Origin: Niastella populi
Lineage (GTDB): Bacteria > Bacteroidota > Bacteroidia > Chitinophagales > Chitinophagaceae
Direction of reading: 5' to 3'
Length of the DNA: 64,000 nucleotides
Assembly: GCF_002078015.1 (NCBI RefSeq)
Contig: NZ_LWBP01000201.1
Span: forward strand, 1 to 64,000
The position numbers and the translations under genes were made by a program. The first letter of the stretch is position 1, and every line of letters starts with the position of its first letter. A model generated the notes under the pieces. The model was not told the DNA's origin. It ran no database searches and worked only from the letters and a program-made list of their open reading frames with translations. Below are positions 1 to 64,000 of the stretch, in pieces.

Positions 1-24
1 GTATCCTATGTCATGCTATTTATC

Positions 25-300
25 ACTTAAGCGTTAAGCATTCAGCCTGAATTACCTCTGAAACCTTTATCTATACCCGTATCCTGAAAAACCGCAGGTA
101 AGAACAGAATCCTTGCAGTTCCCAACCTAAGCCCGTTTATAATCCGAAACCCACAGAAAAGCGGAACGCTTAACGCCAAACGCTGAAGGCCAGATCCCGA
201 GTTTCGAACTTGTATGAATTTATTCAGGAAACTCAAATTTCGAAAACCAGCGTTACGCGTTCAGCGTTATGCCAATCCAATGAAAGATCAGTAAAAACCC
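25..300. repeat. Degenerate GCGTTAAGCGTTCAGC-type repeats
   Basis: No gene is supported in the first 372 bases. The stretch holds several copies of a degenerate word of the type GCGTTAAGC-ATTCAGC: near 29-46, 160-190 (opposite orientation) and 245-275. The same word recurs at about 9300-9330 and 9490-9535. Function unknown; it resembles the other low-complexity intergenic families of this window. Confidence 0.5.
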
Positions 301-302
301 GC

Positions 303-358
303 CTTTTGGAAACCCACCAAAAGACATTGTCCTCCCGACCAGTAGGGAGGATTTTTTT
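303..358 (+). terminator. Tandem hairpins with T-tract
   Basis: Two stem-loops in a row: arms CTTTTGG (303-309) and CCAAAAG (317-323), then TCCTCCC (330-336) and GGGAGGA (345-351) followed at once by seven T. The T-tract is on the plus strand, so this would end a plus-strand transcript coming from upstream of the window. On the minus strand it lies beyond the end of the truncated hemoglobin gene, but no T-tract follows it in that direction. Confidence 0.6.
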
Positions 359-372
359 ATTTATACATGCTT

Positions 373-768
373 TTAAAGTATTGACCTGGGATCGTTGGAA
401 GGATGCACTTTTATCTGCATCATGGTGGCTATGGAACGCGCCCGTTGTTTTATCAGTTCGGCATTATCGCCTTCGAACAGCTCATCCACCGTAGCCAGGA
501 ACAGCTTCAGCCATTGTTCAAAATGGCCCGCCGTCAGCGGTGACTTCTGATGCAACTGCACATGGGCCGCCATGGGGTTGCCCTTGAAGCTCCCGGTCTG
601 GAACAGGATGTTCTCCCAAAATTCGTACATGCGCGGCAAATGAAGCTCCCAGTTCACCCGGGCAACATCGTTGAACAGGTACCCTATCGTTGCATCGGCC
701 CTTACTTTGGTATAAAACGTATCAACAAGCAACTGTATGTCTGCCCGGTTGGCAATATCCATTTTCAT
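373..768 (-). CDS. Group III truncated hemoglobin
   Basis: A 131-residue cytoplasmic haem protein of the truncated (2-on-2) globin superfamily. The Phe18-Tyr19 pair near the N-terminus fits the B-helix distal pocket, and the stretch around residues 65-88 (PMAAH..LH, then HF.QWL) is the usual group III signature with the proximal histidine (His69 or His73). The ATG overlaps the nosY stop by 4 bases (ATGA), so translation is probably coupled, and it is the last gene of the nos operon. Known group III members bind O2 and NO, and Campylobacter Ctb is induced by nitrosative stress. A role in NO handling during denitrification is inferred from position. Length is normal for the family. Confidence 0.88.
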   Translation of the reverse strand: MKMDIANRADIQLLVDTFYTKVRADATIGYLFNDVARVNWELHLPRMYEFWENILFQTGSFKGNPMAAHVQLHQKSPLTAGHFEQWLKLFLATVDELFEGDNAELIKQRARSIATMMQIKVHPSNDPRSIL

Positions 769-1532
769 AAGTCTTTTCTATTAAATTTTCTTACCGACCA
801 CCAAAGGGGCAGCAAAGCCCAGGCGATCATGATCAACACCGTAGCCATCATACCCCATTTGCTGCCAAAGAAATCACTGAAGATGGCACTGGTAGCGCCC
901 ATCAAAGCCGAAATATCGAGTTTTAACAGGATGAGGATGCGCGCCAGGTCTACAGGATTTAAACAACTGAACACTACCATTGGTTTTTCCATGGGATAAT
1001 CCATAAACTGGAACAAAAGGAATAACACAATACCGTCAAAAATAAGGGTAAAATAGAACCATAATAAAATAGCAACACCAATTCCTTTTGCCTTATCCCT
1101 TGTCAGCACCGAAGCCAGCAGCGCAATGGCTACAAATACAATGGTTAACAACAATCCCATGGCCGTCATCATAAGCCCAACATCGGTTGGCGCATATATA
1201 AGCACCGGCACACCGCAACCCACCAGAAAAGCCACGCACATAGAAGCAGCCAGCCCCGTAAAAATACTCAGCCAGATATTTACCCGCCGCAATGGCTGCG
1301 ATACCAGCAGTTCAATGAATTCGGCGGCATTATACACGTAGATGGTTGAAAAAACGATGCTCACCAGCGGCACAATGATCAATACCAGGTTCAGCAGGCT
1401 CAAAATGCCTTTAGATGGATTGTCCTCGAGGTTGAATACGCTGAATGAGATCACTGCCAGGAACAGTGTAAAGGCAATGATGATCCTGTTGCGTAAGAGG
1501 TCGAGCAATACGTATTTGATGATCTTTTTCAT
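765..1532 (-). CDS. nosY: NosY-like ABC transporter permease
   Basis: A 255-residue integral membrane protein with about six hydrophobic segments, for example residues 16-31, 45-67, 90-115, 122-143, 150-175 and 228-245. It is the permease partner of the NosF ATPase encoded next upstream. In known nos systems NosFY, with periplasmic NosD, supports maturation of the CuZ centre of NosZ, possibly by moving a sulfur species. The N-terminal motif MKKIIKYVLLDLLRNR is typical of ABC-2 type permeases of the NosY group. It lies between nosF (130-bp gap with a repeat) and the truncated hemoglobin (4-bp overlap). Assignment rests on fold and operon position rather than on a unique motif. Confidence 0.85.
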   Translation of the reverse strand: MKKIIKYVLLDLLRNRIIIAFTLFLAVISFSVFNLEDNPSKGILSLLNLVLIIVPLVSIVFSTIYVYNAAEFIELLVSQPLRRVNIWLSIFTGLAASMCVAFLVGCGVPVLIYAPTDVGLMMTAMGLLLTIVFVAIALLASVLTRDKAKGIGVAILLWFYFTLIFDGIVLFLLFQFMDYPMEKPMVVFSCLNPVDLARILILLKLDISALMGATSAIFSDFFGSKWGMMATVLIMIAWALLPLWWSVRKFNRKDL

Positions 1533-1584
1533 TGTTGATTGTTTACACCATGCACTTCGTTGTTGTGAATGGGGAGTGGTGGGC

Positions 1585-1630
1585 GGTCAATGGTCAATGG
1601 TCTCGCGATTGTTCAGATTTTATTACGACC
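1585..1630. repeat. 46-bp intergenic repeat, copy 1
   Basis: This element in the nosF-nosY gap matches 6856-6901 (upstream of nosZ) almost exactly. It begins with GGTCAATGGTCAATGG and continues into CTCGCGATT-TTCAGATTT. In the last 29 bases only one position differs. The two copies lie on the same strand. Confidence 0.75.
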
Positions 1631-1662
1631 TTGCCGGGCCGGAATCATTTGCCGTTTGCCGT

Positions 1663-2373
1663 TCAATTACCGGCACTCATAACCTGCGCAATGGCGCGTG
1701 ATAATTTCTTTTCGCCCGTATCTTCCTGCAACTGGCCCAGCGATTTATGAAAACGCAGTTTGCCTTCTTCCATATAAATCACTTCCGTTACTATATCATC
1801 GAGATCGCTCAGGATATGTGAAGTGATCATCGCCAGTTTGCCCTGCTGTTTTTCCTTCATGATCTTTTCTTTCAGGATCTCGGTAGATAAGGGATCGAGG
1901 CCGGCCGTTGGCTCATCGAGGATCAGCACATCGGGATTGAAAAGAAAGGCCAGTGAGGCGCTTACCTTTTGCCGTGTTCCGCCCGATAAAGTGCCCATTC
2001 TTTTATGCATCATGCCATCAAGCCTGAATGAATGGATCAGTTCTTCATCGAGCGCACCAGCCGATCGCTTGCGTATGTCTTTCATCATATCGAGCACCTG
2101 CGCAATGGTCATATTTTCGGGGTAACGGCCAATTTGCGGCATGTAGCCAATGGCCGAGCGGTACTGCCAGTTATGGGCGATGTTCTGTTTGTTGAAGGTG
2201 ATGAAGCCGCTGTCGGGCACCACCATGCCTAGCAGGCATTTGATGAAAGTTGTTTTGCCCGAACCGTTGGGTCCTATCAGCGAGATCGTTTGCCCTTTAG
2301 TACAGGTAACGCTTACATCGTCGAGGGCGGTAAGTTTGGAAAATTTCTTGGTTACATTTGTAGCAATGATCAT
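1663..2373 (-). CDS. nosF: NosF, ABC transporter ATP-binding protein
   Basis: A 236-residue cytoplasmic ATPase. The Walker A motif GPNGSGKTT lies near residue 38, the ABC signature LSGGTRQKV near 127, and Walker B LILDEPTAG near 148; the switch histidine is in ITSH. The ATG at 2373 is preferred because the sequence upstream in frame (to 2466) has no homology character and is built from the same repeat words seen in other gaps. It energises the NosFY transporter, which with NosD matures the CuZ site of nitrous oxide reductase. Neighbours are nosD upstream and nosY downstream. Confidence 0.92.
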   Translation of the reverse strand: MIIATNVTKKFSKLTALDDVSVTCTKGQTISLIGPNGSGKTTFIKCLLGMVVPDSGFITFNKQNIAHNWQYRSAIGYMPQIGRYPENMTIAQVLDMMKDIRKRSAGALDEELIHSFRLDGMMHKRMGTLSGGTRQKVSASLAFLFNPDVLILDEPTAGLDPLSTEILKEKIMKEKQQGKLAMITSHILSDLDDIVTEVIYMEEGKLRFHKSLGQLQEDTGEKKLSRAIAQVMSAGN

Positions 2374-2493
2374 AAAAGAAAATGTTACAGGAGTTACATG
2401 TTGCGGGTTACAGATTACCGTTTTCAGGTTGCCAGCGCCTGCATGTCGACCGGCGCGGCTCCCCACATTTTTACCCGGTAACCGGCAACGGTT
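2374..2493. repeat. Intercistronic TTACAGGTTTCAGG-type repeat
   Basis: The nosD-nosF gap holds words such as GGAGTTACATGTTGCGGGTT and ACCGGTAACC-type runs. Related words are found at 24895-25010 and 26826-26905, so the gap belongs to a dispersed low-complexity family. No promoter is evident. Confidence 0.4.
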
Positions 2494-3726
2494 TTATTTA
2501 AACGCTTTCATCCGGGGCTGATCGTCTTTCAGATTCTCGGGAATAAACCCGGGAATTGTTTTCTCTGCCTTATCGAGCAAACTGGTTATAAAACTGCGGA
2601 ACAACATCATGGTGACCGGGTTGCGCTCGGCTATCATGGCGTATACACTTACCGGGCGGTACGGCACATCGCCTACCCCATCGCGGTTAAGATCATAACC
2701 CTCATATTTATCCCAGTAATTGCTGTTAAAGCTGTTCAATACCAACGAGCCATTTGTTGCCACATCAAAACTGTTTCCCAGGAAATTGTTCTGTGTTACG
2801 GTATTATCGCTGCAACTGGCCTGGATCTTCAATGCCCAGCCGTTATTGTGAAACACATTCTTAGCTACCTTTATACGGTTGGTACCTTCCATATAAATAC
2901 CCGTGGTATTGCGAACAAACCGGTTATGCTCTATCCGGCTGTCGGAAATTTCTTTCAATAAAATGCCGTAGGCGGCGCTGCCCCAGTTTTCAATAAACGT
3001 GTTTTGCAACATGATAACGCCTTTGGAAAACATAACGGCCACACCGGCACCATTATCTTTGAACTGGTTGCCTACATAGGCATCGTCATTGGAGAACATA
3101 AAATGTAACCCGTACCGTACGTTGCCGGTACTGGTATTGTTTTTTATTATGGAATTGGTAACGAATTCGAAGTATATACCATCGCGGTGACCGGTAATGG
3201 TATTGTTCAGGATCTGCATGCTATCGCTCTTCCAGCAATGAATGCCGTTGGCTGAATTAATTTCATTGATGGCATTCGAGCGCAGCTCGTTGCCCGAGAT
3301 GGTACAGCCGGTTGCATGCTGGCTGTAAATACCAAAGAAATTATCATCGAACCTGTTGTTGCGAATGGTTACGCTGCGGCTGTTGACAATGCGAATAGCC
3401 GCAATATCATTATATCCCGAGTAACCGCTGTGCTGAACGGCAAAACCTTCCACTACCACGCGGCTGCTTTTAATGATCATGATCTCATGCTTCTTCTGCC
3501 CGTCGAGCACGGGGTACCCGATGCCTTTCAGGTAAAGCGGTTTATTTACAATAATGGTGGGTTGCCTGTAAACACCCCGTTCTACCATGACCGTGTCGCC
3601 CGGCATTGCGTTGTTAATGGCCTCCTGAAGCGATTGCAACGGTCCTGCCGGACGAACGATCCATGTTTTGGCATTTGCCGTAATTGTAAATACAACAAGG
3701 CTTATGGCCAGGCAGAGGTTTTTCAT
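2494..3726 (-). CDS. nosD: NosD, periplasmic copper-enzyme maturation protein
   Basis: A 410-residue exported protein. The signal peptide is MKNLCLAISLVVFTITANA, which decides the start at 3726, 4 bases after the nosL-fusion stop. Residues about 20-380 are a run of parallel beta-helix repeats (I.NN.F..N..GIY type, Asn-rich turns) as in the CASH/NosD family. The N-terminal half has the pattern SLQEAINNAMPGDTVMVERG typical of NosD. NosD acts in the periplasm with NosFY in assembly of the CuZ centre. Length agrees with the family (about 400-450). Confidence 0.93.
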   Translation of the reverse strand: MKNLCLAISLVVFTITANAKTWIVRPAGPLQSLQEAINNAMPGDTVMVERGVYRQPTIIVNKPLYLKGIGYPVLDGQKKHEIMIIKSSRVVVEGFAVQHSGYSGYNDIAAIRIVNSRSVTIRNNRFDDNFFGIYSQHATGCTISGNELRSNAINEINSANGIHCWKSDSMQILNNTITGHRDGIYFEFVTNSIIKNNTSTGNVRYGLHFMFSNDDAYVGNQFKDNGAGVAVMFSKGVIMLQNTFIENWGSAAYGILLKEISDSRIEHNRFVRNTTGIYMEGTNRIKVAKNVFHNNGWALKIQASCSDNTVTQNNFLGNSFDVATNGSLVLNSFNSNYWDKYEGYDLNRDGVGDVPYRPVSVYAMIAERNPVTMMLFRSFITSLLDKAEKTIPGFIPENLKDDQPRMKAFK

Positions 3727-3730
3727 ATGA

Positions 3731-4753
3731 TCATTGATTGATTTCATTCCATTGTACATTTTTTCCGTTCACCTGTTGTTTACATTGTTCCCTGCCTGCT
3801 TCTGTGGCAAAGGCGGCAATGTTACTTCCCATGGGGCTGTGCAGCTCACCGCTGGTCAACAGGAAACCGGTTTGTGCCTGTACAAATTTTGTTGGGGTAC
3901 CATAATCAAGCAGGTAAACTCCTGCAACATTGGTTTTTACTGAATGGTCGGATCTTAAAAACGAGGATATGCAGTGTATGTCATCAAACCTGTATACTTT
4001 ACCTTTTCCGGTGATGACCTCACCGCCGAACCGCTGATCTAAAATGGTCATTTTACAGAAGTCACAGGCATCCTTTCCGAACTGAATGGGTTGCGGACCG
4101 GTGCTGCAACTGCTGGCAAACACCATTATAAAGATGGCCGCGGTGGTTAAAACCGTCCTTACATTGGTAAACGATCTTTTTGTTCTTCTGCGCAATTCAA
4201 ACCAGGCGATCAATACCATTATAACGCCTGCACCGGTAAAGATCCAGCCGCCGGTATCGGGTACTGACCATGCGCCGAAGTTGAGGAGCTGCTTATAGCC
4301 GATCAACGGCGGCTGGTACGACATACCGGGCACCTGTATAGGCGCGGAAGGGTCAAGGTTATGTCCGTAATCATATTCCCAGCGATAAAAATCGATCAGC
4401 GCCACCAGGGCAAACAACAGGTAACCTGTCACCCAGGTAATAAAGAGCCACCTGCGGTTCAGGAGCGCTGCCACCAACCCGATCAACACAAAGGCGCCGA
4501 TTATATAGGGCAGAACAGTAAATTCAACAAAGTCTTTTTCATGCAGGGTACGCATGCCTATATAATGGTTCAACCCGTTCACTACTTCCACATCGCCGCC
4601 CAGTTTACCGGCATAGATCTTCAACCCGAGGCCTTCGGGATACTGCGGGGCCGACAATTCGATACGCCAGATGGGCAGGAACAATACTCCGATCAGCGAC
4701 AAAGCGCATATAACTGTTATAATTCTTGAAGTAGTGGATAACCTGTTGTTCAT
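3731..4753 (-). CDS. nosL: Membrane domain fused to NosL copper chaperone
   Basis: A 340-residue protein in two parts. Residues 1-190 have four likely membrane segments (about 11-27, 82-100, 105-123 and 169-187) and a periplasm-like loop. Residues about 200-340 are NosL: a hydrophobic stretch ending FASSC (lipobox-like, here internal), then CDFCKM, FDDIHC and the conserved C-terminal half. NosL is normally a separate lipoprotein that supplies Cu(I) to NosZ. There is no Met codon between the two parts, and the reading frame is open throughout, so a real fusion is more likely than two genes. The N-terminal part may be a Bacteroidota nos-cluster membrane protein; its role is unknown. It lies directly after nosZ. 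Confidence 0.85.
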   Translation of the reverse strand: MNNRLSTTSRIITVICALSLIGVLFLPIWRIELSAPQYPEGLGLKIYAGKLGGDVEVVNGLNHYIGMRTLHEKDFVEFTVLPYIIGAFVLIGLVAALLNRRWLFITWVTGYLLFALVALIDFYRWEYDYGHNLDPSAPIQVPGMSYQPPLIGYKQLLNFGAWSVPDTGGWIFTGAGVIMVLIAWFELRRRTKRSFTNVRTVLTTAAIFIMVFASSCSTGPQPIQFGKDACDFCKMTILDQRFGGEVITGKGKVYRFDDIHCISSFLRSDHSVKTNVAGVYLLDYGTPTKFVQAQTGFLLTSGELHSPMGSNIAAFATEAGREQCKQQVNGKNVQWNEINQ

Positions 4754-4768
4754 AAAATTCGCTTGATC

Positions 4769-4801
4769 AACCGTGTCACGGTGTTGAACCGTGACACGGT
4801 T
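4769..4801. repeat. Perfect 14-bp hairpin in nosZ-nosL gap
   Basis: Arms AACCGTGTCACGGT (4769-4782) and ACCGTGACACGGTT (4788-4801) with a 5-base loop. It starts 6 bases after the nosZ stop codon and has no T-tract. It may stabilise the upstream mRNA or attenuate read-through. Similar hairpins occur at 16328, 24941, 34667 and 37507. Confidence 0.8.
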
Positions 4802-4806
4802 AGTTA

Positions 4807-6786
4807 TTACCTGACAGCTTCTGCATCATTTGTTTTACCTAAACTAAAACTTAAGGGCACGTTATTACCGGGGGCCGATACCCTTATATACCCACTCATT
4901 TCCTGGTGCAATGCACTACAGAAGTCGGTACAATAAAAAGGATACACCCCTGGTTTTTCGGGCACCCATTTCAGGGTTTGCGTTTCACCCGGCATGATCA
5001 GCAGTTCGGCATTGTTGGCGCCTTTTACCGCAAAACCGTGTGGAATATCCCAGTCCTGCTCGAGGTTGGTGACGTGGAAGTATACTTCATCGCCTACCTT
5101 AACGCCTTCGATATTATCGGGGGCAAAGTGGCTGCGGATAGAAGTAGCATATACATGCACCTTATTGCCTTCACGCACGACCTTCGCTTCTTTTTCGCCT
5201 TTGGTTACGTAGGTATTGGTATTCTCCTCGATCTTGTACAGTTTCGTTGAGTTCTTCGACACCAGGTCGGCCGCAATGGCCTGCGCATAGTGCGGTTCGC
5301 CAATGGTTGGAAAGTCGAGGATCAGCTGCATTTTATCGCCGGAGATATCGAACAGTTGTGCGCTTTGCGCCAGTTCGGGACCTGTTGGCAGATACCTGTC
5401 TTTCGTGATCTTGTTATAGGCAATTACATATTTGGCATTCGGTTTACGGCTATCGCCGCCGGGTACGCACAGGTGACCGATCGAATAATAGGTAGGTACG
5501 CGGTCAAGCACTTTCAGCTCTTTGATATTCCATTTTACGATCTCGGAAGAAACAAAGAAAGAGGTGTAGGCATTTCCTTTTCCGTCAAACTCGGTATGCA
5601 AGGGGCCTAAACCTGGTTTCTGTACTTCGCCATAAAGCGCAGCTTCATATTTGATCACCGGTATGCCTTCAAATTCGCCGTCATAGGCTTTATCGGCAAT
5701 GGCCTTTTGAATTTTTGTATAGGAAAACACAGGCACCAGGGCAGCCAGTTTACCACTGCCTACTATATACTCACCGCTGGGGTCAACGTCGCAACCATGC
5801 GGCGATTTGGGACATGGGATGAAATAACAGATATCTTTCAGCACGGCCGGATCGAGCACGGTCACTTCGTTCAGCATCTCCGATTTGGTCATATGTGATC
5901 TTTCGTCATAACGGCTGCGGCTGTACTTTACATTTTTCTTTACACCTTTGCCGGCTTTCAGGTACTCTTCCGCTTTCTTCCAGTTAACCGCCAAAATGAA
6001 ATCCTTATCGCGCTGTGAAGCGTTTACTTCAAGCAGGGTATTGGCCTGTTCAGAATTATAACAGCTAAAGAAGAACCAGCCATGGCTGGGGCCTTTACCG
6101 GCATGGCTCAGGTCGAAGTTCACACCCGGGGTTTGCAGCTGGAAGGCGATATCCATATTTCCGGTGCCTTTATCAACGCTGATAAAGCTGAGCGAGCCTT
6201 TGAAATTCTGTTTGTAAGAACTGATGGGCACATCCTGGTTATCGCCTATCGGCACGCTGAACCGGGTTCCGGCCACTACGTATTCGGTATTCTCGGTAAT
6301 GAAGGGCGAAGAGTGGTTACCCGCACTGTTGGGTAATTCAATGATCTCGGCTGTACGGAAGGTTTTGAGGTCAACACGTGCAACACGGGGAGTATTGTTG
6401 GCATTGGCAAACACCCAGCGGCCATCCACTTCACCATTGGTTTGTGACAGCTCGGTATGGTGCAGGTCGTCCCAGGGAACAAAACCATGCGAGGTGTTCA
6501 ACATGCCTTTACTGTTCTCGCTGTAACCATAACCTTTTTCGGGGTCAACTGAAAATACCGGGATAACGCGCAGTAAGCGGCCAGAAGGCAATCCGTATAC
6601 GGAAAGCTGTCCGCTAAAACCGCCTGAAACAAAATTGTAAAACTCATCGTACTTACCGGGCGCCACATACGCTTTGGCAGCGGCATCTCCGCTCACAGCG
6701 GTGGCCGCGTTATTGGGTTTACAGGCAGGAAGCCAGCAAGCCGCAGTTACAGTTAAAAGAAGGAATGTCTGATTGAAGGGTTTCAT
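4807..6786 (-). CDS. nosZ: Nitrous oxide reductase, Sec-type lipoprotein
   Basis: A 659-residue periplasmic enzyme that reduces N2O to N2. The signal peptide has no twin-arginine motif and ends in the lipobox LPAC (Cys22), so export is by Sec, which marks clade II NosZ. The seven-bladed propeller carries the CuZ histidines in DLHH, DLSHAGKGPSHG, CPKSPHGCD, LHTEFD, GHLC and GEPHYA. The C-terminal cupredoxin carries the CuA ligands in YCTDFCSALHQEM near residue 630. All key ligands are visible and the length is normal. It lies between a c-type cytochrome (likely electron donor) and the NosL fusion. Confidence 0.97.
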   Translation of the reverse strand: MKPFNQTFLLLTVTAACWLPACKPNNAATAVSGDAAAKAYVAPGKYDEFYNFVSGGFSGQLSVYGLPSGRLLRVIPVFSVDPEKGYGYSENSKGMLNTSHGFVPWDDLHHTELSQTNGEVDGRWVFANANNTPRVARVDLKTFRTAEIIELPNSAGNHSSPFITENTEYVVAGTRFSVPIGDNQDVPISSYKQNFKGSLSFISVDKGTGNMDIAFQLQTPGVNFDLSHAGKGPSHGWFFFSCYNSEQANTLLEVNASQRDKDFILAVNWKKAEEYLKAGKGVKKNVKYSRSRYDERSHMTKSEMLNEVTVLDPAVLKDICYFIPCPKSPHGCDVDPSGEYIVGSGKLAALVPVFSYTKIQKAIADKAYDGEFEGIPVIKYEAALYGEVQKPGLGPLHTEFDGKGNAYTSFFVSSEIVKWNIKELKVLDRVPTYYSIGHLCVPGGDSRKPNAKYVIAYNKITKDRYLPTGPELAQSAQLFDISGDKMQLILDFPTIGEPHYAQAIAADLVSKNSTKLYKIEENTNTYVTKGEKEAKVVREGNKVHVYATSIRSHFAPDNIEGVKVGDEVYFHVTNLEQDWDIPHGFAVKGANNAELLIMPGETQTLKWVPEKPGVYPFYCTDFCSALHQEMSGYIRVSAPGNNVPLSFSLGKTNDAEAVR

Positions 6787-7061
6787 ATACTAGTTTATTA
6801 GGAGCGTTTTATTTATTATGTTGATGTTTTTACGTTCATGAATGGCCTCGTGAATGGTCAATGGTCAATGCCCTCGCGATTATTCAGATTTTATTACGAC
6901 CCTGCGCCGCCCGAAATTTGAGCCGATTGCCCCCGCCTTCGCTTACGCTTCGGACGGGCAAGGATTGCCGACCTGTTCGCCGTAGCCCGGCGAAGGCGAA
7001 TTGCCGTTTGCCCGCGAAGCTGCATTCCATTATCCCATTATCACATTATCACATTAGCTAA
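6787..7061. repeat. Repeat-filled gap between cytochrome c and nosZ
   Basis: No gene. It contains copy 2 of the 46-bp repeat (6856-6901), then GC-rich inverted words around 6935-7000 (CTTCGCTTACGCTTCGG and TTCGCC/GGCGAA arms), then a run of TTATCACATTATC-type words (7028-7060) that reaches the stop codon of the cytochrome gene. Confidence 0.6.
6856..6901. repeat. 46-bp intergenic repeat, copy 2
   Basis: It matches 1585-1630 with one mismatch in the last 29 bases and a few more in the middle. It is on the same strand and inside the same operon, upstream of nosZ. Confidence 0.75.
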
Positions 7062-7532
7062 TTATTTCACTCCATCATTCTGCCGCATGTATTCATATAC
7101 ATTGCGCGCTTCTTCATCGCTAAGGTTCTGGTTGGGCATACGCACCAGGCATAATTCAAGCATGGCCTGCGCCTTGGCGTCTTTCTCCAGCATTTCATCA
7201 ACATTGGTGATGAAGTTCAGGATCCATTCGGGTTTGTGACGCCTGGTAACATCTTTCCAGCCGGGCCCAACGAGTTTTTCATCGCTTAACTTGTGACAGG
7301 ATGCACATTTGACATCATATACTTTCAATCCCGCTTCGGCCATTGGTTTATCGAGGGTTGCGCTAACGGCCACATCTTTAAATTTTCCGGCGCCTCTTTC
7401 AGGATCATAAGCAGGATTTCCCGATTCCGTTTTCGCCGGCGTTGATGCGGCGGGTGTTTCCTGTTTCGATGCATTACCCGAGCAGGCATATAAACCAACA
7501 GCCGCGCTCAGTATCAAGATCATTTTTTTCAT
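7062..7532 (-). CDS. Lipoprotein cytochrome c, nos electron donor
   Basis: A 156-residue exported monohaem cytochrome c. The signal peptide ends in a lipobox (LYAC, Cys17), followed by a Thr/Ala/Pro-rich linker. The haem site is CASCH at 76-80, and a Met in LVRMPNQ is the probable axial ligand. It is the first gene of the nos operon and probably passes electrons to the CuA site of NosZ (inferred from position; clade II clusters usually carry such cytochromes). The divergent regulator gene and two inverted repeats lie upstream. Confidence 0.9.
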   Translation of the reverse strand: MKKMILILSAAVGLYACSGNASKQETPAASTPAKTESGNPAYDPERGAGKFKDVAVSATLDKPMAEAGLKVYDVKCASCHKLSDEKLVGPGWKDVTRRHKPEWILNFITNVDEMLEKDAKAQAMLELCLVRMPNQNLSDEEARNVYEYMRQNDGVK

Positions 7533-7589
7533 ACAGGTGATTTATTTGATTGTATTACAACACAAGATTACGCTGCCGCGGAGGGGGCC

Positions 7590-7609
7590 TTTATGATTGG
7601 AGTCATAAA
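7590..7609. promoter_or_regulatory. Candidate Crp/Fnr-type operator (nos side)
   Basis: A perfect inverted repeat TTTATGA-N6-TCATAAA whose core TGAT-N5-TCA resembles the Crp/Fnr box TTGAT-N4-ATCAA. Its centre is about 67 bases upstream of the cytochrome c start codon, a fair place for an activator of the nos operon. Confidence 0.6.
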
Positions 7610-7741
7610 TGGGGTTCAGGAATTGAAAACCCGCTGTACACGCCATTGGCACATGACGATCATCATACCGGCCGAACGCGCTAAAAGCACGTATGGCATT
7701 GGGTTTCATAAGATCCACTGCCATCGTTCCGGCCGGGCTAC

Positions 7742-7755
7742 CTGATTTAAATCAT
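7742..7755. promoter_or_regulatory. Candidate Crp/Fnr-type operator (regulator side)
   Basis: CTGATTTAAATCAT matches TTGAT-N4-ATCAA at eight of ten fixed positions and contains the perfect palindrome TGATTTAAATCA (7743-7754). Its centre is about 79 bases upstream of the regulator start codon, which suggests autoregulation or control of both divergent units. Confidence 0.6.
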
Positions 7756-7827
7756 ACCGGCTGCTGTATAAGATCATGTGCATACCTGAACACCCGGGTT
7801 AGTTTTGATACAGTTAATTAACCATCT

Positions 7828-8433
7828 ATGATGATCGATATCGACCTGCTGCTCACCTGGGGCGCTACATATAAGAAAGTACAACATGATGAAATCATTT
7901 TTCATGAAGGCGGCTGCGCCAATTTTTATTACCAGGTGGTAAGCGGTTCGGTACGATGGGTAAGTATAAATGAAGAAGGCCGCGAGTTCATTCAATTAAT
8001 GGTTGAAAAAGGTGAGAGCTTCGGCGAGCTGCCGCTGTTCGATGATGGCTGTTATGCGGCCACGGCCATTGCAGAAGAAGATACCGTCATCATCAGGTTG
8101 CATAAAAGTAACTTCCTGCAACTGCTTAAAGATAACCCCGACATTCATTTCGCCTTTACCAGGCTGCTGACCGAACGCATGCGGTTCAAATTCCTCACTA
8201 TTCGCGAGCTGGCGTATTATAGTCCCGAACACCGCATTCGCACTTTGCTGACCTATTTCAGGAAGCACCATAAACATACCTGTCCGGTTTGCCACCAGAT
8301 AAAACTTACGCGGCAACAAATAGCCGATATGACCGGCCTGCGTGTTGAAACGGTTATCAGGGCTATGCGGCATCTGCACGATAAAGGAGAACTGGTAATA
8401 GAAAAAGGAAAGGTGTATAGCCTCGAGAAATGA
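7828..8433 (+). CDS. Crp/Fnr family transcriptional regulator
   Basis: A 201-residue regulator. Residues about 15-120 form a cyclic-nucleotide-binding-like beta-barrel (GSVRW, GESFGELPLFD). Residues about 145-200 are a winged helix with recognition segment LTRQQIADMTGLRVETVIR. The N-terminal Fe-S cysteine cluster of true FNR is absent. A CPVCH motif sits just before the helix-turn-helix and could bind metal or sense redox; this is inferred. It is divergent from the nos operon, so it probably controls it in response to low O2 or nitrogen oxides. The last codons and stop run into a GAAATGA-type repeat. Confidence 0.9.
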   Translation: MMIDIDLLLTWGATYKKVQHDEIIFHEGGCANFYYQVVSGSVRWVSINEEGREFIQLMVEKGESFGELPLFDDGCYAATAIAEEDTVIIRLHKSNFLQLLKDNPDIHFAFTRLLTERMRFKFLTIRELAYYSPEHRIRTLLTYFRKHHKHTCPVCHQIKLTRQQIADMTGLRVETVIRAMRHLHDKGELVIEKGKVYSLEK

Positions 8434-8734
8434 AAAATTAAAAATGAAGAACAGAGAAATGGCAAAGGAAATACAGAATAACGCATCCCGACGGAGCTCT
8501 GCTTGCCGGGATGCCGACCGAAGCGTCGGCATGTTCAATGTAGAATGTTGAAGTTGAAAACAGAACGGAGAACTGTAAATTGCTTTGTTGCGTCGCTGCC
8601 TTTAATTCTTCTTCAACAACAACATCGATCCACATAATGCATGGGAATGATAATTGCAGCCCTACTGCGGCAAGCACTGTTAAAAGAAATTGAACCATTC
8701 CCATTACATTGTTAATTCGATAAAAAACTTTTCT
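8434..8734. other. Intergenic region with tandem hairpins
   Basis: It starts with GAAATGAAAAATTAAAAATG-type low-complexity sequence directly at the regulator stop. Two GC-rich stem-loops follow: GCATCCCG (8483-8490)/CGGGATGC (8507-8514) and GCCGAC (8513-8518)/GTCGGC (8525-8530). There is no T-tract. They may end or stabilise the regulator mRNA. No gene is supported. Confidence 0.5.
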
Positions 8735-9295
8735 ATGGCTATTCAAACCAATGCAGGCTCACAAACAACACCCCGTTCTTCGGTTATGCCCGATTCAAAA
8801 CTGCATCAGTTCTTTATGCAACAGCTACAGGATGTGTACTGGGCCGAAAAGAAGCTGGTAAAAACATTACCCAAATTGTCCGATGCTGCAACCTCTCCCC
8901 GTTTAAAGCAAGCCTTTAACGATCATCTTGAACAAACCATCAACCATGTTACGCGGCTTGAAAATATCTTTCGCCTTTTAGGCGAAGAGCCCAAAGCCTT
9001 GAAATGCCCGGCTATGGCAGGCATTGTGGATGAGGGAGCCGATATTATCGATGAAACGGATGATGGCAGCGCACAACGCGATGTAGGTTTGATCTTTGCA
9101 GCTCAAAAAGCGGAGCATTACGAAATTGCTACTTACGGTGGACTGGTAACGTTAGCCCGCACTATGGGCCACGACGATGCGGCCGAACTGCTCGATCAAA
9201 CACTAGCTGAAGAAAAAGTGACCGACAGCTTACTTACCCGGATTGCAGAAGAGGATGCCAATGTGAAAGCATGCAATGAAAAATACGAGGAATAG
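8735..9295 (+). CDS. Ferritin-like DUF892 (YciF-type) protein
   Basis: A 186-residue helical protein of the YciE/YciF (DUF892) family, ferritin-like four-helix bundles. Recognisable parts are the start FFMQQLQDVYWAEKKLVKTL near residue 27, the middle Glu of ..LEQTINHVTRLE and the C-terminal AAQKAEHYEIATYG, which carry the Glu/His residues expected for a di-metal site. Homologues are linked to general stress, osmotic and oxidative responses; the reaction is not established. ATG 8735 is preferred over an in-frame ATG 15 codons upstream because family homology begins after it. A hairpin terminator follows. Confidence 0.88.
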   Translation: MAIQTNAGSQTTPRSSVMPDSKLHQFFMQQLQDVYWAEKKLVKTLPKLSDAATSPRLKQAFNDHLEQTINHVTRLENIFRLLGEEPKALKCPAMAGIVDEGADIIDETDDGSAQRDVGLIFAAQKAEHYEIATYGGLVTLARTMGHDDAAELLDQTLAEEKVTDSLLTRIAEEDANVKACNEKYEE

Positions 9296-9357
9296 GCTGA
9301 ATGCTAAACGCTTAACGCCTTCAGCAATACACCTTAACTCAATGCGTTCGATTCAAT

Positions 9358-9393
9358 AAAAGCTGTTCGCACACCAAATAGCGCACAGCTTTT
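9358..9393 (+). terminator. Rho-independent terminator after DUF892 gene
   Basis: Arms AAAAGCTGT (9358-9366) and ACAGCTTTT (9385-9393), with three further pairs (CGC/GCG) inside after a mismatch. It lies 63 bases after the stop codon. The T-rich continuation (TTTTATTGTTT) supports termination on the plus strand. Confidence 0.7.
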
Positions 9394-9658
9394 ATTGTTT
9401 AGCAGCCCCTGTTATCACCGTTTATACTTCCGTTTGCCTTCCGTTTTCCACCCCGGCCTAAGCCTTTGCCTTCAACCCTCACCGTTTCGTGTTAAGCGTT
9501 CTGCATTTCGCGTTCCGCGTTTAGCGTTAAGGGGATTATAAATAATGGTTTTATGCCATACTAAGGGTCAATTAGTATTTGCTCTTAATAATATCCACAG
9601 TTGAAATTCGTTTGTGATTTTGAGCGTTAATATTATGTATCAATAAAGAGGCCGAGAG
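9394..9658. other. Intergenic region before MFS gene
   Basis: It contains CGTTAAGCGTTCTGC-type words (about 9485-9535) like those at the start of the window, then an AT-rich stretch (9540-9650) that probably contains the promoter of the MFS gene. No clear promoter consensus can be named. Confidence 0.4.
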
Positions 9659-11137
9659 ATGAAACTTCAACCATCTGATCAATTAACCAATGCCCAGGTA
9701 AAAACCGGGTTGCATTTGATATTAAAGGATGGCCTTGCTACCGAGACCATAAACACACTTACAGCCGGTACCTTTCTGGTTGCCATAGCCTTATACATGG
9801 GCGCCTCGAACGTACAGATCGGTGTGCTGGCAGCGCTCCCTACGTTAACCAATATATTTCAGCTGGTATCGGTATGGCTGGTGCAACGGTTCAATAACCG
9901 CCGCGCCATAACAGTAACCGGCGCCATTTGCGCCCGCGTCCCTTTATTATTGATCGGAACCCTGCCCTTATTGTTTTCCGATACGGCCAGCGTTTCAGCC
10001 CTTATTTTTCTTTTGTCGTTTCAATACCTGTTTGCCTCTATTGCCGGTGGCAGCTGGAACTCCTGGATGCGCGATCTTATTCCACAACAGATACTGGGCA
10101 GCTACTTCTCTCACCGCAGCCGCCTGATGCAAATATTGAATGTTACGCTCAGCCTGTTCATTGCCATGAGCATAGATCACATAAAGGAACATTATCCCGC
10201 CCATGAGATCACAGCTTATGCCTGCATGTTCATTATCAGCGGTATAGCTGGTATGTGGGGCGCTTATGCACTTGCGCGCACCCCCGAACCAAAATCAAAA
10301 CCTATTAACGATAACATCGTTAAGCTTTTCAGCAAACCGCTCACCGTGCCCAATTTCAGAAAGCTGCTGGTGTTCAACTCCTGCTGGATCTTTGCGTTCA
10401 ACCTGGTTACACCCTTCTTCTCGGTATACATGATGAAGAACCTGGGTTTACCACTGGTATATGTCATCAGTTTAAACATTGTTAGCCAGGTGAGCAGTAT
10501 CACTTCTATAAAATTATGGGGAAGATGTTCAGACCGTTATAGTAACAAAACCATTATTCGCATTTGTGCTCCGGTATATATAACCTGCATTATGGCCTGG
10601 TCGGTGATCGGCATCATGAGTTCAGTATTCATGCTGCCTGTGCTGGTGATCATGCACATGCTGATGGGCGCTTCCAATGCAGGCATCACGCTTGCCCTGC
10701 AAAACGTTGGGTTAAAACTGGCTCCCGCCGATGAAGGCATCGTATACCTGGTAACCAAAAACATGTGCACGGCGGTATTTTCAGCAACTGCCCCGTTAGT
10801 GGGTGGTTTACTGGCCGATTTCTTTACCAGCCATTTTGTAATTGATTTATTCGGGCGCGGACAATGGAACCTGTTCTTTATGGCAGGCGCCGTGGTTGGT
10901 GTTCTTTCAATGAAATTATTAAAGGCCGTTAGTGAAGATGGCGAACTCGATAAAAAGTTGCTGGTTGCCGAACTGCAACATAATTTCAAAAAACGCGTAC
11001 GCAACTGGCATCACCTGCCCATCTTACGCCGGTATTTTTATTTGCGCAAAGCTATAGTTTTCAAGAAAGGCCTCTCGCTTGAATTTGATGACCTCATTCA
11101 GTTCAAAGGCTGGAACGAAAGGCAGCCAAAAGCCTAA
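9659..11137 (+). CDS. MFS transporter of unknown substrate
   Basis: A 492-residue inner-membrane carrier with about twelve hydrophobic segments and a central hydrophilic loop near residue 215. The cytoplasmic C-terminal tail (about 425-492) is basic and aromatic. The loop 2-3 motif RFNNRRAITVTG is a loose form of the MFS A-motif. Substrate cannot be told from the sequence. It is transcribed alone. The last three codons (coding QPKA before the stop) and the downstream DNA belong to the AAATACAGC repeat family, so the C-terminal tail may have been redefined by the repeat. Confidence 0.85.
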   Translation: MKLQPSDQLTNAQVKTGLHLILKDGLATETINTLTAGTFLVAIALYMGASNVQIGVLAALPTLTNIFQLVSVWLVQRFNNRRAITVTGAICARVPLLLIGTLPLLFSDTASVSALIFLLSFQYLFASIAGGSWNSWMRDLIPQQILGSYFSHRSRLMQILNVTLSLFIAMSIDHIKEHYPAHEITAYACMFIISGIAGMWGAYALARTPEPKSKPINDNIVKLFSKPLTVPNFRKLLVFNSCWIFAFNLVTPFFSVYMMKNLGLPLVYVISLNIVSQVSSITSIKLWGRCSDRYSNKTIIRICAPVYITCIMAWSVIGIMSSVFMLPVLVIMHMLMGASNAGITLALQNVGLKLAPADEGIVYLVTKNMCTAVFSATAPLVGGLLADFFTSHFVIDLFGRGQWNLFFMAGAVVGVLSMKLLKAVSEDGELDKKLLVAELQHNFKKRVRNWHHLPILRRYFYLRKAIVFKKGLSLEFDDLIQFKGWNERQPKA

Positions 11138-11507
11138 GGGCAAATACAGCTGCAAGCTGTAAGCCACAAGCCGAAAGCGAATACAAATACAGCTGCAAGC
11201 TGCAAGCCTTAAGCTGCAAGCAAATACAAATACAGCTGCAAGCCACAAGCTGCAAGCAAATACAAATACAGCTTAAATGCTACAAATACAGCTGCAAGCC
11301 ACAAGCCGCAAGCGAATACAAATACAGCTGTAAGCCTTAAGCTGCAAGCAAATACAGCTTAAATGCTACTTCACCGGTTTTTGCCTTCCCTTTATCAACT
11401 CAATCACCTGTATCAACTTATCAACTCTCCTGTATTTGCTTTTTCATTTCTCATTTACCTGTATTTCACTTCGACGTTGGAAATTCGATATTCGACATTC
11501 TTCTGTT
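11138..11507. repeat. AAATACAGCTGCAAGC repeat array and related words
   Basis: The gap between the convergent MFS and clc genes is filled with repeats. Positions 11138-11370 hold at least eight imperfect copies of (C)AAATACAGCTGCAAGC with variants GCCACAAGC, GCCTTAAGC and GCCGAAAGC. Positions 11392-11430 hold TATCAACT-type words, and 11440-11545 hold TTTCATTTCTCATT-type words that run into the 3' end of the clc gene. No T-tract terminator is clear. Confidence 0.85.
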
Positions 11508-12914
11508 TCATTTCTCATCCTTCATTTCCAATTCCTCATTTCCCTGCTTTTCATCACCCTCAGCCGGTATCGCTTCGTGGTGCAGATCCTGAATAAACTG
11601 CATTTTCAGATGGTCATAAAACGAATGCCGGTCAACGAGATAGGAAACCATTGTAGCTATCATGCCAGCCAGCATTAAATGAAATATTACATTGTGGCGG
11701 TCGGTCATTTCAAGTACCAGTATGGCCGACGTAAACGGTGTGCGGGTAACACCGGTAAGAAAACCCACCATACCGGCCAGGATCAACAGGTTTACATTCG
11801 TGGCCGACACATTGAACCATTCGCCCATAACGGCGCCGATACTGGCGCCTGCCGCTAACGCCGGTGCAAATACGCCACCCGCAGCCCCACTTGTAAATGA
11901 AATGATTGAACCAACGATCCGCACAAGCGGCATATACCAGGGCAAATGTTTATCGGCGGTGAACAGCGCATGCGTCATGATGTCTTTGCCCGACCCTAAA
12001 GCCCTTTCGCTTATGAAGTAAGCCATGGATGCCAGTAACAATGCACATATTGTTAAATAAACAACACGTTTTGAAATATTGAACGAGCGCACCCATTTCA
12101 TAATAGATAAAATTATCCGCGCCATGCCACTGCCTAACAGGCCGCTTACAACTCCTACAGCAATTACCCCAAAGAAAATATAACCCGATAAATTACTTAC
12201 ATCGGGATAACCGAGGTATAAATAGGGGCCCAGTAAACCCTGCGCTGTTAACCCCGCAATGATCACTGCTGTAAAAAGGGCGGTTTTGAAATAACTGATA
12301 TGGGTACGGGTTACCTCCTCCATCGCAAACACCACCCCACCCAGCGGGGTATTGAAAGCGGCGGCCAGCCCGGCAGCGGCGCCGGCCTTTATCATATTGC
12401 TTTTTGAAATTTTGGGCCACCAGGAAGGCAATATTTGGTTGATAACCCTGAAAACGGAGCCGGCGATCTGAATGGTGGGACCTTCTCTTCCCACTACCCC
12501 GCCGCCAAAAACCATAATGATGCTGGATACCATTTTAAAGAAGATGATGCGTACGCTCAACAGCTTTTGCACCAAATGGTTGTATTTGGGTGTAGTTAGT
12601 TCAACTGCGGCAATTACCTGCGGTATACCACTGCCCCGTGCCCCGGGCGCAAACCTGAACACCAGCCACCAGGCAAGTACAAAGGTGATGGGCGTAATAA
12701 TAAAAAGCCACCAAACGCCATGACGCATCACCCATTCGGTGCCCATTTCGGCCCAGGAAAACAGTTTGGTATACAACACCGCCAACAAGCCGGTTATCAC
12801 GGATGCTATCCAAAAGGGAATGGCCTGTAACAGATTGGTTTTGACCCGTTCATTGTGCAACTGGTCGTACCCCCATTTTAAACGGAGGCGGAGGGCTTTG
12901 ATGAGCTTCTTCAT
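11508..12914 (-). CDS. ClC-type chloride channel/antiporter
   Basis: A 468-residue membrane protein of the ClC family. The selectivity motifs are present in order: GSGIPQ (near 95), GREGP (near 143, with the gating glutamate), a helix-rich middle, and GAAGGVFAPALAAGA (near 350). The gating Glu suggests either a H+/Cl- exchanger or a gated channel. There is no CBS domain, so it is of the short bacterial type. The charged C-terminal tail (EEGNEELEMKDEK-like, last about 15 residues) is coded by the GAAATGAGG-type repeat that continues beyond the stop. Confidence 0.93.
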   Translation of the reverse strand: MKKLIKALRLRLKWGYDQLHNERVKTNLLQAIPFWIASVITGLLAVLYTKLFSWAEMGTEWVMRHGVWWLFIITPITFVLAWWLVFRFAPGARGSGIPQVIAAVELTTPKYNHLVQKLLSVRIIFFKMVSSIIMVFGGGVVGREGPTIQIAGSVFRVINQILPSWWPKISKSNMIKAGAAAGLAAAFNTPLGGVVFAMEEVTRTHISYFKTALFTAVIIAGLTAQGLLGPYLYLGYPDVSNLSGYIFFGVIAVGVVSGLLGSGMARIILSIMKWVRSFNISKRVVYLTICALLLASMAYFISERALGSGKDIMTHALFTADKHLPWYMPLVRIVGSIISFTSGAAGGVFAPALAAGASIGAVMGEWFNVSATNVNLLILAGMVGFLTGVTRTPFTSAILVLEMTDRHNVIFHLMLAGMIATMVSYLVDRHSFYDHLKMQFIQDLHHEAIPAEGDEKQGNEELEMKDEK

Positions 12915-13133
12915 ATATAATATCAGAGCCTGTTACTGCAAATACCAATCCTCACCAGTTGATCGGGCTCCCCGGAATGGTTTTCTGGTAGGTAAAACTG
13001 CAGAAAGATCGTAGGCAGAAAGTATCCAGGCTATTCGTGGGCAAAGATATGCACGGCGTAGCCACCCCCCGCATTAGAATAACATGAGAAATTGGCGCCT
13101 CGAACACAGTTTATCCCCCGGCAGGCAACGTTC
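12915..13133. other. Short intergenic region
   Basis: About 220 bases between the beta-barrel gene and the clc gene. I see no gene, repeat family or clear hairpin here. Confidence 0.4.
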
Positions 13134-13880
13134 CTAAAAACTTACTCCAAGCCCCAGCAGCGCATTTACCGAGCCGAACTTATATTTTTGGGTAACGGTA
13201 GTTTCGGGGCCGGGAACGGGTGTCATCGTATAGGCCGTGTAGTCTTTTTTGGCGGCGGCATTAAAAGAAATCACATCGAAAAGTACATATACCCGGCGGG
13301 TGACGTTATACTGCAATCCCAGGCTTACCTGGTAACAAAACATGGCAGGCAGTTTTTCTTTACTTACCCACCCCTGCGAAAAGGCCAATCCTCCCATACC
13401 GGTAATAGCCCAATCGTATGAAGGTATCGCTGTTTTACATATACCTGCACTGAGCTTCGTAACCAGGTTCAATTTATCATCGACCAATGGCGTTACAAAA
13501 AAGCCGCCGGCCATTAACTTATACATCTTCCATTTACCGGTATTTACGTAAACCCGGGACAAAGAACTGACAGGGTTCTTCGACAGGAAATCCCTGTACC
13601 CTTCCTCACTTTGCATATTTACACTATACCCGCCCGTGAGCAACAGTCCAACATTTTCTTTCAGATAAATACCTGCCGTTACATTGGCAGCCATGCCGGT
13701 TTTGGCCATGCCGGGCTGGTCTTCATCGAGTGGGCCGTTGTATGAGCTTTCAGCAAATTGTCCTATAGGAACAGACGCACCAAACGACACTTCAGCAAAC
13801 ATTTTTGGGAGCTTACGCTGGGCCTGCAGTGCGCAAAAGATGAACAGGAAACCGGTTAAAAGTATTAGTGATCTTTTCAT
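13134..13880 (-). CDS. Outer-membrane beta-barrel protein (porin-like)
   Basis: A 248-residue exported protein. The signal peptide MKRSLILLTGFLFIFCALQAQ decides the start at 13880. The mature part alternates hydrophobic and polar residues, has several aromatic-ended strands (GASVPIGQF, LLLTGGYSV, YQVSLGLQYNV) and ends in Phe (LGLGVSF), as expected of an 8-10 strand outer-membrane barrel of the OmpA/porin-like clan. Function unknown; it is not linked to its neighbours. Confidence 0.8.
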   Translation of the reverse strand: MKRSLILLTGFLFIFCALQAQRKLPKMFAEVSFGASVPIGQFAESSYNGPLDEDQPGMAKTGMAANVTAGIYLKENVGLLLTGGYSVNMQSEEGYRDFLSKNPVSSLSRVYVNTGKWKMYKLMAGGFFVTPLVDDKLNLVTKLSAGICKTAIPSYDWAITGMGGLAFSQGWVSKEKLPAMFCYQVSLGLQYNVTRRVYVLFDVISFNAAAKKDYTAYTMTPVPGPETTVTQKYKFGSVNALLGLGVSF

Positions 13881-14302
13881 ATTTAGCATTTAATTGTTCC
13901 TGTACATAATGTGGCCATTAAATACAGGAACAGAATTGTGTTTCAACTTTCTGATGTAAAAGTCCGATCCCCCAACCGGCTAATGACCCACCCACCCTTT
14001 CACTTGTTGCATCAGGCGGCAAATAACAGCCAAAGGAAACGGTTAGCAATAATCGTATATAAAAAAAGCACCACTGCGTGGCGCCCGGAAACAATATAAA
14101 AATTTGCTCAGTTAATGTAAAATATCAATTTATGGAAAGTTTGCATAAGAGCGGGTAAAGGCAATAGGCGTTGGTGTATCAAAGTGTGTTTGATACTGCA
14201 TGCAAAGGTATCAGGCTGCTCCTGAACAGAACAGCACTATACTTTTACGGGGTGAAGATTGCAATTGATCAGTGTTCATAAAAACGCCCTGCCACTGTTA
14301 TA
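13881..14302. other. Intergenic region with a palindrome at 14176-14196
   Basis: No gene. The only clear structure is a perfect inverted repeat with arms GTATCAAA (14176-14183) and TTTGATAC (14189-14196) and a 5-base centre. It could be an operator for the barrel gene (about 300 bases away) or a 3' hairpin of the zinc-ribbon gene. Confidence 0.4.
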
Positions 14303-14578
14303 TTACTCAACAGCAAGGGGATGTGATTTCCATCGCTCCAGTTTATGGATGTTACGGGTATAAAAGCCGGTAAGGAAACCCGGAAAACCTACTTCTTTTA
14401 GTTTTCCTTTTACCCGTTCCTTCATATCATCAACTGTAATGTTACGCACTGTGAATTTTCCGTCGAGGAAACAGTGACTGCAATACATTTTGCTTATGGT
14501 GCCATCCGCATGAGTGCCACCATTATCCCGTTTCATAGGCATACCGCAGGATTGACAGCATTTGTAGGCTCTTTCCAT
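14303..14578 (-). CDS. Small putative zinc-ribbon protein
   Basis: A 91-residue protein with CCQSCGMPM (residues 7-15) and YCSHCF (32-37), the two CxxC knuckles of the putative zinc-ribbon family (Pfam zf-ribbon_2-like). After the knuckles comes a helical region ending WKSHPL. Many homologues are stand-alone proteins of unknown role. The gene is flanked by long untranslated gaps on both sides, so it is probably transcribed alone. Confidence 0.82.
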   Translation of the reverse strand: MERAYKCCQSCGMPMKRDNGGTHADGTISKMYCSHCFLDGKFTVRNITVDDMKERVKGKLKEVGFPGFLTGFYTRNIHKLERWKSHPLAVE

Positions 14579-14941
14579 AACAGTCGATTTTTAGTATTAG
14601 GAAATTCGATTCGGAATATTTCTAATTTACAAAATTCTGCCGTACGACGAGCACCAAACGGCAATTGTTTCGATTTTTTTTGAATATTAAATCTGCACTG
14701 TGTCATTTTTTGCCCCATATGCGGACTTTTTACGCATTTTTAGCGCAGATCATTAAAATCGGTAAATAAAAAATTTATTAAGCCTTCAGGACAATAATGA
14801 ACAGCTAAAAGGTTTTGACGCCTACGGCGGGTTAACGAGTTGATAAATTGGCAGGGCCTGCACCGATGAAATTGCGGGGGTTAGCCAAGGGGCAAAAAAG
14901 AAGCTCGCCACCGGCCGGGCAGCACACCTGTAAAAACAAAA
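14579..14941. other. Intergenic region, no gene seen
   Basis: This AT-rich part upstream of the zinc-ribbon gene (14579-14790) probably contains its promoter. The rest shows no gene or repeat family that I recognise up to the terminator at 14942. Confidence 0.35.
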
Positions 14942-14974
14942 CAGGGAAGAAGCGTTTTACCGGCTTCTTCCCTG
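14929..14974 (-). terminator. Rho-independent terminator of uronate operon
   Basis: Arms CAGGGAAGAAGC (14942-14953) and GCTTCTTCCCTG (14963-14974) pair perfectly over 12 bases with a 9-base loop. Read on the minus strand, the hairpin is followed by TTTTGTTTTTA. It lies 24 bases after the exuT stop and closes the pectin/uronate operon. Confidence 0.92.
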
Positions 14975-14998
14975 ATACTATAAAAGTTTGATACCTGG

Positions 14999-16294
14999 TT
15001 ACAACTCAACCCGCTTCATCCTTGGCACCAGGAAGTGCATGATCACCCATGCCAGCAGGTACACACTACTACACACGGCAAACATGATGTAATAGGCTAC
15101 TTCAATTTTTCCGATCTCACGGTAGTGAACAAACAGGTTCTTTTGCACTACTGCCGAGAACAGGATTCCGCCCAATGCTCCAAACATACCGCCAATACCG
15201 GTTACCGATGCGGTTGTATGCTTGGGGAACATATCACTTACTGTTGTAAAGATATTGGCGCTCCATGCCTGGTGAGCCGACGCGGCTATACCAATTACAA
15301 TTACCGCCAGCCACATATTTACATTACCGGCCAATTGTGCAAAGAAGATCGGGATCACAAAGAATGCATATATGAGCATAGACGTTTTACGTGCTTTGAA
15401 TGGCGCCCAGTTGCTGTTGATCAGTTTCATTGGCAACCATCCGCCACCAATACTTCCGATGGTTGAAATGGTGTAAACAAGCGCCACGGGGAGTGCAACA
15501 TCGGTTCCTTTCAACCCATACTGGCTGTTCAGGAAATCGGGTAACCAGAAAAGATAGAACCACCAGATGGGATCGGTAAGCAATTTACCTATGGCAAATG
15601 CCCAGGTTTGTTTATAGGTAAGCAGTTTGGCCCAGCTAACGCCTGGTCTTACCTGCTCCGAAGCCGGGGCTTCATCGATATCGCTGTGAATATATTCGTA
15701 TTCGGCCTGAGATAATTTCTTTTGCTTTTTGGGTACTTCATAAAACATGAACCAGAGGATGAGCCAGATAAAACCCAGCGCACCGGTAATAATGAAAGCA
15801 GACTCCCAGCCCCAGGCCTTGGCCATAAATGGTACTGATGCCGGCGCCAGGATAGCACCGATATTCGCTCCTGAATTGAAGATCCCCGTAGCCAGGGCGC
15901 GTTCTTTTTTAGGGAACCATTCAGCCACTGTTTTAATAGCAGCCGGAAAGTTACCAGCCTCAAAAACGCCCAGGAAAGCGCGGGCAACGCCAAAACCTAC
16001 TACGGTATTAACCGCAGCGTGCGCAACGGCAGCGGCACTCCATAAAGTAGTAGCTACCGCATAACCGATCTTGGTTCCTAATTTATCAACTATGCGGCCG
16101 GCCAGTAATAACCCAACGGCATAAGCGATCTTAAAGGCGATCTCCACATTGGCATAATCAGCATCATCCCATCCCAGATCGGTTGTGAAGGTTTCTTTTA
16201 ATAAACTGATAACGGCACGATCGAGGTAGTTGATCGTAGTAGCAAAGAAGACAAGGCCGCAAATGGTCCACCGGTACTTTCCTATAGCTTGCAT
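14999..16294 (-). CDS. exuT: Hexuronate transporter (ExuT-like, MFS)
   Basis: A 431-residue inner-membrane symporter of the anion:cation symporter branch of MFS. About twelve membrane segments; the signatures NYLDRAVISLL (residue 20) and GIFNSGANIGAILAP (near 140) are those of the hexuronate/glucarate carriers. It would import galacturonate or glucuronate released from pectin. It is the last gene of the uronate operon, 80 bases after kdgA with a hairpin between. Substrate is assigned from context (UxaABC, KdgKA) and family. Confidence 0.88.
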   Translation of the reverse strand: MQAIGKYRWTICGLVFFATTINYLDRAVISLLKETFTTDLGWDDADYANVEIAFKIAYAVGLLLAGRIVDKLGTKIGYAVATTLWSAAAVAHAAVNTVVGFGVARAFLGVFEAGNFPAAIKTVAEWFPKKERALATGIFNSGANIGAILAPASVPFMAKAWGWESAFIITGALGFIWLILWFMFYEVPKKQKKLSQAEYEYIHSDIDEAPASEQVRPGVSWAKLLTYKQTWAFAIGKLLTDPIWWFYLFWLPDFLNSQYGLKGTDVALPVALVYTISTIGSIGGGWLPMKLINSNWAPFKARKTSMLIYAFFVIPIFFAQLAGNVNMWLAVIVIGIAASAHQAWSANIFTTVSDMFPKHTTASVTGIGGMFGALGGILFSAVVQKNLFVHYREIGKIEVAYYIMFAVCSSVYLLAWVIMHFLVPRMKRVEL

Positions 16295-16327
16295 GTCAGT
16301 CCTTTTTTTAAGGGAGAAACTGGGAAC

Positions 16328-16360
16328 AGGTGTGGCACACTTAGAAAGTGTGCCACACCT
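16328..16360. repeat. Perfect 15-bp hairpin between kdgA and exuT
   Basis: Arms AGGTGTGGCACACTT (16328-16342) and AAGTGTGCCACACCT (16346-16360) with a 3-base loop. It lies 15 bases after the kdgA stop. There is no T-tract, so it is more likely an mRNA-processing or stabilising element than a full terminator. Confidence 0.85.
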
Positions 16361-16374
16361 TCCAGCTTCAATTA

Positions 16375-17034
16375 TTATTTGATATTATTTAGAATCTCAA
16401 GGACGGCTTTCGTCTGCGACGTAAGCTTCTCGTATTCCTGATTTTGCAGTACGGTTTTGCTGATGAGCTTACTGCCCATTCCTACCGCTACCACTCCGGC
16501 ATCGAACCACTCTTTGATATTTTCAGCCGTTGTATCAACCCCGCCGGTTGGCATAAACAACAAGCCGGGAAACAATTCTTTAATGGCAGCAATATAAGAA
16601 GGTCCCACTACGCTGCCCGGAAAGATCTTCACCATTTTAGCGCCGCTCATTTCGGCGGTGAATATTTCCGTTGGCGTTAAACAACCGGGAATCCATAACA
16701 AACCGGCATCATGTACCGTTTTAGCCACAGGCGCATATACAACCGGGCTAATAATGAAATCAGCGCCGGCGCTGATGAATTTTTGTGCATCTTCAACGGT
16801 CTTCACCGTTCCAATTCCCAATAACATGCCGGGCATACTTTCGTCCACTACTTTACGTAATGCCTTAAAGTTATCTACCGCTTCAATGCCGCGGTTGGTA
16901 TACTCCACCGCTTTGATGCCGGCATTGTACAATGCCTTCAATATATCGATGCTTACAGTTGCGTCTTTATGGAAATACAACGGCAGCATTTTCTGCTGCG
17001 TTATCTGACCTAATATATCCTGTTGATTCTTCAT
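16375..17034 (-). CDS. kdgA: 2-keto-3-deoxy-6-phosphogluconate aldolase
   Basis: A 219-residue class I aldolase that splits KDPG to pyruvate and glyceraldehyde-3-phosphate, the last step of galacturonate breakdown. The Schiff-base lysine is in AKMVKIFPGS, and the motifs AVEYTNRG, LGIGTVKT and PTGGVD are typical of the KDPG/KHG (Eda) family. Length is normal. The ATG overlaps the kdgK stop by one base (TAATG), so the two are translationally coupled. Confidence 0.94.
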   Translation of the reverse strand: MKNQQDILGQITQQKMLPLYFHKDATVSIDILKALYNAGIKAVEYTNRGIEAVDNFKALRKVVDESMPGMLLGIGTVKTVEDAQKFISAGADFIISPVVYAPVAKTVHDAGLLWIPGCLTPTEIFTAEMSGAKMVKIFPGSVVGPSYIAAIKELFPGLLFMPTGGVDTTAENIKEWFDAGVVAVGMGSKLISKTVLQNQEYEKLTSQTKAVLEILNNIK

Positions 17035-18041
17035 TATTTTTTAATAGATGCTTTTATGTCGTCTACCGATTTGTTGGTAGCGTCGCCTTTGATGAACAGT
17101 TTCTGGAAAGCGGCCGCCGTAGCGAACTCAAGTATTTCCTGCGGCGCCTGCTTTTTATAAAAGCCATAGATCAATCCCGCCATGTAACAATCGCCACTGC
17201 CCACTTTATCGACTACCGTTTCGGTTGTATAAACCTGCGAAACATGCAATTGATCATTGGTGTATAAAGTGGTGTAGTATAAAATGCCTTTATGATCGAA
17301 GCGGAAGGTGTTGGCCACTGCTTTACAGCGCGGGTATTGTTTTATGATCTCCTTTGAAGTAACCAGGGCCTGTTCGAGATACATTTCTTTTGTATCGGTA
17401 GTAACCAGGCCGGCATGCACCGGTATCTGCAACATCTTTTCGGCTGCCCATACATTACCCATGATCACATCGCAGTAAGGCGCCAGGCGCATCATCACTT
17501 CGTGTACCGGAACACCGTACTGCCATAATTTGGCGCGGTAGTTAAGATCGATGGAAACAGTGATGCCTTTTTTGTTACATACCTGCATTACCTCTGCACA
17601 CACATCGGCGGCATCGGCATTGAGGGCCGGGCAAATAGCACTTACATGGAACCAGCTTACTCCTTCGAGTATGGTGTCCCAGTTGATGGTACCGGTTTGT
17701 AAACGGGCGAATGATGATTCAGCGCGATCGTAAATGACACCGGCATTCTTTACATCCAGGCCCTGCGGCAGATAATAAATGCCGATCCGCTGTCCGCCAA
17801 ACTGAATGGCAGAAGTATCGATATTCCATTGCTTCAGTTGATTCACCAACTGTTGCGATAAATAATTATCGGGTAAACCGGTACAGTATTTCACCGGTAT
17901 ATTCCAGAGGGCCAGCGCCCTGGCTACATTCAGTTCAGCACCGCCTACGTGTACGGGCATCGATGATTTAGCCAGCCATTCTCCATCTGTATCGGGCGAT
18001 AACCGAAGGAGTAACTCTCCAAAGCTTAGTACATTCCCCAT
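17034..18041 (-). CDS. kdgK: 2-keto-3-deoxygluconate kinase (PfkB family)
   Basis: A 335-residue sugar kinase. The N-terminal GELLLRLSP and the anion-hole motif VDKVGSGDCYMAGLIYG (near 285; Asp as base) are PfkB signatures. It phosphorylates KDG at O6, giving KDPG for the aldolase encoded next. Its start overlaps the uxaC stop by one base (TAATG). Confidence 0.92.
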   Translation of the reverse strand: MGNVLSFGELLLRLSPDTDGEWLAKSSMPVHVGGAELNVARALALWNIPVKYCTGLPDNYLSQQLVNQLKQWNIDTSAIQFGGQRIGIYYLPQGLDVKNAGVIYDRAESSFARLQTGTINWDTILEGVSWFHVSAICPALNADAADVCAEVMQVCNKKGITVSIDLNYRAKLWQYGVPVHEVMMRLAPYCDVIMGNVWAAEKMLQIPVHAGLVTTDTKEMYLEQALVTSKEIIKQYPRCKAVANTFRFDHKGILYYTTLYTNDQLHVSQVYTTETVVDKVGSGDCYMAGLIYGFYKKQAPQEILEFATAAAFQKLFIKGDATNKSVDDIKASIKK

Positions 18042-19441
18042 TACCAGTTGAAGTAGGTTTTAGCGTTGTTAAAACAAATATCCTGTATTACTTTACCTAC
18101 CCAGTCGATATCGGCAGGCAATTCGCCGTTTTCAATATCATCGCCGAACATGTTACACAACAAACGGCGGAAATATTCGTGGCGGGGGAATGAAAGGAAA
18201 CTTCTTGAATCGGTTAACATTCCTACGAACTTGCTCAGCAGTCCCATGTTCGAAAGGGCGTTGATCTGTTTGGTCATGCCGTCTTTCTGATCGAGGAACC
18301 ACCAGCCTGAACCGAACTGTACTTTTCCTGCCACGCTGCCATCCTGGAAGTTACCGATCATGGTAGCCATCAGTTCATTGTCGGCCGGGTTCAGGTTATA
18401 AAGAATAGTTTTAGCCAGTTGATTATCTGTATCGAGCCTGTTCAGGAATTTCGACAACTGACGGGCCTGTGAGAAATCGCCGATAGAATCCCAACCGGTA
18501 TCGGGGCCCAGTTGTTTCAGCATGCGGCTGTTGTTGTTACGCAACGCGCCAAGGTGGTATTGTTGTACCCAGCCTTTTTCCCAATCCCAGCGGGCAAATT
18601 CAACCAGCATGGCCGATTTGAATTTAAGGTTCTCTTCCAGCGTCAATTCTTTACCGCTTCTTACTTTGTCGAAAGCGTTTTTGATGGCTGTTTCGGTATA
18701 ATCTTCAGCATAGATCTGCTCAAGGCCATGATCGCTGACCGAACAACCCATGGTAGCAAAAAAATCGTGCTGCTTTTTCAATGCCTTCAGATAATCGGCA
18801 TAACTGCCTACAGAGGTATTGGAAGCTGCTTCCACCTTTCCTACATATGCTTTGAATGCAGCGGCATCATCTACGTTCATGGCCTTATCGGGGCGGAACG
18901 CAGGTAATACCTTTACTTCAAAACCGTCGGCTTTTATCTTTTTATGGAACCCGAGGTTATCGATGGGGTCATCGGTTGTACATACCACTTTTACATTCAT
19001 CTTCTGCAACAAACCGCGAACAGAGAATTCCTTTGTTTGCAGTTTCGCTGTAGCCTCTTCATAAACCTTTTTAGCGGTTTGGCCATCCAGGATGTCGTTC
19101 ACCCCAAAGTAGCGTTGCAGCTCGAGGTGCGTCCAGTGATATAACGGGTTACGTAAAGTGTAAGGAACGGTTTCAGCCCATTTCTCAAACTTTTCGTAAT
19201 CGCTTTTTTTACCGGTAATATAATCTTCATTTACACCTGCGGTACGCATGGCGCGCCATTTGTAATGATCGCCATACAACCATACCTGGGTAAGGTTTTC
19301 AAATTGGGTATCATTGGCTATCTGATCGGGAGGTAAATGGCAATGATAATCTATAATGGGCATTTGTTTGGCAAACTCGTGGTACAGTTTCTGCGCAGTG
19401 GGTGTTTGCAGTAAGAAATGCTCGTCAACAAACTTTTTCAT
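18041..19441 (-). CDS. uxaC: Uronate isomerase
   Basis: A 466-residue amidohydrolase-superfamily enzyme that converts D-galacturonate to D-tagaturonate (or glucuronate to fructuronate). The metal-site start IIDYHCHLPP (residue 30) and the later motifs VVCTTDDPIDNLGFH, LTDSRSFLSFPRHEYFRR are those of UxaC. Length matches E. coli UxaC (470). It is the first step of the cytoplasmic route; uxaA lies 153 bases upstream and kdgK is directly downstream with a one-base overlap. Confidence 0.96.
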   Translation of the reverse strand: MKKFVDEHFLLQTPTAQKLYHEFAKQMPIIDYHCHLPPDQIANDTQFENLTQVWLYGDHYKWRAMRTAGVNEDYITGKKSDYEKFEKWAETVPYTLRNPLYHWTHLELQRYFGVNDILDGQTAKKVYEEATAKLQTKEFSVRGLLQKMNVKVVCTTDDPIDNLGFHKKIKADGFEVKVLPAFRPDKAMNVDDAAAFKAYVGKVEAASNTSVGSYADYLKALKKQHDFFATMGCSVSDHGLEQIYAEDYTETAIKNAFDKVRSGKELTLEENLKFKSAMLVEFARWDWEKGWVQQYHLGALRNNNSRMLKQLGPDTGWDSIGDFSQARQLSKFLNRLDTDNQLAKTILYNLNPADNELMATMIGNFQDGSVAGKVQFGSGWWFLDQKDGMTKQINALSNMGLLSKFVGMLTDSRSFLSFPRHEYFRRLLCNMFGDDIENGELPADIDWVGKVIQDICFNNAKTYFNW

Positions 19442-19454
19442 GATGTGTGGTCAA

Positions 19455-19594
19455 AGGTGAATGGTGAATGATAATAGGTGAGTTGACTCGCTGCATTCAC
19501 CATTCGCCTGCTATTTTAAAAATAATAAAATCCTAAACCAGGGGCCTCAGAACTATGAACTATGAACTATGAACTGAGAACTATGAACTGAGAA
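19455..19594. repeat. Intercistronic repeats between uxaA and uxaC
   Basis: Two families lie side by side. Near uxaC is a hairpin with arms at 19455-19470 and 19494-19509 (AGGTGAATGGTGAATG type, one mismatch). Near uxaA is a tandem run of GAACTATGAACT words (about 19555-19597), whose first base triplet on the minus strand is the uxaA stop codon itself. Confidence 0.75.
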
Positions 19595-21250
19595 CTAGAG
19601 TGAAACTCCCCGCTTCCAGGGAATGAAATCATCCTGCCCATGCCGAACGGCGCTTATCTCCAGTTCACCGCTGGCCACTTTGATCACATAGTCCAGAATG
19701 CGCTCACCAGCCTGCTCAATGGTTTCCTCCCCTTCGATGATGGTGCCGGTGTTGATATCGATGATATCACGCATTTTGTTATATAAAGCGGTATTGCTCG
19801 ATAATTTAATTACGGGTGCAATGGGGTTACCGGTGGGTGTTCCCAAACCGGTAGTGAACAACACTACATTGGCGCCGCCGGCCACTTCGGCTGTGGTCGA
19901 TTCCACATCATTTCCGGGTGTGCACAACAGCGTTAAACCGGGTTTGGTTACTTTTTCGGGATAGTCGAGCACATCGGCTACCGGTGAAGTACCGCCTTTT
20001 TTGGCGGCGCCGGCCGATTTAATAGCGTCGGTGATCAAACCGTCTTTGATATTACCCGGCGAAGGGTTCATATCGAAACCGCTGCCTACGGCTACGGCTC
20101 TTGCATTATAGGTCTTCATCAGGTGCGAGAAGCGTTTGGCCACATCTACCTGTATGCAACGGTCGCTCAGTTCCTGCTCAACACCGCACAGTTCGGGGAA
20201 TTCAGAAAGAATTACCGAACCGCCAAGGCCTACCAGCAGATCGGAGGTATAACCGATAGCGGGGTTGGCTGAAATACCGGAGAAGCCATCGCTGCCACCG
20301 CATTCGAGGCCAATGCACAGTTTGCTCAGCGGTGCAGGCTCGCGTTTGGTTTGGTTGGCAAGGATCAAACCGGCAAAAGTATGTTTTATGGCAGCAGCCA
20401 GCAGATCAGATTCAAGCCCGATCTTTTGTTGCTCCAGGATGTACAATGGTTTTGCGAAACTTGCGTCGCGTTTTTTGATCTCCTCTTCGAGAATAGATAC
20501 CTGCGCATTCTGGCAACCAAGGCTCAGCACGGTAGCGCCGGCGCAGTTGGGGTGCGTAATGTAACCAGCCAGCAGTCCGCATAATGCCTGCGCATCCTGG
20601 CGGGTGCCGCCGCAACCACCTTCGTGGTTGAGGAATTTAATACCATCTACGTTGGGGAATAACCGATTTGACTGTTCTTCCGAGGCTTCGGCGCGAATAT
20701 CTGCATTCAGAATGTCTTCCACGCTTTTACCGGTCTTGTATAATTCTATCAGTTGCTGTGCCTGGTATTTGTATTTTTTGTTACGGCCGTAACCGAGGTC
20801 GCGCACCAGCGATTCCTGCAGCACATCGAGGTTGCGGTTCTCGCAGAATACCATGGGAATCACCAGCCAGTAGTTGGCGGTTCCCACCTCGCCATTGGGG
20901 CGATGATAGCCCATAAAGGTGCGGCCGGCGAACTTTGAAACGTCAGGCTTTTTCCAGTTGGTATTGCGCCTGGCGCTGATCTCGAAATCGTTGGCTGCGT
21001 GTTTTACATTGGCTGTAGAAATAAGGCCGCCTTTTTTAATGGGCGATTGCGCCTTTCCTACCAGCACGCCATACATAATGATGGAGTCGCCTGCGTTCAG
21101 ATCGGTAGCTACGAATTTGTGCTTGGCAGTGATATCCTCAAGCAATGTATACTCCTGCCCGTTCAGTGATACCGTTTCACCTTTTGATAAGTTGGTAAGT
21201 GCTACTACCACATTATCATCTTCATGAACTTTTAAGACCTTTTTCTTCAT
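19595..21250 (-). CDS. uxaA: Altronate dehydratase
   Basis: A 551-residue enzyme that dehydrates D-altronate to KDG. Residues 1-85 form the SAF-like N-terminal domain; the rest is the large UxaA catalytic domain, with RPNGEVGTANYWLVIP, GCGGTRQDA, ECGGSDGFSGI and LLCTPGNDVESTT. Length is somewhat above E. coli UxaA (495). Its start overlaps the uxaB stop by one base (TAATG). The stop codon falls inside an AGTTCTCAGTTCATAG-type repeat. Confidence 0.95.
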   Translation of the reverse strand: MKKKVLKVHEDDNVVVALTNLSKGETVSLNGQEYTLLEDITAKHKFVATDLNAGDSIIMYGVLVGKAQSPIKKGGLISTANVKHAANDFEISARRNTNWKKPDVSKFAGRTFMGYHRPNGEVGTANYWLVIPMVFCENRNLDVLQESLVRDLGYGRNKKYKYQAQQLIELYKTGKSVEDILNADIRAEASEEQSNRLFPNVDGIKFLNHEGGCGGTRQDAQALCGLLAGYITHPNCAGATVLSLGCQNAQVSILEEEIKKRDASFAKPLYILEQQKIGLESDLLAAAIKHTFAGLILANQTKREPAPLSKLCIGLECGGSDGFSGISANPAIGYTSDLLVGLGGSVILSEFPELCGVEQELSDRCIQVDVAKRFSHLMKTYNARAVAVGSGFDMNPSPGNIKDGLITDAIKSAGAAKKGGTSPVADVLDYPEKVTKPGLTLLCTPGNDVESTTAEVAGGANVVLFTTGLGTPTGNPIAPVIKLSSNTALYNKMRDIIDINTGTIIEGEETIEQAGERILDYVIKVASGELEISAVRHGQDDFIPWKRGVSL

Positions 21251-22764
21251 TACGCCAATACTTTTTTGGTCTGATGTGTTTGAATTGTTTTAGCTACGCC
21301 GGCTTCCAGCAATGAGGCCATATTGTCTTTCACCGCCTGTGCAAAGCCGGGAATTGCGCTCAGATCGGCGCCCCACAGGGCAGTGTCGGCCAGAACTTCA
21401 TCGGCCAGTTGAGCCGGTGTCGATTTGCTCCATTTTTCAAAGAAATAGGCCGCAAAGTCATCCTGGATATGGTATTCCTTACCCTGCCATTCGCCGTAAA
21501 ATTTATCCTGTTTTTTAGTTACGGGCTTCAAAAATAACAGATAAGCGGCAAATCCCAGAGCAATATTCTCCGGCACTGCATTTATCCGTTCTGCATATTT
21601 AAGGATCACGGGCACATTACGCATTTTCATTTTTGAAGTATACTGCATGGTAATGTTTATCCAGTGGTGCTCGATATTCGGGTTGGCGAAGCGGTCCAGT
21701 ACCTTATTTCCAAATGTTTGGGATACGCCCTGCTCTACATCGTAGGGAATGCCTGTAGCTATTTCATTTAACATCAGCCGGCTGATAAATGTTTGCATAC
21801 CTGAATCGTCCATAGCCTGCTTCACGGTTCCGAAACCGCCCAGGTAGGCCAGTCCGCACGACAAGGTATGCGTACCATTCAGCATACGTAATTTCAGCTC
21901 TCTGAACAGGTTGATATCGGGTGCAATTACCACGCCTTCATCAACCGGGGCGAAAGTAAGCACCGATTTTATATGTTCGCCGCCCTCGATGGCCCAGAGG
22001 CGGTAAACCTCCGACATGGTGAGCAGCTCATCTTTATAACCAAATTTTTTCTCCAGCCCTTCGCGGAAGGCGCTGTCGGGTTTGCCGGGAACGATACGGT
22101 CGACCAGGGAACTGCAGAAATAGTTACAGTTCTCGAGCCACTGAATGAACGTATCGTCGAGGCCGTTCAGGTGGGCCAGTTCCAGTACGATCGATTCCAG
22201 TTTTTTACCATTATCGGGGATCAGTTCGGTGGGCACGATCACCATACCGCTCTGGCGGCTGCCGTCGAAAGCCTTGTAGCGCTCGAGCAGGAAGGCCAGC
22301 AGTTTGCCGGGAAACGAAACGGGCGGCAGGCGATGGATATCGTCCTGTACCAGCTGAATACCTACCTCGGTAGTATTTGAAATGATGATCTGCATGTTCG
22401 GATTGTGCGCACATTGCAGTATTTCGCTCCACTCATCCTTTGCGCTCAGCACGCGGCTGATAGAGGAGTTGATGATGTTCTCTTCCACTGTTTTGCCGTT
22501 ATCCAAACCACGCACGCATTGCGTGTACAATCCATCCTGTTTATCGAATGCGGAAGAATCGCTGTCGGTTGATTTTACAACTACCACCCGGCCATTGAAA
22601 ACGCCCTGGCGGTTGGCTTTATCAATAAAATAATCAGGTAACCCGCGCAACAATACGCCAGTGCCGAACTGTAATACTTTTTCAGGAAGATCAAATATTG
22701 ATTCAGCAGGCGTTACTACGTCCTGCGCACTGATATTTTTCAGGTTATACCTCGAAAGGATCAT
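21250..22764 (-). CDS. uxaB: Tagaturonate reductase
   Basis: A 504-residue NAD-dependent enzyme of the mannitol dehydrogenase family that reduces D-tagaturonate to D-altronate. The N-terminal VLQFGTGVLLRGLPDYFIDK is the nucleotide-binding signature of UxaB; KLRMLNGTHTL.CGLAYL is the long-chain mannitol dehydrogenase motif with the catalytic lysine region. Length is normal (E. coli UxaB 483). It is the first gene of the uronate catabolic set and has a 178-base leader that shares a 15-base motif with the GH28 promoter. Confidence 0.94.
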   Translation of the reverse strand: MILSRYNLKNISAQDVVTPAESIFDLPEKVLQFGTGVLLRGLPDYFIDKANRQGVFNGRVVVVKSTDSDSSAFDKQDGLYTQCVRGLDNGKTVEENIINSSISRVLSAKDEWSEILQCAHNPNMQIIISNTTEVGIQLVQDDIHRLPPVSFPGKLLAFLLERYKAFDGSRQSGMVIVPTELIPDNGKKLESIVLELAHLNGLDDTFIQWLENCNYFCSSLVDRIVPGKPDSAFREGLEKKFGYKDELLTMSEVYRLWAIEGGEHIKSVLTFAPVDEGVVIAPDINLFRELKLRMLNGTHTLSCGLAYLGGFGTVKQAMDDSGMQTFISRLMLNEIATGIPYDVEQGVSQTFGNKVLDRFANPNIEHHWINITMQYTSKMKMRNVPVILKYAERINAVPENIALGFAAYLLFLKPVTKKQDKFYGEWQGKEYHIQDDFAAYFFEKWSKSTPAQLADEVLADTALWGADLSAIPGFAQAVKDNMASLLEAGVAKTIQTHQTKKVLA

Positions 22765-22942
22765 ACACTACGCGTTTAAAATTTAAAAATCTCTTTATTT
22801 AATGATCGGTGATCGTTTTATTGAACAGCCTTACAGTTCAACTTTGCAATATCTATCGTTCCGGGCTAATACCTGTCCTGCACTTACCTTGCCCCTGCTG
22901 TTTTTACCGCTTGCATCGTAGTGATGACCAGCGGCTAATATA
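22765..22942. other. Gap between GH88 gene and uxaB
   Basis: It contains the ATTTAATGATCGGTG motif (22798-22812) and, from about 22831 to 22942 in one minus-strand frame, a stretch whose codons look gene-like (coding GHHYDASGKNSRGKVSAGQV). I do not recognise a parent family, so it may be a gene relic or chance. Confidence 0.35.
22798..22812. promoter_or_regulatory. Shared 15-bp motif upstream of uxaB
   Basis: ATTTAATGATCGGTG is identical to 26749-26763 upstream of the GH28 gene. Here it lies 34-48 bases upstream of the uxaB start codon and is followed by GATCGTTTTATTG. It is a candidate operator of a uronate-responsive regulator. Confidence 0.45.
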
Positions 22943-24880
22943 TTACTTCTTCGATGTCTGCAGCAGCAGCCATTTGGCCAGTTCGTAAGCTGCTTTGGCA
23001 TTTTCATACTCAGCGGGGATCTTCCGGCCATCGGTGTACTCATTGTACAGCCAGGGATCGCCAACCGCAAACACGGTTCCTTTGCCATATTTTGCCACTG
23101 CCATTATGATATCGTTCTCCACTTTTACCAGCGGTTTGGCGGGTGCTTTTGCCTCAATTATGCTGATCTCTTTCAGATAGGCTTTTTTGGTTTGTTTGAA
23201 CACCTCATTGCCGGCAGGAATGGGCACGGCGCCGGTTTCGTACTGGTTGCCTTTTACAAAGTTGCGGCCCCGGTTACTGAAGTTGATGCCAAAGGTATTG
23301 GCCAGTTTATTGAAATGCAACAGGTCGCAGTTTAAGCTGTCGTTGGCCATCAATACCAGCACACCGCCTTTCTTAACCCAGCCGGCAATAGCTTTTACAT
23401 GGGCTTCCTGCACATAATTCGGGTTCCTGTTATCTTTTAACCCATCGGGGTCAACAACGATATATACATCGCTTTTTGCCAGGTTGGCTGCCGTGGGCGC
23501 CTCTTCCAGCGTACTGAGCTTTGCGCCGTAACTGCTGAAAATATCACCGAGGTAGCTGAACCCGTTATAGCTCATTTCGTTCCAGGTATAATGCGTGGGG
23601 TATTTGAACCCGTTCAGTTCTTTTTTGTCTTCGTGGTTGAAATAGTAATCAACCGTTACGGTTTTGCCTTTACCGGGAAATACCGAAGGATAATTTTCCA
23701 TTTCAGCACCGGCCAGCAGGTAGGCGCCAACGCCTTTCCAGTCGTTGACGATCACCGGTTCGCTCATATAATAGGCAAAGCTCCCGTCGCGGTACGGTTT
23801 GCCGCCCAAACCTGAAACCTTTACGGTGCCTTTCAGTTGTACCTGGCCATCTGCATTTTTATCGACAAACCTTTTCAGAATGCCGGCATAACCTTTCTGC
23901 GCATTGGTCCAGTACGTGGCAGGCAAATACCCTTTGCGAACGCCTTTTGCCATGGTATATACCAGCATGGCGGATGCCGATGCCTCGAAGTAGTTCTTAG
24001 GTTCGTTCGGCATATCGATCACATCGTACCACAAACCGGTTTTGGCGTCCTGTACTTTGGTAATGGCTTTTGTGAAGCGGTTCAGGATGCCGATGATGGT
24101 ATCGCGGCCGGGGTGACTGGCAGGAAAATAATCCAGCGCATCAACCATAGCCATTCCGTACCAGCCTAATGCCCGGGCCCAGATGTGGGGCGACAGGCCG
24201 GTTTCCTTATTGGCCCATTTTTGTTCTTTCGATTCATCCCAGCCATGGTACAGTAACCCTGTTTTGGGATCGCGGGCATGCCGCTCTATGGCTGCAAACT
24301 GGCGGGTGATATCATTGAAAACAGTATCTTCTCCAAACAGCATGGCATATTCGGCATAGAATGGCTGTCCCATGTACAACCCATCGAGCCATACCTGCCA
24401 GGGGTACACTTTTTTATGCCAGAAGCTGCCTTCGTTGGTTCGGGGGTGTGTTTGCAACTGGGCGCGCAAATGCTCCGCCGCTCTTTTATATTTTGCTTTT
24501 TCGGTTACCCGGTATAAAAGCAATAACTGTTTACCGTTATTTACGTGGTCGATATTATATTCATGGGGTTCATATCCTCTTATGTTGCCATCTTCGTCGA
24601 CCCATGCATCGATGCTTTTTTGAATGTAATTGAAATAGGCGGGGTTGCCGGTGGCTTTCCACAACGATTCCATCCCTTTTAAAACAACGCCCATGTCGTA
24701 GCTCCATTTACCAGGTTTTTTGGCGGCAGAATCGTTCCACCAGCTCATAACCGAAGCAGCCATACCCTGCGACCAGTTCTCTTTACCTGGCACTATGCCC
24801 GATACTGCTGTACCCTGCTGGGCGAAGGCGTTTATTGAAACTGCACTGCTAATGACAAACAATACGTGTGAGATCTTCAT
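22943..24880 (-). CDS. GH88/GH105 unsaturated uronyl hydrolase with C-terminal domain
   Basis: A 645-residue exported enzyme with a signal peptide ending AFAQQ. Residues about 25-390 are an (alpha/alpha)6 barrel of the YteR/GH105-GH88 type; DGLYMGQPFYAEYA (near 172) contains the likely catalytic Asp. It would remove the unsaturated uronic acid left by lyases at the non-reducing end of pectin oligomers. Residues about 410-645 form a second domain (DVYIVVDPDG, GGVLVLMANDS, GKGTVFAVGDPWLYNEY), similar to DUF4350-type glutamine-amidotransferase-like folds often joined to GH105. It is preceded by GH28 and followed by uxaB. Confidence 0.9.
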   Translation of the reverse strand: MKISHVLFVISSAVSINAFAQQGTAVSGIVPGKENWSQGMAASVMSWWNDSAAKKPGKWSYDMGVVLKGMESLWKATGNPAYFNYIQKSIDAWVDEDGNIRGYEPHEYNIDHVNNGKQLLLLYRVTEKAKYKRAAEHLRAQLQTHPRTNEGSFWHKKVYPWQVWLDGLYMGQPFYAEYAMLFGEDTVFNDITRQFAAIERHARDPKTGLLYHGWDESKEQKWANKETGLSPHIWARALGWYGMAMVDALDYFPASHPGRDTIIGILNRFTKAITKVQDAKTGLWYDVIDMPNEPKNYFEASASAMLVYTMAKGVRKGYLPATYWTNAQKGYAGILKRFVDKNADGQVQLKGTVKVSGLGGKPYRDGSFAYYMSEPVIVNDWKGVGAYLLAGAEMENYPSVFPGKGKTVTVDYYFNHEDKKELNGFKYPTHYTWNEMSYNGFSYLGDIFSSYGAKLSTLEEAPTAANLAKSDVYIVVDPDGLKDNRNPNYVQEAHVKAIAGWVKKGGVLVLMANDSLNCDLLHFNKLANTFGINFSNRGRNFVKGNQYETGAVPIPAGNEVFKQTKKAYLKEISIIEAKAPAKPLVKVENDIIMAVAKYGKGTVFAVGDPWLYNEYTDGRKIPAEYENAKAAYELAKWLLLQTSKK

Positions 24881-24940
24881 GGTTATTTTTTTGAACAGGT
24901 TTCAGGTTTGCAAGTTACAGGTTTCAGGGGATGCGCAGGA

Positions 24941-24986
24941 GGTGTGCCACGGTTCGTTTGCGTCGCCTGGGTAACCGTGGCACACC
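24941..24986. repeat. Perfect 14-bp hairpin between GH28 and GH88 genes
   Basis: Arms GGTGTGCCACGGTT (24941-24954) and AACCGTGGCACACC (24973-24986), loop 18 bases, 50 bases after the GH28 stop. It is flanked on both sides by GGTTTCAGGTTTGCAAG-type words. It belongs to the same hairpin family as 4769, 16328, 34667 and 37507. Confidence 0.8.
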
Positions 24987-25035
24987 TTTAAACCTAAAAC
25001 CTGTAACAGTTTTATACTTAACTAATGCTTGTTAT

Positions 25036-26682
25036 TTATTTTATTGTCACATTTTGTTCAGAAGCCCCAAACTCATACAGGATCTTTTCTTTGGCTTTTG
25101 AAGCATCGGTATTTTGAATATTGATGCTTTTTGTTCTTTCACCGGCCACTCTGAACAATAATTCCGAATCCTTTTTATAATTCAGCTTATCGAAAGTAAG
25201 GCGGTCGCTGTTGATGATATCTACAACGGGATTGGTGTGGTTGCTCAGTATCGTTATGTTCTTAAAGGTAATGCCCGATGCTTCCTGGCAATCGATGCCT
25301 TTTTCGGCCTGCAGCACCATGTTCTCGAGGTGAATATCCTTTACATGCATTTCGGGTAAACCGCGAATGAAAATGCCTTTGGCCGCACCGTTACAAACCA
25401 CATTCTTTATCACAAAATTCCTGAACTGGGGAGTGGCTTCGGTCACCGGCAGGGTCTCTACTTTTGGCAGTTCTCTTTTTTCACCGGCGAGCGCAACCGG
25501 GTCAACCGACATATAATACATATCGAACAGGATCGCTTCGCCGGGGATATCGATCATTTGAATATTGTTGATATTGATATTCTCTACAATACCGCCGCGG
25601 CCGCGGGTTGTTTTAAAACGCAAACCGATATCGGTACCAATGAACGTGCAGTTGCTGATCCACATATTGCGGGCGCCGCCGCTCATTTCGCTGCCGATCA
25701 CAAAACCGCCATGCGCGTGACGCACTTCGCAATCACGGATGATCACATTCTCGGTAGGCATGGCCCTTTCTCTTCCCCAACGGTCGCGACCGCTCTTCAT
25801 ACACAAACCATCATCGCCTACATCAAACTTCGAGTTCTCTATCAGCACATTCTTACAGCTTTCCACATCAATACCATCGCCGTTCTGTGCAAACCAGGGA
25901 TTCAGTACCGTAACGTTCCTTACGGTGAGGTGCTCGCTCATCAACGGGTGCAAACACCAGGCTGCCGAGTTCTGAAAGGTTACCCCTTCGAGCAGGATCT
26001 TTTTGCATTTTGTGATCACCACCAGGTTGGGACGCAGAAAATCTTTAATGCTATTATAATATTCCGGTGTTCTGTCGGGGGTGATCTCACCGGGATTCTT
26101 CATTTTAGTGGGCTTCAGCCATTGTTCGGAGGGATACCACGATTTGCCGTCTTCGCTGACAATACCGCCGGAGGCGATCCATTTTTTCCACTGGCTTTCG
26201 GTAAGTTTTTCTTTTCTTACCTGGCGCCAGGCCTCGCCGCCGCCATCGATTACGCCATAGCCGGTGATACCGATATTGGTGGCATTGGTAGCCGAAATGG
26301 GCGACTCGTTACGCATTTGCGGTAATCCTTCCCAATTACCTGCTACCAGTTTATATTCACTGAAATCTTTTGTGAATTGTAATAACGCGCCCTTTTTCAG
26401 GTGCAGGTTCACATTGCTTTTCAGCACCAGCGGGCCGGTAAGCCATAAGCCGGCAGGAACAACCACTACCCCGCCCCCTTTCTTATTACAGGCATCGATA
26501 GCAGAATTGATGGCCTTCGTGTTCAACGTCTGGCCATCAGCAATGGCTCCAAACTTTGTAATGTAAACTGAATCTTTTCTAAAACTGGTTTGCTGTATCA
26601 CCGGCAACCTGCCTTGTGCCCATATACCAGAAGAACATGCCATTAAACCAATTACTGCTGCTGCTTTAAACCAATTGTTCAT
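25036..26682 (-). CDS. GH28 polygalacturonase
   Basis: A 548-residue exported hydrolase with a signal peptide ending GIWAQG. It is a right-handed beta-helix with all GH28 motifs: NGDGIDVESC (Asp), GDDGLCMKSGRD (two catalytic Asp), HGGFVIGSE (Gly-His-Gly) and LRFKTTRGRGG (RxK). It cleaves alpha-1,4-galacturonan, probably in exo mode on oligomers in the periplasm. It follows SusD and precedes GH88/105. The leader is long (619 bases to the SusD stop) and holds two candidate operators. Confidence 0.95.
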   Translation of the reverse strand: MNNWFKAAAVIGLMACSSGIWAQGRLPVIQQTSFRKDSVYITKFGAIADGQTLNTKAINSAIDACNKKGGGVVVVPAGLWLTGPLVLKSNVNLHLKKGALLQFTKDFSEYKLVAGNWEGLPQMRNESPISATNATNIGITGYGVIDGGGEAWRQVRKEKLTESQWKKWIASGGIVSEDGKSWYPSEQWLKPTKMKNPGEITPDRTPEYYNSIKDFLRPNLVVITKCKKILLEGVTFQNSAAWCLHPLMSEHLTVRNVTVLNPWFAQNGDGIDVESCKNVLIENSKFDVGDDGLCMKSGRDRWGRERAMPTENVIIRDCEVRHAHGGFVIGSEMSGGARNMWISNCTFIGTDIGLRFKTTRGRGGIVENININNIQMIDIPGEAILFDMYYMSVDPVALAGEKRELPKVETLPVTEATPQFRNFVIKNVVCNGAAKGIFIRGLPEMHVKDIHLENMVLQAEKGIDCQEASGITFKNITILSNHTNPVVDIINSDRLTFDKLNYKKDSELLFRVAGERTKSINIQNTDASKAKEKILYEFGASEQNVTIK

Positions 26683-26748
26683 TACACGTTGTTTTCTTCA
26701 ATAATTTTTAAAATGCAAAGGTATGAGCCCCGGGGAACCAAACCGATG

Positions 26749-26763
26749 ATTTAATGATCGGTG
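26749..26763. promoter_or_regulatory. Shared 15-bp motif upstream of GH28 gene
   Basis: ATTTAATGATCGGTG is identical to 22798-22812 near uxaB. Here it is the right part of a 21-base inverted repeat with arms ACCGAT (26742-26747) and ATCGGT (26757-26762). It lies about 70 bases before the GH28 start codon. Confidence 0.5.
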
Positions 26764-26982
26764 CGTACGCCTGCAGTAATTTTGGAAAAGGTGATTATCA
26801 GCGCGTAGCAATACAATCGTTTCAATAGATGAAAGTTACAAGTTACAAGTTGCAGGATACAGGGAATACCTCCCTGAAACCTGGAACCTGCAACCTGCAA
26901 CCATTCATAATACCTGTTTTTCAGGGCAAGTGTACACAGATATTTAAACCCGCCGAAACGAATATGGAATTTTATTTACGCA

Positions 26983-27000
26983 AACGTTACCGGCAACGAT
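26983..27000. promoter_or_regulatory. Candidate LacI-type operator upstream of GH28
   Basis: AACGTTACCGGCAACGAT, a near-palindrome with a CCGG core, matching the palindrome ATCGTTCCCGGCAACGAT at 53504-53521 in front of the second SusC gene and the LacI gene (two differences). LacI-family operators usually have such a central CG-containing palindrome. Confidence 0.4.
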
Positions 27001-27301
27001 AACATACGGGTTGAAAATAAAATGCTGGCAATCAGCGTAAAATTACCCAGAACCATACCCCTTTACGCGACTGCCAGCAAGAAGATTGGAAGAGCTTGTG
27101 GTTTGTAGTTCATAGTTTGTGGTTGTTCCCCATGTTGAACTTCACCTTAAATCCTTTGACCTCAGCACCTGAGAACGGGCAGGTTCTCCCAAAACTGCCG
27201 GTTTCTACAGGCCCCTGAAAGGTCAATACTATGCAAACCACACATCCCGTTTTGTTCTATACCTGTTAAATAACCGGTAACCGGTACCTGGTAACCAGTT
27301 C

Positions 27302-28996
27302 CTATTGGTATCCTTCATTTTGAGTGAACTCGCTTTTATTGGTAACCGCATCTATCTGGATCTGCGGAATGGGCCTTACCGTATGGAAAGGTTTTATAAA
27401 TGCTGCCGCATCGGGATTCATTTTATTGATGCGGTCGATCAATTTATTGGTTCGCTTCAGATCGAACCAGCGCAATTGTTCGCCGGCAAGTTCTCTTGCC
27501 CGCTCATCGAGTATAAAATCGAGGGTTATATCCGATGCCGACACCTGCATCGCCGCTTCCTGGCCTGGAATAGCGGCCCGCGTACGGATCTTGTTAAGAT
27601 AAGTAGCTGCCGGTCCCGGATTACCCAGTTTGAACGCTGCTTCAGCAGCTATCAGGTACATTTCGGCCAAACGAATTACAAAAACATCCCTGGCGCTTTG
27701 GGCTTCGCCCTGCACTGCACGTGTAGAATCCTTGAATTTCTTCAACGACACATAAAATTTCTTTCTCTCGTCTGTACCGCCGTTTGAGGTATAAACCCGG
27801 GGCATATCGTACGTCGTATATGGCTTTGCATTCATTTCGGCAACGTTCTGCGTGTCTTTGGCGCAATACGCTACGGTATCGCCTATTTTAAAAGTTGAAG
27901 TAAGGCCGGGGTTGAACAGGTTGCCTTTCTGCGTACCGGCTTTATTGCAATACCATACGGTTTGAAAAGACGACCGGTAGCGGGAATCGATCTTATCGTT
28001 GAACAGATCGAGTAGCGCCTTGGTTGGCATATAGCGGTTGAATGGCCGGCCATTGTTCACATCCCTGAACAGGATGTTTGAGTTTATCTGGTCATATACC
28101 ATCAGGAACAGCAAATGCCCGCTGTTTGAACCGCGGGGATGCCCGTAAGGATAGGCTGATGTGCGAAGGTCGTTGTAAGTAAGGTTAGTGCTGTAATCGA
28201 CGGCCCATATCACTTCCTTATTCTTCAGATTGCCCATATTCCACAGGTCGCCATAGTTCGGAACCAGTTGATAACCGTAGCTGGTAGTGTTGATCACTTC
28301 ATTTGCCATGTCCATTGCCTGTTGGTTCATACCCCGGGTCAGGTACATCCGGGCCAGGAAGGCTTTGGCCACAGGTATGGTGGCACGGCCATATTCTGCG
28401 GAAGTGGCCGGCAGGTTTTTCACAGCATAATCGAGGTCTTCGAAGATCTGTTTGTAAAAAGTTTCAACCGGTGTTTTATTGGCGCTTGTAACCGCCCCTG
28501 CATTGGGCTCTGTTGTAAAATGCACTCCGCCCCACACTTCTACGATATGCCAGTTATAAAAAGCCCGTAAATAGCGTAGTTCGGCTTCACGGGCGGTTTT
28601 CTGCTGTGCGGTATAATCCGTTACTTTGGCTATGCCGGCGATACCGGTATTGCACAGGTTTACGGCAGCGTAAAAATTGGTCCAGATAAGCGACAATGCA
28701 GCCAGGTTCCCCTGCAGGTCTTTATAAGTTGACAGGGCAGGGTATACATCGCCGGTACCGCCGGTCCAGATATCTGTACCCATTTCCGAGATCTGGTAAC
28801 CTTCTTCCTTTCCGTACCAGAAACGGGTGTAGGTATAGGCGGCATTTACCAGCGTTTCAAAGCCTTTGGCTGTAGTATATGCAGTAGAAGAGGTAATGCC
28901 GGATGGGTTATACTCCTCTAATTTTTTATCACATGAGGCGCTTATGACTGCCCCTGTCAGCAGCACAAGCAAGATCTTATTTATATTGTTTCTCAT
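27302..28996 (-). CDS. SusD/RagB-family glycan-binding lipoprotein (pair 1)
   Basis: A 564-residue outer-surface lipoprotein: the signal peptide ends ISASC (Cys22). SusD-type TPR-like helices are seen (AELRYLRAFYNWHIVEVWGGVHF near 140, AKAFLARMYLTRG near 212), and the C-terminal FILDERARELAGEQLRWFDLKRT (near 490) is the usual RagB signature. It closes the SusC barrel and binds pectin-derived oligomers (substrate inferred from the locus). It follows its SusC by 58 bases. Confidence 0.94.
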   Translation of the reverse strand: MRNNINKILLVLLTGAVISASCDKKLEEYNPSGITSSTAYTTAKGFETLVNAAYTYTRFWYGKEEGYQISEMGTDIWTGGTGDVYPALSTYKDLQGNLAALSLIWTNFYAAVNLCNTGIAGIAKVTDYTAQQKTAREAELRYLRAFYNWHIVEVWGGVHFTTEPNAGAVTSANKTPVETFYKQIFEDLDYAVKNLPATSAEYGRATIPVAKAFLARMYLTRGMNQQAMDMANEVINTTSYGYQLVPNYGDLWNMGNLKNKEVIWAVDYSTNLTYNDLRTSAYPYGHPRGSNSGHLLFLMVYDQINSNILFRDVNNGRPFNRYMPTKALLDLFNDKIDSRYRSSFQTVWYCNKAGTQKGNLFNPGLTSTFKIGDTVAYCAKDTQNVAEMNAKPYTTYDMPRVYTSNGGTDERKKFYVSLKKFKDSTRAVQGEAQSARDVFVIRLAEMYLIAAEAAFKLGNPGPAATYLNKIRTRAAIPGQEAAMQVSASDITLDFILDERARELAGEQLRWFDLKRTNKLIDRINKMNPDAAAFIKPFHTVRPIPQIQIDAVTNKSEFTQNEGYQ

Positions 28997-29054
28997 TTCA
29001 AAGCGATTGATTCAATTAAGAGATCTATATAAAAGGGCGCAATGCCCGGTGCTG

Positions 29055-32000
29055 TTAAAATTCAAGATTCAGGCCGGTAACAATTAATTTATTCAATGGC
29101 CGGTCTAATGAACCTTCCCCTTCGGGGTCATAATCGTCTATTTTAGAGAATGTGAAATAGTTCCTGGCGCTTACATACCAGCGCAAGCTGCCCACCCCAA
29201 ACTTTTGGGTAAGCGTTTTGGGCAGCGTATATCCGAGGGTGATATTCCTGATCTTCACAAACGAGCCGTCTTTATAACCCAGTGTAGTACCACCGTACAT
29301 TTGGGTGCGCGATGTTTTAGAGGTTGGCCGTGGATAATCGTTGCTGGGGTTCTCCGGCGTCCAGTAATTCACATTGGCGCCGTTCTCAATGCCGTTGATC
29401 TCATATTTGGCAGCATAATCGGAATTGATGGTTTGGCCCATTCTTGCAAACACATACACGTTCACATCGAAATTCTTAAAGGTAAAGTCGTTGCTGAAAC
29501 CAACACTGTAATCCGGAACGGCAACACCTACTACCCGGCGGTCGTCGTTAGCCGTTATTTGTTTATCATCGTTCAGGTCTTTCAGCCTGATATCGCCGGG
29601 TACTCTTCCATACACTGCTGCCTGGCCCGAATCGGCGGTTTGCCAGATGCCCTGTTTTTCATAATCATAAAACACTTTGGTAGGAGAACCTATTATCCAT
29701 CCGTTGGCAATGTCGTTTTGTTTACCAACCAGCTCAACAATGCGTTCTTTATTGCGTGTATAGGTGATATTGCTCGCCCACGAAAAATTGTTCGATTTAA
29801 TATTTATAGTGCGCAGCGCGATCTCAAAACCCCTGTTGCGGGTTTTGCCCACGTTCTGCACTACTTTCTGGTAGCCTGAAGTTGGCGGCAATACCCGGGG
29901 CAAAAGCAGGTCGCGCGTTCTGGAATCATAGAAATCCACGCTACCCGTAATGCGGTTTTGCAATATTCCGAAATCGAGCCCGATGTTGCTGGTAGCGGTA
30001 AGCTCCCATTTCAGATCGGGATTACCCGTTTGCGGATCGAGACCATAAGAGATCGCCGACTGATCGTTCCATGAGAAGGGGATCAGTATCAGACCGCTCT
30101 GCGTTGAATAGGCTTTTACCGCAGCGTTACCGGCAACGCCATAGCTAAGCCGCAGTTTCAGATCGCTGAATGTAGACTGGCCTGCCATAAAATTCTCGTC
30201 AATCGCGCGCCAGGCAAAAGCTGCCGAGGGAAAGAAAGACCAGCGGTTTTGTTTCGATAACTGGGAGGCGCCATCTGCACGGCCCGTAAGCGTAACAAGG
30301 TACTTACCCTGGTAACTATAGTTCAGCCTGAAAGCACCCGACATCAGGTTACTGCCCACATAATTACTCCAGATACTAACGTTTGATGGATTACTGATCA
30401 ACGCATACCACGACTGGCCGGGTAAAAGCTGCCCGGTACCGGTAGCGTATGAACTATCCTGTTTGTTGGAAAGATAACTGGTCACCAGCATTACATCGAG
30501 ATTGTGCTCGCTTATTTTCTTTTGCCAGGTAACAATGTTCTCCCAAAGGATATCAACCTGGGTGGTATTGTTCACCCGCGACATAGAGCCCGTAGCCAGG
30601 TATCTGTCGATACTGTTCTCGTGACTGAACTGCCCGTTGCGGGAACTGCTGTTGGTTATACCGAGATTACTGCGCAGGGTAAGATCCTTCAGGGGTTTCC
30701 ACTCGGCATATGCTGATGATAAAATACGGGTGGTGTTGAACTGGTTAATATAATTGCCCGGCACATCATTCTGCAGCGGGTTGGCCTGTGCGCCGCTTCC
30801 CGGGTTCTTCGACAAAGTACCATCGTCATTGTATGGAGTATAGTACGGGAATACTTTCATGGCGGATGTCAATACATTGTCGGCCCGCCGGTTCTCATCA
30901 TAGTAGGTGACCTGGCTTTGCAACCCAACTTTTAAGGTGCTGACAATGGTTTGATCGATATTCAACCGGAAAGTATACCGGCCAGACTTGTCGTTCTTCA
31001 GCAAGCCTTTCTCTTTGAAATAATCAAACGAAAAGAACACTTTGGTTTTTTCGGAACCGGCAGCCACGTTCACGCCATAATCCTGTTGCGAACCATCATG
31101 CAGTATCGATCCGGGCCAGTCGATATTTACGCCATCCCTTACCGCCTGGTAAGCAGCGCCGAAAACGGTGGGATCATCGGCCGGCGAGCTCCAGGCTCCA
31201 CCGGTACGGGCCACCTGCCTTTTCAGATCGGCCAGCTGCTGTGTGTTCATGGGGCGGGGATAGCCGGTGAGTTTGGTAATACCATAATAGGCATTGGCGC
31301 CTACGCGCACCTTGCCGGCCTGGCCTCTTTTTGTAGTAATGATAATTACGCCGTTAGCGCCACGGGAACCATAAATAGCGGTAGAAGAAGCGTCTTTCAA
31401 CACTTCCATCGATTGTATGTCGTTGGGATTTATATCCTGGAAGTTCGAATACTGTATGCCATCCACTATAAACAATGGGTTGTTCTGGGCAAGCAGCGAG
31501 CGGTTACCACGTACGGTAATATTTACGTTTGAACCGGCGCCGCCGCTGGTGCGGGTGATATCAACTCCGGCTACCTTACCCTGCACACTTTCCATTACGT
31601 TACCTGCCGGCACTTTTTTTACTTCATCGCTTTTCAATGAAACAACGGAACCGGTAAGGTCTCTTTTCTTTACGGTGCCATAACCGATCACCACAATATT
31701 TTCGAGGCTCGATGCGGTAGATACAAGGGAAAGATTGATCTGTGTTTTGTCGCCTATTTTTATTTCCTGGCTTTCGTAGCCAACATAGGAAAATACAAGT
31801 ATATCATCGTCCTCCGCTGTAATGGTAAATACCCCCTGCTCATTTGTTGTGGTGGCCTTTGCTTTTCCCTTTATGGTCACCGTTACGCCTGAGAGGGGAC
31901 CTCCGTTTGGGTCAGTTATTTTACCGGTTACTTTTTTTTCGGCATTTTGCTTACGGGCATCTTCATTGATAACGATGAGCCCGTTGGACATGAACCGGTA

Positions 32001-32312
32001 AGTGAGTATGGTTTGAGAGAACAGATTGTCTAATGCCTGGCGAATGTCGACGTTTTCGAGGTTGATGGTCACTTTTTGCCTGATACCCGTTAACTGGTTG
32101 TTGTACAGGAAGCGGTAGTTTGTTTGCTTTTCAATATTGATAAGGATGCCGGCAATTTCGGCATTTTTGTACCGGAGGTTCAGCTTCTCCTGGCCGAATC
32201 CCCTGGCTGAAACCTGCAGCACACAAACAAGCAATAAGAAAGAAGTCATTTTCATAACAAGCAGCGCATTGGAAAGCAACGGGTTTTTTACACCCGTTAT
32301 AAAACTTTTCAT
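29055..32312 (-). CDS. SusC/RagA TonB-dependent transporter with STN domain (pair 1)
   Basis: A 1085-residue outer-membrane importer. After the signal peptide comes an STN domain (about 45-110: AGILINIEKQTNYRFLYNN, DIRQALDNLF), then a carboxypeptidase-like beta-sandwich (about 128-200), the TonB box/plug (IVVIGYGTVKKRDLTGSV near 205; ANGVIIITTKRG near 320) and a 22-strand barrel to the C-terminal Phe. The STN domain is the signalling domain that contacts a FecR anti-sigma, and a FecR/ECF pair lies directly upstream. It would import pectic oligosaccharides. Confidence 0.95.
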   Translation of the reverse strand: MKSFITGVKNPLLSNALLVMKMTSFLLLVCVLQVSARGFGQEKLNLRYKNAEIAGILINIEKQTNYRFLYNNQLTGIRQKVTINLENVDIRQALDNLFSQTILTYRFMSNGLIVINEDARKQNAEKKVTGKITDPNGGPLSGVTVTIKGKAKATTTNEQGVFTITAEDDDILVFSYVGYESQEIKIGDKTQINLSLVSTASSLENIVVIGYGTVKKRDLTGSVVSLKSDEVKKVPAGNVMESVQGKVAGVDITRTSGGAGSNVNITVRGNRSLLAQNNPLFIVDGIQYSNFQDINPNDIQSMEVLKDASSTAIYGSRGANGVIIITTKRGQAGKVRVGANAYYGITKLTGYPRPMNTQQLADLKRQVARTGGAWSSPADDPTVFGAAYQAVRDGVNIDWPGSILHDGSQQDYGVNVAAGSEKTKVFFSFDYFKEKGLLKNDKSGRYTFRLNIDQTIVSTLKVGLQSQVTYYDENRRADNVLTSAMKVFPYYTPYNDDGTLSKNPGSGAQANPLQNDVPGNYINQFNTTRILSSAYAEWKPLKDLTLRSNLGITNSSSRNGQFSHENSIDRYLATGSMSRVNNTTQVDILWENIVTWQKKISEHNLDVMLVTSYLSNKQDSSYATGTGQLLPGQSWYALISNPSNVSIWSNYVGSNLMSGAFRLNYSYQGKYLVTLTGRADGASQLSKQNRWSFFPSAAFAWRAIDENFMAGQSTFSDLKLRLSYGVAGNAAVKAYSTQSGLILIPFSWNDQSAISYGLDPQTGNPDLKWELTATSNIGLDFGILQNRITGSVDFYDSRTRDLLLPRVLPPTSGYQKVVQNVGKTRNRGFEIALRTINIKSNNFSWASNITYTRNKERIVELVGKQNDIANGWIIGSPTKVFYDYEKQGIWQTADSGQAAVYGRVPGDIRLKDLNDDKQITANDDRRVVGVAVPDYSVGFSNDFTFKNFDVNVYVFARMGQTINSDYAAKYEINGIENGANVNYWTPENPSNDYPRPTSKTSRTQMYGGTTLGYKDGSFVKIRNITLGYTLPKTLTQKFGVGSLRWYVSARNYFTFSKIDDYDPEGEGSLDRPLNKLIVTGLNLEF

Positions 32313-32408
32313 ACATTAGTATTATTATGGGTTAAGAAATCACTATCCCTTCCCGCCTGCCAGCGGGATCGAGAGAATAAAACACCGAAAATTTTAACCT
32401 GTAATTCG

Positions 32409-32440
32409 CGGAGAATGCGCCAACATTCTCCGTTTTTTTT
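32409..32440 (+). terminator. Plus-strand hairpin with T8 tract between fecR and susC
   Basis: Arms CGGAGAATG (32409-32417) and CATTCTCCG (32424-32432), six-base loop, then eight T (32433-32440). The T-tract is on the plus strand, opposite to all genes nearby. On the minus strand the hairpin follows an A-tract and has no T-tract, so it is not a good terminator for the fecR transcript. Confidence 0.7.
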
Positions 32441-32459
32441 GCTTACGTAGGATGCATAT

Positions 32460-33554
32460 TTATTTTATCGATTTTATAAACACCTCATTATTATTGATCG
32501 ATACTTCAAAAGGAACAGCTTCTTTCAATGCCATAAAAGCCTGTTCAACCGTTTCGTTTTGCAGGGAACCGTTAAATACCAGGTGCCGGGCGGCATCGTC
32601 TTCAAAGTAAACCCTGATATTATACCATCTTTCCAGTTTAAGGGCCAACTGCTCGAAATTGTCGCCACGAAATTCGAGCCGGTTAAATACCCAGGCTGTT
32701 TCAGGATGTTCGTTCTCTTTTACCGTGCTGTCGATCCTTATTATTTGCTGGTTTGTTTGAAAAGAAGCGGTGGAAGCCGGATTCTTCACTATACCTGCAT
32801 CTGCGCCGTTGGCAGGCAACACGATCTTTTCGTTGGGATGCAGATATACCGGCCCGCCGCTTTTATCGCCCTTGCGGGTGATTTGTACCAAACCCCTGAT
32901 AAGCGTAGTTTCAATGGTTTTTTCTTCGGGATACGACTTAACGTTAAAGGCCGTACCCAATACTTTTATATCTATGCTGCCGGCATGAACAATAAAAGGT
33001 TTCCGCTGCTGCGTGGCAGCCGAGGTTACATGCACCACATCGAAATAAGCTTCACCTTCCAGTGTAACTTCACGCACCGGGCCGTTGAAACTGGCATATA
33101 CGATGCGGGAGCCGGCATTCAACCAAACGGTTGAACCATCGGGCAGAATAGTTCTTGTTTTACTTCCTTTCGGTGCTACCACTTCATTGGCAGCAAGCGT
33201 ATTTTGTTTTTTCTTCCAGGCCGCAAACAACCAGGTTCCCACGCCTATGGCGGTTACAATGGCAGCCGCCCAATATATTTTCCGCCATTTTCCAATGCGA
33301 ATGACCTGGCCGCCTTCCTGCTTTACCGCAGTTTCGGCAGCCGCTAATTGCAGTATGCGGCTTACCTTGTCCTCAGCGGCGGGCTCTTCATGTACAGGCG
33401 TGTTCACAGACCATAACTGGTGCAGCATTTCATACTGCTGCATCAGTTCGGGATGCTGTTGTAATAAGATATTCAGTTCTTCTTTATCCTGTTCCGTAGC
33501 ATCTCCGCTCAAACTGCGAGACAACAAAAACCAGATTCTTTCGGGTGTTTCCAT
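32460..33554 (-). CDS. FecR-family anti-sigma factor
   Basis: A 364-residue inner-membrane protein. Residues 1-85 are cytoplasmic (FLLSRSLSGDATEQDKEEL) and would bind the sigma factor; one membrane helix (about 88-108, IYWAAAIVTAIGVGTWLFAA); then the periplasmic FecR domain (TILPDGSTVWLNAGS, LEGEAYFDV) and a C-terminal STN-like DUF4974 domain (LALKLERWYNIRVYFED). ATG 33554 is preferred to a TTG nine bases upstream. It relays ligand occupancy of SusC pair 1 to the ECF sigma factor. Confidence 0.93.
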   Translation of the reverse strand: METPERIWFLLSRSLSGDATEQDKEELNILLQQHPELMQQYEMLHQLWSVNTPVHEEPAAEDKVSRILQLAAAETAVKQEGGQVIRIGKWRKIYWAAAIVTAIGVGTWLFAAWKKKQNTLAANEVVAPKGSKTRTILPDGSTVWLNAGSRIVYASFNGPVREVTLEGEAYFDVVHVTSAATQQRKPFIVHAGSIDIKVLGTAFNVKSYPEEKTIETTLIRGLVQITRKGDKSGGPVYLHPNEKIVLPANGADAGIVKNPASTASFQTNQQIIRIDSTVKENEHPETAWVFNRLEFRGDNFEQLALKLERWYNIRVYFEDDAARHLVFNGSLQNETVEQAFMALKEAVPFEVSINNNEVFIKSIK

Positions 33555-33563
33555 TTGCGCCAA

Positions 33564-34045
33564 ATGCGTTTATGACTATATGGACAGGCGTTTTTGAAAA
33601 CACCATTAAAAGAAAATGAGATTTTTTAGAAAAAATATTGAATGACGAATTTCCAGGGAAGACAGGGGAATGTTGAATATCGAATATCCAATGTTGAATG
33701 TAGAAGGGAATACAGGAAATGAGAAATGAGGAATAAAAAATGAACAATGAGAAAGGGAATACAGAAAACAGAAGAATAACGAATGGTCATTGCAGCTGTA
33801 TTTTGTATTCGCTTGCAGCTTGCAGCTGTATTGCTTGAGGCTTGCAGCTTGAAACTTGAAGCTGTATTTTGTATTCGCTTGAAACTTGCAGCTGTATTTT
33901 GTATTCGCTTGCAGCTTGAAGCTTGAAGCTTGCAGCTGTATTTTGTATTCGCTTGCAGCTTGAGGCTTGCAGCTTGCAGCTGTATTTTGTATTCGCTTGC
34001 AGCTGTATTTACTTTAGGCTTTTAGCTTTCGGCCTTCGGCTGTAT
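33564..34045. repeat. Repeat-filled gap between sigma and anti-sigma genes
   Basis: About 33640-33775 is GAAATGAGAAATGAGG/GAATATCGAATATCC-type sequence. Positions 33786-34045 are imperfect copies of GCTTGCAGCTGTATTTTGTA (the opposite strand of the AAATACAGC family at 11138). The array runs into the sigma factor gene and codes its last residues. This unusual spacer separates two genes that are normally adjacent. Confidence 0.85.
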
Positions 34046-34598
34046 TTTGTATTCTGCTAACCTGCAACTCGGTGCAGATCTTTTTTATGGCAATGGCCAT
34101 TTGAACATCTACCGTATTGACGGAAATATTGAGAATTTCGGCTACTTCGCGGTGTTTGAGGCCGTCTTCACGCACCAGTTTGAAGATCATTTTACAGCGG
34201 GGTGGTAAATTATCAACTGCCTGTTGCATGCGTTTCATCATTTCGGCAGTTACCAGCAGGTTGTAAGGATCGGCAGCAATTTCGCCGGCTTCGATATCCA
34301 GGTCATCGAAGGGCGCCCTGATAAGTTCCGTTGCTTTTTGGGCAATGGCATTCAACGATCTGTTCTTGACAGCCACATATAAATATACAGTAAGGTTCTC
34401 GATTTCGTTTATGCGATGGCGGTTGCTCCACAATTTTACGAACACATCTTCTACAATTTCTTCAGCAGTTTCAGGCGAGCGGGTGATTGCACGGGAGAAA
34501 TGGTGCAGCCGTTTGCTGAATAATTTGTATAGTTCTGCCAGGTATTGTTCATTTCCGGCATATATACCTTGCTGAATATGTGGCAGGCTAATGGTCAT
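34014..34598 (-). CDS. ECF sigma-70 factor
   Basis: A 194-residue sigma factor of the Bacteroidota SusC-linked ECF group. Region 2 is at about 25-90 (SPETAEEIVEDVFVKLW), region 4 at about 125-180 (LPPRCKMIFKLVREDGLKHREVAEILNIS..TVD). ATG 34598 gives the normal length; an in-frame TTG lies seven codons earlier. The last dozen residues (ending EGRKLKA) are coded by the downstream AAATACAGC-type repeat. With FecR and SusC pair 1 it forms a cell-surface signalling system that would switch on the pectin genes. Confidence 0.92.
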   Translation of the reverse strand: MTISLPHIQQGIYAGNEQYLAELYKLFSKRLHHFSRAITRSPETAEEIVEDVFVKLWSNRHRINEIENLTVYLYVAVKNRSLNAIAQKATELIRAPFDDLDIEAGEIAADPYNLLVTAEMMKRMQQAVDNLPPRCKMIFKLVREDGLKHREVAEILNISVNTVDVQMAIAIKKICTELQVSRIQNTAEGRKLKA

Positions 34599-34666
34599 AC
34601 ATTTTTCATAAGCAGTCAATCGCCGATAAATGTAGTCATTTTTTCCTTACTACGAAAGTGTACCAC

Positions 34667-34710
34667 TTACAAGTGTGCCATCCCTGCTTATTGGAATGGC
34701 ACACTTGTAA
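34667..34710. repeat. Perfect 15-bp hairpin after the GH43 gene
   Basis: Arms TTACAAGTGTGCCAT (34667-34681) and ATGGCACACTTGTAA (34696-34710), starting 3 bases after the GH43 stop. There is no T-tract. Core GTGTGCCA is shared with the hairpins at 16328 and 24941. Confidence 0.85.
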
Positions 34711-34712
34711 AT

Positions 34713-36317
34713 CTATTCAACTCTAAACCAATCGATATCGGCAAAACCGGCATCGTTGGTAACGGTGGTGCGCGTGCAAAACAAACCTACTTTGGCACCG
34801 ATCCATCTTCCCGGCAAAGCGGTGAACACATCGCCGGCAGGCGAAAATTGTTTTCCATCTTCACTATAGGAAAAACTACACTTTGCGCCGGCATTTACCT
34901 GCACCCTGAAATAAGCCGTTGCTCCGGAAATTTTACCTATCACTTTTTCCTGCTCCGGTTTGCCGGCCTCGGCACCATTACAGATCACGTACGAGAGATA
35001 CAATCCATCGTCTTTTTTCGTAAGCCCTACATATGCATAATCTGACCCCATTACGATCATTCCCACTTTTTCATTGGCCAGCCGCGGCTTGAAATCAAGC
35101 TTCGTTGTAACGGTAAATGTTTCGGCCGGAAATTTCTGCATCAGCACATTCGGCACAAACCATAAATTTTTTGCCGTATCTGACACCAGGCCTGAGAACA
35201 ACCGCAGGTAGCCGCTGCCCGGGAAGGCCCAGTAGGGTTTGGGGTTGGCCTGCCATTGCCACTGCAATCCCATGGTATGGCCATTGAACTCATCAGACTC
35301 CTGTGGCGTTTGCACCGGGTATGTTTTACCGACATTTGGTTTTTTATATTCCATTACCGGTTCGCCCTTTCCGTCGCCATCTTTATCAACCCCGATCACC
35401 GGCCAGTTATTCACCCATTTCATCGGTTGCAGGTGTACGATCCGTCCGTATGCATTCACATCCTGGAAGTGCAGGAACCAGTGCTCACCGGTTTTTGTAT
35501 CAACCCAGGCGCCCTGGTGCGGACCGTTAATGGCAGAACCGCCCTGGTCCATCACCACTTTTCTTTCATATGGGCCGTAAATATTCTTTGAGCGCAGCAC
35601 CAGTTGCCAGCCTGTGGATACCCCACCGGCGGGAGCGAAGATGTAATAATAACCATTTCGTTTATACAACTTGGGGCCTTCCAGCGTTGGGTCCTGATCG
35701 TGACCATCGAACACCATAGCGCCCCCATCGAGTACTTTTGTACCGGCAGCATCGAGTCGTTTAATTACTACAATACTTTTTATACCGGCGCGGCTGCCGG
35801 CATAGGCATGCACCAGGTACACTTTCCCGTCATCATCCCACAAGGGACAGGGGTCAATCAACCCTTTGCCGCCTTCCACCAGTATGGGATCGGTCCAGGG
35901 GCCATTGATGCTTTTTGACTTTACCACGTAGATGCCAAAATCCGGATCGGGGTAATAAATGTAAAATTCACCGTTGTGGTGCCTGATGGCCGGCGCCCAC
36001 ACACCCATGCCATGACGGGTCTGTGAAAAATGATCGTATGGCGGCTGGCGCTTCAGGGCATGGCCGATGATGGTCCAGTTAACCAGGTCTTTTGAATGAA
36101 GAATGGGCAGGCCCGGAATACCATCGAAACTGGATGCCACGAGGTAATAATCATCACCTACCCGGCACGCATCGGGATCGGAGTAATCGGCATAGAGCAC
36201 CGGGTTTTTATACGTCCCGTTCTTTTTGTCCGACACCCATACTTTTGAAACGTATGGTTGTTGGGCAACAGCACTTAAACTGATCAAAGAGAGACTTAGT
36301 AGAAATAAGTTTTTCAT
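34713..36317 (-). CDS. GH43 family glycosidase (arabinosidase/xylosidase-like)
   Basis: A 534-residue exported enzyme; the signal peptide MKNLFLLSLSLISLSAVAQQ decides the start at 36317. Residues about 25-330 form the five-bladed propeller of GH43 with the three acidic residues in YADYSDPDACRVGDDYY (Asp base), GLIDPCPLWDDDG (Asp) and PTLEGPKLYKRNGYYY (Glu acid). Residues about 345-534 form a beta-sandwich of the GH43 C-terminal (DUF1349-like) type. In a pectin locus it would remove arabinose or xylose side chains; exact specificity cannot be read. Confidence 0.9.
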   Translation of the reverse strand: MKNLFLLSLSLISLSAVAQQPYVSKVWVSDKKNGTYKNPVLYADYSDPDACRVGDDYYLVASSFDGIPGLPILHSKDLVNWTIIGHALKRQPPYDHFSQTRHGMGVWAPAIRHHNGEFYIYYPDPDFGIYVVKSKSINGPWTDPILVEGGKGLIDPCPLWDDDGKVYLVHAYAGSRAGIKSIVVIKRLDAAGTKVLDGGAMVFDGHDQDPTLEGPKLYKRNGYYYIFAPAGGVSTGWQLVLRSKNIYGPYERKVVMDQGGSAINGPHQGAWVDTKTGEHWFLHFQDVNAYGRIVHLQPMKWVNNWPVIGVDKDGDGKGEPVMEYKKPNVGKTYPVQTPQESDEFNGHTMGLQWQWQANPKPYWAFPGSGYLRLFSGLVSDTAKNLWFVPNVLMQKFPAETFTVTTKLDFKPRLANEKVGMIVMGSDYAYVGLTKKDDGLYLSYVICNGAEAGKPEQEKVIGKISGATAYFRVQVNAGAKCSFSYSEDGKQFSPAGDVFTALPGRWIGAKVGLFCTRTTVTNDAGFADIDWFRVE

Positions 36318-36546
36318 TACTATAAATGTTACTTTATCTTTTAGAACAGCTACAAGCGAATACGGCCTAAGGCTTAAAGCCGAAAGCAAATACAGAATAC
36401 AGCTGCACGCGCAAACAACAACCAGTGAAACCACCAGTCAACTTGTTAACCTGTCAACTCGTTAACCCGCCTCTCTTTATCAACTTTATCAACATTATCA
36501 ACTGTATCAACCTTATCAACTTCCCCTGTATCCCCTTTTTCATTCC
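36318..36546. repeat. Repeat-filled gap before the GH43 gene
   Basis: It contains AAAGCCGAAAGCAAATACAG words (36350-36416), CAACTTGTTAACCTGTCAAC words (36437-36470), a run of TTATCAACTTTATCAAC (36477-36525) and a TTTCATTCCTCATTTC stretch (36538-36555) that includes the stop codon of the esterase gene. Confidence 0.75.
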
Positions 36547-37461
36547 TCATTTCACAAACCCCATCTCCACCAGCCACTCCTCACATAAGGTCGTCCACAA
36601 TTGAGTGGAACCGGGATTGTTACGCAGCGCAATGTTATGACCGCCCTGCGGAAAAACATGAAAACTGGTTGAAATATTCTTCTCCAGCAATGCCTGGTAA
36701 AAATACAGGCTGTTGCGCGGGTCAACACCTTTATCATTAAACGCACCCGCAATAAAACAGGGCGGCGTGGTTGATTTTACCTGTAACTCCATCGAATACT
36801 TATCCACCATTTCTTTCGACGGCGTTTTGCCCAATAAATTTTCCCGGCTTCCCTTATGCGTATATTGGCCCATGGTAATCACCGGTGAAACAAGGATGGT
36901 AAAATCGGGGCGAAACGATATCACATTGAGCGAATCGCCAATTGCGCTCACATCATCGGTAATATTTCCCAATGAAGCCGCCAGGTGTCCACCGGCCGAC
37001 ACCCCCATTATCCCGATCTTATCCGGTTGCAGATTCCACCTGGTTACATTAGCACGAATGACCCTGATGGCTCTTTGCGCATCCTGCAGGGGACCGGTTT
37101 CCGGTTTTGCCAGATCGGGTGAGTTAGGCAACCGGTAGTTCAACACAAAAGCGGCAATGCCCATTGTATTATACCATTTGGCCAGTTGAAAACCACTGAT
37201 CTGGTAGGATAAGTGATGATAACCGCCACCCGGACAAATGATCACCGCACATTGTTTATTCTCCTGCGCAGATGGAAAAAAGGCAAACATGCCCGGCACG
37301 CCCACCTGGTACACGCGTTCATTATTGATGCTATCTTTCAATCGCATGCCTTTCGTATTAGGCATTTTTCCCGAAGGCCACAAAGGAATAAACTCCTGCG
37401 CCTCTGATGCAATCGTGCTTAACAAAATCAAAAAAGTTAAGCAGCCAATCCTGTAATACAT
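36547..37461 (-). CDS. Exported alpha/beta-hydrolase esterase
   Basis: A 304-residue exported protein; the signal peptide MYYRIGCLTFLILLSTIASEAQ decides the start at 37461. The nucleophile motif GVSAGG lies near residue 152, the oxyanion region CPGGGYHHLSYQ near 76, the acid in NDKGVDP, and the histidine in GGHNIAL. This pattern fits the hormone-sensitive-lipase-like/acetyl-xylan-esterase group (Axe-type). In the pectin locus it probably removes acetyl or methyl esters; substrate is inferred. Confidence 0.87.
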   Translation of the reverse strand: MYYRIGCLTFLILLSTIASEAQEFIPLWPSGKMPNTKGMRLKDSINNERVYQVGVPGMFAFFPSAQENKQCAVIICPGGGYHHLSYQISGFQLAKWYNTMGIAAFVLNYRLPNSPDLAKPETGPLQDAQRAIRVIRANVTRWNLQPDKIGIMGVSAGGHLAASLGNITDDVSAIGDSLNVISFRPDFTILVSPVITMGQYTHKGSRENLLGKTPSKEMVDKYSMELQVKSTTPPCFIAGAFNDKGVDPRNSLYFYQALLEKNISTSFHVFPQGGHNIALRNNPGSTQLWTTLCEEWLVEMGFVK

Positions 37462-37506
37462 GCACAAAAATTTTGAAGCCAAGTTACATAACTTATTATG
37501 ATCATA

Positions 37507-37540
37507 AAGGTGTACCACGATGTAAAGACGTGGCACACTT
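37507..37540. repeat. Imperfect hairpin after the large pectinase gene
   Basis: Arms AAGGTGTACCACG (37507-37519) and CGTGGCACACTT (37529-37540) with a G/T-type imperfection, 24 bases after the stop of the 2085-residue protein gene. No T-tract. Member of the GTGGCACAC hairpin family. Confidence 0.6.
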
Positions 37541-37563
37541 CATTATAGTTGCCGGCAACGGTA

Positions 37564-40500
37564 TTATTGTTTTATAAATCGCAACATCACTTTATCAGAC
37601 AACCGCTCCAGTTCTACAAAATACATTCCGTTCGGCAGGTCGCTAATGTTAATAGTTGTGTAATTGGTAGCAGGCCTGCTGCGCCATACGCCCATTAAAC
37701 GGCCGCTTACATTGTAGATCCTTATATGCGCCGGCGTGTACAGTTTTGTATGAAAAATATTTACATAACTGCCGGCCGGGTTCGGATTGATCGTATACGT
37801 TCCGTACGCAATACCTGTCACCAGAACATTTAAACCGGCGGCGCCGTTGTTTTGTATCACCACATTGCCGTCATACGATCCTGCAGCCGATGCATTCAAC
37901 CTGATCATAAGGGATTTTGCCAATGTACTTCCGGTAGCAACTGTAAGCGCAGGAACCTGTGCAGCGGTATACCATGTTTTGCCGGTATCAGCTGACATTT
38001 CATATGCCGCAGGTGGTGTTACGGTAACAGTGCCGGCAACGTTCGTGACAGACAACTTAAATGTTTGCGCATCGGTTGGCCTGCCCACGGTTTGTGAGAA
38101 AATATTTAAAACCCCGCTTGTGGTAACCACCGGTATGTTACTAGCAGTGGTACCGGTTACCGCCACATTTTGAGTAATGGCGCCGGTGCTTTCATGGGTT
38201 ATATTACCGGCAGATGTGCCGGCTGCCGTTGCATTTAACCGAACCTGAATGGTTGTTGCGGCCACTACCCCATTTACTGCTATTAGCGTCAGCGGTGAGG
38301 CGTTGTCATACCAGGTTGTTCCGTTATTCGACACCTGGTAACCTGGGGGCGGCGTAATGATAATACCGGCCGAAAGGGCACTGCCCGATACGGAATATGT
38401 TTGTTCTACAGATGGTGTACCTGCGATATGCGAGAAGGCATTCAATGTACCGGCAGTTACGATAGCCGGTTCAGGCTCTTTGGTGGTAGTTCCCTTCACC
38501 ATCACATTCTTCAGCTTGGCATAACGGCCCGGGCTACCAGAACCCGTGCAATGGTAAATGCGGAAGAAAAGCGTATCGCCTGCCGGCAGCGTAACACCGG
38601 CTGACCCATTGATGAGCATCGCGTACACATCTGTAGTGCCGGCTGTCTGATTGCTCACATCCACCGCATTGGTAAACGTACCGCTGGTGCCGGGCGTAAC
38701 CGCCGTACCATTCTTTGCAACAACTTTTATTTCGGTTGAATCGGTTCTGAAACCCGATTGCGAATACACGACGGCCATTTTGGTTCCGCTCGAGGTATTG
38801 TAAAACGAGGTTGATAACAATATGGAATCGATGCGTAAAGTATACTTCGCATCTGCCACAATAGTGAATTGTTCATAATAAAGCCTGTTGAGCGTGCCCC
38901 CCGGCCCGCCGCCGGCGGTGGTCCATGAACCGGAGCCATCCGTTGACGAACCAAATGCCTGGCCATGCAATGCCGAATAAGCCGGTACGGCAGGCGCTGC
39001 GGCGCCATTTGAAATATAAAGGTTGTTAAACACAGGCATCGTTCCTACCACACCGGCAGCCCGCACATTGGCACTATCCTGGTTGTTCGTGGTAAACGGC
39101 CATTGCTCCAGCAATATGGCGCTGGTGTTCAGCGGGTCGGCCTGTACGGTTCCATTCACGGCCACATTCACACTATTCGCATTGGTTGATGAACAAACTA
39201 TATTTCCGCCGATGGCGCCAACCGCTGTACCGTTGAGACGTACATAAATATTGGTATTGGCCAGCACACCACCCGTTTGCGTAACTACGAGTGGCGAACT
39301 GCCGGTAAACCAGGTCGAATTATTCGACGATACTTCATAACCGGCAGGTGGTGTAACCGTAATGCCTGCTACCAGGTTCTCGCCGGCCAGCACGAACGAC
39401 TGCGCCGTTGAAGGCGTACCCAATCCCTGCAAAAAGCTGCCCAACACGCCCTGCACGGTAATGGTTGGTTTGCTGGTAACGAAAGCCGTATCTGATGTAG
39501 TGCTGGTATAACCGTTCTTCGACAGGCGAACGATATAATAATAGGTTTGTCCGGGCGGCGGAACACTTTCTGAAAAACTAAAATTACAGGCTGAGTCCTC
39601 GGTGCTTACCTGTGTATTTATTTTTGTGAAGCTGGTTTTATCGTTGCTGCGGTACAGATCGCAGGTGATACCACTCATTGGCCACGACAGGTTCCAGGTA
39701 AGGATTGTATTACCCGCACTTTTCTTTGCTATCAGGTTGGAAGCGGAAAGCTCCGGCGTAAAGGGAGCACTCAGTTCTGCCCATGTTGCGTAGGGGTTCC
39801 AGGTTGCCATGGCAGGCGTATTCGCATTTACAAACACCGTATCGTTGTTGTAATACTTAACCGCATCGGCAGCGGTAAGCTGTTTTGTCCACGCTAAACG
39901 GCCGCTGACATTTACCGGCGTGCCGTCATAATTTTTTGAGTTGTATTCGCCATACGTAATATAACCGGTATTGGTACCCGCATCCCAGGCGCTCCAGCCT
40001 TCCGCTTTAACGGTTGATCCCATTTGGGTATTCAGGAAAACGGTCTTGTTACGTGATTTAGCCGCATCGGCGGTACCGGCATCATTTTGCCAGGGCCGGC
40101 CAAGGGAATACAACGTAAAGCCCCGGTTCTTTGTGATCTTACAATCGCGGAATACGTAGCCATAACCAGATTCAGCTTTGGTGTTCACGGCTGTCACATA
40201 GCCGCCGGCAGCGTTATCGAGCCGGGTGCGCGGATAAATGATACAGGTATCGAAAATGATGGTGGATGAACCGAACAGGAAATCGGTATTGCCGTCGACA
40301 TAACAATTTTTGAAATAACATCTTGTTCCTTTCACGTTACCTCCATAATAAGTGTCCTGCCCACCATTCATGCGGCAATTATAAAATACCACCCGGTCGC
40401 TGGTGGTATATACCGCTACCGCCTGTGGGCCATCGCCCGGCGCCGGCACCGCTGCATTGGCATTGATACCATAACCGGTGGCATTTTCAATTGACAGGTT

Positions 40501-43500
40501 CATGAACATTACATCGGGCGCATTGATGATCACCGTACCACAGGTAGATGTTCCATAGGTACCACCGGCGGGATTCGCTTTACCCGAATAATTATCGTAT
40601 GAAATGATCGTTTCTGCCAGGCTCTCCCCTACCAGTTGCATGAATGGTTTATTACCGGGTATTGTTACCGTTTCAACATACTTGCCTTTCCTGATATAGA
40701 TCGTATAAGGAGCTGTTTGCGCTGTTGGCGCCGCATTGATAGCCGCCTGTATGCTGGTATACTGGCCGCTGCCATCTTTAGCCACAACCGCTTTTGTACC
40801 AGCCGGCGGTGTGCTGCCCGCAGGCACCGTATTTCCGCTTACGGCAACATTAACAGTTGTTGCACCGGCGCTGCTTACCACTATGCTGCCGATGTAAGAA
40901 CCGGTTGCGGCAGCGTTCAGCCGAACCAAAACAGCAGTGCCTGAAACAGTGCCGCCAGTGGGCGTTAACATAACTGCCGACGTGCTCCAGTTGGTTCCGT
41001 TATTAACAGATAGTTCATAACCGGCTGGTGGCGTAAGCGTAATATTACCGGTAAGGCTGGTGCCCGATACCGTTATGGTTTGGGAAGTTGCAGGTGAACC
41101 GACCGTTTGGGAAAAAGCGGTGAGCGTACCGGTAGCGCTGACGGCCGGCGCCGGCGTGGTGCTTTCATCGATCACCACATTTGCCGATACAGCGGTTGCC
41201 GAATAGTTATATGCCTTGTCGGCAGTAAATATATAGTAGTAATATCTTGTCGATGACAGCAAAGCAGGGTCGGTATCAGTATAGGTATTATTTGTTCCCA
41301 AATAAACCACCTGGTAGCCGGCGCCCATTGTATTGCCAACAATATAAACCCCGTTGGCATTGGGCACAGGTGCGGTAGACGATGTACTGCGCACTACTAC
41401 ATACCCCCCACCATCAACGCCGGAGGCCGGGGCCGTCCAATCGATTTTTATCGTATTGTTATTGACGTTACCGGCGGCAACGGGTGAAGTGGCGGCATCG
41501 GGTGCGGTTGCATCCAACGCATTACCGGCATATACTACAAAATCATCGATATCGAAAAATGGCGGCTGCGGGTTACTTGTTTTTATACCTGCATAGGTGC
41601 TCGTTGGCATACCGGAAGGGGTTGTAAGCGTTCCCGAGAAAAAATACCAGGTGCCCGGTGTGGTGGCTGCGCTCAATGAGGCCGTGGTTGTTGAACCGCT
41701 TGAATTGGTTCCCCCGGTTGAGCCGGCTATAGTTGCCCAGGCGCTCAGGACAGTTGTACTGGTCAATGCAGCCGGCGCGCGGTACCAGAACTGCACTACG
41801 TATGAAGTAGACGGCGCCAACGGCGTAGTAGTGCATACCGGTGAAAATATATATTTATTACTTGAACTGGCCTGGTTATAATGCAGGAATTTATCGCCTG
41901 TTCTCGCATCGGTCGATGCAATACTCCATGCGGCCGATACTTCCCATTGTGTGGTTGACGTATGTGATGTAACCGTTGTATACGACCCGTCGTTCTGCTT
42001 TTCAAAACCGCCATCCATATCGGCATTAAAACCAAAACCATTAAGATAAGTGGCAAACAGGCCGTTCACCGGCAGGCTGGTGGTAGCGGCGCCGGCGCTT
42101 ACATGTGTGATATTACCGGCGTACGTGCCCTGGGCGGTTGCATTCAAACGCACCCTGATGGTGGTACTGTTTAATGTACCGGCTGTGGGTGTCAATACGA
42201 TAGGGCTGGTACTGCCATACCAGGTGATGCCATCGGTTGACAGTTCATAGGAAGCCGGGGGCGTAATGCTTACATTTCCGGTAAGGTTGTAACCGGCCAC
42301 TGTATAGGTTTGTACATCAGATGGACCGGCCGATGTTTGTGAAAAATACCCGATCGTTCCACCCACTGCAATGGCGGGGTCGGTATTCACCACGCCATTC
42401 AGATAATTCTCGAGCATCGTATACCCGGTGCCGTCGTAAGTATTTCTGTCGGCCGCATCATTGGGGTTCAAATTATTACTCAGCTCCCAGCTGTCGGGCA
42501 TACCATCATGGTCTGTATCTACCGGTGCTGCAGTACTGTTCAGCGTGGGCCATGCATTCACGGTTAAGTTATAAGGAGTACCATGCGGATAGCCGCCCTG
42601 TACATCTATTATACGGCCTGTTCTGTTGCGTACGTCGTTTACGATGCGCTGATCGAGCGTATCGCGGCGGGGCAAAGTGGCGCCTGCCCCCTGTAGAACA
42701 GATTCAAATGCATCGGTAGCAGCCTGTGTGGTTACCGTATAACCCAGGTCGAATGGAGTAAGCGTTTTTACCAGCGCGGTATCACTGGCGGTGGTTTGCA
42801 TGGTTACGCCCGACCAGTTGTTATTGGTATTTTGGGTAGAGCCATCGACATAATTCCCATTCACATGCCATTTGCCATAATCGATCGCATCTGTTTTGCT
42901 GGGGTTGCAAATGCGGTACTTGACACCAGACCCGGTATTGGGCCCCCACTTGTAATAATTGTTCACTACATTATAATTACCGCCTTCGCCGCCATATACG
43001 GTATTGATACCCCAGTTATACAACACGTTGTTGCGGTAGTCGACATTCTCAATACCTATGGTGCTGGGGGTATAGGTTCCTATGCCTGAAAAACGGGGAT
43101 TGCGGTTGCGGCAGGCAGCATACAGGTTGTGATGAATAGTAGCTCTTTTACTGCCCTGGATACCACCGTAACCGTGTTGTTCATAATCGGTATCGCCGGT
43201 TTCCCAGTGATAGCTATAGTTCAGCGGTTCGGTTATAAAGCACCATTGTATGGTAAGGTTATCGCCACGGTAAATAGTAAGTGCTTCATCGGCGCTCCAG
43301 CTGATACTGCAATGATCGATGATGATATTATTGGCGCCCAATGCGCCAAATGCGTCATCGCCGCCACTTCCATCGACAGGGTTTCCCTGCGCATCTGTTT
43401 TTTTCTGGTTCTTATCGCCAAGGCGGAACCGGATGTGCCGTACGATCACATTATCGCCACCGATAGATACCGGGTGATCGGCGATACAAATGCCATCACC

Positions 43501-43821
43501 CGGCGCTGTTTGTCCGGCAATGGTGGTATTCGCCCTTATACTCAGTTTTGAATTGAGGTGAATGGTACCCGATACCCTGAACACCACCGTACGATACGTT
43601 GCCGTGGCAGACAAGGCATAACGCAGACTGCCGGGATTGTTATCATCGTTCAGGTTGGTGACCTCAAAAACGGTAGTTGGCGTAGAAGCCGTACCGCGGC
43701 CACCGGTGGTGAACATGCCGGCCCCTTCGGCGCCCGGAAACGCAGGTTGTTGCGCCCGGGTTGTAACCAGCGTGAACATTAAAGAAAACAGTGCAATGGC
43801 ACAGCGGGTAAAGTTTCGCAT
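37564..43821 (-). CDS. Secreted multidomain pectate lyase / pectin methylesterase with T9SS signal
   Basis: A 2085-residue protein; ATG 43821 follows a TTG two codons upstream. In order: signal peptide (1-24); PL1-type pectate lyase beta-helix (about 25-480; IAGQTAPGDGICIADHP, IIIDHCSISWSADEA); carbohydrate-binding-like jelly-roll (about 595-770); Fn3 (about 780-885); pectinesterase CE8 (about 1010-1330; QAVAVY, GGQDTYYG, DFLFGSS, SLGRPW, all catalytic motifs); Fn3-like (about 1345-1445); a second jelly-roll (about 1570-1780); and a type IX secretion C-terminal domain (about 2010-2085; INPNPAGSYVNI, LPNGMYFVEL). Five about 100-residue repeats (FSQT..G.PS..QT, TPPAGYE.S) separate these parts. 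It would demethylate and cut homogalacturonan at the cell surface. Confidence 0.93.
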   Translation of the reverse strand: MRNFTRCAIALFSLMFTLVTTRAQQPAFPGAEGAGMFTTGGRGTASTPTTVFEVTNLNDDNNPGSLRYALSATATYRTVVFRVSGTIHLNSKLSIRANTTIAGQTAPGDGICIADHPVSIGGDNVIVRHIRFRLGDKNQKKTDAQGNPVDGSGGDDAFGALGANNIIIDHCSISWSADEALTIYRGDNLTIQWCFITEPLNYSYHWETGDTDYEQHGYGGIQGSKRATIHHNLYAACRNRNPRFSGIGTYTPSTIGIENVDYRNNVLYNWGINTVYGGEGGNYNVVNNYYKWGPNTGSGVKYRICNPSKTDAIDYGKWHVNGNYVDGSTQNTNNNWSGVTMQTTASDTALVKTLTPFDLGYTVTTQAATDAFESVLQGAGATLPRRDTLDQRIVNDVRNRTGRIIDVQGGYPHGTPYNLTVNAWPTLNSTAAPVDTDHDGMPDSWELSNNLNPNDAADRNTYDGTGYTMLENYLNGVVNTDPAIAVGGTIGYFSQTSAGPSDVQTYTVAGYNLTGNVSITPPASYELSTDGITWYGSTSPIVLTPTAGTLNSTTIRVRLNATAQGTYAGNITHVSAGAATTSLPVNGLFATYLNGFGFNADMDGGFEKQNDGSYTTVTSHTSTTQWEVSAAWSIASTDARTGDKFLHYNQASSSNKYIFSPVCTTTPLAPSTSYVVQFWYRAPAALTSTTVLSAWATIAGSTGGTNSSGSTTTASLSAATTPGTWYFFSGTLTTPSGMPTSTYAGIKTSNPQPPFFDIDDFVVYAGNALDATAPDAATSPVAAGNVNNNTIKIDWTAPASGVDGGGYVVVRSTSSTAPVPNANGVYIVGNTMGAGYQVVYLGTNNTYTDTDPALLSSTRYYYYIFTADKAYNYSATAVSANVVIDESTTPAPAVSATGTLTAFSQTVGSPATSQTITVSGTSLTGNITLTPPAGYELSVNNGTNWSTSAVMLTPTGGTVSGTAVLVRLNAAATGSYIGSIVVSSAGATTVNVAVSGNTVPAGSTPPAGTKAVVAKDGSGQYTSIQAAINAAPTAQTAPYTIYIRKGKYVETVTIPGNKPFMQLVGESLAETIISYDNYSGKANPAGGTYGTSTCGTVIINAPDVMFMNLSIENATGYGINANAAVPAPGDGPQAVAVYTTSDRVVFYNCRMNGGQDTYYGGNVKGTRCYFKNCYVDGNTDFLFGSSTIIFDTCIIYPRTRLDNAAGGYVTAVNTKAESGYGYVFRDCKITKNRGFTLYSLGRPWQNDAGTADAAKSRNKTVFLNTQMGSTVKAEGWSAWDAGTNTGYITYGEYNSKNYDGTPVNVSGRLAWTKQLTAADAVKYYNNDTVFVNANTPAMATWNPYATWAELSAPFTPELSASNLIAKKSAGNTILTWNLSWPMSGITCDLYRSNDKTSFTKINTQVSTEDSACNFSFSESVPPPGQTYYYIVRLSKNGYTSTTSDTAFVTSKPTITVQGVLGSFLQGLGTPSTAQSFVLAGENLVAGITVTPPAGYEVSSNNSTWFTGSSPLVVTQTGGVLANTNIYVRLNGTAVGAIGGNIVCSSTNANSVNVAVNGTVQADPLNTSAILLEQWPFTTNNQDSANVRAAGVVGTMPVFNNLYISNGAAAPAVPAYSALHGQAFGSSTDGSGSWTTAGGGPGGTLNRLYYEQFTIVADAKYTLRIDSILLSTSFYNTSSGTKMAVVYSQSGFRTDSTEIKVVAKNGTAVTPGTSGTFTNAVDVSNQTAGTTDVYAMLINGSAGVTLPAGDTLFFRIYHCTGSGSPGRYAKLKNVMVKGTTTKEPEPAIVTAGTLNAFSHIAGTPSVEQTYSVSGSALSAGIIITPPPGYQVSNNGTTWYDNASPLTLIAVNGVVAATTIQVRLNATAAGTSAGNITHESTGAITQNVAVTGTTASNIPVVTTSGVLNIFSQTVGRPTDAQTFKLSVTNVAGTVTVTPPAAYEMSADTGKTWYTAAQVPALTVATGSTLAKSLMIRLNASAAGSYDGNVVIQNNGAAGLNVLVTGIAYGTYTINPNPAGSYVNIFHTKLYTPAHIRIYNVSGRLMGVWRSRPATNYTTINISDLPNGMYFVELERLSDKVMLRFIKQ

Positions 43822-44167
43822 AAGCAAACGTTAGTTGGTGAATGGTCAATGGTGAATGGTGAATTCGCACCTTCAACATCACACATGATTTAATTTTCAA
43901 ATCAATATTTTTGAACAAAAGATCATTGCAGGGTAACCGGCAATCGTGAATCGTGTAATGCTCAATTTCATGGCCGCTTAATTAATTTCACGCTACTAAA
44001 AACGCAATAATCCCAGGCAAGCTTGCCACATCTGCATTGTATGCCTGCAACTGAAGCTATGCTTCATTCACAATTAATCCCGCTCTGCGGCATTAGCATA
44101 TCAGCACATTAGCACATTAGCTAATTAGTACATTGCATTCATGTATTCGTACAGCTGTAAACTGACC
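43822..44167. repeat. Gap before the large pectinase gene
   Basis: It contains GGTGAATGGTCAATGGTGAA words (43837-43865), an unremarkable AT-rich centre, and CATTAGCACATTAGCTAATT words (44090-44140) near the stop of the acetylesterase gene. No gene is supported. Confidence 0.6.
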
Positions 44168-44902
44168 TTACTTTCTGATCCTTTCGGCAAGGACGAGGTG
44201 TAAACTCCGGATGTTCTTCAAAACGATCTGTGCAATGATACGCGCGCCTAACTCATTGAAATGCGTATTATCTTCTTTTCCTTTAGGATAGTTGGGATGT
44301 TCATCGGGGGCCAGGTGGTTAAACAGGAGTTTTGACCGATCTACTCCCCATTGCTGAAACAAGGCCTGCGCTTCTTTATCAAGATCGATCAACGGTACAT
44401 TATTTTCTTTAGCCACATCACGTACGATCTGAGCGTACACATCGTGCGTTCCAACTATATGACCGGTTGAATCGAAATTGCGGCGCGCCACCGGCGTCAG
44501 CAGCACCGGGCTGGCTTTCTTACTACGGGTATCTGCGATATATTTCACCAGGTTCGCCCTGAACTGGTCTTCCGTGGTATAACTTTTCTTTGTTTTTACT
44601 TCGTCATTATGACCAAACTGAATAAATACATAATCGCCTTCCTGCATGTTGGCCACTACCGGCGCCCAGCGATTTTCCTCCATGAAAGTTCTTGTGCTGC
44701 GGCCGTTCTGCGCGCGGTTATCGACCGTTACGGTAGAATCGAAAAAATAAACAAAAGGCATGCCCCAGCCATTTTCAGGATACGTACGCTCCGCTTTATT
44801 CGACATGGTTGAATCGCCTATAAGCCACACCGTGATCTTCTTTTTGGGTGGCAGGGCGAATGCTGCCAGTATCATTGACCCTATGAATAATATCCTGTTC
44901 AT
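44168..44902 (-). CDS. Rhamnogalacturonan acetylesterase (SGNH hydrolase)
   Basis: A 244-residue exported GDSL/SGNH esterase of the CE12 type. ATG 44902 gives MNRILFIGSMILAAFALPP as signal sequence. Block I is WLIGDSTMSNK (Ser nucleophile), block II NGRSTRTFMEENRW, block III FIQFGHNDEVK (Asn) and block V EDNTHFNELGA (Asp-His). It removes acetyl groups from rhamnogalacturonan I. It lies between the pectate lyase and the large pectinase genes. Length is normal for the family. Confidence 0.92.
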   Translation of the reverse strand: MNRILFIGSMILAAFALPPKKKITVWLIGDSTMSNKAERTYPENGWGMPFVYFFDSTVTVDNRAQNGRSTRTFMEENRWAPVVANMQEGDYVFIQFGHNDEVKTKKSYTTEDQFRANLVKYIADTRSKKASPVLLTPVARRNFDSTGHIVGTHDVYAQIVRDVAKENNVPLIDLDKEAQALFQQWGVDRSKLLFNHLAPDEHPNYPKGKEDNTHFNELGARIIAQIVLKNIRSLHLVLAERIRK

Positions 44903-45105
44903 TAGTTCTTGTTTATAATTTGTCAACTGCCTGCGGTCGTGAAACGTGAAACGGCTAACGGCAAACGTGAAATGCTCTTACCTCATGATTCGCCATTAAA
45001 CGCTCACATCGCTACTTCCAGCCTTCACCTCCCACTTCTTACTTCAGCCTTCCCTTTATCAACTCTATTAACCCTATCAACTTGTAAACTCGTCAACTCC
45101 CCGAT
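44903..45105. repeat. Gap between the acetylesterase and pectate lyase genes
   Basis: It contains GTGAAACGTGAAACGG and GGCAAACGTGAAATG words (44937-44975) and a run of ATCAACT/GTCAACTC words (45056-45102). No gene. Confidence 0.6.
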
Positions 45106-46500
45106 CTACTTAACCAACCCATTCACATACATTTCTATATTGGTATATTGCTTTTCCAAAGTGCAGATTGCAGCATCTGCCGCATCCCCGGGGTTCAACC
45201 CATTCGCCGTTTCCCATTCATCGGGCATCCCGTCCTGGTCTTTATCGGGTAATGCCGGGGTCGCATTCAAAGCCGGCCAGGCATTTACGGTAGCTTCGTA
45301 TGGTGTACCATGCGGGTAGCCACCCTGCACATCTATAAAACGGCCTTTCCGGTGTTTTACATCATCGATGATGCGTTCGTCGAGCGTATCGCGTTTGGGT
45401 AAACTGCAACCCACCTGTTTCAAGACCAGTTCAAAGGCTTCTTTGGCCGGCTGGGTGGTTACCGGTACAGTTGAAAATGGCGCTGTTGCTTTTGCCTGTG
45501 CGGGGTCATCAACGTTTTTACCGCCCATGCGTACCCCCAGCCAGTTGTTACTGCTTACCTCCTGCGATCCATCGACATAGTTTCCATCTACAAACCATTT
45601 TCCATATGCGATCTTTGGTGGTTTGCTCCAGGGGTTCACTACCTGGTACTTTACATTCTTCTTTGTTTCAGGTCCGCAGCGATAATAATTGTTCACGATA
45701 TTATAGTTACCGCCTTCGCCGGCATAGGCATTGTTGCCGCCCCAGTTATAGATGACGTTGTTCCTGAAATCGACATTTTCTTCGGGGCTGTTTCTTATGC
45801 CATCGAAACGCGGATTGCGGCTGTTGCAGTGCGCAAAAAGATTATGATGGGCCGAGGTATGTTTTCCACCCCAGATGCCGCCATAGCCATGCCGCTCAAA
45901 ATCCTTATCGCCTGTTTCAAAATGATAACTGTAGTTCAAAGGCTCTGCAATGAGGTTCCATTGTAAAGTGGTGCTATCGCCATTGTAAACGGAGAACGCT
46001 TCATCGGTGCTCCAGCTCATGGAGCAATGATCGATGACAATGTTCTTACGGCGGCTGCCGCCAAATGCGTCGTCACCGCCACCGCCATCGACCATGCCTT
46101 TGTTTTGATTTTTATCGCCCATGCGAAAGCGCAGGTAGCGCACAATGATATTGTCACCGCTTAAACCTACGGGATGATCGGCCAGGCAAATACCATCGCC
46201 GGGCGCTGTTTGCCCGGCGATGGTAACATTACCCTTTATTTCAAGTTTCGATTGTAAATGAATGGTGCCCGATACGGCGAATACAATTATACGCGGCTCT
46301 TTTGCCTGAACGGCTTTTCTAAAACTGCCCGGGCCATCGTCGTTCAGCGTATTCACGACTATCACCCTGCCCCCTCGCCCGCCCGTTGTATACCGGCCAA
46401 AGCCTTCAGCGCCGGGAAAGGCAATGGGTTGGGCAATTGCTGAAAACAATATAAACTGTAAGGATATTGTTAAAAAGATATAGTGCATTCTTTTCTTCAT
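45106..46500 (-). CDS. Pectate lyase (PL1-type)
   Basis: A 464-residue exported protein with a signal peptide ending SAIAQ. It is a right-handed beta-helix paralogous to residues 25-480 of the large pectinase downstream (shared PGAEGFGRYTTGGRGG, TIAGQTAPGDGICLADHP, IVIDHCSMSWSTDEA, NPRFDGIRN). It cleaves polygalacturonate by beta-elimination with Ca2+. It has no type IX C-terminal domain, so it probably stays in the periplasm. Between acetylesterase and DUF5123-like lipoprotein. Confidence 0.9.
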   Translation of the reverse strand: MKKRMHYIFLTISLQFILFSAIAQPIAFPGAEGFGRYTTGGRGGRVIVVNTLNDDGPGSFRKAVQAKEPRIIVFAVSGTIHLQSKLEIKGNVTIAGQTAPGDGICLADHPVGLSGDNIIVRYLRFRMGDKNQNKGMVDGGGGDDAFGGSRRKNIVIDHCSMSWSTDEAFSVYNGDSTTLQWNLIAEPLNYSYHFETGDKDFERHGYGGIWGGKHTSAHHNLFAHCNSRNPRFDGIRNSPEENVDFRNNVIYNWGGNNAYAGEGGNYNIVNNYYRCGPETKKNVKYQVVNPWSKPPKIAYGKWFVDGNYVDGSQEVSSNNWLGVRMGGKNVDDPAQAKATAPFSTVPVTTQPAKEAFELVLKQVGCSLPKRDTLDERIIDDVKHRKGRFIDVQGGYPHGTPYEATVNAWPALNATPALPDKDQDGMPDEWETANGLNPGDAADAAICTLEKQYTNIEMYVNGLVK

Positions 46501-46560
46501 AATGTATCGATGCGATTCAGTTGAACCGCGTTTTTATTGCATCTGCAGCTTCGCTTACAG

Positions 46561-48231
46561 TTAGAACGCCCAGCGGGGGTCGCCCACCGGACCACCTGAA
46601 CTGTTGCTTGTTCTTAGTTCAGAACCAGCCGGCAGTGTAAAATCACTGCTGTTGCCAGTCCACCCTGCGTCGACAGTTTTATTATTTTGCATCGTTACAA
46701 TAGCAGGAAATGTAGCCGCCACTGCAGGAGAAGCGCCATTGGTAAGGTTAAAGGTATTGCAATAAGACATGTCTGCGGTCGCCGCGGTTGCACGCATAAG
46801 GGCTGTACCGCTGGTCGATCCCGGCATCGGTGTATTGCTGATAATGCTATTGCTGATGGTTAGAATAAGTGGATTGGCATTGGCATCAATAAAGAAATTG
46901 TTCCGGGCGTCACGGCCAAAACTATTGATGGTGCATTGATCTATTAAAATAGTCGGCGGTACGGCCACCGTTATATTCGTGCTCCAGCCGATAAAAGCGC
47001 GGCCCAGGTTGTACAGGGTGGAATTGGTAAATTCAAGTTTTTCGAACTGCAGCTTTTCCATAGTAAAGAATGTGTAGGCATTCAGCGATTTACAATCATA
47101 CAGTTTGCAATTGTTGAATTTCATAGTACCAATCTTATGAGCGTTGTTAGCAGCCCTGTTGCCTCTGAAAATACAATTCCCCATGTCATGAACATAACAG
47201 TTCTCAACTATTATATCGGTGAAAGTAGCCGCTTCCGAATCACTGTTCAACCCTGTAAGATTTAGAAAGTACAGCGCCTGGGAAGCCGTGGCATTGGCAG
47301 CCGCGCCGTCGAACTCAATACCTTTTAACGTAATGCCGGCGCCGGTTCCTTTAAGGGTGATTTCCCTGTAGTTGACCTTTGTATCTGCCGGGTTACCCGA
47401 TACCGACTGAATTGTAATTGTTTTTTGCAAAATGATCAAATTAACGAAAGCACCAGTGCCATCTACACAATTATAGGTGCCCGGGTCAAGACCAATTACA
47501 TCGCCGTTTGCAGCATTATTGACAGCCGCTACCAAATCATCTGAAGGAGTTAAAACCACTGTAAATATACTTGCAGCGGGAGTAACGAAGTTCATTGTTC
47601 CTTTCACCTTGGTACCCGCTAAAATTATTGCATTGTAAGTTGTATTGCCTGTCAGCCCGGTAATTTGTTTAAATCCTGCCGCTACATCATTTGCATCAAG
47701 ATCTACATCTATCTGAGACCCGCCGGTTGGCAGGAGAACAATTTTGGTTAAACCGCTTGTAATTCTCCACCGCAGGATAACGCTTTTGTCTTTAAGTTCC
47801 GCATCCAGTACCGGGAAAATGATCTGTTCGCCTGTAATAGAAAAACTGCTGCTGTATTCCCATTTAGAATCACCAATATTGTCAATTGCGTTGGCTTTTA
47901 CGCGGGCAAAATATTTTTGCTTTATTACAAGGTTATCATCTGTGATCGACAATGTGGTTGAGTCAATGACAACAGAATAATCGATCCCTGATTGAAAGAG
48001 CGAATCTTTGGATATTTCTACCGTATACTGAACACCTTTCCCCGCGGTATAAAGCGATGCAGGCCACTCCAGCTTTACTGCAGTTTCACCTGATGCAGCG
48101 GTGATTTTGGCAGGCTTGAAAAATCTGTCGGGTTCAAAAACGTCTTCTACATCTTTCTTACATGACACATTCAATATAACAAGCGCCAGCAGCAGTAGTA
48201 ATCCTTTTATAATTGTATTTATAGCTTTCAT
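46561..48231 (-). CDS. Surface lipoprotein, DUF4957/DUF5123-like
   Basis: A 556-residue lipoprotein (signal ends LNVSC, Cys24). Residues about 45-230 hold two Fn3-like repeats (VKLEWPASLYTAGKGVQYTV; VILRWRITSGLTKIV). Residues about 235-556 are a beta-helix with NNAANGDVIGLDPGTYN, typical of the DUF4957/DUF5123 proteins found beside SusD in pectin loci. By position, directly after SusD pair 2, it is a likely surface glycan-binding protein of the SusE/F role. Enzyme activity is not indicated. Confidence 0.8.
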   Translation of the reverse strand: MKAINTIIKGLLLLLALVILNVSCKKDVEDVFEPDRFFKPAKITAASGETAVKLEWPASLYTAGKGVQYTVEISKDSLFQSGIDYSVVIDSTTLSITDDNLVIKQKYFARVKANAIDNIGDSKWEYSSSFSITGEQIIFPVLDAELKDKSVILRWRITSGLTKIVLLPTGGSQIDVDLDANDVAAGFKQITGLTGNTTYNAIILAGTKVKGTMNFVTPAASIFTVVLTPSDDLVAAVNNAANGDVIGLDPGTYNCVDGTGAFVNLIILQKTITIQSVSGNPADTKVNYREITLKGTGAGITLKGIEFDGAAANATASQALYFLNLTGLNSDSEAATFTDIIVENCYVHDMGNCIFRGNRAANNAHKIGTMKFNNCKLYDCKSLNAYTFFTMEKLQFEKLEFTNSTLYNLGRAFIGWSTNITVAVPPTILIDQCTINSFGRDARNNFFIDANANPLILTISNSIISNTPMPGSTSGTALMRATAATADMSYCNTFNLTNGASPAVAATFPAIVTMQNNKTVDAGWTGNSSDFTLPAGSELRTSNSSGGPVGDPRWAF

Positions 48232-48273
48232 ATGTGTAATAAGTTAGATATCCGTAATGCAATCATTCAATCA

Positions 48274-50103
48274 TTAATACCCATAATCCTGAGAGAGATT
48301 AAAATTTTGATTCAGAATGCCTGTGTATATAGGAAACAACTCCCTGCTGTTTTCCTTGAATGCCAGGGCAAATCCCTGCCTTGAACCTGTTATGTACTCT
48401 TCGGTAACTGCCGCTCTCCAGTTTTTCTTTAAATGGCCCGACGGAGTTGTAGTTGTTTGATCAGGCTGGTACATTACTTTGGATACTTCTCCCCCATACA
48501 GGTTGAAATCGGCTATTTCGGCGGGAATGGTCCCGTTTTTCAGCTTATTGGCAATCGTATAAATGTATTGGGGTACATTGGCGTAACGGCCGGTTCCGGT
48601 CATAAATTCTCTCAGTTTCGCTCTGGTTTCGGTTATTTTTGAAGCCAGCAGGTTCCAGCGGATAAGATCGTATTTCCGAACTCCCTCACCGCCGAATTCA
48701 AGCAAACGCTCCTTTGCAAGTGCATTAAAAAAACCTGCTTTATCTGTAGGCGTTGTGCCCATTCTGCTTTCATAACCTGTATAAGCCCTTTTACGTACTG
48801 CCTCATAAGCGCTGATGGCCTGGGCAGATGGTCCGTTGTTCAATTCATTATCTGCTTCAGCAAACATCAGTAACACATCGGCATATCGCAAGATCGGCCA
48901 GTTGATCCCCAGCGTTTGGTTGGTGCCGTTTATGCTTGTCCAGTATTTCCGGTATTTTCCGTCGCGCATATCGGTAGCGCCTGTGAGCACTTTGTTATCG
49001 GTACCATCTACTTCAAAATAAGCAAGCGTTACATCACGGCGGCTGTCGCCAATGGAATCGAATTCATAAAAATAAGTCGGGATCGCAACAACGCCGCCAT
49101 TAGCCGATCCATAAGATGAGTTGGCATTTATCCTTATTCCGTTGGCATACCCCAGTTTGCTGTCGGTTCTTGCATTACCGCCGAATGCGCCCGCCTCAAA
49201 TATCCATTCGTGGTTGGCGTCCTGCCGGTTGCTGTTATGTAGGGTTTTGAAAAGGTTTTCAAAACTCGGGTTCAAGCCATGTTTACCGCTCTCCATAATT
49301 TCACGGCACTCATCGAGGGCAATTTTATAAAAGTCTTTATAATCATCTCTGCGTGTCATTACCTGCGGTTCACGTCTCAGCGAATAGCCGCCACGCGCCA
49401 ATGCGATCCTTGCACGAAGCCCTTTTGCAGCTCCTTTCGTAATGCGGGTACTGAGATCCTCTCCCGCCTCGCCCCGCCAGGGTAACAGTTCGGCAGCTGT
49501 ATTTAGATCCTCAAGCAGCACATTGTAAATCGAATCACGATCGGTTTTAGGCAGGTACAAATTGGAAACATCTGCAGAGGGCTGCAAATGTGCCGGCACA
49601 TCGCCCCAGTTACGGATCAATTCATGATAAAACTGCGCACGCAACGTAAGTACTTCACCATATAACCTGCGCATAGCCGTCTTCTCTGCGGCAGTACCAT
49701 CGTTGTATAAATCAGACAGAGGAATATATTTGATGCAGATATTGGCTCTTTCTATGCCTTCGTATAATTGTATGAAGGGTTTGTCTAATTCGGTGTTGTC
49801 GGGGCTTGCGCCATAACAGCTAAGCCCCCTTCTATCGAGCGGGTTATAGTCGCCCGATGTTTTAAAATCTTCTGCCGCCATGGGATACAAAAGCGAAATA
49901 CGGCTTCCATAACCATTATCGCCCATTAACTTGTTGTAAACCCCAATTACAGCCGATTCGGTATATGACAAACTGGGGAATACCGCATCCTGTGAAACGG
50001 TAGAAGGGTTTTCTACATCAAGATATTTTTTACAGGATGAGCATACAATTAAACCTGTAGCTATTAATATAAGAAGTGCTGATTTTGAATTTCTATTTTT
50101 CAT
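48274..50103 (-). CDS. SusD/RagB-family lipoprotein (pair 2)
   Basis: A 609-residue outer-surface lipoprotein; the signal ends CSSC (Cys24) followed by KKYLDVENPS, a common SusD start. The SusD motifs are LRAQFYHELIRNWGDVP (near 150), PILRYADVLLMFAEADNE (near 400) and LAKERLLEFGGEGVRKYDLIRW (near 465). It binds pectic oligomers for SusC pair 2, which is encoded 20 bases upstream. Confidence 0.94.
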   Translation of the reverse strand: MKNRNSKSALLILIATGLIVCSSCKKYLDVENPSTVSQDAVFPSLSYTESAVIGVYNKLMGDNGYGSRISLLYPMAAEDFKTSGDYNPLDRRGLSCYGASPDNTELDKPFIQLYEGIERANICIKYIPLSDLYNDGTAAEKTAMRRLYGEVLTLRAQFYHELIRNWGDVPAHLQPSADVSNLYLPKTDRDSIYNVLLEDLNTAAELLPWRGEAGEDLSTRITKGAAKGLRARIALARGGYSLRREPQVMTRRDDYKDFYKIALDECREIMESGKHGLNPSFENLFKTLHNSNRQDANHEWIFEAGAFGGNARTDSKLGYANGIRINANSSYGSANGGVVAIPTYFYEFDSIGDSRRDVTLAYFEVDGTDNKVLTGATDMRDGKYRKYWTSINGTNQTLGINWPILRYADVLLMFAEADNELNNGPSAQAISAYEAVRKRAYTGYESRMGTTPTDKAGFFNALAKERLLEFGGEGVRKYDLIRWNLLASKITETRAKLREFMTGTGRYANVPQYIYTIANKLKNGTIPAEIADFNLYGGEVSKVMYQPDQTTTTPSGHLKKNWRAAVTEEYITGSRQGFALAFKENSRELFPIYTGILNQNFNLSQDYGY

Positions 50104-50122
50104 CGAGGCGATCGTTTAGCGG

Positions 50123-53100
50123 TTAAAAAGTAACATTTACACCAGCCAGAATATACCGGCTGCGGGGATAAGCGGCATAATCGACACCGGGAGTAAGCGG
50201 GTTACTACGGCGCGTATTCGCTTCGGGATCAAACCCTGAATAACCGGTCAGTGTCAGCAGATTATTTACGGTGGCATACACCCTGAACTGGGAAAACACT
50301 TTACTTTTTTTCAACAACCCATCGGGCAGGGAATAACCCAACGTCACATTGCTGATACGAAGGAACGATCCATCTTCTATCGCAAATGAATGCAGGAAGT
50401 ATTGACCGGCGGATGGGGTCCAGTATTTTGTATTCGCATTTAATTCACTCAGCGCAACCGGATCAGTGACCTTCACACCATTATCGTCATACCACTTCCA
50501 CCTGTCGTTCATTGAAGCAAGCATATTATTGTCGCGGTATAAATACTGGGTAGTAAATTCTATTTTGTTGGCGTTATACACTTTATTGCCAACGGAAAAG
50601 TTCATAAAAATACTGGCATCAAATCCTTTGTAACTAAACTGCTGGTTAAACCCGCCTGAGAACTTTGGCTGGGCATTTCCAAGTACGGTTCTGTCGCCGG
50701 CGCCTATCATCATATCGGCTTTATCGCCCAGTTTTTTTAGTTTCAGGTCGCCCGGCTGGGGATCCCTGTTTCCCAAAGCAACGTTTTTGGTGTTAGCGAC
50801 ATCTGCCTTTAACGTATACGCCTGGGTAGAGGCATTATAGTCAAAGTCATCTACGGTATAAAACCCGTCAGTAACATAACCGTAAAACTGTCCTATCGGC
50901 TGCCCTACCTGAACCAAAAAATCCTGGTAGGTAGCGCTTATCCAGCCGGCTTCCTCGAGGTAAGAATTTTTGGGCTGGCCGGAAGGATCGAGCCCAAGGC
51001 TAACAATTTTATTTTTATTGAAGGCCATATTGAAGCTCGCGTTCCAGTTAAAATCCTTATTTCTCATAACTGTTCCGTTTAGCTGTATTTCCAGGCCCTT
51101 GTTTTCCGTTTTTCCTATGTTCTGGAACTGTGTGGTATATCCGCTGGTTTGTGGAATATTCGCCTGCAGCAAAAGATCCCTGGTATTGTTAAAATACCAG
51201 TCTATTGTTGCATTCAACCGGTTCCTGAATAAAGCGATGTCTAACCCGAGGTTTCGTGAAACGGTGGTTTCCCATTTAAGGTTTGCATTCGCCAGTTGTA
51301 ACGCTGCGAAACCCGGCGTAACGGATTCATTAAATGCATATCCGTCATTGCCTGATGCTGTAAACATTGTTTTATACAGATCGGCGCCGATCCTGTTGTT
51401 TCCCGCCGTACCGATACTAAACCGCATTTTCAATTCAGAAATAAAGTCGGCTTCTTTCATAAATTCTTCATCGGAAATGCGCCAGGCGAGTGCCATGGAA
51501 GGAAAATAAGCGTTGCGGTTTTCTTTTGCAAAAAGCGAGGAACCATCGCGGCGTAATGTGAAAGTTGCCATATACTTTCCGTCATATGAATAGTTTGCCC
51601 GGCTAAATACCGACAACAGCCGGTTTATCCCATGCGAGGTTGATGGAGCATCCTGTATTAATCCGGAAGGCGGCGTAGCTTTCTGAATACCCGCAAACGC
51701 CTGTTCCGGTGTAATATCTTTCGGCAGCCATTTGGTCGTAATATTCAAACTCTTCGACCTGGCCTCGTAAATTTCCTGACCCACCAAAACATCTATCTGG
51801 TGTTTACCAAAACCTCTTCTATAATTAAGCGTATTGGAATTGGTTAATGAAAGCCCGTCACCTGTTGTCATCTGAACCACCGGCATATCGGCATTCTGCC
51901 GCGCAATACCTGTAACTACCCCATTGAATGTATTCGTCTTTCTTTCTGTATTATTAATACCCAAAACAGTTTTATAAGTGAGCCCTTTTATGATCTCATA
52001 ACTGAAATATCCATTTACGATCACATCGTTCCGGTAATCGTATTTTAGCTCCTGGTTGGCCAATAAAAGCGGACTGGTCAAATTGGTAAGGTTGGCATAA
52101 TTTTCATCAAACTCATCTACCTGGCTTTCCAAACCCGGGGCAATAAAGGGCCTGAACCGTACGGAGTTCCTCAACCTGTTCGTTCCCTGTGTACCGGTGC
52201 TTGAAGTACCCACCCCATCTATCCGTTGACGGCTGTACCTTGTATTTATTCCAACTTTAAACCGGTCATTCACTTTATGATCAAGCTTCAGGGTTGCCAA
52301 CGTTCTTTTAAAACCCGAATTCAACATGATCCCTTCTTCATCGGTATTATTCAGGCCAATGTTAAACGTGGTTGATTTTGTTCCACCGGTTACACCCAAT
52401 ACATGTGTCTGACTGAAAGCATCGCGGCCAAAAACCTTATCCTGCCAGTCGGTAAACGGCATACTTTTATACAACTCCAGATCTTCCCAACTTCCATAAC
52501 GATCTCTGAAAGCATCTCTGGTTTCCTGGTTCGTGTTGTAATTATATATCTGGTACTGATACTTTACATAATCGTAAGGATTCATTACAGCGAGTTTGTT
52601 AACTATCTTCCTTACACCCGCAAATCCGTTGTAGGTAACCTTGGTTTTCATTTCATGGCCGCCCTTGGTAGTAATGATTATCACCCCATTGGCTCCCCGG
52701 GCCCCATATATGGCTGTTGAAGCAGCATCTTTCAACACGTTGATCGATTCTATTTCCTGCAACGACAATACCGATAAAGCATTTTCCATCTGAATGCCAT
52801 CTACGATATACAAAGGCGAATTGTCCTGCGTAATTGAACCGCCGCCACGCACACGTACAAGTATATCGGCGCCAGGCCTACCCTCGGTGGTAGTAACCTG
52901 AACGCCGGCCAGCCGCCCGGTAATGGCTTCGGCAGCCGAACTCAGCGGTATGTCTTTCATATCTTTAGCTGCTACCGATGATACCGAACCGGTAACATTT
53001 CTCCGGCTTACCGTCTGGTATCCAATTACCACTACATCATCGAGGTTTGAAGAAAGTGTTTCAAGAAGAATTGAAACCGGTTTATTTCCATCGGTAGCAA

Positions 53101-53341
53101 TTTCACGTAACCTGAAACCGGTTGATGAAACTACCAGTATCACTTTTCCCGTACCCGTAACAGGTAGCTTAAAATTCCCCGATACATCGGTTTGCGTACC
53201 TGTACTGGTCCCTTTCACCATCACGCTTACCGCAGCAAGCGGAACACCTTTTTCATCGGAAACAGTTCCGCTGATCGTTCGGGTTTGGGCAAAAAGAAAT
53301 AGTGGAATGAAGAAATGAAGGACTACCAAAGTAACTCTCAT
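50123..53341 (-). CDS. SusC/RagA TonB-dependent transporter (pair 2)
   Basis: A 1072-residue outer-membrane importer. ATG 53341 starts the signal peptide MRVTLVVLHFFIPLFLFAQ; a TTG four codons upstream is less likely. Then a carboxypeptidase-like domain (about 20-105, TISGTVSDEKGVPLAAVSV), the plug (about 110-230; VVVIGYQTVSRRNVTGSV; ANGVIIITTKGG) and the barrel ending LAGVNVTF. Unlike pair 1 there is no STN domain, so it does not signal to a FecR protein; a LacI-type regulator is divergent from it instead. Confidence 0.95.
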   Translation of the reverse strand: MRVTLVVLHFFIPLFLFAQTRTISGTVSDEKGVPLAAVSVMVKGTSTGTQTDVSGNFKLPVTGTGKVILVVSSTGFRLREIATDGNKPVSILLETLSSNLDDVVVIGYQTVSRRNVTGSVSSVAAKDMKDIPLSSAAEAITGRLAGVQVTTTEGRPGADILVRVRGGGSITQDNSPLYIVDGIQMENALSVLSLQEIESINVLKDAASTAIYGARGANGVIIITTKGGHEMKTKVTYNGFAGVRKIVNKLAVMNPYDYVKYQYQIYNYNTNQETRDAFRDRYGSWEDLELYKSMPFTDWQDKVFGRDAFSQTHVLGVTGGTKSTTFNIGLNNTDEEGIMLNSGFKRTLATLKLDHKVNDRFKVGINTRYSRQRIDGVGTSSTGTQGTNRLRNSVRFRPFIAPGLESQVDEFDENYANLTNLTSPLLLANQELKYDYRNDVIVNGYFSYEIIKGLTYKTVLGINNTERKTNTFNGVVTGIARQNADMPVVQMTTGDGLSLTNSNTLNYRRGFGKHQIDVLVGQEIYEARSKSLNITTKWLPKDITPEQAFAGIQKATPPSGLIQDAPSTSHGINRLLSVFSRANYSYDGKYMATFTLRRDGSSLFAKENRNAYFPSMALAWRISDEEFMKEADFISELKMRFSIGTAGNNRIGADLYKTMFTASGNDGYAFNESVTPGFAALQLANANLKWETTVSRNLGLDIALFRNRLNATIDWYFNNTRDLLLQANIPQTSGYTTQFQNIGKTENKGLEIQLNGTVMRNKDFNWNASFNMAFNKNKIVSLGLDPSGQPKNSYLEEAGWISATYQDFLVQVGQPIGQFYGYVTDGFYTVDDFDYNASTQAYTLKADVANTKNVALGNRDPQPGDLKLKKLGDKADMMIGAGDRTVLGNAQPKFSGGFNQQFSYKGFDASIFMNFSVGNKVYNANKIEFTTQYLYRDNNMLASMNDRWKWYDDNGVKVTDPVALSELNANTKYWTPSAGQYFLHSFAIEDGSFLRISNVTLGYSLPDGLLKKSKVFSQFRVYATVNNLLTLTGYSGFDPEANTRRSNPLTPGVDYAAYPRSRYILAGVNVTF

Positions 53342-54037
53342 ATGGCTGGTCAATTTTGGGGGTTCATACTGCCTCAGGCGGCATTATCTGCCGGTTACCT
53401 GGAGTATCTGAATATTAAATGCAATCGTTTTTAACTTAATCCAATGTCAATTCTAGTGAGATATTTTTTAATTAATGAGAAACCACTGGCATTTTTCTAT
53501 GCAATCGTTCCCGGCAACGATGTAAACCGCAGGGAACTAACAGGGTAAGCAATGTTACCGGTTGTTGGTTACTGGTTGCCGGTGCAGAAACGATGTTTAG
53601 GGCGAATGGTTTCCTGAACAAAAAAACCTGTTATAATCCGTGCCACGGTGTGCATTATCCCATTTTGCTAATTGCTTATTGCGCATTGTTAATCAATGCC
53701 CCCGGCTTTGCGCCAGCCTTCCGGGGCAGGCACTCACCGTTGCGGAAAGTTTTGAATACCAGGTTTTGCGCCGGCCTTTTCCCGTGCAATCAACCCCAGG
53801 TTCAATTGGAATATGAAATTGGTAAGCGTACCAGGTTTTGCGAACTCCTATAATTCGCAGTTCTCTTTTTGGCAACAGGCAAAAGCTGCCGGTTTTCGGT
53901 CTGTCCTAAAATTTGCAAATTTCTTCCCTGCCTGTTGTCTATCGCCTATGGCCAATTGGTTACTATATTGCAAATTGCAATTGTTTAACAGCCTTATAGA
54001 AAAAAGACTATTTTTATCGGTATATAGCAGCCATACT
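53342..54037. other. Divergent promoter region, susC pair 2 and lacI
   Basis: About 700 bases without a gene. The half near susC holds the palindrome at 53504-53521 and related GCAATCGTTTTTAAC at 53421-53436. The half near lacI has GC-rich words at 53690-53790 and AT-rich words (TTGCAAATTGCAATTG near 53968). It should contain the promoters for both transcripts; no consensus is clear enough to place them. Confidence 0.45.
53504..53521. promoter_or_regulatory. Candidate LacI-family operator
   Basis: ATCGTTCCCGGCAACGAT: arms ATCGTT and AACGAT are exact inverted repeats around a CG-containing centre, the form of LacI/GalR-family operators. It lies about 163 bases upstream of the susC pair 2 start, in the region shared with the LacI-type gene. 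A close match is at 26983-27000. Confidence 0.5.
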
Positions 54038-55093
54038 GTGAAATTTGAGACTGTAACCATAAAAGATATCGCCAGGGCGTTGGGACTTTCAACTTCTACC
54101 GTTTCGCGTGCATTGCGTGGTAGTTATGAGATCAGTCCCGAAACAAAAAAACTGGTGCTTGAATACGCCGAGAAAATCAATTACCGGCCCAACCCGATCG
54201 CTTTGAGTTTGAAAGAACGGAAAAGCCGGTCGATCGGCGTGGTAGTCAGCGAGATCGCTAATACGTTTTTCTCGCAGGCGATCAATGGAATTGAATCCAT
54301 TGCTTACAACCGGGGCTACCACGTTATTATTTCCCAAAGCCATGAATCGTACGAGCGGGAAAAGGTGACCATTCAACACCTTGCCTCGCGTTCGGTTGAC
54401 GGGTTGCTGGTATCGCTCTCGAACGAAACCATCGATCTGAGCCACCTGAAACAGCTTCACGAAAAAGGGTTGCCGGTTGTGTTCTTCGACCGCATTACCG
54501 ACGAAATAAATACCCATAAGGTTACTGCCAATAATTTCAAAGGCGCTTATGATGCCACCCAGCATTTGATCAATAAAGGTTTTACCCGCATTGCGCATAT
54601 TACCAATTCGCAAAACCTGTCAATAACCCGCGAGCGGTTGCAGGGGTACCAGGAGGCGCTGAAGAAGAATAATATCCCGTTTGATGAAAAGCTGGTGCAC
54701 TACACCCTGCATGGCGGTATGATCTATGATGAGATCGAGGGAGAAATAAAAAAGATGTTCAGTGCCCGTCAAAAACCTGACGCTATTTTAACCGCCAGCG
54801 ATCGCGTTACTACCTCCTGCCTTACGGCCCTGAAAGCTGCCGGTAAACGCATACCGGAAGATATTTCGGTGATAGGTTTTACCAATACCAATATTGCAGA
54901 GCTGTTCAACCCGCCTTTATCGGCTGTTCGCCAGCCGGCCTTCGATATGGGCCAGGCGGCTACGGAGCTGCTGATCCAGATCATCGAGAGCAAACGCCCC
55001 GTTACTGAGTTTGAAACGAGGATCCTCGATACGGAGTTGTTTACCAGGGAGAGTTCGGAGCACCCGCCAATACAGCCGAAAGCTGAAAGCTGA
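54038..55093 (+). CDS. LacI-family transcriptional regulator
   Basis: A 351-residue regulator from a GTG start; the homology begins VKFETVTIKDIARALGLS. The frame is open further upstream but shows no family character there. Residues 6-60 are the LacI headpiece (TIKDIARALGLSTSTVSRAL, then PNPIALSLKERKS hinge). Residues about 62-340 are the periplasmic-binding-like effector domain (SIGVVVSEIANTFFS, DGLLVSLSNE, PVVFFDRI, GFTRIAHIT, ISVIGFTN). It probably represses the pectin genes until a pectin sugar appears. The last codons (coding IQPKAES) are part of the AAATACAGC-type repeat. Confidence 0.92.
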   Translation: MKFETVTIKDIARALGLSTSTVSRALRGSYEISPETKKLVLEYAEKINYRPNPIALSLKERKSRSIGVVVSEIANTFFSQAINGIESIAYNRGYHVIISQSHESYEREKVTIQHLASRSVDGLLVSLSNETIDLSHLKQLHEKGLPVVFFDRITDEINTHKVTANNFKGAYDATQHLINKGFTRIAHITNSQNLSITRERLQGYQEALKKNNIPFDEKLVHYTLHGGMIYDEIEGEIKKMFSARQKPDAILTASDRVTTSCLTALKAAGKRIPEDISVIGFTNTNIAELFNPPLSAVRQPAFDMGQAATELLIQIIESKRPVTEFETRILDTELFTRESSEHPPIQPKAES

Positions 55094-55345
55094 AAGCGAA
55101 TACAAATACAAGCTACACGCTTCAAGCTGCAGGCAAATACAGGCGAAAGCTGAAAGCCAAAAAGCAAAAAAACTGAAAGTTTAAAGCATAAAGCGAAGTA
55201 CATAAACAATACCCTATACACCTTTATCAACCCCGACTTCATCGGGGCAGGTTTTGTCAAACTGTTAACTTGTCAACATCTTCCCCTTCCTTCCTCCCTT
55301 TCCCCGCCGCAGCTACAATTCATCCCCCCCTTTCTGCCTGATTTT
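55064..55345. repeat. AAATACAGC-type repeats after lacI
   Basis: Words such as GCCGAAAGCTGAAAGC and GCGAATACAAATACAAGC begin inside the last codons of the lacI-type gene and continue to about 55195. TTATCAACC and GTCAAACTGTTAACTTGTC words follow to about 55280, then a C/T-rich stretch. Confidence 0.8.
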
Positions 55346-55577
55346 CAGTAAAAACCCGGTTATTTATCATATTTTTTTACCCCCATTTCATATGAAAATG
55401 GTGCTTTACCATATGCTTTCAACCTGTTTTCATATGAAAATGGTACTTGTTCATATGATACTACTACGTTTTCATATGAAAATGGAACGCTACCATATGA
55501 TTTCACTATGTTTTCATATGAAAATGATACTCCACCATATGATTTAAATACGTTTTCATATGAAAAAGCGGTTCTGC
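55346..55577. repeat. Phased 21-bp array, CATATG part
   Basis: CATATG occurs nine times at exactly 21-base steps: 55389, 55410, 55431, 55452, 55473, 55494, 55515, 55536 and 55557. Diverged units continue the phase upstream (CATATT at 55368, CAGTAA at 55346). Odd units read CATATGAAAATGG; even units read CATATGATTTCAC and end in GTTTT. This makes a 42-bp dimer, with the 14-base palindrome TTTTCATATGAAAA at 55427, 55469, 55511 and 55553. It is not in an open frame. Binding protein and role unknown. Confidence 0.93.
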
Positions 55578-55840
55578 CAAATTCTTCCGCCTCTTCCGTA
55601 ATTATAAACGCTCATTTAAAATTGCAAACCATGCTTCCATAATCCTGGATGCCCCTTCCATAATTTTGAAACATGCTTCCATAATTTTGAATCCCCTTCC
55701 CTAATTACGGAATATACTTCCGGAATTTTGAAAACCCGCTCATAATTACGGAACGTACTTCCAGAATTTTAAATCCCCGTTTATAATTACAAATCATGCC
55801 TCAAGAATTATAAACGGCCATTACTAATTTCAAAATGACC
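55578..55840. repeat. Phased 20-21 bp array, TAATT/GAATT part
   Basis: The phase of the CATATG units continues with CAAATT at 55578 and then units starting at 55599, 55619, 55640, 55661, 55682, 55702, 55723, 55743, 55764, 55784, 55805 and 55825 (average step 20.5). The unit is TAATTTTGAAAC-CTTCC. From 55702 the units alternate between TAATTACGGAAC-type and GAATTTTGAAA-type, a 41-bp dimer. It ends about 110 bases before the rpiA start. No coding potential. Confidence 0.88.
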
Positions 55841-55951
55841 AACAAATGTTATCAGCCGGTCCTTCATTATAAGCCCCACGGCTAAAGCAATGAGTGAATA
55901 GTTTGTTTTCATATGTGTGCTATTAACAAATTTTCCAATTATCTTCACCTC

Positions 55952-56650
55952 ATGCTAACGCAGGATGAGATCAAGCAATTGGTAGCGAAACAGGCCGCCC
56001 AACTGGTTCAAAACAATATGACAGTTGGTATTGGTACAGGTTCTACGGTTTACTGGCTTATTATGGAGCTGGGAAGCCGGGTTAAGCAGGGGTTGTTCTT
56101 TCGCGCTATTCCCACCTCTAAAAAAACGGCCACCCTTTGCGCCCAACAAAATATTCCACTGGCCGCTTTGAACGACGTTACCGCTTTAGATATCACCATC
56201 GACGGGGCCGATGAAATTGACCCCAACCTGCAATTGATAAAGGGCGGTGGCGGCGCATTATTACAGGAGAAAATGGTGGCGGCCGCATCACGTGAACTGT
56301 TTATCCTTGCCGATGAAACCAAACTGGTACGTCAACTGGGCAAATTCCCCCTGCCGCTGGAAGTAATTCCATTTGGCTGGAAGCAGGTGCAGCGGCACAT
56401 ACAGGCAACCTATAATGTAAAAGCGTCTTTACGCACTAAAGATGACCAACCCTTCGTCAGCGATCATGGCCATTATATTCTCGACTGCCCCTTCAATAAA
56501 ATTGAGCACCCCGGTATTTTAACGTATGACCTGAACGCCATCCCCGGTGTGGTTGATAATGGGTTGTTCATAAACATGGCCGATATGGTGCTGGTGGGAT
56601 ACGCTGATGGAAGAACCGAAACGCTGCAAAATAATACAGCTGAAAGCTAG
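55952..56650 (+). CDS. rpiA: Ribose-5-phosphate isomerase A
   Basis: A 232-residue cytoplasmic enzyme that interconverts ribose-5-phosphate and ribulose-5-phosphate. Motifs are MTVGIGTGSTV (phosphate loop), ITIDGADEIDP (catalytic Asp/Glu), KGGGGALLQEKM and ADETKLV, all typical of RpiA. ATG 55952 is preferred over an in-frame ATG 13 codons upstream, which lies next to a CATATG word. The C-terminal residues NTAES are coded by the start of an AAATACAGC-type repeat. The MocR-type gene follows after 228 bases. Confidence 0.95.
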   Translation: MLTQDEIKQLVAKQAAQLVQNNMTVGIGTGSTVYWLIMELGSRVKQGLFFRAIPTSKKTATLCAQQNIPLAALNDVTALDITIDGADEIDPNLQLIKGGGGALLQEKMVAAASRELFILADETKLVRQLGKFPLPLEVIPFGWKQVQRHIQATYNVKASLRTKDDQPFVSDHGHYILDCPFNKIEHPGILTYDLNAIPGVVDNGLFINMADMVLVGYADGRTETLQNNTAES

Positions 56651-56810
56651 CGGAAGGCAAAAAGCTGAAAGCGGAAAGCAAATACAATACAGCGCCGCAC
56701 GGCAAGCTTCAGGCGCATGTAAATACAGCAAAAAGCCGAAAGCCTGAAGCTCCTCAACTAGTTAACCCCTCAACCAGACAACCCCGTCAACCAGTCAACT
56801 CCCCCTCCAC
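56630..56810. repeat. AAATACAGC-type repeats after rpiA
   Basis: AAAAGCTGAAAGCGGAAAGC and AAATACAATACAGC words begin inside the end of rpiA and run to about 56745. CAACCAGTCAACTCC-type words follow to 56805. Confidence 0.75.
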
Positions 56811-56814
56811 CGCA

Positions 56815-56853
56815 CTGATACAGTTAAAAAATCAGTAACTTTAACTATATCAG
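56815..56853. promoter_or_regulatory. Inverted repeat upstream of the MocR-type gene
   Basis: Arms CTGATACAGTTA (56815-56826) and TAACTATATCAG (56842-56853), eleven of twelve positions pairing, with ATCAGTAACT between. It lies 26-64 bases before the start codon and may be an operator for autoregulation. Confidence 0.5.
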
Positions 56854-56878
56854 ATCCTATAACTGAACCAACCACCAG

Positions 56879-58318
56879 ATGCACAAAAACAAACTGAACG
56901 GGGCCGATCACCTGTACCTGCAGATCGCGGGAAACCTGGAACAAATGATCCAGAATGAAATACTGAAGATCGGCGATAAACTTCCCTCGGTTCGTATGCT
57001 GAGCAACGAATACGGCATCAGCATGGGCACAGCTTTTCAGGCCTATTATTATCTCGAAGGAAAAGGGCTTATTGAGTCGCGCCCCAAATCGGGTTATTAT
57101 GTAAGGTTCAGCCAAAAGCGGTACCCTGCGCTGCCCGCCGCGCCCAAACCTGAAACGCTGGGTGATTCGGTAAGTGTTGATGAAATGGTGGCCGCCGTTT
57201 TTAAAAAATTAAGCGCCACCGATATTACCAACCTTGCCCTCGCAGCACCGGCTGTTGAACTGCTGCCATTGGCCAAACTCAATAAAAGCATAGTACATGC
57301 CTTTCGCAATTCCCCCACTAGTTGTATTCAGTATGAAGATGTACAGGGTAATCCTGAATTACGCAAGCAGGTTGCCCGCATGGCCTTTAACTGGGGCGGA
57401 AAAATAGCCGATAACGATGTGGTGATCACTGCCGGTTGTATGGAAGCGCTTTCGCTTTCGCTGCAGGCAGTTACCCGTCCGGGTGATACGGTGGCCATTG
57501 AAACGCCTACCTTCTTTGGCATTTTCCAGGTTATGCAAACGCTGGGACTGCATGTGATCGAGATCCCTACGGATGCGGTTACCGGCGTTGACCTCAATTA
57601 CCTTGAGCAGGCCATTAAAAAATCGAAGATCAAAGCTTGTGTGTTTGTTCCCAGTTTCAATAACCCGCTGGGTTGTTGTATGCCCGATGAAAATAAAAAG
57701 GCGCTGGTTGAACTGATCACCAAACATCGCATACCCCTGATCGAAGATGATATTTATGGCGAACTGTATTTCGGCCATCACCGCCCGCGCTGTTGCAAAA
57801 CCTACGATACCGAAGGCTGGGTGCTGTATTGTTCTTCCATCAGCAAATCGCTGGCGCCGGGTTACCGCATCGGGTGGACGATCCCCGGCCGCTTTAAAGA
57901 ACAACTTATCCGACTGAAGATGCGGCATACCATTGCGGGTGTTACCATTACACAACATACCATGGCGCATTTCCTTGGCATTGGCCGCTTCGATTTTCAT
58001 TTGAAAAAATTACGTACCGCACTGCACACGCAGCAACTGCGGTATGTACAGGGCATACTCGATCATTTTCCTGCCGATACCAAAGTATCGCGGCCGCAGG
58101 GCGGGTTTGTATTATGGTTAGAACTGAATAAAAAAGTGAATACATTTCAACTATACCAGGAAGCGATGAAGTACCAGGTATCGGTAGCGCCGGGAAGAAT
58201 TTTCTCCATGCGCAACAGGTATAGTAATTATATTCGAATAGGCTATGGTCGTCCCTGGGGCGACGATGTTGAGCGGGGAATACGTATAACAGGGAACTTA
58301 GTGAAAAAAATGTGCTAA
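56879..58318 (+). CDS. MocR-type (GntR/aminotransferase) regulator
   Basis: A 479-residue protein with an N-terminal GntR winged helix (about 1-75: DKLPSVRMLSNEYGIS, GLIESRPKSGYYV) and a C-terminal fold-type-I aminotransferase-like domain (about 100-479). The PLP lysine is in SSISKSLAPGYRIGW, near residue 322; PLIEDDIYGELYF carries the usual Asp. Such proteins use PLP as cofactor or effector and control amine, vitamin B6 or amino-acid genes. Target unknown; it is alone with an inverted repeat in front. Length is normal (about 470-500). Confidence 0.92.
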   Translation: MHKNKLNGADHLYLQIAGNLEQMIQNEILKIGDKLPSVRMLSNEYGISMGTAFQAYYYLEGKGLIESRPKSGYYVRFSQKRYPALPAAPKPETLGDSVSVDEMVAAVFKKLSATDITNLALAAPAVELLPLAKLNKSIVHAFRNSPTSCIQYEDVQGNPELRKQVARMAFNWGGKIADNDVVITAGCMEALSLSLQAVTRPGDTVAIETPTFFGIFQVMQTLGLHVIEIPTDAVTGVDLNYLEQAIKKSKIKACVFVPSFNNPLGCCMPDENKKALVELITKHRIPLIEDDIYGELYFGHHRPRCCKTYDTEGWVLYCSSISKSLAPGYRIGWTIPGRFKEQLIRLKMRHTIAGVTITQHTMAHFLGIGRFDFHLKKLRTALHTQQLRYVQGILDHFPADTKVSRPQGGFVLWLELNKKVNTFQLYQEAMKYQVSVAPGRIFSMRNRYSNYIRIGYGRPWGDDVERGIRITGNLVKKMC

Positions 58319-58321
58319 GCT

Positions 58322-58447
58322 AATTTGATAATTCGATAATGTGATAATTTGATAATGAATACAGAATAATGGATGCTTACGCGTGAGCTTCGCTTTTATA
58401 AGAACCGCTGCACATGAAGCATTATCAAATTCTCACATTATCAAATT
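58322..58447. repeat. Long inverted repeat between convergent genes
   Basis: Arms 58336-58357 (ATAATGTGATAATTTGATAA type) and 58420-58441 pair at 21 of 22 positions around a 62-base loop. The left arm is part of a TAATTTGATAATTCGATAAT repeat that begins at the stop codon of the MocR-type gene; the right arm reaches the 3' end of mobA. It may act as a bidirectional terminator. Confidence 0.7.
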
Positions 58448-58451
58448 GAAT

Positions 58452-59045
58452 TTAAGGATGTTCAAAGTAAGCCTCTATATCGGCATTCGAATTATAATTG
58501 CGGAAAACATGCTGCGAGCGCATAGGCAAACGCAATGTACATCCTTCATCGAAGATGGCTTGCAGACTGTAATTCTCTAAACGGCCGATCATAATACGGC
58601 CGGCTACTTTTTCCAGGCCGGTGCGGGTATATATACCGCAGAACGGCTGGGCAAAATCCACATCCTGGTAAACATAAAAATCGAACTGGTTATCGCGCAT
58701 ATATTCCTGCAGCAGATAGTCGATGGATGCGGCATCGAGGTCGAGCATATCGCAAGCCAGCAACAGCAGGTCTTTATCGGGATATCGTTGATGAACGCTG
58801 AGCAGTCCTTTCAGCGGGCCTTCCACTTCAGCATTATCAACCACTAATAATTCGGGGGAAATCTCTTCAACGTAGGTATGCACCTGTTGCTCGTTAACCG
58901 AATAGATCACCGGGAGGTGAAACATGGCCAGCTTTTCATGCATATGCTTGGCCCATATGGTATTACGAATCGGCATCAGCCCCTTGTCGGAGCCCATACG
59001 TTTACTTTCGCCGCCACATAGTATTACACCCAACAAGTTTTCCAT
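58452..59045 (-). CDS. mobA: Molybdenum cofactor guanylyltransferase
   Basis: A 197-residue nucleotidyltransferase that adds GMP to molybdopterin. The start GVILCGGESKRMGSDKGLMP is the GTP-binding signature, EGPLKGLLSVHQRYP and LLLACDMLDLDAASI follow. The bis-MGD it supplies is needed by the nitrate reductase encoded upstream in the same direction. It is the last gene of the nitrate-assimilation set, 33 bases after the SelW-like gene. Confidence 0.92.
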   Translation of the reverse strand: MENLLGVILCGGESKRMGSDKGLMPIRNTIWAKHMHEKLAMFHLPVIYSVNEQQVHTYVEEISPELLVVDNAEVEGPLKGLLSVHQRYPDKDLLLLACDMLDLDAASIDYLLQEYMRDNQFDFYVYQDVDFAQPFCGIYTRTGLEKVAGRIMIGRLENYSLQAIFDEGCTLRLPMRSQHVFRNYNSNADIEAYFEHP

Positions 59046-59078
59046 AATATAAATACTGGAATGTGATCAATAATAGCA

Positions 59079-59366
59079 TTACTCGTGTACTTTGCGATCT
59101 GCATGCCCGAGGCTTTTCCCCGGCGCTATCACATCACGCACCAATTGCTTCACTTCTTTTATTTCAAGGAAACCGCCAACTTCTTTTCGATCGAATATCT
59201 TTTGCTCTCCGATGCAAATAGTATACCGGCCACTTACCTCACTGGGTTGCAGCAGCACACCCTGCAACTCATCGGCAAAGGTTGTCAACAACTCCTGTGC
59301 CATATAAGCCGCACGGAGCAGCCATCCGCATTTTGGACAATATTCTATAGTAATAGTGGGTTTCAT
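59079..59366 (-). CDS. SelT/SelW/SelH-like (Rdx family) thioredoxin-fold protein
   Basis: A 95-residue protein with the redox motif YCPKCGWLLRAAYMAQELL (CxxC at 10-13) and RYTICIGEQKIFDRKEVGGF in the second half, as in the Rdx/SelW family. The selenocysteine position of the animal SelW is Cys here. Its redox partner is unknown. Position between the rubredoxin protein and mobA suggests a link to nitrate assimilation, but this is inferred. Confidence 0.82.
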   Translation of the reverse strand: MKPTITIEYCPKCGWLLRAAYMAQELLTTFADELQGVLLQPSEVSGRYTICIGEQKIFDRKEVGGFLEIKEVKQLVRDVIAPGKSLGHADRKVHE

Positions 59367-59485
59367 GTAACAAAGATAAGGGTTCAGCAGCCAAGGCGCA
59401 AGCGCCCGGAACCAAACCCTCTGTTACACACGGTAGAAAAAAAGGTATGTTAAATATGATGAAATTTCAACATTTTCCTGTAACC

Positions 59486-60973
59486 CTAGGCCTTAACGCC
59501 TTCCCCCTGCACTGCCCGGAACTCCGATTTTGAGGATTCACATACCGGGCACTGATATGTATCGGGCAACAGGCTGAATGCCGTACCCGGCGCAATGTCA
59601 TTTATGGTGTCGCCATATTGTTCATCATACACGGTAAAACAGTGCTTACACTGGTAAATAACGGGCATATTTACCGGCGCTTTGGCAACCGTGTCCTGCA
59701 CTACTTCCTGGCGGTAAACGCTGTGCAGGATCTTATCGGCTTCAGTGGTAAGGTCATAAAAATATTTACATAGCGATATCAGGTAAGCGCCCAGTTCTTC
59801 TTTCTGCACCCCCTTGCGAAACAAGATATACTCGCGGCTGTTGGGATTGAAATCCTTTGTATACATGATATCGTACCGGTTCATGGCCGCGCTTTTATTG
59901 CGGCTGGCATTTTGCTGCCTGGCGATCACTACCCCACCAAACAAACCAAATAAACCCGATTTTGATTTTGTTTTGATGGCAAAGCTGAGCCCATGTGTGC
60001 GCACATCATCTTTATCGAACTGGCGAATGATATACCGTTTCAGGTTCAAACCTTCTTCGCTCAGATCTTCTATTTGCCAGTTCAGTTCATTGGCGGCATG
60101 ATGCACGTTGATGCGATGCGTGTTCAAAACGTACTCCCATGCTGTACGGTCGTTCTGCGCAATACCTTTTACAATAAGCGATTTCCAGGGGGTAATGTAA
60201 AGCTGCCCCACCTTGGTCTTCAAACACAACGAAGCAATATCTTTCAGAAAGGAAACCGGGAAACATTCATCGCGGCGATAAATGCCCAGCCAGGTCTTCT
60301 CGCCATACCGGTTGAACCCTTCATAATAAGGCAAGGCAAACTGGGGAATGCTCAGTTCCGCAACAACCGGCTGCATAATGAACTGTTCTTTTTTATGCAC
60401 CATATCATACAGTGCATCGCCATCGGTGAGTGTTTTATTTTCCATGATGGCGTCTTCCACCAGTTTGGTCATGCGCGGAATATCATCTGAATAGATCAAT
60501 CCTTTCCAGCAATAGATAACCGTAGTTTTGGGAAAGCGAATGTAGAGGTACCAATAATTGTTTACCTGCGATGAAATGAAGTTGATATTGCCGGTAAAGA
60601 AGGGAATAAAGCTCTGGTTCGCATCAACCAGGTTCAGCTTCAGTTGCGGCCGGTAATCGAACAGGCCGAGGATATCTTTATATACCCCTTCACTTAACCA
60701 GTTGGCGTTTTGAAATACGTCTTCTGCCACGTATGAAGTAAGAATGTTCGCGTACTCATCTTTATTCACCTCATAAATAACCCCCAGCTGGTCAAGCGCT
60801 GCGCGAAATTCTTTTTCATTGGAACTTTCGGCGCGGCAATACAATTGCTGCCGGTTGCCAAACTGCACCTGCTCTACCCCGCATTTTTCCGCCGCTTCCA
60901 TCCATGCATGCAGATCACCGGCGGGAATGATGCCACCGGGAAGATTGATTTTTATATGATGATACTTACGCAT
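59486..60973 (-). CDS. Rubredoxin protein with NiR/SiR-like N-terminal region
   Basis: A 495-residue protein. Residues about 1-420 have the build of the nitrite/sulfite reductase superfamily (IKINLPGGIIPAGDLHAWME, VQFGNRQQLYCR; later TPWKSLIVKGI) but lack the four-cysteine siroheme/[4Fe-4S] signature. Residues about 435-490 are a rubredoxin (CKHCFTVYDEQYGD, PDTYQCPVCESSKSEF) with both CxxC pairs. It may carry electrons to the nitrate or nitrite reductase encoded beside it. It is not expected to reduce nitrite by itself. It follows the nitrate reductase fusion gene by 110 bases. Confidence 0.8.
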   Translation of the reverse strand: MRKYHHIKINLPGGIIPAGDLHAWMEAAEKCGVEQVQFGNRQQLYCRAESSNEKEFRAALDQLGVIYEVNKDEYANILTSYVAEDVFQNANWLSEGVYKDILGLFDYRPQLKLNLVDANQSFIPFFTGNINFISSQVNNYWYLYIRFPKTTVIYCWKGLIYSDDIPRMTKLVEDAIMENKTLTDGDALYDMVHKKEQFIMQPVVAELSIPQFALPYYEGFNRYGEKTWLGIYRRDECFPVSFLKDIASLCLKTKVGQLYITPWKSLIVKGIAQNDRTAWEYVLNTHRINVHHAANELNWQIEDLSEEGLNLKRYIIRQFDKDDVRTHGLSFAIKTKSKSGLFGLFGGVVIARQQNASRNKSAAMNRYDIMYTKDFNPNSREYILFRKGVQKEELGAYLISLCKYFYDLTTEADKILHSVYRQEVVQDTVAKAPVNMPVIYQCKHCFTVYDEQYGDTINDIAPGTAFSLLPDTYQCPVCESSKSEFRAVQGEGVKA

Positions 60974-61083
60974 AAATTCTTACTCCTGGTTCTCAACTTT
61001 CAGTTTATGGTTTGTGGTTTGTGGGTCTTTAATTCCGGCCTCGCTTCTTCTTACCTCTCTGACTTTATGCCTCGTTGCCTTTT
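60974..61083. repeat. GTTTATGGTTTGTGG repeat in nas operon gap
   Basis: The gap between the nitrate reductase fusion and the rubredoxin gene contains AGTTTATGGTTTGTGGTTTG words, similar to those at 27098-27125. Confidence 0.5.
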
Positions 61084-64000
61084 CTACTTTACCAACAAAG
61101 TGCTCGTCGCATTTGTCAATGTCTCTTCAAGGATCCTTTGCACTTCAGGCCGGCAGGAACCGCAACCCGTTCCTGCACCTGTCAGTGTGCACAGTTGTTT
61201 GAAATCGGTACAACCTTCGTTGATCTTATTCTTCAAATTCTCACTGCCCACATTATTACAGCTGCATACCAGTTTTCCAAGAACCGGATCTGCCTTTTTA
61301 CCACTGCGCAACAGCTGCAGGCGTTTTTCATTCAGTTCGATCTTATTCGCGATCAGCTCCCTGAATTCCTGGAACTCACTTTTATCGCCAATGAGAATGG
61401 CGCCTACCAGGCGGTCCTGGTGAATGATACATTTTTTATAATACCGTTTTGCCTTATCGAGAAAGATCACTTCTTCATAATCGTCATTGGGACATTCGGG
61501 AATTCCTATGCTGCACAGATCGAAACCATGGATCTTGATGATGTTCATGAACAAACTGCCGGTGTAATAACTGGCGATATCGCCCATCAAATAGCGGGCT
61601 ACCACGTGCGCCTGTTGTTCTGCCGCTGCGGTAATACCATATAAAACCCCATTGAACTCGGCAATTTCACCTATGGCAAAAATGTTCGGGTCGCTGGTTT
61701 GCAGGCGGTCATTTACGATCACTCCCCGCTGGCAATGCAAACCGGTTTCTTTCGCCAGCTCAATATTGGGAATGGTGCCTATGGCAAATACCAGCGCATT
61801 ACAATCGATCACCTTTCCGCTCTTGAGGCGAATACCGGTGAGCTCGCTTCGGCCATAGAACAACTGCACTTCATCATCGTAATAAATATCGCATTGCTGA
61901 TCAACCATCTCGTCGTGCAATAGCTGGCTTCCCAACGGATCGAGCTGCCTGTCGAGGAAACGCGAAATGCGTTGTATAATGGTAACCTTAACATTTACTT
62001 CCCGCAAACTGGCAGCCAGCTCAAGTCCGAGCAATCCACCACCTACGATCACCACATGGCCATCGGCCGGTACGTGGTTTTTAAAATCATCGGCATCGGT
62101 ACGGCTGCGCATGGTAAAAATACCTTTCAGGCCGGGCACATTGCGCGGCACTGCAGCACGGCTTCCGGTTGCCATCAGCAACACATCGTAGTAAGTGGTG
62201 CGGCCGGTTGAATCTATCACACATTTATTCTGACGGTCGATCTTCTCGATACTTACGCCTTTATACAATTTGATATTGTAATCCGGTTCCTCCGCTTCCT
62301 TCATTTTTATCAACTGCTCCCAGCTTTGTGTACCGCTGATATAATCGGGTAACATCACACGATTGTAAAAAGGAAAGTTCTCTTTGCTGAAGATCACCAG
62401 TTCATCTTCGCTGTTTATTTCGCGGTACGACTTCACAAAACCAAAAGCACCGGCGCCGGCGCCAATGATCACTACCCGCTGGCGGGGCTTTTTATATGCC
62501 GCTACCTGTACCGCACAGTATTTGAAATCGGGCTCTTTTGAAAGCGGATCTAACATAGGGCTGGTAACGTTGTTGGCCCGGTTGAGATCATTATTCAATA
62601 TTTTACCCCAGTGCATGGGCAGAAATACCACGCCCTTTTTTATTGTATTGCTTACCGAGGCCTTTACCTGTACTTCACCCCGGCGCGAATTTACTATGGT
62701 AATATCGCCATCTTTAATATGCAGGCGGCGCGCATCTTCGGGATGAATTTCAAGGAACGCCTGTGAAATATGTTGTTTGAGCTTGTTCACCTTGCCGGTT
62801 TTGCTCATCGTATGCCATTGATCGCGAATACGGCCGGTAGTTAGAATAAACGGAAAATCACCATCGGGTTTTTCACTGGTGAGGTCGTCGGGCACCGGGT
62901 GAATGATGGCTTTGGCAGAAGGCGTATAAAATTTTTTGTCGGTAAACAAACGCGCAGTGCCCTGGCCCGTTTCCCCTTTGGGAAAGGGCCATTGCACCGT
63001 CCTCCTGTTTTTTATAGTACTATAGTTTAACCCACTGATATCGATATTGGTGCCTTCGGTTAGTTTTGCATGTTCATCATAAATAGCGGAAGCGTCTTTA
63101 TAATCGAAGCCATGATAACCCATTTTCTCCGCAAAGCGGCAAATGATCTCCGCATCGGGCAATGCTTCACCGGGCGCGTCTACAATTTTATTCAGATAAG
63201 AAATTCTTCGTTCACTATTGGTCATGGTACCTTCTTTCTCCGTCCAGGTGGCGGCAGGCAGAATGACATCGGCATATTTCAGCGTTTCGGGGCGGTTGCT
63301 CATTTCCTGTACTACCACAAACTTCGCTTTTTTCAGCCCTTCCTCGGCAACACGCACATTGGGCAAACTCACCAGCGGGTTGGTACAAATGATCCAGATG
63401 GCTTTTAACCGGCCATCGTTCAACGCATCGAACATTTCCGTTGCGGTTAACCCCGGTTTCGGGTTTATAGTGGTGCCGCCCCAGAATTGCGCTACTTCGG
63501 CCCGGTGCGCTGCATTGGCCAGGTTGCGGTGTGCCGGCAGCATGTTTGCCAAACCACCCACTTCACGGCCGCCCATGGCATTGGGTTGGCCCGTCAATGA
63601 AAACGGACCGGAACCTGGTTTACCGATGTGACCGGTGATCAGGTTCAGGTTGATGAGACTTAAATTCTTATTTACCCCAACAGCGCTCTGGTTAAGTCCC
63701 ATGGTCCAAAAGCTCATAAAACCTTTGGCATTGCCAATATGCTGCGCTGCCAGTTTGATCGTTATTTCATCAACGCCGCAAATCTCTGCGGCTTCGGCCA
63801 GCGTGCGCTGAAAAACGATCTTTTTATACTGCTCGAACCCTTCGGCATGGTTCTTTACAAAATCAAGATCTACATCACCGTTCTCTATCAGCAACCTGCC
63901 AATAGCGTGGTTCAACGTTATATCGGTACCCGGGTTCAATTGCAAATGAACATCGGCGATGGAACAGGTATCGGTTCTACGCGGATCGGCCACAATGATC
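61084..64000 (-). CDS. nasA: Assimilatory nitrate reductase fused to FAD reductase and BFD domain (partial)
   Basis: The 5' end lies beyond the window; 971 residues are visible and the frame is open to the edge. Residues about 1-500 are the C-terminal three-quarters of a molybdopterin (bis-MGD) nitrate reductase (DPRRTDTCSIADVHLQL, GHIGKPGSGPFSLTGQPNA, TTGRIRDQWHTMSKTGKV). Residues about 503-900 are a NirB/NasC-like FAD-NAD(P)H oxidoreductase (VVIIGAGAGAFGF, VVIVGGGLLGLELAASL, IFAIGEIAEF). Residues about 908-965 are a BFD-type [2Fe-2S] domain (VCSCNNV, TGAGTGCGSCRPEVQ). One polypeptide could thus take electrons from NAD(P)H to nitrate. The rubredoxin, SelW-like and mobA genes follow. Confidence 0.92.
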   Translation of the reverse strand, partial: IIVADPRRTDTCSIADVHLQLNPGTDITLNHAIGRLLIENGDVDLDFVKNHAEGFEQYKKIVFQRTLAEAAEICGVDEITIKLAAQHIGNAKGFMSFWTMGLNQSAVGVNKNLSLINLNLITGHIGKPGSGPFSLTGQPNAMGGREVGGLANMLPAHRNLANAAHRAEVAQFWGGTTINPKPGLTATEMFDALNDGRLKAIWIICTNPLVSLPNVRVAEEGLKKAKFVVVQEMSNRPETLKYADVILPAATWTEKEGTMTNSERRISYLNKIVDAPGEALPDAEIICRFAEKMGYHGFDYKDASAIYDEHAKLTEGTNIDISGLNYSTIKNRRTVQWPFPKGETGQGTARLFTDKKFYTPSAKAIIHPVPDDLTSEKPDGDFPFILTTGRIRDQWHTMSKTGKVNKLKQHISQAFLEIHPEDARRLHIKDGDITIVNSRRGEVQVKASVSNTIKKGVVFLPMHWGKILNNDLNRANNVTSPMLDPLSKEPDFKYCAVQVAAYKKPRQRVVIIGAGAGAFGFVKSYREINSEDELVIFSKENFPFYNRVMLPDYISGTQSWEQLIKMKEAEEPDYNIKLYKGVSIEKIDRQNKCVIDSTGRTTYYDVLLMATGSRAAVPRNVPGLKGIFTMRSRTDADDFKNHVPADGHVVIVGGGLLGLELAASLREVNVKVTIIQRISRFLDRQLDPLGSQLLHDEMVDQQCDIYYDDEVQLFYGRSELTGIRLKSGKVIDCNALVFAIGTIPNIELAKETGLHCQRGVIVNDRLQTSDPNIFAIGEIAEFNGVLYGITAAAEQQAHVVARYLMGDIASYYTGSLFMNIIKIHGFDLCSIGIPECPNDDYEEVIFLDKAKRYYKKCIIHQDRLVGAILIGDKSEFQEFRELIANKIELNEKRLQLLRSGKKADPVLGKLVCSCNNVGSENLKNKINEGCTDFKQLCTLTGAGTGCGSCRPEVQRILEETLTNATSTLLVK

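Follow-up and report, generated by a model that had tools for sequence, protein, structure and literature searches.

The intergenic region between a gene for a LacI-family regulator and rpiA in Niastella populi (hereafter the host) carries two abutting arrays of short phased sites. They lie in the 64,000-nucleotide stretch of contig NZ_LWBP01000201.1 analysed here, called the window. A first, sequence-only reading had placed a repeat array between lacI and rpiA, and the Pfam matches of both neighbours agree with this location. Table 1 summarizes the features.

Table 1. Features of the array locus (positions in the window).
Feature	Positions	Strand	Basis and remarks
LacI-family regulator ORF, upstream neighbour	53813..55093	+	Pfam; HTH match begins only at residue 82; the actual start probably lies further inside the ORF
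Decayed first unit (CATATT), array-phased	55368..55388		Sequence
Array of nine CATATG units of 21 bp, with 15-bp spacers that alternate between two kinds (42-bp dimer)	55381..55569		
AATT array, twelve sites of TTCC..AATT..GGAA type, 20/21 alternating (41-bp dimer), gap near 55641	55580..55840		
rpiA ORF, downstream neighbour	55913..56650	+	Pfam; comparison with sister sequences favours the ATG at 55952 as start

In the first array CATATG starts at 55389, 55410, 55431, 55452, 55473, 55494, 55515, 55536 and 55557, i.e. at steps of exactly 21 bp as first read, and the CATATT at 55368 indeed keeps the phase upstream. When the window was resampled 200 times under a first-order Markov model, no chain exceeded 2, against nine here. 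In the second array AATT starts at 55580, 55600, 55620, 55662, 55683, 55703, 55724, 55744, 55765, 55785, 55806 and 55826, with steps of 20, 20 and 42 (one site absent), followed by an alternation of 21 and 20. The claim of a distinct downstream unit, repeated about twelve times at steps of 20 or 21, is thus correct; its wording as TAATT/GAATT plus CTTCC is not the best one, since AATT-centred TTCC..AATT..GGAA dyads fit better. Identity within the CATATG part was 77% at lag 42, 53% at lag 63 and 51% at lag 21, and at background for lags 7 and 14 (24% and 23%), so that a 7-mer origin of the 21-bp lag was rejected. For the AATT part the best lag was 41, with 61% identity, the top value over lags 15-65 in 500 resamplings being 41%. 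We conclude from the nine-chain and the 41-bp lag that chance is ruled out, and from the two lag profiles that both dimers, of 42 and 41 bp, are real, as had been proposed. The AATT unit was found again in the host at C24:73568; single matches of its pattern in the sister genomes G007 and G001 were not counted, as the reversed control behaved alike (1 or 2 matches in four genomes). Elsewhere in the window, degenerate repeats of 7-mer type (GCTTGCA/AGCTGCA) with higher periods of 36-49 bp were observed at 11085-11340 and 33596-34024.

The array is not alone in its genome; a lone array would have spoken against the sequence-only reading. Searched over the 8.6 Mb of the host assembly, the pattern CATATG-N15-CATATG-N15-CATATG gave 57 matches and its reverse gave 0. 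The 50 triples listed among these 57 lie in eight arrays; the remaining seven agree with one more array, the ninth, which a lag scan found at C253:197k and which has nine cores. Together the nine chains hold 75 intact cores, on contigs C145, C189, C200 (the window), C214, C218, C234, C240 and C253 (two). Three host contigs (L008, L009 and L010) begin or end at a CATATG array, and whole arrays may therefore number fewer than nine. Close CATATG pairs (60 bp or less) in 588.5 kb of host DNA, array loci included, were 21 bp apart in 66 of 68 cases, the other two being at 12 and 13 bp. In the same 588.5 kb of the 8.6-Mb genome, not a single TTTTCATATGAAAA was found outside arrays, so isolated promoter sites of the sort that mark a transcription-factor regulon were not seen. 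A decayed remnant at C2:258633 was kept outside the nine arrays, while C206:26610 and one match in sister G002 were dropped as coding-looking sequence without an array. The distribution is dispersed, clustered and, by ORF calling, extragenic, between tandem, convergent and divergent gene pairs. The neighbours examined with Pfam (8 proteins at 5 loci) were lacI, rpiA, yebC, DCC1, a ubiX-type flavoprotein, lolA, an ABC transporter and one unnamed protein, and we found no common theme in the neighbouring genes of the arrays or their orientations.

CATATG triples were present in 1 of 59 genomes of the genus, family and order, that of the host alone. Other words take the same step in sister species. 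TCCYRGGA triples at 21 bp were counted 48 times in N. koreensis and 8 times in G009; of the 394 family genomes searched, the remaining 392 had none, and the reversed control gave 0. A CARYTG unit gave 43 forward and 44 reverse matches in N. koreensis, forming 11 arrays from 0.36 to 8.44 Mb, and one stray match in G001. GTATAC, the reversed pattern of the 59-genome search, yielded 1 triple in N. koreensis and 6 in G035, which are too few to make a further word, the six all falling inside one 280-bp stretch. A restriction or uptake word was rejected, as CATATG, CAGTTG and CCTGGG outside arrays have observed/expected ratios of 0.72 to 1.19 in six genome samples. A further 21/42-bp family, of GAAAATGAGTTGGGCAATTCA type, was observed at two loci of G002 (L250 440-900 and L261 1640-1860).

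In the three related families, the fullest units read TTTTC-NNNN-GAAAA, with ATAT, AACT/AGTT or CYRG inside, followed by a 15-bp spacer. Many units deviate in the outer tracts: the TTTT-core-AAAA frame is present at 32 of 74 CATATG, 3 of 34 CARYTG and 7 of 81 TCCYRGGA sites, and no covariation of the A/T tracts across the core was found beyond composition. With the fullest frame in a minority of sites and tracts that do not covary, strict dyad recognition is unproven. Most TCCYRGGA cores are in fact asymmetric, the centre being TG or CA in 63 of 78, and in the CARYTG arrays successive cores are mutually inverted (28 of 28). Pairing of the flanks around CATATG involved a mean of 1.57 of 4 positions against 1.05 after shuffling, as bare means over 118 arrays (7 from the host and 111 stretches listed in the scan of a genome collection described below). 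In the window array and in four lag-found arrays, the 21 columns of the unit differ in how many mismatches they carry (p from 0.0002 to 0.0084), so the even divergence expected of a minisatellite (VNTR) without privileged columns was not seen in these five. In the CATATG and TCCYRGGA arrays among them the mismatches avoid the core; in the two CARYTG arrays, where core orientation alternates, they avoid the A and T of CA..TG. One array (L146) has a 19-bp step.

The host core is uniform across the nine dispersed arrays, and 55 of 66 host spacers are distinct. Between families with different words the spacers nevertheless resemble each other: the best identity over the central 7 positions was 5.2 to 5.9 of 7, against 3.8 to 4.5 with shuffled centres, and in each of 12 comparisons the observed mean was reached by 0 of 300 shuffles preserving ends and composition. 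In one pair, the host spacer AAAATGGTATCAAAT and the N. koreensis spacer AAAACGGTATCAAAT are nearly identical. Descent, or a common positional preference alone, could account for this resemblance.

Array positions were then compared between genomes through the ORFs flanking 32 arrays, among them 4 of the 11 CARYTG loci. rpiA was found in 9 of the 10 genomes of the genus, and in 5 of these 9 a phased array of 20-21 bp lies upstream, with at least four words: CATATG and AATT in the host, a TCGTTCAATTTG-type word at lag 42 in G002, a CCCAGGATTT-type word in N. koreensis and G009, and an array at lag 41 in G006. No 20-21-bp array was seen in the rpiA gap of G001, G003, G004 or G007, the G003 locus giving one weak match at an 11-bp lag. 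The yebC/DCC1 intergene is occupied by an array of CATATG in the host and by one of CARYTG in N. koreensis, with no array of 20-21-bp type in the other eight of ten genomes. At ubiX/lolA such an array is present in the host alone, 9 of 10 genomes being without; other repeats near ubiX have lags of 47 (G006), 83 (G007) and 14 (G008). Arrays of this type are thus unseen at rpiA in four of nine genomes, at yebC in eight of ten and at ubiX in nine of ten, so that none of them is essential.

Between N. koreensis and G009, the loci at 664k and C15 share both flanks and the word TCCYRGGA. The N. koreensis locus at 1.432 Mb is CARYTG, whereas the matching G009 locus at C24:469k is TCCYRGGA; the flanks are 88.6% identical over 1215 bp and 81.6% over 1333 bp, and the cores differ. 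Weaker cases, sharing one flank, are those of N. koreensis 2257k (TCCYRGGA) with G009 C16:163k (TCCYRGGA; left neighbour 77%) and with host C218 (CATATG; right neighbour 63%). N. koreensis 108k and host C253:51k (56% identity) were rejected as a shared address, their orientation being opposite. Two further objections anticipated by the sequence-only reading thereby lose ground. The array locus is kept in 4 of the 8 sisters with an rpiA match, and an assembly artefact is disfavoured because N. koreensis, an array-bearing sister, is assembled as a single contig of 9,033,684 bp.

To what extent is the 21-bp step a general habit of tandem repeats in these genomes? A word-free census of lags 9 to 129 covered 400 kb from each of five sisters (taken at even steps in N. 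koreensis) and 395 kb of host contigs; block-shuffled DNA gave no matches in 600 kb of this lag scan. N. koreensis yielded 12 hits, of which 8 at lags 21, 42 or 63 correspond to 5 arrays, the others being two at 14 (7-mer repeats), one at 87 and one at 113. In G002, 5 of 9 hits were at 21, 42 or 126 and make up 3 arrays, one perhaps coding (L250) and two weak. The host sample had 1 of 12 hits at 42, G009 had 0 of 13 at lags of 21-bp type, and the 2 of 15 in G006 and 2 of 19 in G004 at lag 21 all look like 7-mer repeats. Over the six Niastella genomes the commonest lag was 14, typical of the 7-mer repeats (16 hits), followed by 11, 21 and 42 (8 each). The 21-bp preference is thus clear in N. 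koreensis and hinted in G002; it is not visible in the census of G009, G006, G004 or the host sample, and is not general to tandem repeats across the genus.

Repeats at 11-bp steps that look like long imperfect hairpins, both arms repeating, were also observed in G009 (L211 3863-3990, L217 17262-17390 and L222 17260-17380), G006 (L235 13315-13400) and G002 (L254 3224-3320). A strict hairpin scan gave 2 matches in 2.59 Mb and retained L222 alone of these repeats. Eleven bp is the pitch of A-form RNA, and for this reason the 11-bp-step repeats may be a counterpart at the RNA level.

CATATG at a 21-bp step is also found outside the order. A scan of a genome collection returned at least 111 stretches, some from unrelated genomes, so that the words are lineage-specific within the genus only. 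Among the stretches listed, several metagenome-assembled genomes have more than one 21-bp array and flanking words particular to them: Tannerellaceae Gx481_bin210, Odoribacteraceae Gsp477_bin193, Spirochaetaceae Pc512_bin84, Prevotellaceae RUG14468 and two Umea Bacteroidetes. The first three families, with several arrays each among the stretches listed, are represented by L020, L030, L080 and L104; L023, L037, L105, L107, L108, L124 and L125; and L057, L068, L075, L083 and L106, respectively. Away from the original match, the stretches listed contain at least 49 further repeats, and for at least 30 the lag is 21, 42 or 63. L022 accounts for seven of these 30; they and some others look coding, and in coding sequence multiples of three are expected. 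A Planctomycetaceae contig, from a different phylum, has a unit nearly identical to that of the host (L128 2518-2686, ATTTTCATATGAAAATGA).

The best explanation, which we hold tentatively as somewhat short of an even call, is that the arrays are platforms for cooperative DNA binding, with a putative lineage-specific protein as their reader. Each platform would consist of some 8 to 15 short intergenic sites, two B-DNA turns apart and all facing one side of the helix. The reader, probably a dimer, would recognise the 6-bp core and pack cooperatively along one helix face, and the resulting nucleoprotein patch may act as a nucleoid, insulator or anchoring element rather than as the operator of a single gene. 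When the specificity of the reader shifts in a lineage, the cores would follow, and the spacers and addresses would stay. We infer this from the step, the uniformity of the core, the lineage-specificity of words inside the genus, the resemblance of spacers and the addresses kept at several loci. Weighing against it are the patchy presence of arrays at rpiA, yebC and ubiX, the minority share of the full frame, the mostly asymmetric TCCYRGGA core, the lack of a common theme among neighbouring genes and a 21-bp preference that the census does not show in G009, G006, G004 or the host sample. A cooperatively bound, same-face array had been suggested from the window alone; the two-turn step does recur at other host loci and with the words of sisters, and protein binding stays putative.

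The main rival is a functionless, satellite-like repeat, produced by slippage or unequal exchange, homogenised within each genome and retaining the 21-bp step of its founder. We consider this a real but rather unlikely possibility. It would fit the near-identical 42- and 84-bp copies inside some arrays, the abundance of other tandem repeats (7-mers, 11-mers) in the same genomes and the patchy presence of arrays at rpiA, yebC and ubiX. It accounts less well for the uneven mismatches in five arrays, for a core uniform over nine dispersed host arrays when the spacers are so diverse, for addresses kept despite a change of word, and for the 20-21-bp step with different words at rpiA. Intrinsic curvature from phased A/T tracts, without any specific protein, had also been put forward, and phased A-tract DNA is a known type of curved DNA. 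The arrays resemble it in having A/T tracts about every half unit and, in some families, a high predicted bend: the wedge-model maximum was at or above the 99.9th background percentile in 4 of 7 CATATG and 7 of 8 TCCYRGGA arrays, in L167 and in the G002 rpiA array. Part of this value is built in, since any word repeated at two turns adds bend in phase. Other families of the same period are not predicted to be curved (z of -0.3, -0.1 and 0.9 for CARYTG, -0.4 for AATT, -1.1 for G006 rpiA and 0.2 for L175), and five of 24 arrays have z below 0.3 (L159, L169, AATT, L175 and G006 rpiA). Bending, moreover, does not require the strict, uniform core, and we regard curvature as a very improbable account of the arrays, in spite of its fit to many CATATG and TCCYRGGA members. 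Least credible of all is a translated heptad-repeat protein (21 bp being 7 codons) or a hairpin-structured RNA. Some reading frames stay open across CATATG arrays on either strand, and certain loci hold ORFs of 70 to 125 aa, but the frame of the long ORFs varies from locus to locus, synonymous core changes are hardly ever seen, and the AATT array, in which steps of 20 break the heptad frame, has stops in all six frames. As to RNA, complementarity centred on the spacer falls short of chance in the host and TCCYRGGA families (observed/expected 2.11/2.48 and 1.77/2.36) and is at chance level for CARYTG (2.40/2.31), and the six Rfam matches are each under their gathering score.

Among described kinds of repeats, the closest to the arrays is REP/BIME. 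These elements are extragenic, dispersed and species-specific, and said to co-evolve with RAYT transposases (PMC2817692). The arrays share these three traits and resemble REP/BIME also in their regularly spaced clusters and, in the case of CARYTG, in an alternating orientation with all successive cores inverted. They could accordingly be a non-autonomous mobile or copied repeat, whose word tracks a fast-evolving copying or pasting enzyme; we judge this improbable. All 10 of the 10 Niastella have Y1_Tnp (PF01797) genes irrespective of known arrays, and the best-scoring copy is at least 37 kb from known arrays in host and N. koreensis. The surroundings of two host Y1_Tnp genes were examined and no RAYT was seen beside an array: no CATATG triple (triples alone being examined) lies within 37 kb of C145:137808, and around C253:62191 the first 3.5 kb of L140 contain no CATATG. 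The gene at C145:137808 is present in ten of ten Niastella; since its distance from ubiX is about 37-39 kb in several of these genomes, it is probably one orthologous gene. No single full site was seen outside arrays in the 588.5 kb of host DNA, and the kept addresses argue against free movement. Unlike REP/BIME, the arrays consist of short sites at a fixed two-turn step, their core swaps while the spacers stay alike, and hairpin potential is not kept: by spacer-centred complementarity, no stem-loop palindrome is maintained by compensatory change. The main text of a survey of REP (PMC12306157) does not contain the words Niastella or Chitinophag. Another report (PMC4679880) describes TAACTGA heptamer direct repeats, which are intergenic, occur in some Bacteroidetes too and, in its main genome, mostly sit directly upstream of start codons. 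The arrays are likewise intergenic direct repeats in Bacteroidetes, but those repeats, as described there, are heptamers, and lags 7 and 14 of the window array are at background. No published description of these arrays was found in the literature, subscription papers and preprints being mostly outside the coverage.

Iterons of plasmid origins and partition sites are tandem sites at whole turns, with a geometry for same-face cooperative binding. The arrays share the whole-turn spacing; unlike iterons, they are chromosomal, about a dozen per word and scattered over the genome, when an origin or centromere would have one or a few sites with a rep or par gene. No such gene was among the neighbours looked up (8 proteins, 5 loci). 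A role in replication, suggested by the sequence-only reading, is not supported, as the N. koreensis arrays spread from 0.1 to 8.4 Mb over the chromosome, and GC skew, proposed as a check, has no lasting sign change within the window. A mobile vector was rejected, since neither the 72,556 plasmid records nor the 50,697 phage records contained a match to the window array; a match of the two-core pattern in a viral contig looks coding and coincidental.

To return to the binding platform, a broader and clearly more speculative extension, which we think unlikely as it stands, is that sets of two-turn sites exist chromosome-wide at kept addresses in Niastella and, independently, in several gut and freshwater lineages, the word being rewritten in concert in each lineage as it tracks a fast-evolving DNA-binding protein. 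This would be a bacterial analogue of the turnover of centromere or hotspot words, conserving address and helical rhythm but not sequence. Because the core is swapped at one address between flanks 82-89% identical, in a pair of genomes that includes N. koreensis GR20-10, the question of binding and changing specificity is open to a direct test. Should no protein bind, what is left is a clean natural example of homogenised repeats with a helical period. If a protein does bind them, they would give a handle on a new nucleoid or insulator system in Bacteroidota, and would show how the specificity of a DNA-binding protein can change together with some 75 chromosomal sites.
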